Source: Gammaproteobacteria bacterium
Lineage (GTDB): Bacteria; Pseudomonadota; Gammaproteobacteria; Pseudomonadales; Azotimanducaceae
Direction of reading: 5' to 3'
DNA: 38,116 bases
Assembly (NCBI GenBank): GCA_002725285.1
Contig: PBRC01000056.1
Coordinates: 1 to 38,116, forward strand
Shown here one piece after another: positions 1 through 38,116 of this stretch; the stretch's first letter is position 1, and every line of letters begins with the position of its first letter. The notes beneath the pieces were generated by a model. It was not told the origin of the DNA, did not search any database, and saw only the letters and a program-made list of their open reading frames with translations. The position numbers and the translations under genes were made by a program.

Positions 1-22
1 AATCGATTTCACGCTGTTCATC

Positions 23-150
23 GAACTTGTTACATCACGAATCCGGCAGTCCAAACACACTTTTGGCTATGATGATTAACAGCATAGAACTTGTTACATC
101 ACGAATCCGGCAGTCCAAACACACTTTTGGCTATGATGATTAACAGCATA
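23..150. repeat. Perfect tandem duplication of a 64-bp unit (23-86 and 87-150)
   Basis: gaacttgttacatcacgaatccggcagtccaaacacacttttggctatgatgattaacagcata occurs twice head-to-tail with no mismatch. Confidence 0.97.
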
Positions 151-238
151 ACGCATCGTTGCCACTTTGAGGAATGAGCGACCTCATGTTAACTTTCATT
201 AAATACGAGATCCCGGGCAAGAGAGGAGGGAGACAAAA

Positions 239-1078
239 ATGAGCACAGGGACGATACCTGAACAGACAGATCGGGTGGCATTGGCCGTACCCAATGCAGA
301 CAGGGTGGCTGGTGATTTCAATTCGATATTTGATACAGAGGTTGTCGATGACACGAGGGATGAAGTCGCAGTTGCCCGTCGAGTGACTCTGCAATGGGGA
401 CATGACCAGGTGGAACTGTTCGAACCACTGGGTGATGGTCCGGCGTCAAATTTTCTCAAGAAGGGACATGGAGGCCTCTTTGCAGGGGGATTTTCACTTT
501 CTGATCCAGCTGGTCTTGCGGCACACATGGCTGATCGAGGCATAAAGGTTCATGAGCAGGGTGCGGATCGGTTCCTTGTCCTGCCGGATGAGTGTCGTGG
601 GACCGGAATTATCCTGTCTCGTAAAGAGGAACGAGCGCGCGTTGGTCTCTCCGACCGGATCTGGCAGATCACTTTTGCGGGGCCGAATCTTGACGATATG
701 TGCGACTTCTACATCGACACACTCAACATGGGCAGCCTTTTCACAAGCAGATATCACAGTGATCTCTTTGGCTATGATGCGGGAGTCAGCTGGTTTGACG
801 CCAGGGATCGTGCTCCTCTCGATAGTCTCGAATATCTGGAACCTACTGACATGAAAGAAGCAGTGGCACGCTTTGTTAAACGTAACGGTCAAGGTATCTA
901 CATGTGCGCAATCGTGACGGACGACATTCCGCAAATCAAGGAACGAGTAGAAGCAAACGGCCCTGGCTGGACTCATGCGGATATCGGGGGGTACATCCAT
1001 CCTAGACGACTTGGAGGCATGCTGCTTGGTATTTGTTATTTCGATATGTACAACAGCACTAGGCCTCTACCAGAATGA
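239..1078 (+). CDS. VOC (glyoxalase/bleomycin-resistance-like) family protein
   Basis: 279-aa ORF with RBS gaggaggga upstream; two beta-alpha-beta-beta-beta-like halves (RVALAVPNADRVAGDFNSIF..., QITFAGPNLDDMCDFYIDTL...). Confidence 0.75.
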   Translation: MSTGTIPEQTDRVALAVPNADRVAGDFNSIFDTEVVDDTRDEVAVARRVTLQWGHDQVELFEPLGDGPASNFLKKGHGGLFAGGFSLSDPAGLAAHMADRGIKVHEQGADRFLVLPDECRGTGIILSRKEERARVGLSDRIWQITFAGPNLDDMCDFYIDTLNMGSLFTSRYHSDLFGYDAGVSWFDARDRAPLDSLEYLEPTDMKEAVARFVKRNGQGIYMCAIVTDDIPQIKERVEANGPGWTHADIGGYIHPRRLGGMLLGICYFDMYNSTRPLPE

Positions 1079-1148
1079 CGAAAACTCTCAGCTGATTTCA
1101 TTGATCTCCCAGGTTTACTCTGGCACTTTACTCTGACCTAATGATCCT

Positions 1149-1374
1149 ATGCCGTCCGAGTATATTGGTCTTGAAGGTCCGGGTCGGTTACACGCTAACT
1201 ATCATGTTGATATCGGTGTGCTTGGCTCGGTTGCCATAGAGTGTCGTTGTGATATCGGCAATTAACTCACCAGTGCCGGTGGTCGAACATGTGTTGGTCA
1301 ACGGTAAACCGGCCATGCATGATGGGAAATGCACCAGTCTGTATCCCGGTGTTGTCATCAAAGAGTTTGGTTAG
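1149..1374 (+). pseudogene. C-terminal remnant of an amidohydrolase / N-acyl-D-amino-acid deacylase-like gene, frameshifted
   Basis: Hand translation in two frames: MPSEYIGLEGPGRLHANYHVDIGVL... (1149-1265) then VVEHVLVNGKPAMHDGKCTSLYPGVVIKEFG* (ends 1374); matches the typical C-terminal pattern GLxxRGxLxPGxxADIxVxD ... VxVNGxxxxxxGxxTGxxPGxVL. Confidence 0.6.
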
Positions 1375-1389
1375 TCGACGGAGGCATCA

Positions 1390-2697
1390 ATGGAGTACCT
1401 GAAGAAGGCAACTTTGGATAGAGAAGCTCAGGCTGAAACTGTCAGTGGAACAGTTTCTGACATGCTGCTGGACATTCGTTTAAACCGTGAGAGTGCCGTC
1501 AGAAAGATAGCTCTTAAGCTTGATGGCTGGTCTGGTGAATTTATCCTTTCGGCAGGTGAGCGAGAGGCACTGATCGAACAGGTTCCTGAGCAGGAGAAGC
1601 AGGACATTCGTTTCGCACATCAACAGGTGAAGCACTTCGCCGAAGCACAACGACAGAGTATCAGTGAATTTGCCATTGAAACTGAACCTGGCGTTCGACT
1701 TGGTCAGTCTCTCGTTCCTGTTGAGTGTGCTGGCTGTTATGTGCCTGGTGGTCGATATGCTCACGCTGCTTCTGCCATCATGAGCATCACAACAGCCAGG
1801 GTCGCGGGTGTGCCCTTTATCGTAACCGCCTGCCCGCCCCGGGGTAGCAGCATAGCACCTGCGATTGCTTATGCCATGGACATGGCTGGTGCAGATGTTA
1901 TTTTGCAGATGGGTGGTATTCAGGCTATTGCCACCATGGCATTTGGCCTGTTCGATACGCGCCCTGCAGATATCCTGGTTGGACCGGGCAATGCCTATGT
2001 GGCCGAGGCAAAGCGACAGCTATTCGGTGAAATCGGTATTGATCTTCTTGCTGGACCGACAGAAAGTGCCATCATCGCAGATGATTCAGCAGATGCGATG
2101 ACGGTCGCAGTGGATCTGGCTGGCCAGGCGGAACATGGACCGGATTCCCCGGTCTGGCTGTTCACCACCAGTCGTGATCTGGGGGAAACCGTGTTACGCA
2201 TAATGCCTAAACTTGCTGCCGACATGCCGAGTGGTAATGTAGTCATGCAGGCGTGGAACAATCATGCTGAGATCATTGTTTGTAGTAGTCGCAATGAGAT
2301 ATGTCAGGTCTCTGACAGCTTTGCCAGTGAGCATTTGCAGGTCATTGCGGAAGATCTGGATTGGTGGCGGCGCAATCTCAAAAATTATGGGTCGCTGTTT
2401 CTTGGTGAAGGCTCATCGGTTACTCACGGTGACAAGTGTTCCGGCACCAATCACATACTGCCAACGAAGCGGGCTGCAAGATATACGGGTGGTCTTAATG
2501 TCATGAAGTTCTTAAAGGTTCTTACCTGGCAGCAGCTAAGTCGGGATGCGAATCTACCATTCTCCGGGACCGGGTCTCGCATCAGTCGTCTGGAAGGAAT
2601 GGACGGTCATGCCCGATCCTGTGACTGGAGACTGCGCAAGTACTTTCCTGATCAGGATTGGGACTTCGAGGTCGCTGAACAGAAGCGTTATGACTGA
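1390..2697 (+). CDS. Histidinol dehydrogenase family paralog (HpsN / sulfopropanediol 3-dehydrogenase-like)
   Basis: 435 aa; GGIQAIATMAFG, GPGNAYVAEAKRQLFG, DLLAGPTESAIIAD, DKCSGTNHILPT motifs; no his operon nearby. Confidence 0.8.
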   Translation: MEYLKKATLDREAQAETVSGTVSDMLLDIRLNRESAVRKIALKLDGWSGEFILSAGEREALIEQVPEQEKQDIRFAHQQVKHFAEAQRQSISEFAIETEPGVRLGQSLVPVECAGCYVPGGRYAHAASAIMSITTARVAGVPFIVTACPPRGSSIAPAIAYAMDMAGADVILQMGGIQAIATMAFGLFDTRPADILVGPGNAYVAEAKRQLFGEIGIDLLAGPTESAIIADDSADAMTVAVDLAGQAEHGPDSPVWLFTTSRDLGETVLRIMPKLAADMPSGNVVMQAWNNHAEIIVCSSRNEICQVSDSFASEHLQVIAEDLDWWRRNLKNYGSLFLGEGSSVTHGDKCSGTNHILPTKRAARYTGGLNVMKFLKVLTWQQLSRDANLPFSGTGSRISRLEGMDGHARSCDWRLRKYFPDQDWDFEVAEQKRYD

Positions 2698-3080
2698 ACC
2701 GCCACGTTTCAAAAAGCCCTTCACTCAACAGGAAGCAATTCCAGAGCATGGGATTGATGAGGCCATGGATGTGTTGAAGTCTGGGTGACTGCAGGGTTAT
2801 AACCAGTCACTCGAAGAGTCCAGCTAATGCTCATTACCCGAACAGAAGTTCGCCAACTACCAGCGAACACCGTATACGCTTGCACCCGTACCTGCCGCAA
2901 TTCATTCGGTTGGTGCTAATCCTGTATTTGTAGAGACGCAAGACGACTGGCTGATCGATATCGGCGACTTGCGGGAGAAGGTAAGAGAATCCGGTGCTGG
3001 TTTCTGCTGCTATCTCGTATGCGAGGACCTGTCGGCGGCACGGATGAGATCTACGATGTTTGTCGAAAATCCAATACCCG
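2690..3080 (+). pseudogene. Decayed DegT/DnrJ/EryC1-family aminotransferase
   Basis: MTEPPRFKKPFTQQEAIPEHGIDEAMDVLKSG*LQGYNQSLEESS*CSLPEQKFANYQ-(gap)-YTLAPVPAAIHSVGANPVFVETQDDWLIDIGDLREKVRESGA (one frame, two in-frame stops, internal deletion), then +1-type shift to FLLLSRMRGPVGGTDEIYDVCRKS. Confidence 0.8.
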
Positions 3081-3274
3081 TGCAGTATCCAGATCCTTCC
3101 GGTAATTCCATAACACGCCGGGTTGCCGTTGACCACATTTAGGGGTAGTTTTGTCGTTTAGAGATAGCGGGTTAGTTTTGCAGTTTAACAGCACAATGTC
3201 ATGATTGTTATGAGTGTGCCTGCAGCAAGTGTGTTGGGGCTCGCAACGAACTCAGGTAATTGTATTCCTGCAGG

Positions 3275-3304
3275 AAATCTATTGAAATCTATTGAAATCT
3301 ATTG
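3275..3304. repeat. 10-bp x3 tandem repeat (aaatctattg)
   Basis: aaatctattg aaatctattg aaatctattg, about 60 bp upstream of the CaiB/BaiF CDS. Confidence 0.95.
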
Positions 3305-3365
3305 TTGCGCTTGGTTTCTCAGTACGTGGTATAAACAACCTTGGAAATACTGATGGGAGATTCAT

Positions 3366-4583
3366 ATGGCCGCGCTGGACGGGATGAGAGTTCTCGACAT
3401 GACACAGTACGAGGCGGGCACATCGTGCACACAGGCTCTGGCATGGCTAGGGGCTGACGTTGTTAAAGTCGAATCGCCTGAATATGGAGATCCGGGACGA
3501 GGTGTGGGCCGGACGGTCAACAAGGATTATTCTGCCTACTTTTGCGCCTGGAATTCAAATAAGCGCAGTATCGCATTAGACCTTAAGTCGAAAGAAGGTC
3601 GCGACGTTTTTATGCAACTCGTACCAAAATTCGATGTGTTTGTTGAGAACTATGGCCCGGGTATTGTCGAAAAACTGAATATCGGCTACGAGGAACTAAG
3701 CGCCGTCAATCCGGGATTGATCTACACCAGAATCAAGGGTTTTGGTACATCTGGTCCCTATTCAGGCTACCGCTGTATGGACATGATAGCCCAGGCTGCG
3801 GCTGGTGCCTTCTCAATTACGGGTGAAGCTGATGGTCCGCCGATGATGCCAGGGTCGACCACCGGAGATTCAGGAACTGGCGTGCAGGCTGCCATGGCGA
3901 TACTTGCGGCCTATGTCCAGAAACAACGCACCGGCGAAGGACAGGAAATCGAGATGTCGATGCAGGAAGCAATGATCTACTTTGTGCGTACACGTGCATA
4001 CATTGGTTCTGAGTGGGGAACTCAAGCCTCCGGACGATACGGAAATGCAGGCGGCGTCCCGCCTGTGAATATCTATCCATGCAAACCCTTTGGCCCCAAT
4101 GATTATATCTACCTGATGCCTGTGAATGAGGGACATTGGGATTCACTGGTTGCAGCCATGGAACGCCCCGAATTGCTCATCGACAAACGTTTCGAGACCA
4201 GCGTTGCACGTGTCGAGAACGGCGCAGCACTCTATGAGGAAATCTGCAACTGGACGGGTCAGCGGACAAAATACGAGGCAATGGAAGCCATCGCCGGTGC
4301 TGGTGTGCCCTGTTCCGCATGCCTCGATACGGCAGAGATACATCATGATAAACACCTGGTGGAACGTGGCTTTATCCACGAGATGGAACTACCGGTACAT
4401 GGCAAGGTGCCGATGCTTGGATTTGCCCCGCGGATGTCAGAGTCCACAGTGGAAATGAAGCGACCGCCCAGGCTCGGTGAGCACACTGATGATGTACTAG
4501 CCGCTGAGCTTGGTTTTGAGGAACAGCAGATAGATAACTTGCGTCGGACAGGTATTATTGGAGATCCGAAAAGATTCTCATAA
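3366..4583 (+). CDS. CaiB/BaiF (family III) CoA-transferase
   Basis: 405 aa; GMRVLDMTQYEAGTSCTQALAWLGADVVKVESPEYGDPGR, NKRSIALDLKSKEGRDVF, DVFVENYGPGIVEKL. Confidence 0.92.
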   Translation: MAALDGMRVLDMTQYEAGTSCTQALAWLGADVVKVESPEYGDPGRGVGRTVNKDYSAYFCAWNSNKRSIALDLKSKEGRDVFMQLVPKFDVFVENYGPGIVEKLNIGYEELSAVNPGLIYTRIKGFGTSGPYSGYRCMDMIAQAAAGAFSITGEADGPPMMPGSTTGDSGTGVQAAMAILAAYVQKQRTGEGQEIEMSMQEAMIYFVRTRAYIGSEWGTQASGRYGNAGGVPPVNIYPCKPFGPNDYIYLMPVNEGHWDSLVAAMERPELLIDKRFETSVARVENGAALYEEICNWTGQRTKYEAMEAIAGAGVPCSACLDTAEIHHDKHLVERGFIHEMELPVHGKVPMLGFAPRMSESTVEMKRPPRLGEHTDDVLAAELGFEEQQIDNLRRTGIIGDPKRFS

Positions 4584-4664
4584 AATAGTTGAGAATCTGA
4601 TTTTGGGCTTAAGGTTTCAGGAAGATCAGTCATCTAAAAGTATCGCGCCATATGTGATCTGGGA

Positions 4665-5411
4665 TTATCGAATATTCACCAGACCTCGCTGAATCCCCTC
4701 TGATGCCCAGCCGCCCCAGGGCAGGGTGAAGAACTTGTAACCTTTCTCAATCAGCCAGTTCGGTTCAATACCGGGTGGTACAAAAAATACGCCCGGCACC
4801 ACGTCTGCACTTTTACAGGCGGATGCGATCGTCTCCAAAGCGCTTGTGTATTTTGGATTCTGATAATCCAATGGAACGTCGAGGTTGATCGATAAGTCAG
4901 AGGGACCAATCAGCAGGACGTCGATTCCGGGAACTGCAAGGATGCTGTCAATGTTATCCAGACACTCCTCGGTCTCGATCATGGGAATGATCAACAGTTG
5001 GTTATTCACCGCGTCCATGTATTCGCGGTAATTTTTGAATTCGCCCCATTCACCCCGCATGCCAGCTGAGCTCCTGACGCCCTCAAAGGGATATTTACAC
5101 CATTGCACCATGTTGGCGGCTTCCTCCGGGCTATTGACCATCGGAACAATGATGCCTTTTGCACCAATATCCAGTGCATAACAGATCTGATCGGGTCTGT
5201 TATCACCGACGCGTAAAATTGGAATTGCCGGTTTTCCTCGCATGGAGGCAAGTGGGCGCCGCAGTCCCTTGATGTCGTCAGTGGAGTGCTGAGTGTCGAA
5301 GAGCAGAAAATCAAAACCTGAATTTGCTAAGAAAGCCGTTTCGCTGTTGGCTGAAGCAGTTGTTCCGATGACTGTTTCGCCTGCTTGTAGTTTTTCTTTG
5401 ACAATATTCAT
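4665..5411 (-). CDS. HpcH/HpaI aldolase/citrate lyase family protein
   Basis: 248 aa; LLFDTQHSTDD, GAKGIIVPMVNSPEEA, LLIIPMIETEECLDNIDSILAVPGIDVLLIGPSDLS. Confidence 0.9.
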   Translation of the reverse strand: MNIVKEKLQAGETVIGTTASANSETAFLANSGFDFLLFDTQHSTDDIKGLRRPLASMRGKPAIPILRVGDNRPDQICYALDIGAKGIIVPMVNSPEEAANMVQWCKYPFEGVRSSAGMRGEWGEFKNYREYMDAVNNQLLIIPMIETEECLDNIDSILAVPGIDVLLIGPSDLSINLDVPLDYQNPKYTSALETIASACKSADVVPGVFFVPPGIEPNWLIEKGYKFFTLPWGGWASEGIQRGLVNIR

Positions 5412-5588
5412 GGTTGTACCTCAGCAGATGGGTAAATATTAAAGACTCACTGGAGTCAGCTGAGTTTTGGAGTATAAGCAAAATGGGCAGCGTTTTTAAT
5501 GAATGACGTTGTAATCGGGTTTTCCTTTGAAAAGAGAAATAGGGTGGGCGATTGGAAGTACCCGGCAGATCATGATTACCTGTCAGAT

Positions 5589-7919
5589 CTACTCTGGCAG
5601 CGCATAAGCTATCACTTTGCCACCTGTTTGCGTCCTACCATCGCTGGCACCCTCTGGATCTTCCAGGGGATTGCGCAGAGGTCGTACCTGGCTCGGGACA
5701 GTGACCAATACATATTGGCGACCGGTCTTCGGACTCACATAGCTCATCGGTGTCGCATCTGAGCCGCTACGCAGTGAATCCTGCCAAACCACATCTCCGG
5801 TCAGTGCATCTATGGCGCGAAATTCTCCGTCTATGACTCCCCCGTTAAAAATTAGTCCTCCGGCCGTGATAATAGAGCCTGCTGTGGCAGGGAAGCCAAG
5901 ATTGAGAGAGCCCATGCCGCGTCGCCAGACAATTTGCTGTGTGGTGAGATCGACAACAGCAATCTCACTGTAGGGTGGTTTGAGGCAGGGTATAAATAGA
6001 GGCGAGGCAAACATCTTGACGATCGCCGCGAATGGAGTGCCTCGCTGCGCTCCACCAATACCATAACCAGGATTTATTTCCCCCTCGGTGGTATCCAGAT
6101 CATTTTCCCGTGGGATCATGTGAATGACAAATGGCAGATGCATATTGTTAACGACCATTAACTGGCGCTCTTCATCGACAGCGACACTTCCCCAGTTCAT
6201 CCCTCCTCCAGGTCCGGGATACAGCAGCGTGCCCCGGGTGGACGGTGGTGTCATCGGGCCTTCATAGCGCAATCCTAGAAATGTTTTACGGCAAGCCATC
6301 TGGTCAAACGGGCTGATGCCAAAAAGATCCTGTTCGCGAACGCGTGGATGTGCAAAAGAGGGCATGCCGGTGGAAAACGGCTGCGTGGCACTGGATCGCT
6401 CGTTGGGTATATCTGTTTGTGGTACAGGTTTCTCGGTTACTTCTGCCAGTAACTCGCCGGTGCCTCGATCCAGCATGAACAGTTCACCCCGTTTCGTGGG
6501 GACAATGACCGCTTTGCGACTGACCCCTTCAAGTGTGAGGTCAACAAGGGTCGGTTGCGATGCAACATCATAATCCCAGATATCATGATGAGTGGTCTGA
6601 AAGTGCCAACGGGTCAATCCAGTCTTTGCATCGATTGCCACGATTGAGCTGGCGTACTTGTCCATAATCTCTGTGCGGTGGCCACCAAAGTAATCGGGAG
6701 TGGCGTTGCCGGTGGGTACGTATACCAGGCCTAGTTCATCATCTGCCGAGGTCAGACTCCACACGTTGGGTGTGCCACGAGTGTAGTGATCACCAATGGG
6801 CGGCAAACTGGTATTGCCCTCACGCCCCATATCCCATGCCCAAAGTAATGCACCAGTACGTGGATCATAACCTCTGACTACTCCTGATGGCTCTCCTGTT
6901 TCCTGGTTGTCCAGAACCCATCCACCGACGACCAATGCGCCACTTGCGACCGTGGGTGGAGAAGAAACGAAATAATAAAAGGGTTTGACCTCGCCCATCC
7001 CTGCAAGCAAAGAGATCTGTCCGTCAATGCCGAACTCCTCGCAGGGTTTTCCTGAGGCTTTGTCGACCGCGATCATGCGCGCATCTGTTGTGGCTGTATA
7101 AATACGTTCAGCGCAGTACTCACCCTTGACGCGTTCGGGGATATGGTAGTAAGTCACGCCACGGCAATTACCGAGGATGCCGTAGGGTGGTGTTTTGTTT
7201 TCAGGATCATATCGCCAGCGTTCCGCACCGGTGTCAGGATCCAGCGCGAGTACAACATTTTGAGCTGTACAGAGGTATATGCCATCATCGATCTGGATGG
7301 GTGTTGCGCTGAAACGCCCGACTCTTCTGGTATCTGTCTCCCACACCCGGGTCAGTTTTTCGACATTTGATGTGTCGATTTGTGAGTGAGGTACATAACG
7401 GGTACCGGCATGGCTGCCGCCATATGCCGTCCAATCAGAGGTGTTTTGAGGCGGGCCATAGGTTGTGTTCGAAATAGACACAACGGGCTGATTGACCAGG
7501 TTGAAGGACATCGCTAGCAGCACCGCAACACTGCTGGCTGTGCAAACCTGTACGGTACGCATACTGAAAAGTGAAGGTGCGTCACCATCCCACAGACTGC
7601 GTCGAATCATTGGCATGCACAGCCATAGCGAGAGTAAGCCGACGATCCAGATTCTTGATCCTACCAGCCAGAATTCGTTCCCAGCCTCGTAAACTGCCCA
7701 GGCGAGAGTAAGTAACAGCGTTGCAGCAAAAAAATAAAAACCACGCCTGTGTATTCGCCACAGTTCCACCGCGCTGATCGACATCAACAAGCCTGCGCAG
7801 AGGTAGTAGGGCGTACCGCCCAGTATGGCCAACTCACCGCCGAACAGGGTCATGGGAATCCCGATAACGCCAATTAGTACTGCTGTGATTCTTAACGCCC
7901 ACTTGCCTTTTACTGGCAT
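5589..7919 (-). CDS. Membrane-bound PQQ-dependent dehydrogenase, glucose/quinate/shikimate family
   Basis: N-terminal TM helices followed by PQQ-enzyme propeller (DWTAYGGSHAGTRYVPHSQI, DPDTGAERWRYDP, PVPQTDIPNERSSATQPF); start at 7919 preferred because ggggaggagc RBS precedes this ATG (track start 7931). Confidence 0.9.
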   Translation of the reverse strand: MPVKGKWALRITAVLIGVIGIPMTLFGGELAILGGTPYYLCAGLLMSISAVELWRIHRRGFYFFAATLLLTLAWAVYEAGNEFWLVGSRIWIVGLLSLWLCMPMIRRSLWDGDAPSLFSMRTVQVCTASSVAVLLAMSFNLVNQPVVSISNTTYGPPQNTSDWTAYGGSHAGTRYVPHSQIDTSNVEKLTRVWETDTRRVGRFSATPIQIDDGIYLCTAQNVVLALDPDTGAERWRYDPENKTPPYGILGNCRGVTYYHIPERVKGEYCAERIYTATTDARMIAVDKASGKPCEEFGIDGQISLLAGMGEVKPFYYFVSSPPTVASGALVVGGWVLDNQETGEPSGVVRGYDPRTGALLWAWDMGREGNTSLPPIGDHYTRGTPNVWSLTSADDELGLVYVPTGNATPDYFGGHRTEIMDKYASSIVAIDAKTGLTRWHFQTTHHDIWDYDVASQPTLVDLTLEGVSRKAVIVPTKRGELFMLDRGTGELLAEVTEKPVPQTDIPNERSSATQPFSTGMPSFAHPRVREQDLFGISPFDQMACRKTFLGLRYEGPMTPPSTRGTLLYPGPGGGMNWGSVAVDEERQLMVVNNMHLPFVIHMIPRENDLDTTEGEINPGYGIGGAQRGTPFAAIVKMFASPLFIPCLKPPYSEIAVVDLTTQQIVWRRGMGSLNLGFPATAGSIITAGGLIFNGGVIDGEFRAIDALTGDVVWQDSLRSGSDATPMSYVSPKTGRQYVLVTVPSQVRPLRNPLEDPEGASDGRTQTGGKVIAYALPE

Positions 7920-8144
7920 GCTCCTCCCCATTGTTATCCGAACACCTCGGTGTTGTTACTGTGAGTCTACTATAGAAAGCGACGCAAGCGGCAATACGAG
8001 ATTGTTGGTGTATCTTCGTGACACTCCGGAAACGTAAATTCAACCCTCCGGGATTGTGGCGATCCTGTTCTTTTCCCTGTTTACTCGCAGGCGATTGACT
8101 TTGTGGATATGCTGTTTTTCAACCAGGACTGCTAGAATATCAAT

Positions 8145-8669
8145 ATGCTGCAATTCGCCCAGAGTTTCCTAGCCGGATACTACCTACAGATAAAATTCAT
8201 CCACCTGGTGTTTGCAGGTATGTGGTTCTGGAGTACATCAGTTGCCTATACCTACTACCTGGTCCCGCTGTTTCGTGACTGGCTGAAGAATCCTGAAGAT
8301 CCTGATCGTATCAGGTTACGCAACTGGGCTATGGAACGATTCGACGAGGGTGCAATCCTCGAACATGTTGCATTTCCCATCCTTCTGATCACCGGACCCA
8401 TGCTGATGATTGCAGGTGGCTGGACACTGGTAAGCAGCTGGCTCGCCATGAAACTAGTACTGGTAGTGCTTGTATTCATTCCAGTCGAGGTAATGGACTA
8501 CTACCTGGCGCACTTCAGTCTCAACAAGGCGAAAATACGTGCGACAGGAACACCGGAAGCGTATGAGAAAGCGATCCGCCTGCATTGGTGGTTTCTCGTG
8601 GTCTCAACACCGATTGTTATCGTTGTCATTACGCTGATATTCTATCTGGCTATTGTGAAACCATTTTGA
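8145..8669 (+). CDS. CopD/DUF2269-like integral membrane protein
   Basis: 174 aa, about four TM segments with His at helix ends (KFIHLVFAGMWF, LEHVAFPILLITGP, RLHWWFLVVSTP). Confidence 0.55.
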   Translation: MLQFAQSFLAGYYLQIKFIHLVFAGMWFWSTSVAYTYYLVPLFRDWLKNPEDPDRIRLRNWAMERFDEGAILEHVAFPILLITGPMLMIAGGWTLVSSWLAMKLVLVVLVFIPVEVMDYYLAHFSLNKAKIRATGTPEAYEKAIRLHWWFLVVSTPIVIVVITLIFYLAIVKPF

Positions 8670-8679
8670 GGAGACTGCG

Positions 8680-8940
8680 ATGAATGTTGCGAAGCTACCT
8701 CCTGCTTTCGAGATTTCTCGACAGCCATTTCAAGTCAGGCAGCAAACCATCGATAGAATCTCTTTGGCGATGTCAGTGTATATCCTGCTTGTGCTCTACC
8801 CGGCCTATGAATTAATCAGATGGATGTGGGCTGACTCATCGCCCTCATTGAGTAGTGTCGGTATTGCGTTGCTCATTGCCATCCTGTTCGGGCTGTTTGC
8901 TCGAAATACCATCAGCAGGTACATGGTTAATATACGATAA
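8680..8940 (+). CDS. Small membrane protein, two predicted TM helices
   Basis: 86 aa, 10 bp downstream of 8145-8669; gaggagactgcg RBS. Confidence 0.55.
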   Translation: MNVAKLPPAFEISRQPFQVRQQTIDRISLAMSVYILLVLYPAYELIRWMWADSSPSLSSVGIALLIAILFGLFARNTISRYMVNIR

Positions 8941-9007
8941 TCTCAGAGACGTGCGTGGGAATGTCACTCATTGTTCACCGTCGTCGTAGTCAGGCAGGAG
9001 AAGACAT

Positions 9008-9772
9008 ATGAACAGGTTGGAAGGAAAGGTTGCTGTGATCACGGGCGGGGCTGGTGGTATCGGCAAAGCCGTCGGGAAACATTTTGTGGCCGAGGGAGCG
9101 GATGTCCTGCTTGCAGACCTGGATGAAGAAGCGCTCAAATCAGCTTGTGATGAGATCGGCAGCAACAAGGCTAGTTACTGTGTTGCAGATGTCACCAGTG
9201 CCTCAGATAACCAGGCAATGATTGACACCGCTGAAGAGCGTTACGGGGGTGTTGATATTCTACTCGCCAACGCAGGTATCGAGGGCGATGTGACTCCGAT
9301 CGTTGATTATGACGAGAAGCGATTTGAGCAGGTCATGGCTGTTAATGTGAAAGGCCCTTTTCTCGGTTTGAAGGCAGCGATACCTGCCATCAGTAAACGC
9401 GGTGGCGGCAGCATCATCATTACTTCCAGCGTTGCGGGGATCAATGGTGGGCCCAATGTCTCCGCCTATGTAACCTCCAAACACGCGGTCATTGGCATGA
9501 TGAAGTCTGCGGCCAAAGAGTGTGCTCCCATGAACATACGGGTTAATACTGTCAATCCATCACCGGTTGAAACTCGGATGATGCGAAGCCTGGAGGAAGG
9601 ATTCGCGCCGGGACAGGCTGAAGCAGCAAAAGAACTGATGCTGTCGCGTATTCCTCTTGGGCGTTACGCTGAGCCTGTAGACATCGCGAAAATCATGCTG
9701 TTTCTGGCATCCGATGATAGTGCTTTTATCACTGGGTCAGTTTACATGGCGGATGGCGGTTCAACTGCCTAG
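9008..9772 (+). CDS. SDR-family NAD(P)-dependent oxidoreductase
   Basis: 254 aa; GGAGGIGKAVG, LLANAGIEG, SAYVTSKHAVIGMMKSAA, FITGSVYMADGG. Confidence 0.95.
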   Translation: MNRLEGKVAVITGGAGGIGKAVGKHFVAEGADVLLADLDEEALKSACDEIGSNKASYCVADVTSASDNQAMIDTAEERYGGVDILLANAGIEGDVTPIVDYDEKRFEQVMAVNVKGPFLGLKAAIPAISKRGGGSIIITSSVAGINGGPNVSAYVTSKHAVIGMMKSAAKECAPMNIRVNTVNPSPVETRMMRSLEEGFAPGQAEAAKELMLSRIPLGRYAEPVDIAKIMLFLASDDSAFITGSVYMADGGSTA

Positions 9773-9834
9773 TGTTGTATTAAAATAATACCGATTTGAA
9801 CTCGTGTGGAGAGTCAGCTTCCCACATTCGACAA

Positions 9835-10203
9835 TTACGGCAGTTCCTCATCCAGGTGGCATTCAATACAGACACGGGTTGGTCCGCCTTCCTCTCCCGC
9901 CAACTGTTTATCTTCATGGCAACCGCGACATAGATCATGAAATTGAGTCTCCAGCAGTGGCCACACTTCCTGGTCCGAAACATGACAGTTCATACATGGT
10001 CCGCCGCCGGTGTCGTCACTGTAGTTATGGTGACAGTCCAGACAGTTCTCACTTTTGTGAGTCTTGTGAGCAAAGGTCATCGGGAGTATCGGGTCCGGGC
10101 TAAGCCAGCGATTTTGCTTTACCGGCTGTTCACCTGGTAACGGAGTGCCCACTGTAAGTAATACGGTTGTTGCCAGTACCAGTACGCAGAGGAATATCTT
10201 CAT
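9835..10203 (-). CDS. Periplasmic tetraheme c-type cytochrome (class III/c3-c7-like)
   Basis: Signal peptide MKIFLCVLVLATTVLLTVG; four CxxCH: CLDCH, CMNCH, CRGCH, CIECH; start at 10203 chosen because of ATGA overlap with upstream gene. Confidence 0.85.
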   Translation of the reverse strand: MKIFLCVLVLATTVLLTVGTPLPGEQPVKQNRWLSPDPILPMTFAHKTHKSENCLDCHHNYSDDTGGGPCMNCHVSDQEVWPLLETQFHDLCRGCHEDKQLAGEEGGPTRVCIECHLDEELP

Positions 10204-10829
10204 ATTGAAAAATTCCTGATCCCCGCAAACAACCAGACGCAAAGCACACCTGCGACTAGATACATAGCTGAGGGTTGTCGTGTTTCCACTTCGCGTCGGG
10301 TGATTAGCTGATCACCAAACAGTGCTGCAATGATTAACATCACGAACAGCACAACCTGAAATGAAATGCTCAGGTAAAATCCGCTGGCCACAATGTGATA
10401 ACCAGCTCCCGCTATCGTTGCGAATGCAAGACCTCGATGCCAGTACTTAAAGATCGCGTAACGTTTGTGAAGGCGCAGGCGATATTCCGGCAAGCCTGTG
10501 AAAATGAGAACAGTGAGTAGTATGAAGCCAAGGATCCCCGCCCACATGTAAACAGGTGCGCCTGGCTTGATGTACTCGATCACTGCAGCGTCAAAGAGCA
10601 AGAACCAGTAAGCATGTGTCGTTGTTACACCCAGCACAGCGAATCCCAGCAACTGATGTGCCTGCTGGTTTTTGCCTGAGCCCTCGGATCTACCCAAATA
10701 GAGAAGCCCGGCAAATGCGACAAAACCCACTCCATTGCCAGTATCCCAGAGCCAGCCAGCCCCCAATGTTGGTGTTGCGATCAGCGTCACGAACAAGACA
10801 CTTAATAATGTCAGCAATAGTCTCTGCAT
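10200..10829 (-). CDS. Multi-TM cytochrome b561/ferric-reductase-like membrane protein
   Basis: 209 aa; HQLLGFAVLGVTTTHAYWF, FKYWHRGLAFATIAGAGYHIVASG with spaced TM His residues; translationally coupled (ATGA) to the tetraheme cytochrome. Confidence 0.65.
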   Translation of the reverse strand: MQRLLLTLLSVLFVTLIATPTLGAGWLWDTGNGVGFVAFAGLLYLGRSEGSGKNQQAHQLLGFAVLGVTTTHAYWFLLFDAAVIEYIKPGAPVYMWAGILGFILLTVLIFTGLPEYRLRLHKRYAIFKYWHRGLAFATIAGAGYHIVASGFYLSISFQVVLFVMLIIAALFGDQLITRREVETRQPSAMYLVAGVLCVWLFAGIRNFSI

Positions 10830-10942
10830 AACGCATCAGTATAACGTCAATATCGCATGGTATTTCCCGGTACACTTACAGAATCAAGTACGACAATGCT
10901 TCCATCAAGAGTACCTGACAATAGTGTTTGTTCTCAGTCAAA

Positions 10943-11713
10943 ATGCCTATAGGTCAAAAAGAGGTCACTACCATTCCCGTCTCAATTGAAGAAGCCATAT
11001 CGGCAATTATCGTAATATTCTTTTCATGTGTCATTCAAGGCAGATTCGGTATGGGCGGTGCGTTGCTGGCTGCACCCCTTTTATTGCTTATCAATCCGAT
11101 CTTTGTACCCGTACCCATACTGGTATCAAACATTATTCTGACTGCGCTGGTCTCTCGTGCGGACTGGCAGTCAATCAACTTCCATGATCTGGGCTACCTT
11201 TTTATTGGCCGCCTGACAGGAACGTTCCCAGGTGTTGCTGTTCTGGCCATGGTAAGTGGTCTTGCTTTTGACTTCCTGTTTGGCGTGTTGATACTTATTG
11301 CTGTCGGATTAAGTCTTGTTGGTCGTAAGTTGGCCGTCAATCGCATTTCTCTGGCATTGGCAGGATTTGCCTCAGGTTTTATGGGTACCATCTCATCAAT
11401 TGGGGGACCGCCGGTGGCGCTTCTCTATCAACATCAGGACAGCACACAGTTTCGCGCAACCTTGTCGATGCAACTACTGTTAGGTGGAACGGTCTCGGTG
11501 ATTGCCATCGCCCTTGGCACAGACTTTGGTACTGATGATATTCTGGTTTCTCTGATGTTGGTGCCTGGTGCCATTTTGGGATTTTATGCATCCAGGCTGG
11601 GTATCGGGAATGTGACCCAGAGTAGTATTCGAATAGTGACACTCACGATGTCAGTGCTGGGATCAGTTGTTGTTTTAGTTCGCGCAACTCTTTCATTATT
11701 GAGTGGATCGTAA
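10943..11713 (+). CDS. TauE/SafE (TSUP) family membrane transporter
   Basis: Eight-TM-like protein with internal repeat (GRFGMGGALLAAPLLLL... FASGFMGTISSIGGPPVALLYQHQ). Confidence 0.88.
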   Translation: MPIGQKEVTTIPVSIEEAISAIIVIFFSCVIQGRFGMGGALLAAPLLLLINPIFVPVPILVSNIILTALVSRADWQSINFHDLGYLFIGRLTGTFPGVAVLAMVSGLAFDFLFGVLILIAVGLSLVGRKLAVNRISLALAGFASGFMGTISSIGGPPVALLYQHQDSTQFRATLSMQLLLGGTVSVIAIALGTDFGTDDILVSLMLVPGAILGFYASRLGIGNVTQSSIRIVTLTMSVLGSVVVLVRATLSLLSGS

Positions 11714-11878
11714 CCGGTTCACGTTTATTCTCCTGTGTCAGCCGCGAGTTATGCGTCGGTAATAGTAGGCGCGCCATGTCCCCTCAGCAAAAAATTATCA
11801 ATAAGATGCTATTCTTTGATCACGTCAATAGAGTGAATAGAGATGGAGATGTCAGAGCGATTGTGAGTTAACATTTAC

Positions 11879-12106
11879 ATGAGATTCATAATGCTGCTCA
11901 CTCTTATCAGTCCTGCGTTGTACTTACAGCCCGCGCAGATTATTGCGGAGCAAAGTGAAGTTCTGACTCTTGATCATGCCAGTCCGGGGTATTTCGTTCG
12001 GTTACGAACGCCTGAAGGAGGTATGATGGGCATTAACTATGCGACAAATGACTCAGTAATCGAGTTTCATACAGGTGCCCAGGTACCTATCTATGGATAT
12101 GGTTAG
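11879..12106 (+). CDS. Small putative secreted protein, function unknown
   Basis: 75 aa with N-terminal hydrophobic signal-like stretch MRFIMLLTLISPALYLQPAQIIA; no family recognised. Confidence 0.35.
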   Translation: MRFIMLLTLISPALYLQPAQIIAEQSEVLTLDHASPGYFVRLRTPEGGMMGINYATNDSVIEFHTGAQVPIYGYG

Positions 12107-12270
12107 GGCACGAACGAGCGGCCATCATTCATGCGACAGTCTGAGATATATAACGGTATGGTCAGGCATCTTGGTCTTGAAAGATGATTTCGATTTATTC
12201 TGAAACAGGAACCAGTGCATTTTCGACGAGTTACTTAGTGTCCAACCCTAAGCTTGCCGGGTATCGCTAA

Positions 12271-13485
12271 TTGAAGCTCTTTATCATTCTCATTTTCCTC
12301 TGGCTCGCCTGTGATCTGCTTCTCCAGCCTGCAGTGGCTGGCGATTCTCTGTCGCTTAAATCACTGAAGACAGAAGGCACCCTGTTGCGACTGAGAGGTG
12401 ACTTTGATGCGGCCAACCGAATAAGCGATCAGCTCAAAGAATCTTTCCCGAAGAATGCCATTGGTTATACATTTAACCTGAATACGCTGATGACTCGACT
12501 CTCATGGGATGAGAATGACCCCAGTTTTGATCAGACTATTCTGGATGATGGGGCGGCAGCGCTCAGCCTTTGCCAGAATGAAATAGAGGAAAATCCACGG
12601 GACTTCCATGGCTATTATAACTGCGGTCAGGCACATTTTATCCTTACTTACCTGCATGCGGTGAGAGGGAACTACTACAGGGCAGGGACAAATGGTTCCG
12701 AAACCATTTATTACCTTGAGGAAACACTCCAGCTTAACCCCGCTCTCTCTGACGCCAAGTTACATCTTGGTATTGCCTACTATTTTGCGGATAACCTTCC
12801 CCCCTTTGTTAAAGTGTTTAGCAAGTATCTGTGGTTCATTCCGACCGGAAACTCAAGAAAAAGTTTACCCTACGTTAAGAAAGTCACTGAAGAGGGAGAG
12901 TTCTTCAAGGATGTTGCCAAATATATCTACGTTGATCTTCTCTTAAAGGAAAGTGAAGAGAACAGGCTTGTTGCATCTGAATTTCTGTGGAAACTCGTAA
13001 AGAAATACCCTGAAAACAAGCGGTTTCATATCCGCTATATCTCCCTTCTGGTTGAAATGGAGAAATACAGGGACGCCCAAATTGCGGTTGAGAATTTTGT
13101 TTCAACCTGGGAGAAATATAATCGGGATGAAATTGATATCGTACTTGCCAGGCTATGGGCAACTCGTGCCTTCTTCAGTCTGCAAGATGCATCGGGTGCA
13201 ATCGCAGTATTTGGAGATATTGAAAAAGCTTCTCCGGAAACCAGGGACAGATTACCCTCCTGGGCAAAACCGAGGTTCTCCCTCATTCATGCTCAGATAC
13301 TTGATCTTCGGAATCAGAGGGCTGCCGCAGTTGAACGCTATCGGAAAGTTGTCAGCATGGGAGAAAAGTATGTTGGCAGTAAAATTCTGAAAGCAGCCAA
13401 AAAGGGCCTTAAGGTCCCATTTTCCCTGACTGCTGAAGGAAATGCCGGGGACTCAGGGATTAGGCAGATACCGAATAGCCCATAA
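12271..13485 (+). CDS. TPR-like repeat protein, exported
   Basis: 404 aa from a TTG start; signal peptide MKLFIILIFLWLACDLLLQPAVAG; repetitive helical pairs (LKLNPALSDAKLHLGIAYYFAD-type). Confidence 0.65.
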   Translation: MKLFIILIFLWLACDLLLQPAVAGDSLSLKSLKTEGTLLRLRGDFDAANRISDQLKESFPKNAIGYTFNLNTLMTRLSWDENDPSFDQTILDDGAAALSLCQNEIEENPRDFHGYYNCGQAHFILTYLHAVRGNYYRAGTNGSETIYYLEETLQLNPALSDAKLHLGIAYYFADNLPPFVKVFSKYLWFIPTGNSRKSLPYVKKVTEEGEFFKDVAKYIYVDLLLKESEENRLVASEFLWKLVKKYPENKRFHIRYISLLVEMEKYRDAQIAVENFVSTWEKYNRDEIDIVLARLWATRAFFSLQDASGAIAVFGDIEKASPETRDRLPSWAKPRFSLIHAQILDLRNQRAAAVERYRKVVSMGEKYVGSKILKAAKKGLKVPFSLTAEGNAGDSGIRQIPNSP

Positions 13486-13757
13486 AAGACTTCGATGGGT
13501 TAATGTAAGTTAGGTCTGTTTCCCAGCGATCCAGGTCTTTCCTTCCAACGTGGGTCAGGTCGACGTCCTGGGTGTTCTCTTTCTTTGCTATTCCTCACCC
13601 TTTCGCTGGAGAGACCAAAGATATTGCCGCTAAAGGGGTTTGTTTTGATGAATAACTGTTTTAGTTTCAATGGTTATTCTTTAAGATCAGCGATTAGCCA
13701 GAATAAAAAAATATTTTTTTCAGAAGTAAATCCAAACGTAACCAGCGGGTATTGTTT

Positions 13758-16640
13758 ATGACTGTAATGAATAAGAAATCCAACCTGTTGATCTTCGGTG
13801 TTGCCAGCATTTTATCGGTTTCGATAATGGCCGCAGAGCAGCGACAGATAGAAGAAGTGGTTGTTACTGCTGAAAAGATCGAAGCTACTGTCTCAGACAC
13901 TTCCATATCGATCACTGCATTTTCAGCAGACGCTATTGAAGAGTTCGGCATGCAGGGTGCAGACGATATGGTTAACTACATTCCGGCAACAACCCGGGAT
14001 GCTTACGACATCAGGATTCGTGGTGTTGGTCGAAATTTCAGAGCCCTGGGCGGTGACCCGGGTGTCGCAACGTACTATAACGGGGTGTTCTCTCCCGACT
14101 TTGGTATTGCGGCCTCAGAGAACGCGCTGTATGACATTGAGCGCATTGAGGTGTTGCGTGGTCCGCAGGGTACGCTGTACGGTCGAAACGCGATTGGCGG
14201 TGCACTCAACTATATTACCAAGAACCCGACATTTGACTGGTCTGCTGATCTGCGCACCCAACTGGGTGACTACAATGATCGCGAGATCTACGGTGTGGTT
14301 TCCGGTCCCCTCATAGAAGATGTACTGGCGTTTCGAGCGCTTGGCATCAAGCGTGATATTGATGGAGTGCAGCAGGGTATCAACGGCTCCAAAGATACGA
14401 GTTCGACCGATGATAGCAACTTCTCACTGGCTTTGACCTGGAATGTAACTGATGACATCACAGTGAAAATAAGGAGTAATGATCGTGACTCGAACAGGAT
14501 AATTGGCTCAAGCGCGTTAATTACTGAAGGCCCGACGCCAATACGCGGCACACGCAGCTCAGATGTCTATGCAACCGGCCTGAAGACAGTGGATGCAGAC
14601 TATCCTGGCGCGATGGCCTTCACAGACCCGGCAGACAACAGTACCGTATGGGGCGCATATGTCATACCAGGAGTCGATAGCGCAGCTGGATGGGTTGTTA
14701 ATGCTGCTTACAACCGACCTGAAACAGCGGCTCTTATGGCAGGGTCATCTGTCAGTAATCCCAAGAATCGAACTAATATCAACGCAGATGGTGAAGGTTG
14801 TGCATTCCCATACATCACTGCTGACTGCAACCATGAAAGATTTGAACATCGCGCAAGCCAGAATGAGATTAATTGGGATATTAATGACGATCTGTCTTTG
14901 AAATATGTTTTTGGCACTAATGACTTCAAGTATACCTTTAATATAGACACTGACTATGCAAATAACGATATTACCAAGGGGCGAATTACAGTTCTTGAAG
15001 ATGTGCAGAGTAAATCACATGAACTCCAGATCTTCTGGTCGCCAACGGACAATATCAGTATCACCTCCGGTTTGTACTACTTCGATGAAATTCGTCAGCA
15101 GGATTACAGCATAACGGACAGTACCCCGCGATTTACCCAGGCGGCAAATTACGGCACCCTAGATCTGCCCAATGCAATGCTGGGTGGGTTGAACTACTTT
15201 GGTGCAATCGGATTTGGTACCGAACACGTCAACCTAGGTGATGCGGCTGAAGGAACCTCTATTTCAGGTCGTTGGTTAGGCAACGAAAGAGGTGACTGGT
15301 ACCACCACACGAACACCAACAAGAACGAGGCAGTCGCGATTTTCACCCAGGCAACCTGGGAGATTAACGACAAATTTGCGCTGGTGTTTGGCTTGCGTTA
15401 TGCAGAAGACGAAAAAGCTGTCAGGGAGATTCGAGGTGGATACTTTGAACTCAGCCACTATGGCATTGACGCACTTTATGCTTTTGGCGGCGCAGGTGTA
15501 GTGGCCGGTGCTGGTATATACACACCTGGTGCTGCGGTGGCAGGTGGTTTCGCGGGCTTCCATACCCCCGGTATGACAGATCTTGCCTGGATCAACATTG
15601 CGATGGGTAATGCCACTTACTCAGGAGATCCAGATAATCCGCTGACACCGACGTGTGAGTTGACAGACGCGAGCTGTACCACACCACTTCGAATTTATGA
15701 GGGAGTTCCAATCAGCTACACCTCGCATCTGACCGACACAAACACCTGGCGTGATACCAACTATCGCATTAATCTGGACTGGACTCCGAATGACGATATT
15801 CTGGTGTATTTATCGCTGACCACGGGTTACCGTTCTGGCGGTTATTCGTTAGGTATTGTAAGCGCGCGCTTTGAGGATCCCGTCACCGGTGGTCTTGTGC
15901 CAGTCGATTATGACGAAGAAACAGTGACTGCTTATGAGATCGGATACAAGGGATTGCACTTTGATGGCACGATGCAGGTCAATATGTCGATTTATACATA
16001 TGACTACGAAGGTTACCAGGATGAGGTCAACGTGTTTGACCCTGCAAGGAACTCCATCGTGGGTATTGTCCAGAATGCGAATGGTGCACGTAACAGTGGA
16101 TTCGAAATCGAAGGGCTGTGGCTTGCAACGGATGCTTTCACGGTCGGGGGAAATTTAAGTATAACCCGAACCAAATATGCTGAAGGTTACCTCATTGCAG
16201 TCAACGATGATCCGTCTTTACCAGCCTCGTTGTTTGGCGACGCAACGTCGCGACCTGACCTCTTTTCTCAGAACAGCAAGGGTGCGCCGCTCAAAAGAAT
16301 TCCTGAAACTAAATACACCGTCTGGGCAGCCTATGAGGTACCTACAGAGATGGGCAACTTTACGTTCAGGGGCAGCTATGCGTATACGGGTGAATTTTAT
16401 AATCAGGCTCTGGAAAGAAAGCTGGATGAAGTGCCGGATCGATTCAGGGCTGACGTTGGTGTGACCTGGCGAAGCCTGGATGACAAATGGTCTGTCCGGG
16501 CGTTTATCAACAACGTAACTGACGAAGAGGCTTTGCGAGGATTTGGCACATCAACTGAATCTGGTAACTGGAAGGTTACTGGCGCGCCACTGACACCCAG
16601 ATTCTGGGGTGTGGATATCCGATATCACTGGGGTGACTAG
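13758..16640 (+). CDS. TonB-dependent outer membrane receptor
   Basis: IEEVVVTAEKIEATVSDTSISITAFSADAIEE (TonB box/plug), YDIERIEVLRGPQGTLYGRNAIGGALNYITKNP, C-terminal beta-barrel strands; ATG 13758 preferred over TTG 13752. Confidence 0.95.
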   Translation: MTVMNKKSNLLIFGVASILSVSIMAAEQRQIEEVVVTAEKIEATVSDTSISITAFSADAIEEFGMQGADDMVNYIPATTRDAYDIRIRGVGRNFRALGGDPGVATYYNGVFSPDFGIAASENALYDIERIEVLRGPQGTLYGRNAIGGALNYITKNPTFDWSADLRTQLGDYNDREIYGVVSGPLIEDVLAFRALGIKRDIDGVQQGINGSKDTSSTDDSNFSLALTWNVTDDITVKIRSNDRDSNRIIGSSALITEGPTPIRGTRSSDVYATGLKTVDADYPGAMAFTDPADNSTVWGAYVIPGVDSAAGWVVNAAYNRPETAALMAGSSVSNPKNRTNINADGEGCAFPYITADCNHERFEHRASQNEINWDINDDLSLKYVFGTNDFKYTFNIDTDYANNDITKGRITVLEDVQSKSHELQIFWSPTDNISITSGLYYFDEIRQQDYSITDSTPRFTQAANYGTLDLPNAMLGGLNYFGAIGFGTEHVNLGDAAEGTSISGRWLGNERGDWYHHTNTNKNEAVAIFTQATWEINDKFALVFGLRYAEDEKAVREIRGGYFELSHYGIDALYAFGGAGVVAGAGIYTPGAAVAGGFAGFHTPGMTDLAWINIAMGNATYSGDPDNPLTPTCELTDASCTTPLRIYEGVPISYTSHLTDTNTWRDTNYRINLDWTPNDDILVYLSLTTGYRSGGYSLGIVSARFEDPVTGGLVPVDYDEETVTAYEIGYKGLHFDGTMQVNMSIYTYDYEGYQDEVNVFDPARNSIVGIVQNANGARNSGFEIEGLWLATDAFTVGGNLSITRTKYAEGYLIAVNDDPSLPASLFGDATSRPDLFSQNSKGAPLKRIPETKYTVWAAYEVPTEMGNFTFRGSYAYTGEFYNQALERKLDEVPDRFRADVGVTWRSLDDKWSVRAFINNVTDEEALRGFGTSTESGNWKVTGAPLTPRFWGVDIRYHWGD

Positions 16641-16683
16641 CTATAGAACTTCAGTTGATAGTGACTGGTTGATTTGAAACAGG

Positions 16684-16717
16684 AAAACCCGAATGGCGTT
16701 CGCTACTCGGGTTTTTT
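16684..16717 (+). terminator. Rho-independent terminator after TonB receptor
   Basis: AAAACCCGA atggcgttcgctac TCGGGTTTT followed by T-tract (gggttttttctg). Confidence 0.75.
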
Positions 16718-16830
16718 CTGAAGTCGATCAGGCACAGCCTGTTATATCTCAAATTTACCAGAATCTCTGTAACCTATTAAATTTCCTACAGCTAACATTA
16801 ATCTAACGTCGCCCTGGTGAATTATCCGGT

Positions 16831-17631
16831 CTAGTTTCCCTTGAATTCTGGTGGTCGTTTCTCAATGAAAGACTGTACGCCTTCCTTAAAATCATTTGAC
16901 TTAAACAGGTTAAGTACTGACATAAGCACATGATGTGAATGGCTTTCAAAATCCTGTGTCAAACCGTGTCTGAACAGTCTCTTCATTTCTGTAATTGCAA
17001 GGGGAGCATTGTTCGCTATCTTGCTGGCCCACTCGGTAGTAATAGTTTCAAGCTCCTCTGCAGGAACAATTTTGTTTACTAGACCGAAATCCAGGGACTG
17101 TTCTGCATTCAGTGTATCGCCAAGCATGGAGATTTCACACGCCTTTGCCCAGCCGACGAGTCTGGGTAAATACCAGGTACCGCCACTTTCCGGAATAACA
17201 CCCATTTTCGCAAAACCCGGCATCAGGATGGCACTTTCCGACATCAACCGCATATCACAGCCGAGGGCAAGATCCAGTCCATAGCCTGCTGCTGCACCAT
17301 TGATTGCTGCGATAACGGGGGTGTCCATCCTCTGCAAAGTAACGGTACAGATTTCTCTGGTGGAAAAATGAGACGCACCACTGGTTCCCGATAGTGCTCC
17401 GCCGATTCCTTCTCCTCGTGATGCCTGCTTTAGATCCAGCCCGGCACAGAATGCGCGACCGGTACCCGTCATTATGACGACTCTCACATCACGATTATCA
17501 TCGGCTGCCTTAAGCTCATCATTCAGTTGCGACAGCATCCGGGGTGTAATCGTATTCATGGCATCCGGTCGATTTAGTTTTATCCATCGGACACCCTTAT
17601 GGTCTTCAATCAGCACAGGTGCTTCACTCAT
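16831..17631 (-). CDS. Enoyl-CoA hydratase/isomerase family protein
   Basis: 266 aa; VIMTGTGRAFCAGLDLKQ, PVIAAINGAAAGYGLDLALGCDMRL. Confidence 0.93.
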   Translation of the reverse strand: MSEAPVLIEDHKGVRWIKLNRPDAMNTITPRMLSQLNDELKAADDNRDVRVVIMTGTGRAFCAGLDLKQASRGEGIGGALSGTSGASHFSTREICTVTLQRMDTPVIAAINGAAAGYGLDLALGCDMRLMSESAILMPGFAKMGVIPESGGTWYLPRLVGWAKACEISMLGDTLNAEQSLDFGLVNKIVPAEELETITTEWASKIANNAPLAITEMKRLFRHGLTQDFESHSHHVLMSVLNLFKSNDFKEGVQSFIEKRPPEFKGN

Positions 17632-17856
17632 AAATCCTCCAATACAGTTTTGAGCTAGTATAGAAATTTCTCGTTATTCAATAACTTTTGCCCGGACAGA
17701 GCCGCTATCCATCAAATTCTCAGTCAGCGGATCATAGCTGATCGCGTAAGGAAGGATAAGTGTCGATAAACCCCGGGGAACGAGCATTCGTGCATTGCCT
17801 CGGCATAGAGAATAGTAGACACTCCTGTGCAGAAGAATAACAACCCAGGGGAATCA

Positions 17857-19155
17857 ATGACCGAAGATGAGAAAGTAACGGGTGGCAGTTATGCTTTTCT
17901 GGGGTTTCTGGCATTTCTAAACGTCATGAATTTTGTTGACCGTCAGTTGCTTGCAAGTTTTGCTAACTTCATCGTGCCTGATCTGGAATTAACCAATACT
18001 CAATTTGGGCTGCTGACGGGTCTGGTTTTTCTAACATTTTATTCAGCCGCAGGTCTGTTTATGGGCGCACTGGCTGATACTGTCAATCGGACCAGGCTTA
18101 TCGCTGTTGGTCTTGGTCTCTGGAGTATTCTCACTGCAGCATCGGGTGCGGCGCGAGGCTTTTTTAGCCTGGCATTGCCAAGGATGTTTATTGGTGTTGG
18201 TGAGTCAATCATGACGCCAACTTCAATGTCATTGCTGGCTGACCGGTTCCCTTCAAGTCGGTTAGGATTTGCTTCAGGTTTCTACTATATGGGTGTGCCC
18301 ATTGGTGTGGGGGTCAGTCTGCTGGTGGTTGGCTATCTGGGCCCAGCTATCGGCTGGCGTAATTGTTTTTACCTGCTGGGCGGTATCGGCATCTTTTTTG
18401 CTATCGCGATGTGGTTTATCAAGGAAACGCCGCGCCGCCATCTTGCCAGTGGACTCGAAGGGGAAGCGCCAAAGCAGTCTTTTGGTGAGATTATCAAGAC
18501 TTTGCTTTGGGCTCTGCGTACCTCGCCAGCTTTGCTTATGACCATGGGTGGCGGTGTGGCATTTCACTTTATCCTGGGAGCAGCTACATTCGACCAGCTG
18601 TGGTACGTGCAGGAACGTGGTTTCGAAAGAGCCGAGATTGCACAGATTACGGGTTGGATAGGGATCGTGGCAGGACTGGCGGGTAATCTCTTTGGCGGGA
18701 TCGGCGGTGACATATTCCTGCGGAAAACAGGCATTGGACGACCTATGTTCCTGTTCTGGATTATGTTGCTGCTTGCACCCATCAGCCTGGCCTATCGACT
18801 CGTTGACCCTGATACCCCCTGGTTCTGGCTTGGCATCTTTGCAGGATTCTTTCAGCTGGGTTGTTTCTATGGGCCGACGTTCTCGACCGTACAGGAACTT
18901 GTACCGCCACAGATTCGCGGTACGGTTGTGGCACTTTACATTCTGCTGCTTAATATGGCTGGTGTTGCGATCGGTGTAAGCGCCGCAGGTGTCTATGTGG
19001 ATTATCTGATGGCTGCTGGTGCAGCGGAGCCCTATACCACTGCATTGCTCTGGTTCACCGTGATCTCTTTTCTGGCTATTCCGCTGTTCTTCTTTGCAGG
19101 TCGCCGTTACGACACGGATCGGCAGGTTTTGTATCAGGCACTGGCAGAGAAGTAG
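17857..19155 (+). CDS. MFS transporter (spinster-like)
   Basis: 12-TM profile, FLNVMNFVDRQLLASF, GLFMGALADTVNRTRLIAVGLGLWS; ATG 17857 with aggggaa RBS preferred over track start 17827. Confidence 0.9.
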   Translation: MTEDEKVTGGSYAFLGFLAFLNVMNFVDRQLLASFANFIVPDLELTNTQFGLLTGLVFLTFYSAAGLFMGALADTVNRTRLIAVGLGLWSILTAASGAARGFFSLALPRMFIGVGESIMTPTSMSLLADRFPSSRLGFASGFYYMGVPIGVGVSLLVVGYLGPAIGWRNCFYLLGGIGIFFAIAMWFIKETPRRHLASGLEGEAPKQSFGEIIKTLLWALRTSPALLMTMGGGVAFHFILGAATFDQLWYVQERGFERAEIAQITGWIGIVAGLAGNLFGGIGGDIFLRKTGIGRPMFLFWIMLLLAPISLAYRLVDPDTPWFWLGIFAGFFQLGCFYGPTFSTVQELVPPQIRGTVVALYILLLNMAGVAIGVSAAGVYVDYLMAAGAAEPYTTALLWFTVISFLAIPLFFFAGRRYDTDRQVLYQALAEK

Positions 19156-19210
19156 CTAACCAGGCAACCAACTAACTGTTATTCGAATGCTGTGACTGAC
19201 CTCAGTGTTT

Positions 19211-20317
19211 TCACTCACTCGAGGTCAAATCAGTATTGGCTGCCTGTTCTTCCCGCCATTCCTTCTCCAGCAAACGTGCACCCCGCAGGATATTCCCCAT
19301 GGCGTAGTTGCCCTCATGGCAGGCGTATTCGTAAACATTACTGTCGGGTTTGGACTGCCATTCGTAGCGACCACTCCAGGGGGCCTTCCAGACAGTTTCG
19401 TCCGTCACTGTAAAATCGTAGTACAGGTTGCCGTCTTCCTGACGACTGAATCGCTCGACCACGTGCAGGTTCTCATCCGCACCCGGTAGACCGCTGATAT
19501 TTCTAAAATGCTTGGCTTCAACAACCAGCACATCACCCTCCCAGTGACCGACTGAATCACCCAGCCATTGGCCTTCCGTCAGGGGCAGGTGTTCAGAGTC
19601 AATACGGATAATTCGCGCATCATGTACCATCTCATGCAGGATTATAAAGTGGCTATCTGTCTGGATGATGCGCTTGTAGTTGTTATATAAGCTTGGAATT
19701 GTTGGCACCGTTGCGCCGAATGAAATTAGACAGCGTTCGGAAGGAGCCAGAGACTCGGGACCGTCAAATGGCCCCGGACCTTCATGTCCAAGCCATGAGG
19801 CAGTGCCGGTATTATCGTGTGCGAAACTCTGATAGATCTCGCCCAAGCGCTCGCTCACACCAGGCTGGCTTGGAGGATATCTGCCATCAGGTGGATCGTA
19901 GATGATAGAGGTTGGCACATTACCTTTGATCGTACCAAGTGCACTACCCGGGTCCACCCAGAAGACATTGTATCCACCCACACGACCAGCACCGGCGGCG
20001 TTAGTACCTTCGCCGCCAGCCTCTGGCGCTTCGCGATCAGGATCGCTGTCGCTCCAGATTACCCATTCAGATGCAACGGAGAAGAACCAGTTCAGGGCGC
20101 GGGCTACAAACGGGTAGAGGTATTCGTTGTTATTCAACCACTCGGGTCGCTCGGTCGGCGTAAGGGTACCAGTATCGTAAACACCGGAAAGGTCCGGTTT
20201 ACCTGATGAGGTACGTGGGATATCCGCTACGGCCTGTATATTCAGAGCGGTCAGCAAAAGAAGAAATTGAAGGAATTTGATCATTGGTGTTCTGCGGCGA
20301 ATTGTGGAATTACTCAT
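19211..20317 (-). CDS. Putative secreted protein of unknown function (PDLSGV-type family)
   Basis: 368 aa with signal peptide; IPRTSSGKPDLSGVYDTGTLTPTERP, GDSVGHWEGDVLVVEAKHF, HVVERFSRQEDGNLYYDFTVTDETVWKAPW. Confidence 0.65.
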   Translation of the reverse strand: MSNSTIRRRTPMIKFLQFLLLLTALNIQAVADIPRTSSGKPDLSGVYDTGTLTPTERPEWLNNNEYLYPFVARALNWFFSVASEWVIWSDSDPDREAPEAGGEGTNAAGAGRVGGYNVFWVDPGSALGTIKGNVPTSIIYDPPDGRYPPSQPGVSERLGEIYQSFAHDNTGTASWLGHEGPGPFDGPESLAPSERCLISFGATVPTIPSLYNNYKRIIQTDSHFIILHEMVHDARIIRIDSEHLPLTEGQWLGDSVGHWEGDVLVVEAKHFRNISGLPGADENLHVVERFSRQEDGNLYYDFTVTDETVWKAPWSGRYEWQSKPDSNVYEYACHEGNYAMGNILRGARLLEKEWREEQAANTDLTSSE

Positions 20318-20481
20318 TTTAAGCTAATTCGACTGAGTCGACCATACCCCAGTGTGCCAGCATAGTGAACTGAATATTACGATGTGGTATTCACCGATGA
20401 TCTCCGGTCCGCGAAAAAAGTTATCTCGGTATTACCGGGGACTGTTATCATTTGCACCATATCTAATTCCAATAAAAGAAG

Positions 20482-20907
20482 GTGAATAAATTGACAATGG
20501 TTCAAGTAATAGAAAGTGTTAAGGCCGATGCAAAAGCGGTATGGGATATCCTGGGAGACTTCGGTGGCATAAAGATTGGTGGACCTGTGACTGCTTTCGA
20601 AGTAACTGGTGAAGGAGTTGGTGCGACCCGTTCCATTACGATGGGGGGCGCACTAATTGTTGAGCGGCTTGAATCTTACGACCCGGAAAATTTTACTTTT
20701 TCGTACGCCATCATTAATGAGGATTGTCCGCTTCCTGTTGCCGACTATAGTGCCTTTGTCAAAATAACTGCGGATGAAGATGGTTGTATTGTTGATTGGA
20801 CTGGCAATTTTGAACCAAAGGATGCACCTGAAGAACAGGCTTCGGAAATGGTAAGAGGCATTTACACGGGTGCAATTGCCGGGGCGAGGAAAGCGCTGGA
20901 AAGCTAG
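20482..20907 (+). CDS. SRPBCC (polyketide cyclase/START-like) family protein
   Basis: 141 aa; VQVIESVKADAKAVWDILGDFGGI, C-terminal amphipathic helix; start could be TTG 20491 or ATG 20497. Confidence 0.8.
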   Translation: MNKLTMVQVIESVKADAKAVWDILGDFGGIKIGGPVTAFEVTGEGVGATRSITMGGALIVERLESYDPENFTFSYAIINEDCPLPVADYSAFVKITADEDGCIVDWTGNFEPKDAPEEQASEMVRGIYTGAIAGARKALES

Positions 20908-20991
20908 TTCCCTGACCATGTATTCCCAGCCTGACAATTCAGCTACGATCAAGTCACAAAAGTAGTGTGGTGCTACGAGCATGATGAGTAG

Positions 20992-21426
20992 CTAACGAGC
21001 TTTAGAAGGGAATTGTATGATCTTCGCCAGGCGAGCTTTTATTCTGCTTTTCGGATTAATAAATTGACGATAGGCGGCTGATATTTTTGGCGCAACTGCA
21101 TCGTATCGTAACCAGTTATCATCTCCATCATAGCCGCAGGCATCATAATCTTTATCGTATTGGCCTTTGAGGAAATAGTGTTCCGCAAATTTCTGTCCTT
21201 CTTCACTGAGATGCCCTGCCTTAAATTCACCATGCAAAACGGTAGTTAGAAATTCCAGTCCATTGAGGTCCTGCATTTGTACGCGAGCGACCGAAGAACT
21301 TGCTTTACGTGTCAATATTGTTTCTAGCAAATTATTCGAGATAATCCACGCAATAAAAGTTCCAATCCGTTCAACATTGCGTTCAGGGCCACCCAATGTA
21401 GCAATGGCATAAATTTCATTCGACAA
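20992..21426 (-). CDS. Hypothetical cytosolic protein
   Basis: 144-aa ORF with sensible composition, not overlapped by a better ORF; no family recognised. Confidence 0.5.
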   Translation of the reverse strand: MSNEIYAIATLGGPERNVERIGTFIAWIISNNLLETILTRKASSSVARVQMQDLNGLEFLTTVLHGEFKAGHLSEEGQKFAEHYFLKGQYDKDYDACGYDGDDNWLRYDAVAPKISAAYRQFINPKSRIKARLAKIIQFPSKAR

Positions 21427-21664
21427 AACAAAAAATCTCCTGCTTACAGAACCTATAATATAATAGCCATGTAAACATCAGGAAAGATACTCTTTGGTCT
21501 TTTTGTCCGATCCTTGATTCTATGGATTGTTCCGATACATTGGTGAGGCTTTGATCAGTATTCTTTCCCAACCAGCAAATCACTGTCGCCAGGTCTGAAC
21601 CTGGACACCATGTTTGTGCATTCGTACACTGCAACGGTTTTTAAGAATCAAAAGGCAGCTTATC

Positions 21665-22258
21665 GTGAAGCTCTATATTAGTGGCAATTCCCCTTATGCC
21701 AGACGTGCGCGACTTGCTGCTCGGGAAGCAGGGTTAATGGGCATGGTGGAAGAAATTATTATCTCCGGGTTCAATGAACTCGTGAAACTAGGGCCTGGTG
21801 GCAAGATACCCGTACTCATTACTGATGACGGACACTCACTCTGTGAATCACTGATAATCACTCACTACTTTAATGATTTGTCCGAAGGAAAGTTATTGCC
21901 TTCTGATCCTGTCCAGAAAGGAAAGTGCCTGGCCCTTGAGTCAGTCGCTTCCGTATTGATGGATTCATTATTTGTTCGTTCTATGGAAAAAAACTACAGG
22001 GAAGAAAAGAAACGTTCTGCACTTGTCCTGGAGAAGGAAGCAGAACGCTCACGACGTTGTTACGAGAGCCTTGCGGAAATGGTGAGAGAAGAAAGTGAAT
22101 CAGTGAGTCTGGCTTCAATCGCTGTGGCGGCGTCCCTCGGATATGCAGGTTGGCGAACCCCGGAAGATAACTGGCGGGAAGGCAGATCAGGTCTTGAATC
22201 CTATTATGATCGGCTCATGGAACGACCCGCCTTCACGGAGACTATGCCCCGGTACTGA
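21665..22258 (+). CDS. Glutathione S-transferase family protein
   Basis: GTG start; VKLYISGNSPYARRARLAAREAG, GGKIPVLITDDGHSLCESLIITHYFND thioredoxin-like N-domain. Confidence 0.88.
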   Translation: MKLYISGNSPYARRARLAAREAGLMGMVEEIIISGFNELVKLGPGGKIPVLITDDGHSLCESLIITHYFNDLSEGKLLPSDPVQKGKCLALESVASVLMDSLFVRSMEKNYREEKKRSALVLEKEAERSRRCYESLAEMVREESESVSLASIAVAASLGYAGWRTPEDNWREGRSGLESYYDRLMERPAFTETMPRY

Positions 22259-22481
22259 CCATTTTCGGCATTCACGGTTGTTGTGGCCGATACAGATCTG
22301 CAAAGTAGGGAGAAGTCTGGGACATCTGTGATCCAAGTGATTGCTTAAACGGATTGTAGGAGAAGACCTTAACAGGACTTAGGCTAGATCGACTCGTTGG
22401 TCCCGAACTTTGGTGAGGGAGTGGCATTACTTCATCATTTATGCCTAGATGCGCTTTAGCTTTATTTGACTACCTCTTTTT

Positions 22482-23900
22482 GTGAATCAGACTGTCAGCA
22501 CAGACGAAGAATCGAATCGCCCGACAGGTGGAGGCGGAAATTTCACCGAAGGTGCCGTTCATTCTCACCTGATAAGGCTTACCGGGTACATGGTACTCGG
22601 CTTTATATCTATCATGACAGCAAGTCTGATGGAGACAGTTTATATCGGTCGAGTGGGTACGAAAGAACTCGCTGCCATCAGCTTCACTTTTCCACTGGTG
22701 ATGGTAATGCAAGCTATCGCCATGGGCCTAAGTGTTGGTGCATCTTCTGTTGTCGCAAGGATCATGGGGATTGGTGATACAGAGAAGGCGAAGTTGCTCA
22801 ATACTCATTGTGTTGTTCTCGTTCTGAGTTTGACGGTCATCCTGGGTTTCCTGGTCTATTTCAACCTGGAGAGATTTTTCAGTCTCCTCGGTGCTGAAGA
22901 TGAGGTTCTCTATCTTACGGTGGACTACATGCAACTTTGGTTGCTTGGTATGCCGTTCTTTACGATTACACTCGTCGGGATGACGTTGATGCGGGCTATG
23001 GGTGATGCAGTCACACCGGGTTATTTAATGACAATTGGATCCGGTCTTCATATTGTAATAGCCCCGTTCTTCATATTCGGATTACTGGGTTTGCCTGAGA
23101 TGGGACTACAGGGTGCCGCGGTCAGTTTTGTCATAGCCAGAACAGTGAGTTTCCTGTCCTATAGTTACGTAATGATTATCAGAGACCATTTGCTGGCATT
23201 TGAAATGAAGGGATTTTTCTCCTCGTGCCGGGAGATCGCTCATGTTGGCCTGCCAGCAGTGGCGAGTAATCTCATAGCACCGGTGTCAATGGGTGTTATC
23301 ACGAGGTTGCTTGCGGGGCATGGCGCTGTCGTCATAGCGGGTTTTGGAGTAGCGTCTCGTATTGAATCCATGATTCAAATGATTATCTTCGCACTGTCTA
23401 TGAGCCTGGCGCCTTTTGTAGGTCAAAACTGGGGTGCTGGTTACTTCGACAGGGTAAAGCTTGCATTGCGACTGGCTAACTGGTTTGCACTGGCCTGGGG
23501 CCTGTTTGCTTACATCGTGCTTTTTATGTCTGCCGAAATGCTGGTCTCACTGATCAACGATGATCCTGAAGTGGTTCAGGCAGCTGTATACTATCTTCTT
23601 ATCGTTCCACTGGGCATGGGTTTTATGGGGGTTATGGCTAATTCAACTTCCAGCTTTAATGCATTGGGGAAACCGATACCGGCGCTGGTGATCTCTGTCC
23701 TTCAGATGATTGTTGTCTATATACCACTGGCGATGCTTGGGGATTACCTGTGGGGTTATGTCGGGATTTTCATTGCAGGAGCTGCCACGATATCAATGCT
23801 TGGTGCCGTCAGTTGGGCCTGGATCAATAGAGAAGTGGCGACGGGTATTACTCGTGGGCAGAACAGACAACATTTTCAGAAGAGTGTTCAAGAAGAGTAG
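22482..23900 (+). CDS. MATE family efflux transporter
   Basis: 472 aa, GTG start; GYMVLGFISIMTASLMETVYIGRVGTKELAAISFTFPLVMV, GASSVVARIMGIGDTEKA. Confidence 0.92.
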   Translation: MNQTVSTDEESNRPTGGGGNFTEGAVHSHLIRLTGYMVLGFISIMTASLMETVYIGRVGTKELAAISFTFPLVMVMQAIAMGLSVGASSVVARIMGIGDTEKAKLLNTHCVVLVLSLTVILGFLVYFNLERFFSLLGAEDEVLYLTVDYMQLWLLGMPFFTITLVGMTLMRAMGDAVTPGYLMTIGSGLHIVIAPFFIFGLLGLPEMGLQGAAVSFVIARTVSFLSYSYVMIIRDHLLAFEMKGFFSSCREIAHVGLPAVASNLIAPVSMGVITRLLAGHGAVVIAGFGVASRIESMIQMIIFALSMSLAPFVGQNWGAGYFDRVKLALRLANWFALAWGLFAYIVLFMSAEMLVSLINDDPEVVQAAVYYLLIVPLGMGFMGVMANSTSSFNALGKPIPALVISVLQMIVVYIPLAMLGDYLWGYVGIFIAGAATISMLGAVSWAWINREVATGITRGQNRQHFQKSVQEE

Positions 23901-23972
23901 TACAGCGACTCGCAAGGACTTGTACGTCAAATGTATTGTGTTAATTTAGATGGGCTATAACGGTATTACATT

Positions 23973-25136
23973 GTGATGAGCGTCTTAAGCGACCATATAT
24001 TTCCCCGATTTACTATCCTCCGCCTGCTGGCACTGAGTGGTGTATTGTTTGCCTCGTCGGCTATCGCCAACGAGCTTGTACAGCTTGGTGAGGCCCTGTT
24101 TTTCGATACCAACCTCTCCGCCAATCGAACCCAGGCATGTGCATCCTGCCATGATCCTGCAGCGGCATTCAGCGATAGCCGCGACAACGGTATATCAGGT
24201 GCAGTTTCGTTGGGGGATGATGGAGAGTCTCTTGGCGACCGCAATGCACCAACCATCACATATGCGATGCTCATTCCGGTGTTTGGTCGGGACACTCACG
24301 GTGAAATTGCTGGCGGCACTTTCCATGATGGACGTGCAGCCAGCATGTTGGAACAGGCGGGGCAACCCTTTACCAACCCGATCGAGATGGCCCTGTCGGA
24401 TAAGGGTGCAGTTGTTAAACGGGTGCACGAGAATCCGGCCCACGCGGATGCATTGAAACAGCATTTCGGCGAGACGATTTTTGACGACACGGTTAAGGCG
24501 TTTGCAGCAATCACCGAGAGCATCGTGGCATTTGAACAGATGCCGCAGTTTGCGCCGTTTGATTCAAAATATGATCGTTACCTGCGCGGTGAATACAAGT
24601 TATCGAAGCAGGAGGAAGTTGGTCGGAAGCTCTTCTTTTCACAGCTTTTTAATTGTCACAGCTGTCATTTGATAGACACCCGGGAAGACCAGGAATATGA
24701 GGCATTCAGTAATCATCGCTATCACAACATTGGTTTGCCGGTGAACGCTGCTGTTCGGCAAGAGAATGGACTCGGCTCCGCGCATGTGGACCAGGGGCTG
24801 CTTGAAAACCCTGACATTGACGACCCGCTGCAGGCTGGCAAGTTCAGAGTACCAACCTTGCGAAACGTGGCTGTGACGGGACCGTATATGCACAATGGAA
24901 TCTTCAGGGATCTCAGAACCGTTGTGCTTTATTACAATAAGTTCACGCTAAGCAACGCCGAGAGCCAGACAAATCCGGAAACCGGGCAACCCTGGGGTGA
25001 GTCGGAAGTCCCGGATACCGTTAATTTGGATTTACTCTCGCAGGGACAGCCGATTTCAGCCCTGCAGGTTGGAGCAATTGTGGAATTTCTCAATGCATTA
25101 ACCGATCAGCGATATGAAGGGCTGATCGACCAGTAA
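23973..25136 (+). CDS. Di-heme cytochrome c peroxidase (MauG/CcpA family)
   Basis: 387 aa; CASCHD and CHSCH heme motifs, LGEALFFDTNLSANRTQACASCHDPAAAFSD, FRVPTLRNVAVTGPYMHNG. Confidence 0.93.
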   Translation: MMSVLSDHIFPRFTILRLLALSGVLFASSAIANELVQLGEALFFDTNLSANRTQACASCHDPAAAFSDSRDNGISGAVSLGDDGESLGDRNAPTITYAMLIPVFGRDTHGEIAGGTFHDGRAASMLEQAGQPFTNPIEMALSDKGAVVKRVHENPAHADALKQHFGETIFDDTVKAFAAITESIVAFEQMPQFAPFDSKYDRYLRGEYKLSKQEEVGRKLFFSQLFNCHSCHLIDTREDQEYEAFSNHRYHNIGLPVNAAVRQENGLGSAHVDQGLLENPDIDDPLQAGKFRVPTLRNVAVTGPYMHNGIFRDLRTVVLYYNKFTLSNAESQTNPETGQPWGESEVPDTVNLDLLSQGQPISALQVGAIVEFLNALTDQRYEGLIDQ

Positions 25137-25358
25137 CCGCATATCACCAGCTGGATCTAAGAATTTGAGATGAAATACAAAGGCAGCTCTCTTAGCATTT
25201 ATGAAGCTGGTAATCAGAAGAAATGTATTCGATCACCGGCAATCAAGAACCACGGTAAACCGATACTCGCATCAGGACAACAGGGGCATGCCGGCTAAAT
25301 GCGGCTCTGCAGTAATATCAAGAAGGGGGTATGATGTTGTGAAAATAGGTGGGTGCTT

Positions 25359-26894
25359 ATGTCGAAGTTAAAGGTCTTTTTACTTTCATTTGTTGGTTTA
25401 GTAGTGGCTGTCGGCCTTGCCGCTCTATATTTCTGGGAAACTGGTAACCTGGATATGTATGTGCCGATGTTCGCGGCAAATTGTGGCGAGTGTCACGGTA
25501 GTGACCTGAGAGGTTCTGAAACTGCTACTGCATTGATCGAAACGAACCTGGAGTACGGTGATACTGTCGCTGATCTGATTGCGAGTATTAAGAATCGCCA
25601 TGATGGTACAGGTAGTCCAGATTTTGAATCCACATTAAGTCGACAGCAAATAAAAGGCCTTTCTATCTATATTGCAGAACGCAGACTGGGCCAGCGTTTT
25701 ACGGATTTTCGATTCGATACCGAGGTGGTTGTTCAGGAGCAACCGTTGCAGTCAGAGGAACATTTGTTCCGCATTGAGCTGTTTGCTGACAATCTCGACC
25801 CCATGGCGTTTTGTATAGAACCGATGCGCGATGGATCTCTTCTTTTGACCGAAAGGGAACGAGGGCTTTCTATCATTTCCCCTGACGGGATTCAGTCTGA
25901 GTTGATCAGCGGCACGCCACAGACTGGTGATTCGTTGGATATTATGGGGATTAAATACGGGACTGGCTGGTTGCTGGATATTGCCAAACACCCAAACTAT
26001 GAAAACAATAACTGGCTCTATCTGCACTATACGGATTTGTGTCCGACGGATTGCGTGGACAGCGAGCCGCTGGATACCTCGATGAACCGGCTCGACCGTG
26101 GGCGAATTAAAGACGGTGAATGGGTGGAGGTAGAAACGATCTGGCAAACGGACCCAGCCTGGTACACGAGCCGTGCTGATACCGGTGCGGGTGGCAGGAT
26201 CGCTTTTGATGACTCTGGTCATGTTTATATCAGTGTTGGTATGCGCGATGCTTATGGACCACAGGATATGAATAACCCGTCCGGCAAGATCCATCGGGTG
26301 AATGACGATGGAACAGTCCCTGCGGATAATCCCTTTGTCGTCAGTACTGGCAATTCTCCTGACGAACTGCCATTTACCCAACAGACGATCTGGACCTACG
26401 GCCACCGCAGTCCTCAGGGGCTGGAGTGGAACTACAAGCAGCGTAGCGTCTGGAATACGGAGATGGGACCAAGAGGTGGGGATGAAATCAATGAGCTGCT
26501 GGCGGGCAGGAACTATGGCTGGCCGTATTTTTCCCTCGGACTTGAGTACTCCGGCGGGGATGTCGAACGTCACAAGCCAAGAAATATTGAATTTGATACT
26601 TCGACGATTGAACAGACCCTGGTTGACATTACACCATCGCCAGCGATATCGAGCTTTGCATTTTACAATCATGATCGATTCGCCCACTGGAAAGACAATC
26701 TTCTATTGGGCTCCTTGAAGGGGAGTTCCCTGTTTCGCTATGTCTTTGACGGAAACAAGGTAGTGCATAAGGAAACATTGATTAAAGACCTGGCGAGGAT
26801 TCGTGACGTCGAGATTGGCTATGACGGATTTGTGTATCTGCTGCTGGAGGTCAAAAACGGTAGCAAGATTGTAAGGCTGGTACCTGTCGCCTGA
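25359..26894 (+). CDS. Membrane-anchored c-heme / PQQ-dependent sugar dehydrogenase-like (glucose/sorbosone dehydrogenase) fusion
   Basis: N-terminal TM, CGECHG heme motif, then sorbosone/sGDH propeller (HPNYENNNWLYLHY, GGRIAFDDSGHVYISVG, GHRSPQGLEWN, RGGDEINELLAGRNYGWP). Confidence 0.9.
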   Translation: MSKLKVFLLSFVGLVVAVGLAALYFWETGNLDMYVPMFAANCGECHGSDLRGSETATALIETNLEYGDTVADLIASIKNRHDGTGSPDFESTLSRQQIKGLSIYIAERRLGQRFTDFRFDTEVVVQEQPLQSEEHLFRIELFADNLDPMAFCIEPMRDGSLLLTERERGLSIISPDGIQSELISGTPQTGDSLDIMGIKYGTGWLLDIAKHPNYENNNWLYLHYTDLCPTDCVDSEPLDTSMNRLDRGRIKDGEWVEVETIWQTDPAWYTSRADTGAGGRIAFDDSGHVYISVGMRDAYGPQDMNNPSGKIHRVNDDGTVPADNPFVVSTGNSPDELPFTQQTIWTYGHRSPQGLEWNYKQRSVWNTEMGPRGGDEINELLAGRNYGWPYFSLGLEYSGGDVERHKPRNIEFDTSTIEQTLVDITPSPAISSFAFYNHDRFAHWKDNLLLGSLKGSSLFRYVFDGNKVVHKETLIKDLARIRDVEIGYDGFVYLLLEVKNGSKIVRLVPVA

Positions 26895-26978
26895 ACGCCT
26901 TCGTCTGGGATACGGGGAATTGCCAAATGGGTCAGACCCCGTTTTCAAGGATGGTTCAGTTAAATATAATTCCTGCAT

Positions 26979-27278
26979 ATGAATGATCGAGAAGAAAATG
27001 AGTCTCCCTTTCCGGAGTACAAGGGCGAGAGGGATATGGATGCCTTTTGGAAAGCTATTACGGTTAAACAGGAGCCCTCGAAACAAAAATGGTTCTTGCC
27101 CGTACTCATTGTTTTGGTCGTGTGTAGTGTTCCCTGGTACCGGAGCGAAGGGGAGATGGGGTATGTCCTGCTTGGCTTCCCGGTCTGGATTTGGACCTCT
27201 ATTGTCTGCTCGCTGGGTGTTGCGATTCTAACTGCGATCGGCATCTTCGGCTTTTGGAAAGACGATGACCCGGGGTAG
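26979..27278 (+). CDS. Small two-TM protein (DUF3311-like partner of SSS symporter)
   Basis: 99 aa with two hydrophobic helices, immediately upstream of the symporter. Confidence 0.6.
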   Translation: MNDREENESPFPEYKGERDMDAFWKAITVKQEPSKQKWFLPVLIVLVVCSVPWYRSEGEMGYVLLGFPVWIWTSIVCSLGVAILTAIGIFGFWKDDDPG

Positions 27279-27298
27279 GGCGATGGGAGTTTCATCGC

Positions 27299-28822
27299 GT
27301 GAATGATGGCGTCCATGAACTCGGTATCACACCGATAGTCTTCCTGGCGGTCTATCTCTTTGTGATGATAGGGATCGGCTGGCTCGGTAAGCTTCGTGCC
27401 AGGGAGAAGTCGCTTCGGGATTTTTACCTTGGTGGATCAAGTTTTGGTGTGTTTGTTCTTTTCCTTACTCTTTTTGCTACGCAGTATAGTGGTAACACCA
27501 TGCTCGGATTTACTGGGCGCTCATATCGGGAAGGGGGCACCTATGTTGTTAGTATCATGTTCATGGTGCTAACTATCACAATGATATCTCTCTATGGACC
27601 GCGTCTGTTTCGTCTCTCACGAAAGTTCGGATACATTACACCAGCTGACTATATTTACCATCGGTTTGGGTCGCACTGGTTACGAATCATTTGTGTTGTT
27701 CTGCTGTGTTGGGGACTTGCTAACTATATCCTTGAACAGCTTGTCGCCATGGGCCATGCAGTGGAGGGATTGTCAGGAGGACGCATCGATTTTATGACTG
27801 GTGTCATCCTGTTGGTAATTGTTATGCTCACGTACGAAACGCTTGGCGGGATGCGCTCTGTCGCCTGGACCGATGCGATTCAGGGCATTCTGCTTGTAGG
27901 GGGTTTCTCGATTATTCTCTACATTATTCTGACCTTTGACGGTGGATTAACAGCCGCGACAGAGAAAATCGCGGCGGAAAATGGGCAGCCCGCGAAATTG
28001 CAGGTGCCAGGCTGGCAGGGTATTCGTACCTGGTTCAGTACCTTGCTTCTACTCATGTTCGGTGTGTCAGTATACCCTCATGCTATCCAGCGGTTTTTCT
28101 CAGCGCGTTCGCTAACAACATTGCGCATTTCCTTGGCAGGGATGGTGTTTATGCCTTTCCTTACAACGATGCTCGCCTTCACCCTTGGATTTATCGCCAT
28201 CAGCCGATTCACAGATCTGTCAACCTTTGAGAGTGACCAGGTCACGTTGCTCATGCTGCTGGATATCATCAACGAGAGTGACTTCATTCGTTGGTTGGTG
28301 ATCACTGTCTTCGTTGCGCTGGTTGCCGCAATTATGTCAACAACAGATTCAGCGCTGCTTTCGATCCAGAGTATGATCACCAAAGACATCTACAGCGTAT
28401 ATATTAACCCGAAGGCAAGCCAGCAAGGCCTGCTCTTGTCAGGTAAGCTTTTTGGGTGGATTCTCATCGCCTTCCTGGTGGGTATGACCTGGGTTTCCCG
28501 GCAGACAGAGAGTTCGATCTGGACCCTTATAAGACTCAAACTGGAATTTATGGTTCAGATTTCTCCCGTTTTTATACTGGGATTATTCTGGCGGCGTTTA
28601 TCTGGCCGGTCAGTGCTCTGCGGTGTGCTGGTGGGCACAGGGATTACGCTCGTGTTGTGGGTTGGTGCAGCTCTTGGGTATTGGGATGCGGCTTCGCGGT
28701 CTCCTCTCGGTATCAGTGCCGGAGTTTGGGGACTTACTGCCAACTATTTAATCTGCTTTATAGGCGGGCTGTTGTGGCCCGAGCCTGAGCCTTCTCAATC
28801 TGTATCTTCAGGGAAAATATAG
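27299..28822 (+). CDS. Sodium:solute symporter (SSS) family protein
   Basis: 507 aa, GTG start; LRDFYLGGSSFG, ATQYSGNTMLGFTGRSYREG, VALVAAIMSTTDSALLSIQSMITKDIY. Confidence 0.93.
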   Translation: MNDGVHELGITPIVFLAVYLFVMIGIGWLGKLRAREKSLRDFYLGGSSFGVFVLFLTLFATQYSGNTMLGFTGRSYREGGTYVVSIMFMVLTITMISLYGPRLFRLSRKFGYITPADYIYHRFGSHWLRIICVVLLCWGLANYILEQLVAMGHAVEGLSGGRIDFMTGVILLVIVMLTYETLGGMRSVAWTDAIQGILLVGGFSIILYIILTFDGGLTAATEKIAAENGQPAKLQVPGWQGIRTWFSTLLLLMFGVSVYPHAIQRFFSARSLTTLRISLAGMVFMPFLTTMLAFTLGFIAISRFTDLSTFESDQVTLLMLLDIINESDFIRWLVITVFVALVAAIMSTTDSALLSIQSMITKDIYSVYINPKASQQGLLLSGKLFGWILIAFLVGMTWVSRQTESSIWTLIRLKLEFMVQISPVFILGLFWRRLSGRSVLCGVLVGTGITLVLWVGAALGYWDAASRSPLGISAGVWGLTANYLICFIGGLLWPEPEPSQSVSSGKI

Positions 28823-28951
28823 GAAAGTATCGGACACCCAGGATTCAAGCATCCAGTGCAACCGGTTGCAAGCAATGTATGCAGCAGAAAGTAAGCCAGA
28901 TCGACTTGTTGGATGTCCCGGTCTTTCACTGTCTTTCCCGTTAATGCACTC

Positions 28952-29434
28952 CTACTCCATTTCTTTTCTTGGAAACCAGTAGGTCAGGTATTCCGCGTAG
29001 AGTGCTCGATCTGGCATGTCGTATACTTCGATTTCGTGACAGGTCTTCATCAGGTACTCACCCTTCCCCTTGTCCTGAACGTCGAGCAGGCTTATATGGG
29101 ATCTCAGGCGAACCCCATCACCGATAACCACCGGTTTAAGTACTCTGACTTTATCCAGCCCATAATTAAGTGGGTTCTGACCGTCCTCGGGCCAAAGGCC
29201 TACATCGCGATAGAAGTGGGATAGCAGGGACATCATGTGAAAGCCGTGGATTATTGTGCCGCCATAAGGGCCCTTCTTCGCATAATCGGGATCGCAATGA
29301 CCGGGGGTGCGCCATCGCGTCACTTCTCCGAAAACATTGACCTGAACCTGGTCAATAAACACCCAATCACTGACACCCAGGTTTTCGCCGATATGTTCAT
29401 GGGCATTTGCCAGCAAGAATGGTTCTCCACGCAT
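28952..29434 (-). CDS. MaoC-like dehydratase
   Basis: 160 aa from ATG preceded by agaggaggttgt RBS (track TTG start at 29470); YGGTIIHGFHMMSLLSHFY hot-dog hydratase motif. Confidence 0.82.
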   Translation of the reverse strand: MRGEPFLLANAHEHIGENLGVSDWVFIDQVQVNVFGEVTRWRTPGHCDPDYAKKGPYGGTIIHGFHMMSLLSHFYRDVGLWPEDGQNPLNYGLDKVRVLKPVVIGDGVRLRSHISLLDVQDKGKGEYLMKTCHEIEVYDMPDRALYAEYLTYWFPRKEME

Positions 29435-29489
29435 ACAACCTCCTCTACAGGGATCGGAGTGATTTATCAATGCACTCTGACCCCATCAG

Positions 29490-30434
29490 CTATTTAATGC
29501 TGCCTTCAAAGTTAGGGTAGCGATACTCGAGCGAGTCGTCAGTCGAGACTTTGATATTGGTGTTCGTCTCGATGTCGTGCAGCATGACCTTGCCATTGTC
29601 GGTGTATAGGATCTGTTTGTCATCGGGCGAGAAGCTGGAATACCAGATGATCCGATGGTAATCCGGTTCGTGAATCTCGACTTCATTGGAAATCGATGGC
29701 ACGGAAGGGTCAAAGTCTGCATAGCAGACGATGCCACCCATGTATTCGTCCTTCGGCAGGTCCTCAAGTGTCTGCTTCATGTACGAGATTTTAGTTTCGT
29801 CATGAGAGATGCAGATCTTGTGCAGATGCATCGGATCGTTTTCATAGGCGATCGGTTCATACTTTGGTGCACCGACAGGATCAGGTGTCATCAGGAAATG
29901 TCTTTTCGATCCTCGCAGAACAAAGAGACGTCCATCCTTCAAATGTGAGTGACTGTATTCACGGTAGTATTCCGGATCGTTCGGGTCGGAGAGCATTTCT
30001 TCGTCTCCCGGTGTTGCGTCGGTCGTGGTTCGCCAAATCTTCACCACAGACAGATCCATGGGTTCACCGGAATGATTGGTGATACGAAACCAGACAATGC
30101 GATTGGTACCATCCCGGGTCCAGTGCAGGTTACCGTTGAACTGGTCATCGCCGGTCAGTTCCCGAATATCCGAACCATCCGGATTCATTACACAGGTTTT
30201 TGATTTCCAGAGAGAGACATCGCCTGTCTCCTTGTCCATTTCATTGGTCACGATAAAGAAGGCGATCTTGCTGCCGTCAGGGTTGGTGATCGGCTTGTAG
30301 GCCCAGTACTGCCCATCTGTCAGGTATTCCGTGGTCGAATCGACGCCGTCGCTGGTCGTCTTTGCGATTTGTCGCCCTCGCTCCGGCGAATACACAGAGG
30401 CGTACCAGGTCACTGGTTCGTTGAGCTTTGTCAT
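29490..30434 (-). CDS. TolB/PD40-type beta-propeller protein (oligogalacturonate-lyase-like)
   Basis: 314 aa; repeated NPDGSKIAFF, NPDGSDIRELTGDDQFNGNLHWTRDG, SFSPDDKQILYTDNGKVMLHD. Confidence 0.7.
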   Translation of the reverse strand: MTKLNEPVTWYASVYSPERGRQIAKTTSDGVDSTTEYLTDGQYWAYKPITNPDGSKIAFFIVTNEMDKETGDVSLWKSKTCVMNPDGSDIRELTGDDQFNGNLHWTRDGTNRIVWFRITNHSGEPMDLSVVKIWRTTTDATPGDEEMLSDPNDPEYYREYSHSHLKDGRLFVLRGSKRHFLMTPDPVGAPKYEPIAYENDPMHLHKICISHDETKISYMKQTLEDLPKDEYMGGIVCYADFDPSVPSISNEVEIHEPDYHRIIWYSSFSPDDKQILYTDNGKVMLHDIETNTNIKVSTDDSLEYRYPNFEGSIK

Positions 30435-30702
30435 GATGCCTGCCTTCCTTATTGATATCTATCGAATAACATACGAACGAGACAAGTTTACTATATTTAA
30501 TTCAGCGCTGAACAACACGAAGCAAGGCGTAGAAGCAGGTTAAGAACGTGAACCCATATTAGAGGTAAATGCTTATGGTGTTAACTCGAATTCTGGTAGG
30601 TAAATAAACTCGGTTCTGATTAAGAGTTCTTAATAACCAGCTGGATACAAGCGGTAACAAGGGCTCCGAAGATTATTAGTGCCGGTTTTCTTACTCTATT
30701 CA

Positions 30703-30729
30703 CAGTTTGAGCAGTTTGAGCAGTTTGAG
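30703..30729. repeat. 9-bp x3 tandem repeat (cagtttgag)
   Basis: cagtttgag cagtttgag cagtttgag, about 80 bp upstream of the 30808 CDS. Confidence 0.95.
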
Positions 30730-30807
30730 GTTTTGCTTGATTCGGTAGGCTTGGCCTGTGTAGAGTCTGCATTCCGTTTGGCAAAATTGGCGTAACGACA
30801 GGAGGTT

Positions 30808-32490
30808 ATGATGAAGAATTTAAGCGTACGTGTTGGGTTGTTAGCCGCAATCCTTGCAGCTGCACCCGTAAGTGCAGGTGTCGTGACAGGCCAGGTCAAA
30901 GATGTAGACGGTAATCCCATGACTGGTGTCATGGTCAGGCTGACCAGTAAAGACAATGTATCTGAATCAGTTTTTACTAATGCCAGCGGCGAGTATGAGA
31001 TCAAAACCGACCTCGCAGGTGACATTAGCGTGCGTCTGCGCTTACCCTATTATCGAGATGTCAATACTTCGATCGAGTTGGGTGCAACGGCCACTATTGA
31101 GGAAAATATGGTCATGGAAGCGATGACTGGCGAAAGAGAAATTTCTGATAGCCTGCCCGCTGCCTACCACTTTGGTCAGTTGCCATTCGAAGAAGGTGAC
31201 GACAAGGATTTTAATCGCTACCAGTTTCAACGTGACTGTCTTTCCTGCCATCAAATGGGTAATTCATTCACTCGAGTACCTCGTACCGCCAAGAATTGGA
31301 CAGGTACCGTGAAACGCATGCACATGTATATCGGCAACTTCGACGATAAGCTCATTGACCGAAGGTCTGAAATTTTTGCGGAGGGTTTTGATGGCAAACC
31401 TCTGACAGTTCGACCGGAGTTTCCTGTAGACGAGAAAGCACTATCGACGGCTAAGATTTATGAATACCCTTTGCTGACGCAGGGCGTGCCTCATGACACC
31501 ATCGCACACCCCAAGACGGGGATGCTCTATACTGTTGATCAGGCATTGCATCATATGTCGGTTACCGATCCAAAGTCTGGTGTAAGTGAATATGTCGTCC
31601 AGAACGGATCTCAAGCTGACTACTACTACACCACCTCACCCTCCGAAGGGAAGACTGAGAAGTTTGAACCCAAAACAGATGGACCCCACTCATTAGCATT
31701 AGGTCATGATGGAAAGTACTATGTCACCAATACAGGTAGTACCAGCATTGGTATTTTCAATCCCAATACCAACGAGTGGGAACCTTCTCACAAGCTGCCT
31801 GATGCATACAAAGGTCGATATCCTCATACGATTCGTGTCGCCAAGTCAGGTATGGTGTGGTTTACAATGGCCGGTGCAGAACATGTAGGTCAGCTTGATC
31901 CTGTCTCTGGAAAATTCGATATCATCCCGTTGCCCAAAGTCAAGGCCGGGGGTATTTCTGGTGGTACACAACCCTATGGTATTGACATCAGTCCAACTGA
32001 TGACGCCATGTGGTACGGGCGTTTATTCGGTGACAAAATTGGCCGAGTTGATCCGGATACACTTCATGTCACAGAGTTTAATTCGCCAGTTCGTGGACCA
32101 CGCAGAATGTACTTCGATAACAAAGGAATTCTATGGGTAACAGGGTATTCCGAAGGAAAATTGGCACGCATTGATGTTAATGACTGGTTTCACAGTAAGG
32201 TCTACGATATGCCTGAGTTTGCTCCGGGTTACCGTCCCGCACCCTATGCGCTGGCGATACATCCAGAGACACAGGATATATGGCTGAATGAAAATATGAC
32301 CGACCGCTTGTATCGCTTCATTCAGGATGAAGAGCGGTTTGTTGTCTACCCGGTGCCCTTGTCAAATACTTATACGCGAGATACGAGCTTCACACCGGAT
32401 GGGAAAATCTGTACCTCAAATAATCCATTACCCGCTGCATCGCTTGAGGGGGGTGTATTACAGATCTTCTGCATCGATACCGATGCTTAG
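30808..32490 (+). CDS. Periplasmic carboxypeptidase-regulatory-like + mono-heme c + Vgb/NHL-type beta-propeller protein
   Basis: 560 aa; RBS aggaggtt; signal peptide; GVVTGQVKDVDGNPMTGVMVRLTSKDN...SGEYEI; DCLSCHQMGNSF; PHDTIAHPKTGMLYTVDQ, PHSLALGHDGKYYVTNTGSTSIGIFNP, PYGIDISPTDDAMWYGRLFGDKIGRVDPDT, GPRRMYFDNKGILWVTGYSEGKLARID. Confidence 0.85.
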   Translation: MMKNLSVRVGLLAAILAAAPVSAGVVTGQVKDVDGNPMTGVMVRLTSKDNVSESVFTNASGEYEIKTDLAGDISVRLRLPYYRDVNTSIELGATATIEENMVMEAMTGEREISDSLPAAYHFGQLPFEEGDDKDFNRYQFQRDCLSCHQMGNSFTRVPRTAKNWTGTVKRMHMYIGNFDDKLIDRRSEIFAEGFDGKPLTVRPEFPVDEKALSTAKIYEYPLLTQGVPHDTIAHPKTGMLYTVDQALHHMSVTDPKSGVSEYVVQNGSQADYYYTTSPSEGKTEKFEPKTDGPHSLALGHDGKYYVTNTGSTSIGIFNPNTNEWEPSHKLPDAYKGRYPHTIRVAKSGMVWFTMAGAEHVGQLDPVSGKFDIIPLPKVKAGGISGGTQPYGIDISPTDDAMWYGRLFGDKIGRVDPDTLHVTEFNSPVRGPRRMYFDNKGILWVTGYSEGKLARIDVNDWFHSKVYDMPEFAPGYRPAPYALAIHPETQDIWLNENMTDRLYRFIQDEERFVVYPVPLSNTYTRDTSFTPDGKICTSNNPLPAASLEGGVLQIFCIDTDA

Positions 32491-32549
32491 GTAGACGTTT
32501 TCGGGTAGCAGTTCTGAGATTATCCTGGATTTGCTACTCGTGATTTTTA

Positions 32550-32948
32550 ATGTCAAACAAGTTCAATTTAGCTGTCAGTCTGATCGGCGTCGTAGCTGGG
32601 CTGTCAACAGCTTGTGCGTCAGCTTCAGAAATAAGGGCTGCCATACTAAAGGAGTACGAGGCCATTGTGGGACAAGCCTTTTCTGCAGACTCCGGGAAGC
32701 AGTTTTGGTATCAAGACAATAACGGCCGAAGCTGCACTACCTGTCACACAGAATCCCTGCTGGCAAAAGGTAGGCATGAGCGAACGGGTAAGATAATTGA
32801 ACCCATGGCACCATCAGTTAATCCTAAGAGACTGACCAAGCGCAAGAAAATCAATAAGTGGTTTCTTCGTAACTGCAAATGGACAATCGGACGTGAGTGC
32901 ACAATCCAGGAAAAAGGCGATATCCTGCTGTGGTTAAGTGAACAGTAA
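32550..32948 (+). CDS. SHP-type (sphaeroides heme protein; DUF1924) mono-heme cytochrome c
   Basis: 132 aa with signal peptide; NNGRSCTTCHTESLLAKGRHERTGKIIEPMAPSVNPKRLT...WFLRNCKWTIGRECTIQEKGDILLWL. Confidence 0.82.
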   Translation: MSNKFNLAVSLIGVVAGLSTACASASEIRAAILKEYEAIVGQAFSADSGKQFWYQDNNGRSCTTCHTESLLAKGRHERTGKIIEPMAPSVNPKRLTKRKKINKWFLRNCKWTIGRECTIQEKGDILLWLSEQ

Positions 32949-32977
32949 CTTCTACTAAACAGTGGTGGGCGAATAGG

Positions 32978-33565
32978 ATGAATACCAAGTCAAGAAAAGC
33001 TGCTGGAAAATTATTATGGTTCCCCTCGCTGGCACTTTCGCTTGTAGTCAGTGTTTCGGGCCAGGAAATACGTTATCCCGGGGATCGTAGTAACTACGAC
33101 AACAAGATGCCGCCCGTCTTTGAAACAGATCCGGTTTATATTGAAGAGTGTGCCTCGTGTCACCTGGGATACGCGCCAGGATTATTACCTGAGAAAAGCT
33201 GGCAGAAAATTCTTCAGGGGCTCGAAGATCACTTTGGAGAAAATGCAGAACTCGATTCAGAGTCTGTGAATCATCTTGCAGATTACCTAGAGAAAAACTC
33301 TCTGGAATATGAGAAATCAGACCGGATTGCCAAGTTCAAGAAGAATCTACCCAGCGATCCACCCATTCGGATTACGGAACTACCCGCGTTTATTGTGGAA
33401 CACCAGCCAGCTGTCAGGCAAATCGGTCTTGAAGAAGTAGAAGACGGTTTCTTCAGCCCCTGTGAGGATTGTCACAAACAAGGAGCAAGCGGAATTTTCG
33501 ACAAAGAAAGATTATACAAAGGCTACGGTCCCGACTTTCAGTTTGGAGAGAAGAAGGACTTTTAA
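32978..33565 (+). CDS. DHC-type di-heme cytochrome c, copy 1
   Basis: 195 aa; YIEECASCHLGYAPGLLPEKSWQKILQGLEDHFGENAELD...DPPIRITELPAFIVEH...FFSPCEDCHKQGASGIF. Confidence 0.87.
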   Translation: MNTKSRKAAGKLLWFPSLALSLVVSVSGQEIRYPGDRSNYDNKMPPVFETDPVYIEECASCHLGYAPGLLPEKSWQKILQGLEDHFGENAELDSESVNHLADYLEKNSLEYEKSDRIAKFKKNLPSDPPIRITELPAFIVEHQPAVRQIGLEEVEDGFFSPCEDCHKQGASGIFDKERLYKGYGPDFQFGEKKDF

Positions 33566-33567
33566 TA

Positions 33568-34143
33568 ATGCCGCGTTGGTTACACATCAGTTTATTCTTT
33601 TATCTAACCGCCAACTGTACTCTATATTGCGTTGCCGCTGAAAAGTCAGTAGCCGCATCGACCAAGATTGACGCAGGCAACCCAGCTGAGCTATTTACCA
33701 AAGATGATTCCTACATCGACGAGTGCGGTACTTGCCATATAGCCTATCCTCCGATGTTACTACCGGCAAAGAGCTGGCTTAAGCTGATGTCGGGAATTGA
33801 GAATCACTTCCAGGAAAATGCCGAACTCGATGCTGAAACTTCCGCACATATCAGTGAGTATCTTACGCAGAATTCTATGGATACTGTGAGCGATTCAACC
33901 GTTAGCCACTGGTTAACGTCAGTCCCAACTGATCCGCCCATTCGAATAACCGAGTTACCGGCCTTTATCACTGACCACGAGGATGCATACAGTCGGATGG
34001 GTGAGAGCGCCAAAGAGGCCGGCTTCTTTAGTCCCTGTAGAGACTGTCACAAAGAAGCGAACGATGGGATTTTCAGCAAAGACAGGTTGTTCAGGGGGTT
34101 TCGGCATGTATTCGATCGTTTCTCCGATAAGGAAGAACCATAA
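33568..34143 (+). CDS. DHC-type di-heme cytochrome c, copy 2
   Basis: 191 aa from MPRWLHISLF (internal to track ORF 33469-34143); YIDECGTCHIAYPPMLLPAKSWLKLMSGIENHFQENAELD...DPPIRITELPAFITDH...FFSPCRDCHKEANDGIF. Confidence 0.87.
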   Translation: MPRWLHISLFFYLTANCTLYCVAAEKSVAASTKIDAGNPAELFTKDDSYIDECGTCHIAYPPMLLPAKSWLKLMSGIENHFQENAELDAETSAHISEYLTQNSMDTVSDSTVSHWLTSVPTDPPIRITELPAFITDHEDAYSRMGESAKEAGFFSPCRDCHKEANDGIFSKDRLFRGFRHVFDRFSDKEEP

Positions 34144-34554
34144 TTGATCTGGTAAAGAATACTTTTCGAATCTGGGTACTTCTGCGCGGTTTGATTGTTG
34201 GCTGTCGTGGTGGTTATCGTGGTTGCAGATGTTAGTCTAGTGGCTCGTTAACTATTTCTGTTGCGAACATTGCCAATGGCTCTGATTCTGGTATTGATAC
34301 AAATCGCCTTGAGAGAGTGGCCTCTGCTTTAGCTTAAATTAGCAGAAGTGTCTCTTAGCAAGAAGGACCAGGTGGTACCATATAGGCTGACGTCACACAC
34401 TCTCGATTCGCTACTTTGCGATACCGCTAAGAGGCATCGTCGGAACGGGTCCAGTCATAACAACTCAGGTAGCCACACGGCTGGGACACCCTGAAACATT
34501 CGTTGAAGATCGCAGTTTTGGCCAGCAGTGGTCCCCTGCAGAACATCACCTTGT

Positions 34555-36447
34555 CTAATCAGACATGGCCAGATCCATTACCGCTCGATGTGCCTGACCA
34601 ATGGCGGCTTCGCTCATGGCGTTGGCACCTGCATCTGAATTGGCGATCGCTATGCGCCCGAACGGTCGACGGGCGACAACCCAGGGCGCTCTGGCAAGCG
34701 GCACCTCATCGAGCATGTACGCTACGTCTCCTGTTTCAGGATCTTGGCCAAACGCATAACCATGGGGCCATCGATTCACGGTGATAGCTTCGATGTCCCT
34801 TGCCGGATCAAAGCCGCCCGGTGACAGGATTCGACCGAGCTGGTTGCGAATGTTTCTCTCAAAGGTTTCAAATGTGGTCGTGAGCAGATCATTACGTCCC
34901 GCTTTCCACTGTTCCTGAGCTGTCAGGCCAGGGGCAAGTGGCGTGCGATACATATTTACTATCGTTGGTTGGTCGGGCGATCTGGCGTGATGATAGTCAC
35001 CGATACTCATCGGTGTGCTCAGACGGACAGAGTTAAAATAACAACCAGGACAATGCACCCTGTTAACACCCAGGTTTGCAAATGCACGCCAGTTTCGAAT
35101 CATTACGCTGGTATAAACCAACGGTGCTTTTAGAGACTGGGAGAGGGCCAGTTTCTGTTCTGCCGGAAGTTCTTCACATAGATAAGGAATCACCGAGTGG
35201 TAACAGGCGAGCACAGTCTGGCCCGCGCGTACACGATGTGCTCGACCATCTCGCACATAAGTGATCTCAACTTCCTGGGCTGTCTCTGGATCACCGATAT
35301 GGCGCACACCGACAACGGTACTCTCAAGGCGAATACGAACGGCTGAATCTCTGTCGTCGAGCTGCCCGTAATCAAAACGTGCTGATACGACGTCCTCCAT
35401 ACCGATGCCGGGAGCTGCGGCTGGAATCATCGAGCGTACCAGCAGGCGTGCAATCGAAGCATTGCCGTCCGGGAATCGAAAATATAGTCGTTCCTTGGCC
35501 TCTGTTCCGAACCCGAGACCTTTTGTTCCTGGCGCCCCATCTCCGGTTGCCGTCCAGGCTGATAAGGCATCAATTCCGATAGCCCAGTAGCCATCTTTCT
35601 GTAAGATTGCCAAAGACTCAGGATTGATGCCAACCAGATCAACCAGGAAATTCTGGTAACTCATATGGCGCAGACGTTCGCGCTTTTCATCGAGAGTCAA
35701 ACCGGCCAGGTAGTCCACTTCTGTCTCATACAGTCGGGCGATGTCTTCCCTGGCAACCTCAGTAAGCGGTGTCTTTTCAAGGAAGTCACGCCAGGTGGGT
35801 TCACCCGTCCCTGGCACCAGTCGATCCGTACCAAATGTCTCTTCAGCAAAGAAAACGCCGTTGCGAAGACCCATCGAGCGATGGAGGTCCCGATCAATGA
35901 ACTCTGTATAACGTTCTGGGTCAATACCCAGCGACCTGATCATACGTTGCGCTGCCTCGCCATATTGATGAAAGTCCTGAATGTTGATCGTGCCGCCGTG
36001 TGATAAAAGCATCTGATCGCCATGCCAGAACTCGTTGCGCTTGGCATGACCGCCGAAGTCATCGTGATTATCCAAAATCAAAATACGTGCATCCGGCTTG
36101 ATTTCGCGGTAGAACCAGGCGGCCGACAGACCACTTAGACCACCGCCCACGATCACCAGATCGTAGCGCTCAAAGGTATCTTCCACCTTTGAAGAATCCC
36201 ACCGTTTGCCCTGTTGAAGTTGATGTGCGACCTCGAAGGAGCCCGGATGGTTGCCTCGCAGGCCAGTCCGAATCGGTGGATAGGCGACATTTGAATCCCG
36301 CAGTAGCAAAGACGGGGAAGCAGGCATTTCGGTTTCCGACCACGAACATGACATCAGGCTGCCACTCAGAGCCACGCCAATGCCGTTGATAAAATCTCGA
36401 CGGCTAATCGAACGGTTAATACCTAACTTACGATCTCGCTTGTTCAT
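34555..36447 (-). CDS. Tat-exported FAD/NAD(P)-binding oxidoreductase (spermidine-dehydrogenase/amine-oxidase-like)
   Basis: 630 aa; twin-arginine SISRRDFINGIGVALSGSLMSC; DLVIVGGGLSGLSAAWFYREIKPDARILILDNHDDFGGHAKRNEF. Confidence 0.8.
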   Translation of the reverse strand: MNKRDRKLGINRSISRRDFINGIGVALSGSLMSCSWSETEMPASPSLLLRDSNVAYPPIRTGLRGNHPGSFEVAHQLQQGKRWDSSKVEDTFERYDLVIVGGGLSGLSAAWFYREIKPDARILILDNHDDFGGHAKRNEFWHGDQMLLSHGGTINIQDFHQYGEAAQRMIRSLGIDPERYTEFIDRDLHRSMGLRNGVFFAEETFGTDRLVPGTGEPTWRDFLEKTPLTEVAREDIARLYETEVDYLAGLTLDEKRERLRHMSYQNFLVDLVGINPESLAILQKDGYWAIGIDALSAWTATGDGAPGTKGLGFGTEAKERLYFRFPDGNASIARLLVRSMIPAAAPGIGMEDVVSARFDYGQLDDRDSAVRIRLESTVVGVRHIGDPETAQEVEITYVRDGRAHRVRAGQTVLACYHSVIPYLCEELPAEQKLALSQSLKAPLVYTSVMIRNWRAFANLGVNRVHCPGCYFNSVRLSTPMSIGDYHHARSPDQPTIVNMYRTPLAPGLTAQEQWKAGRNDLLTTTFETFERNIRNQLGRILSPGGFDPARDIEAITVNRWPHGYAFGQDPETGDVAYMLDEVPLARAPWVVARRPFGRIAIANSDAGANAMSEAAIGQAHRAVMDLAMSD

Positions 36448-36659
36448 CCAACATTCCTTTGCTGTAAAAGAATAATGGTATAACTGGCCTGTAATGTCTG
36501 GAATGGCAACATCTTGTTAATAGACATTGTTCTTGTTTGATCAGACTATACACATTTTGAAAGCAACTTGATTTCAAAGCGTGCAGGCTAAACGGAAATA
36601 GCCATCAGTCAGTGGAAAGATAACAGTAGTGTCAATTGTTACGGTCGAGAGGTAGTTTC

Positions 36660-38116
36660 ATGAGATTTGATGCCATCGTCATCGGGGCTGGTCATAATGG
36701 CCTAACCGCCGCGAATTACCTGGCACAGGGTGGATTGAAGGTGTGTGTGCTGGAACAGCGCCATGTTGTAGGTGGTGCTGCTGTCAGTGACGAATTTCAT
36801 CCGGGCTTTCGCAACTCTGTAGCGTCTTTCGTGGTGAGTCTGCTCAGAACCGAGGTTATTGAGGAACTGGAGCTTGCGAACTACGGTTATGAAACCATGA
36901 TCGTGGAAAGTGGATTTTATCCTGACTCGGATGGGAACTACCTGCTTTTGAACGGAGATAAAGCCCATGACAGAGCGGAAGTTGAAAAATTCTCGAAAAC
37001 TGATTTTGACAACCTGCAGGAGTTTGATCAGATTGTAGAGAAGGCAGGTGCAGTCCTGTCGAAGCAATGGTTACGAGAGCCGCCAAAACTGCACAGCGGC
37101 GACCTGGGCGACCTGGTCGGTAGCGCCAGGCTTGGATTGGACATCCTAAAGTTAAACGGCGATGAGCGCTGGCGTTTACTGCAGTTTTTGCTGGGACCTC
37201 CCGATACCATCATTGAACGGTGGTTCGAAAGCGACAAACTAAAAGCGATGATCGCGTCCAGAATGACGCCAGCAAACTACGCCTCGCTGCATCAGCCTGG
37301 GGCCAGTCTTGCCATGTTGCATCATGCCGTTGGTGAAGTTGCTGGTAGCCAGGGAGACTGGGGTCTTGTACGAGGGGGTATGGGTACCATCACCCAGGCG
37401 ATGGCAGCATCGGCGAAAGATAAGGGTGTCGTAATTGAGACAAATGCACCTGTCGAATCTGTCGTTATTGATAGTGGCCGAGCGAAGGGAGTTCTGCTTA
37501 CAACCGGCAGGCAATTGCTTGCGCCGATAGTGGTTGCCAATACAGATCCAAATCGGACCTTCCTCAAACTGGTCGGTGCCGAGCATTTACCGGAGTCTTT
37601 TGCCCGTGACATCGAAGCATTCAGGCAGGAATCAGCTTCATTGCGAATCAATCTGGCGCTGAGCGGTTTACCGGATTTTGACTGTTTGCCCGGAACAGAA
37701 ATGGGGGAACATCACCGCAGCAGTATAATGATCGTCGAGAACAAAGATCATGTGGAGAATGCGTACCAGTCCGCGCGGCGAGGGATTCCGTCAAATCCTC
37801 CCTTTATCGAAGCACTGATTCCCAGCACAAGAGACGATAGCCTCACCGATGAGCCTGGAACCCATGTGATGAGTCTGCTCTGCAAATACATGCCGTATGA
37901 TCTTGCCGATGGGAAACACTGGGACGATATGCGAGAAGTGGTGTTTGAGCAGATTCTAGATTATCTGCAGACACTCATGCCCAATATCAGAGAGATATTG
38001 GTAGGCTACCAGTGCATGTCACCACTTGATTTGGAACGAACATTTGGCATGACCCGGGGAGACATATGTCACGGTAAACTAGAGCCTGACCAGATGTTCA
38101 GCGCCCGTCCCCATCC
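36660..38116 (+). CDS. Phytoene-dehydrogenase-like (PYROXD2-like) NAD(P)/FAD-dependent oxidoreductase, truncated by window end
   Basis: Open frame from ATG 36660 to window end: MRFDAIVIGAGHNGLTAANYLAQGGLKVCVLEQRHVVGGAAVSDEFHPGFRNSVASFVVSLL...VRGGMGTITQAMAASAKDKGVVIETNAPVESV; not in the ORF track because no stop is reached. Confidence 0.9.
   Translation, partial: MRFDAIVIGAGHNGLTAANYLAQGGLKVCVLEQRHVVGGAAVSDEFHPGFRNSVASFVVSLLRTEVIEELELANYGYETMIVESGFYPDSDGNYLLLNGDKAHDRAEVEKFSKTDFDNLQEFDQIVEKAGAVLSKQWLREPPKLHSGDLGDLVGSARLGLDILKLNGDERWRLLQFLLGPPDTIIERWFESDKLKAMIASRMTPANYASLHQPGASLAMLHHAVGEVAGSQGDWGLVRGGMGTITQAMAASAKDKGVVIETNAPVESVVIDSGRAKGVLLTTGRQLLAPIVVANTDPNRTFLKLVGAEHLPESFARDIEAFRQESASLRINLALSGLPDFDCLPGTEMGEHHRSSIMIVENKDHVENAYQSARRGIPSNPPFIEALIPSTRDDSLTDEPGTHVMSLLCKYMPYDLADGKHWDDMREVVFEQILDYLQTLMPNIREILVGYQCMSPLDLERTFGMTRGDICHGKLEPDQMFSARPH

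Follow-up and report, generated by a model that had tools for sequence, protein, structure and literature searches.

Where does a periplasmic heme cassette that has no cytochrome b beside it obtain its electrons, and what is the role of the heme-carrying propeller that heads it? The question is raised by four + strand genes in the window (the whole stretch of 38,116 nucleotides analyzed here), which is part of contig C62 of the source genome. The genes encode (i) an exported 560-aa heme propeller protein, PROP (30808..32490; defined by ORF, Pfam and AlphaFold2), (ii) SHP (DUF1924/PF09086; 32550..32948), and two diheme cytochromes c of family PF09626, namely (iii) DHC1 (32978..33565) and (iv) DHC2 (33568..34143). 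According to the ORF list, the successive intergenic gaps are 59, 29 and 2 bp, and six CxxCH motifs are present: one each in PROP and SHP, and two in each DHC. The initial annotation had described four tightly packed genes with c-heme motifs, encoding a tri-domain heme propeller, SHP and two DHCs; the coordinates, gaps and motif counts agree with this layout, and Pfam and alignments with solved structures agree with the identities. Judged by eye, all four N-termini look like signal peptides. Since a promoter and terminator scan found fewer sites than in shuffled sequences, it provides no evidence for an operon. A search for anti-phage families gave zero matches. Approximately 4 kb upstream of the cassette (23973-26894) lie genes for a MauG/CCP-like diheme peroxidase and then a protein that combines a sorbosone-dehydrogenase (GSDH) domain with a CxxCH motif; GSDH-type genes adjoin PROP in several relatives. 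An FAD/NAD-binding oxidoreductase with an N-terminal, Tat-signal-like RRDF motif (34555-36447, − strand) forms a pair with another at L025:3815-5764 (+) on one contig (45% mutual identity).

The Pfam match of SHP to DUF1924/PF09086 is strong (8.9e-35; 119.4 bits, cut-off 22.5), and its single CxxCH forms the c-heme site C62-x2-C65-H66. The protein aligned with the solved SHP of R. sphaeroides (1dw0; 2.2e-20), and its W104, N108, C109 and C117, which make up a retained W-x3-N-C-x7-C motif, are spaced like W84, N88, C89 and C97 of that protein. Their roles, with N108 as the putative sixth heme ligand and the two Cys as a putative disulfide pair, are assigned from Meyer et al. 2010 (PMC2909971); all four residues are invariant in an alignment of nine SHPs of the family.

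DHC1 and DHC2 match PF09626 at 2.2e-28 and 1.5e-29, respectively, and DHC1 also matched the solved DHCs 3u99 and 2fw5. On inspection by eye, the N-terminus of DHC1 is like a cleavable signal peptide, and both proteins are probably soluble. Their closest tree partners come from G151, a genome of another family of the order: DHC1 joins the DHC on its contig C1 (91/85), and the sister of DHC2 is a lone DHC on its contig C4 (100/99). Together these four form a clade separate from the DHCs linked to cytochrome b (100/99). This pairing indicates that the two DHC types are older than the split of these gene lineages. The doubling of DHC, noted in the initial annotation, has precedent: Meyer et al. 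2010 (PMC2909971) already described SHP operons containing either one DHC or two. At seven loci of relatives (L018, L040, L042, L043, L044, L055 and L059) a further DHC clade, distinct from the cytochrome b-linked DHCs and from DHC1/DHC2, lies between PROP and cytb-SHP-DHC, encoded on the other strand. The minus-strand DHC adjoining PROP in relatives was considered as the origin of DHC1 and DHC2, and was rejected because the proteins fall into separate clades.

PROP consists of a signal peptide (residues ~1-22, judged by eye), an Ig-like CarboxypepD_reg domain (24-103; Pfam 1.7e-10, AlphaFold2), a helical c-heme domain (~109-213; AlphaFold2) with CLSCH at 144-148, and a Vgb-type propeller (216-557; Pfam Vgb_lyase 3.1e-29, AlphaFold2), which is probably seven-bladed. 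The AlphaFold2 model (mean pLDDT 85, pTM 0.86) has virginiamycin B lyase (Vgb; PDB 2z2o, 2qc5) as its best match among solved structures (TM 0.86-0.89 by lyase length, E ~1e-16), and PROP scores 102.1 bits against PF24684 (cut-off 50). The propeller fold is common to both proteins, but PROP carries the additional Ig-like and c-heme domains, is 17-19% identical to Vgb, and reaches 46 bits with the NCBIfam Vgb models (cut-off 600). Residues H121, H148, M171, H172, H229, H294, H340, Y390, R432, R433, Y480, H485, C535 and C555 are invariant in 25 homologues, and the sixth heme ligand is likely to be M171 or H172. Pro-His, Pro-Tyr or Pro-Arg pairs recur once per blade, in a ring that probably lines the propeller channel. 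H229, H294 and H340 occupy repeat positions, and the register of the alignment with Vgb depends on ring rotation, so that the PROP counterpart of catalytic residues such as His270 of S. aureus Vgb varies with the rotation chosen. PROP also resembles PQQ quinohemoprotein dehydrogenases, as an exported propeller with a c-type heme and similar gene neighbourhoods; it differs from them in giving no PQQ or flavin family match above cut-off in Pfam or NCBIfam (none with PF01011 or PF13360, and 13.7 bits with TIGR03606, cut-off 434.6). In view of this result and of the rotation-dependent register, PROP is filed neither as a lyase nor as a quinoprotein. A second, distant PROP-like protein (31-41% identity) is encoded in the same genome at G000:C10:34431-36140 (L032, L033).

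The initial annotation described the cassette as lacking a b-type cytochrome. This holds at the locus: tblastn with eight SHP-partner cytochromes b as queries revealed none in the window, and genome-wide searches placed no b561-type cytochrome on its contig. It does not hold for the genome, which contains five b561-type genes. One of these (C45:82064-82711) shares 44-66% identity with the cytochromes b that adjoin SHP in eight relatives (30-35% for the next best of the others) and retains the invariant His of the family. It is followed by a third DHC, DHC3 (C45:82934-83491), which by eye is probably membrane-anchored. A single SHP match was found in the genome, in the window, giving an inventory of one intact SHP, three DHCs and one SHP-partner cytochrome b. 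Downstream of the cytb-DHC3 pair, L027:7007-10242 (+; G000:C45:84006-87241) encodes a cytochrome c with two CxxCH motifs, a protein resembling MauG/peroxidases and one of NosD/beta-helix type that contains a c-heme motif.

Analysis of the 222-bp gap between the C45 cytochrome b and DHC3 revealed a remnant of SHP. The gap encodes, in frame and followed by a stop, FGREYSVQGKGDILTGLSQQ, which corresponds to the C-terminal 20 residues of SHP and is 60-70% identical to intact SHPs; a conserved Cys is replaced by Tyr, and the remaining part of the gene is gone. Its best match scored 31.6 bits, and none of 1000 mononucleotide shuffles exceeded 21.6. The position of this stub suggests that C45 most likely once carried a canonical cytb-SHP-DHC operon, from which SHP was subsequently lost. 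The two loci are complementary, C45 being without an intact SHP and the window without a cytochrome b, and as the window SHP is the only intact one, the chain appears to have been split by reciprocal loss. The source genome is a MAG (80 contigs, 3.83 Mb, 92% complete, 4.5% contaminated), and we assume that C45 and C62 come from one organism, which is supported by the similar GC of the two loci (0.488 and 0.492) and by the same split in G151.

Comparison with relatives places this arrangement in context. Other SHP loci of the family read cytb-SHP-DHC, and in an order-wide sample a cytochrome b-like gene adjoins most SHP loci. G218 carries PROP-cytb-SHP-DHC as a single run, all on the + strand and with PROP 42 bp ahead of cytb, which is the order of the window plus the missing gene. 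The closest PROP (71% identity) was found in G151, whose SHP has the same place as that of G465. In G151, C1 carries SHP-DHC without cytb, C4 the lone DHC and C2 cytb-DHC, so that its inventory and manner of split are those of the source genome. An in-frame TAG was considered as a break in the G151 cytochrome b and rejected, the reading frame being full length.

The genes within six positions of PROP at 32 loci were subjected to unsupervised clustering. SHP (13 loci), DHC (13) and cytb (12) ranked first to third among the neighbours, which argues that the adjacency of PROP, SHP and DHC is not due to chance; PQQ dehydrogenases (10 of 32) and a sorbosone-type dehydrogenase cluster, named GSDH by Pfam (5 of 32), came next. 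Seven gene orders, convergent, divergent and co-directional, link PROP with SHP, DHC or cytb. Among 207 genomes of the family, PROP occurs in 30, SHP in 15 and both in 13 (a weak SHP match in G008, 2.3e-4, was left out of the SHP count); PROP is therefore present in 13 of the 15 SHP genomes versus 17 of the 192 others (Fisher p = 7.6e-11, a value that ignores shared ancestry). In the PROP tree, the proteins from SHP genomes group together (3 label changes vs 8.5 in shuffles). The initial assignment of the propeller to the SHP/DHC set is strengthened by this co-occurrence and recurrent linkage, and the concern that the gene order might be conserved in no relative does not apply, although the exact order PROP-SHP-DHC1-DHC2 was seen only in the window. 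Searches of open-access papers for a Vgb-cytochrome protein and for more recent studies of SHP brought up no account of PROP, and a search of plasmids gave no PROP. PROP is apparently a recurrent, hitherto undescribed partner of the SHP chain in related bacteria.

On these observations, the SHP electron-transfer chain is probably split, the cassette providing its periplasmic half together with a conserved partner, the heme propeller, and the cytochrome b acting in trans. In the system proposed by Meyer et al. 2010 (PMC2909971), electrons pass from quinol through CytB and DHCs to SHP, with an operon order of CytB - SHP - DHC (one or two DHCs); the paper describes SHP reduction as demonstrated for R. 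sphaeroides and cites an NO dioxygenase activity of SHP. The source genome has all three components: an intact SHP bearing the Asn-ligand motif, DHCs, and a cytochrome b of the SHP type. It differs in that the cytochrome b is encoded away from the cassette, next to DHC3 and the SHP remnant, and in that a heme propeller heads the cassette; on this protein the background, gene-organisation and discussion sections of PMC2909971 are silent. The same paper reports separate SHP-sDHC and CytB-sDHC operons in Allochromatium vinosum, where, as here, the two sets are apart; in that species a single cluster of 17 genes holds both, along with regulators and genes for heavy-metal transport, whereas in the source genome they lie on different contigs. 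No sensor kinase was seen beside the window cassette or the C45 locus.

The absence of a neighbouring cytochrome b had initially been read as a sign that electrons come from a substrate oxidized by the propeller protein rather than from quinol, i.e. that PROP or a docked dehydrogenase oxidizes a periplasmic substrate and its heme feeds DHC1/DHC2 and then SHP. We consider this unlikely. In its favour, the locus does lack cytb, PROP carries a c-heme as well as an invariant polar ring, PQQ and sorbosone-type dehydrogenase genes are among the frequent neighbours of PROP, and DHC1 and DHC2, with signal peptides that look cleavable, fall into a clade distinct from the cytochrome b-linked DHCs. However, cytb is retained beside SHP at 12 of the 13 SHP-linked PROP loci (the exception being the window), an intact SHP-type cytochrome b with a DHC is present in both the source genome and G151, and PROP matches neither PQQ nor flavin families above cut-off. 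Because the C45 cytochrome b stands beside a DHC and an SHP stub, its absence from the window is no argument against quinol. The initial annotation had foreseen that a cytochrome b elsewhere in the genome might pair with this SHP and these DHCs; the C45 cytochrome b, DHC3 and the SHP remnant go most of the way towards this, and the inventory suggests the pairing in trans.

It is quite unlikely that PROP stands outside the SHP chain and adjoins it by chance or through co-regulation alone, for example as a c-heme partner of PQQ/sorbosone dehydrogenases. The 17 family genomes that have PROP without any SHP indicate that the tie is not obligatory, and, together with the frequent PQQ and sorbosone-type dehydrogenase neighbours, that PROP has a life outside this chain; in addition, 10 of the 12 genomes whose PROP locus is SHP-free contain no SHP anywhere, and a close PROP is absent from the other genus members examined. 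Against this stand the seven gene orders that retain PROP beside SHP, DHC or cytb, the strong co-occurrence in genomes and the grouping of PROPs from SHP genomes in the tree. It is very improbable that the window lacks a cytochrome b only through faulty assembly or binning of a fragmented MAG: 59 uninterrupted bp separate PROP from SHP, and a real rearrangement is favoured by the reciprocal SHP remnant on C45 as well as by the identical split in G151.

In the split chain that we prefer, quinol would reduce the C45 cytochrome b, which would in turn reduce DHC3; electrons would then pass from DHC3 to DHC1 and DHC2, and from these to SHP. Dissociation of the Asn ligand of SHP would allow O2 or NO to be bound and turned over. 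More tentatively, PROP might use its own heme and the PH/PY/PR ring to offer a substrate to the oxygen complex of SHP; alternatively, it might use them to link SHP/DHC with a periplasmic dehydrogenase by electron transfer. Quinol most likely remains the electron source for SHP. On the other hand, the C45 cytb-DHC3 pair could now serve another acceptor.

The oxygen-binding SHP chain itself is already known, though poorly understood, and the new element is PROP. It is conceivable, if doubtful, that PROP is functional in the SHP chain of this bacterial order, governing substrate choice or supplying electrons for the SHP oxygen complex, and that the cassette has become partly independent of cytochrome b in the lineage of the window. 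The reciprocal losses serve as a warning that an accessory gene absent from an operon may still be part of the pathway. With its ligand-binding-type fold, its own heme and seven gene orders shared with SHP, PROP offers a lead to the target of SHP, and if its role in the chain is real, it would be the missing substrate partner of SHP.
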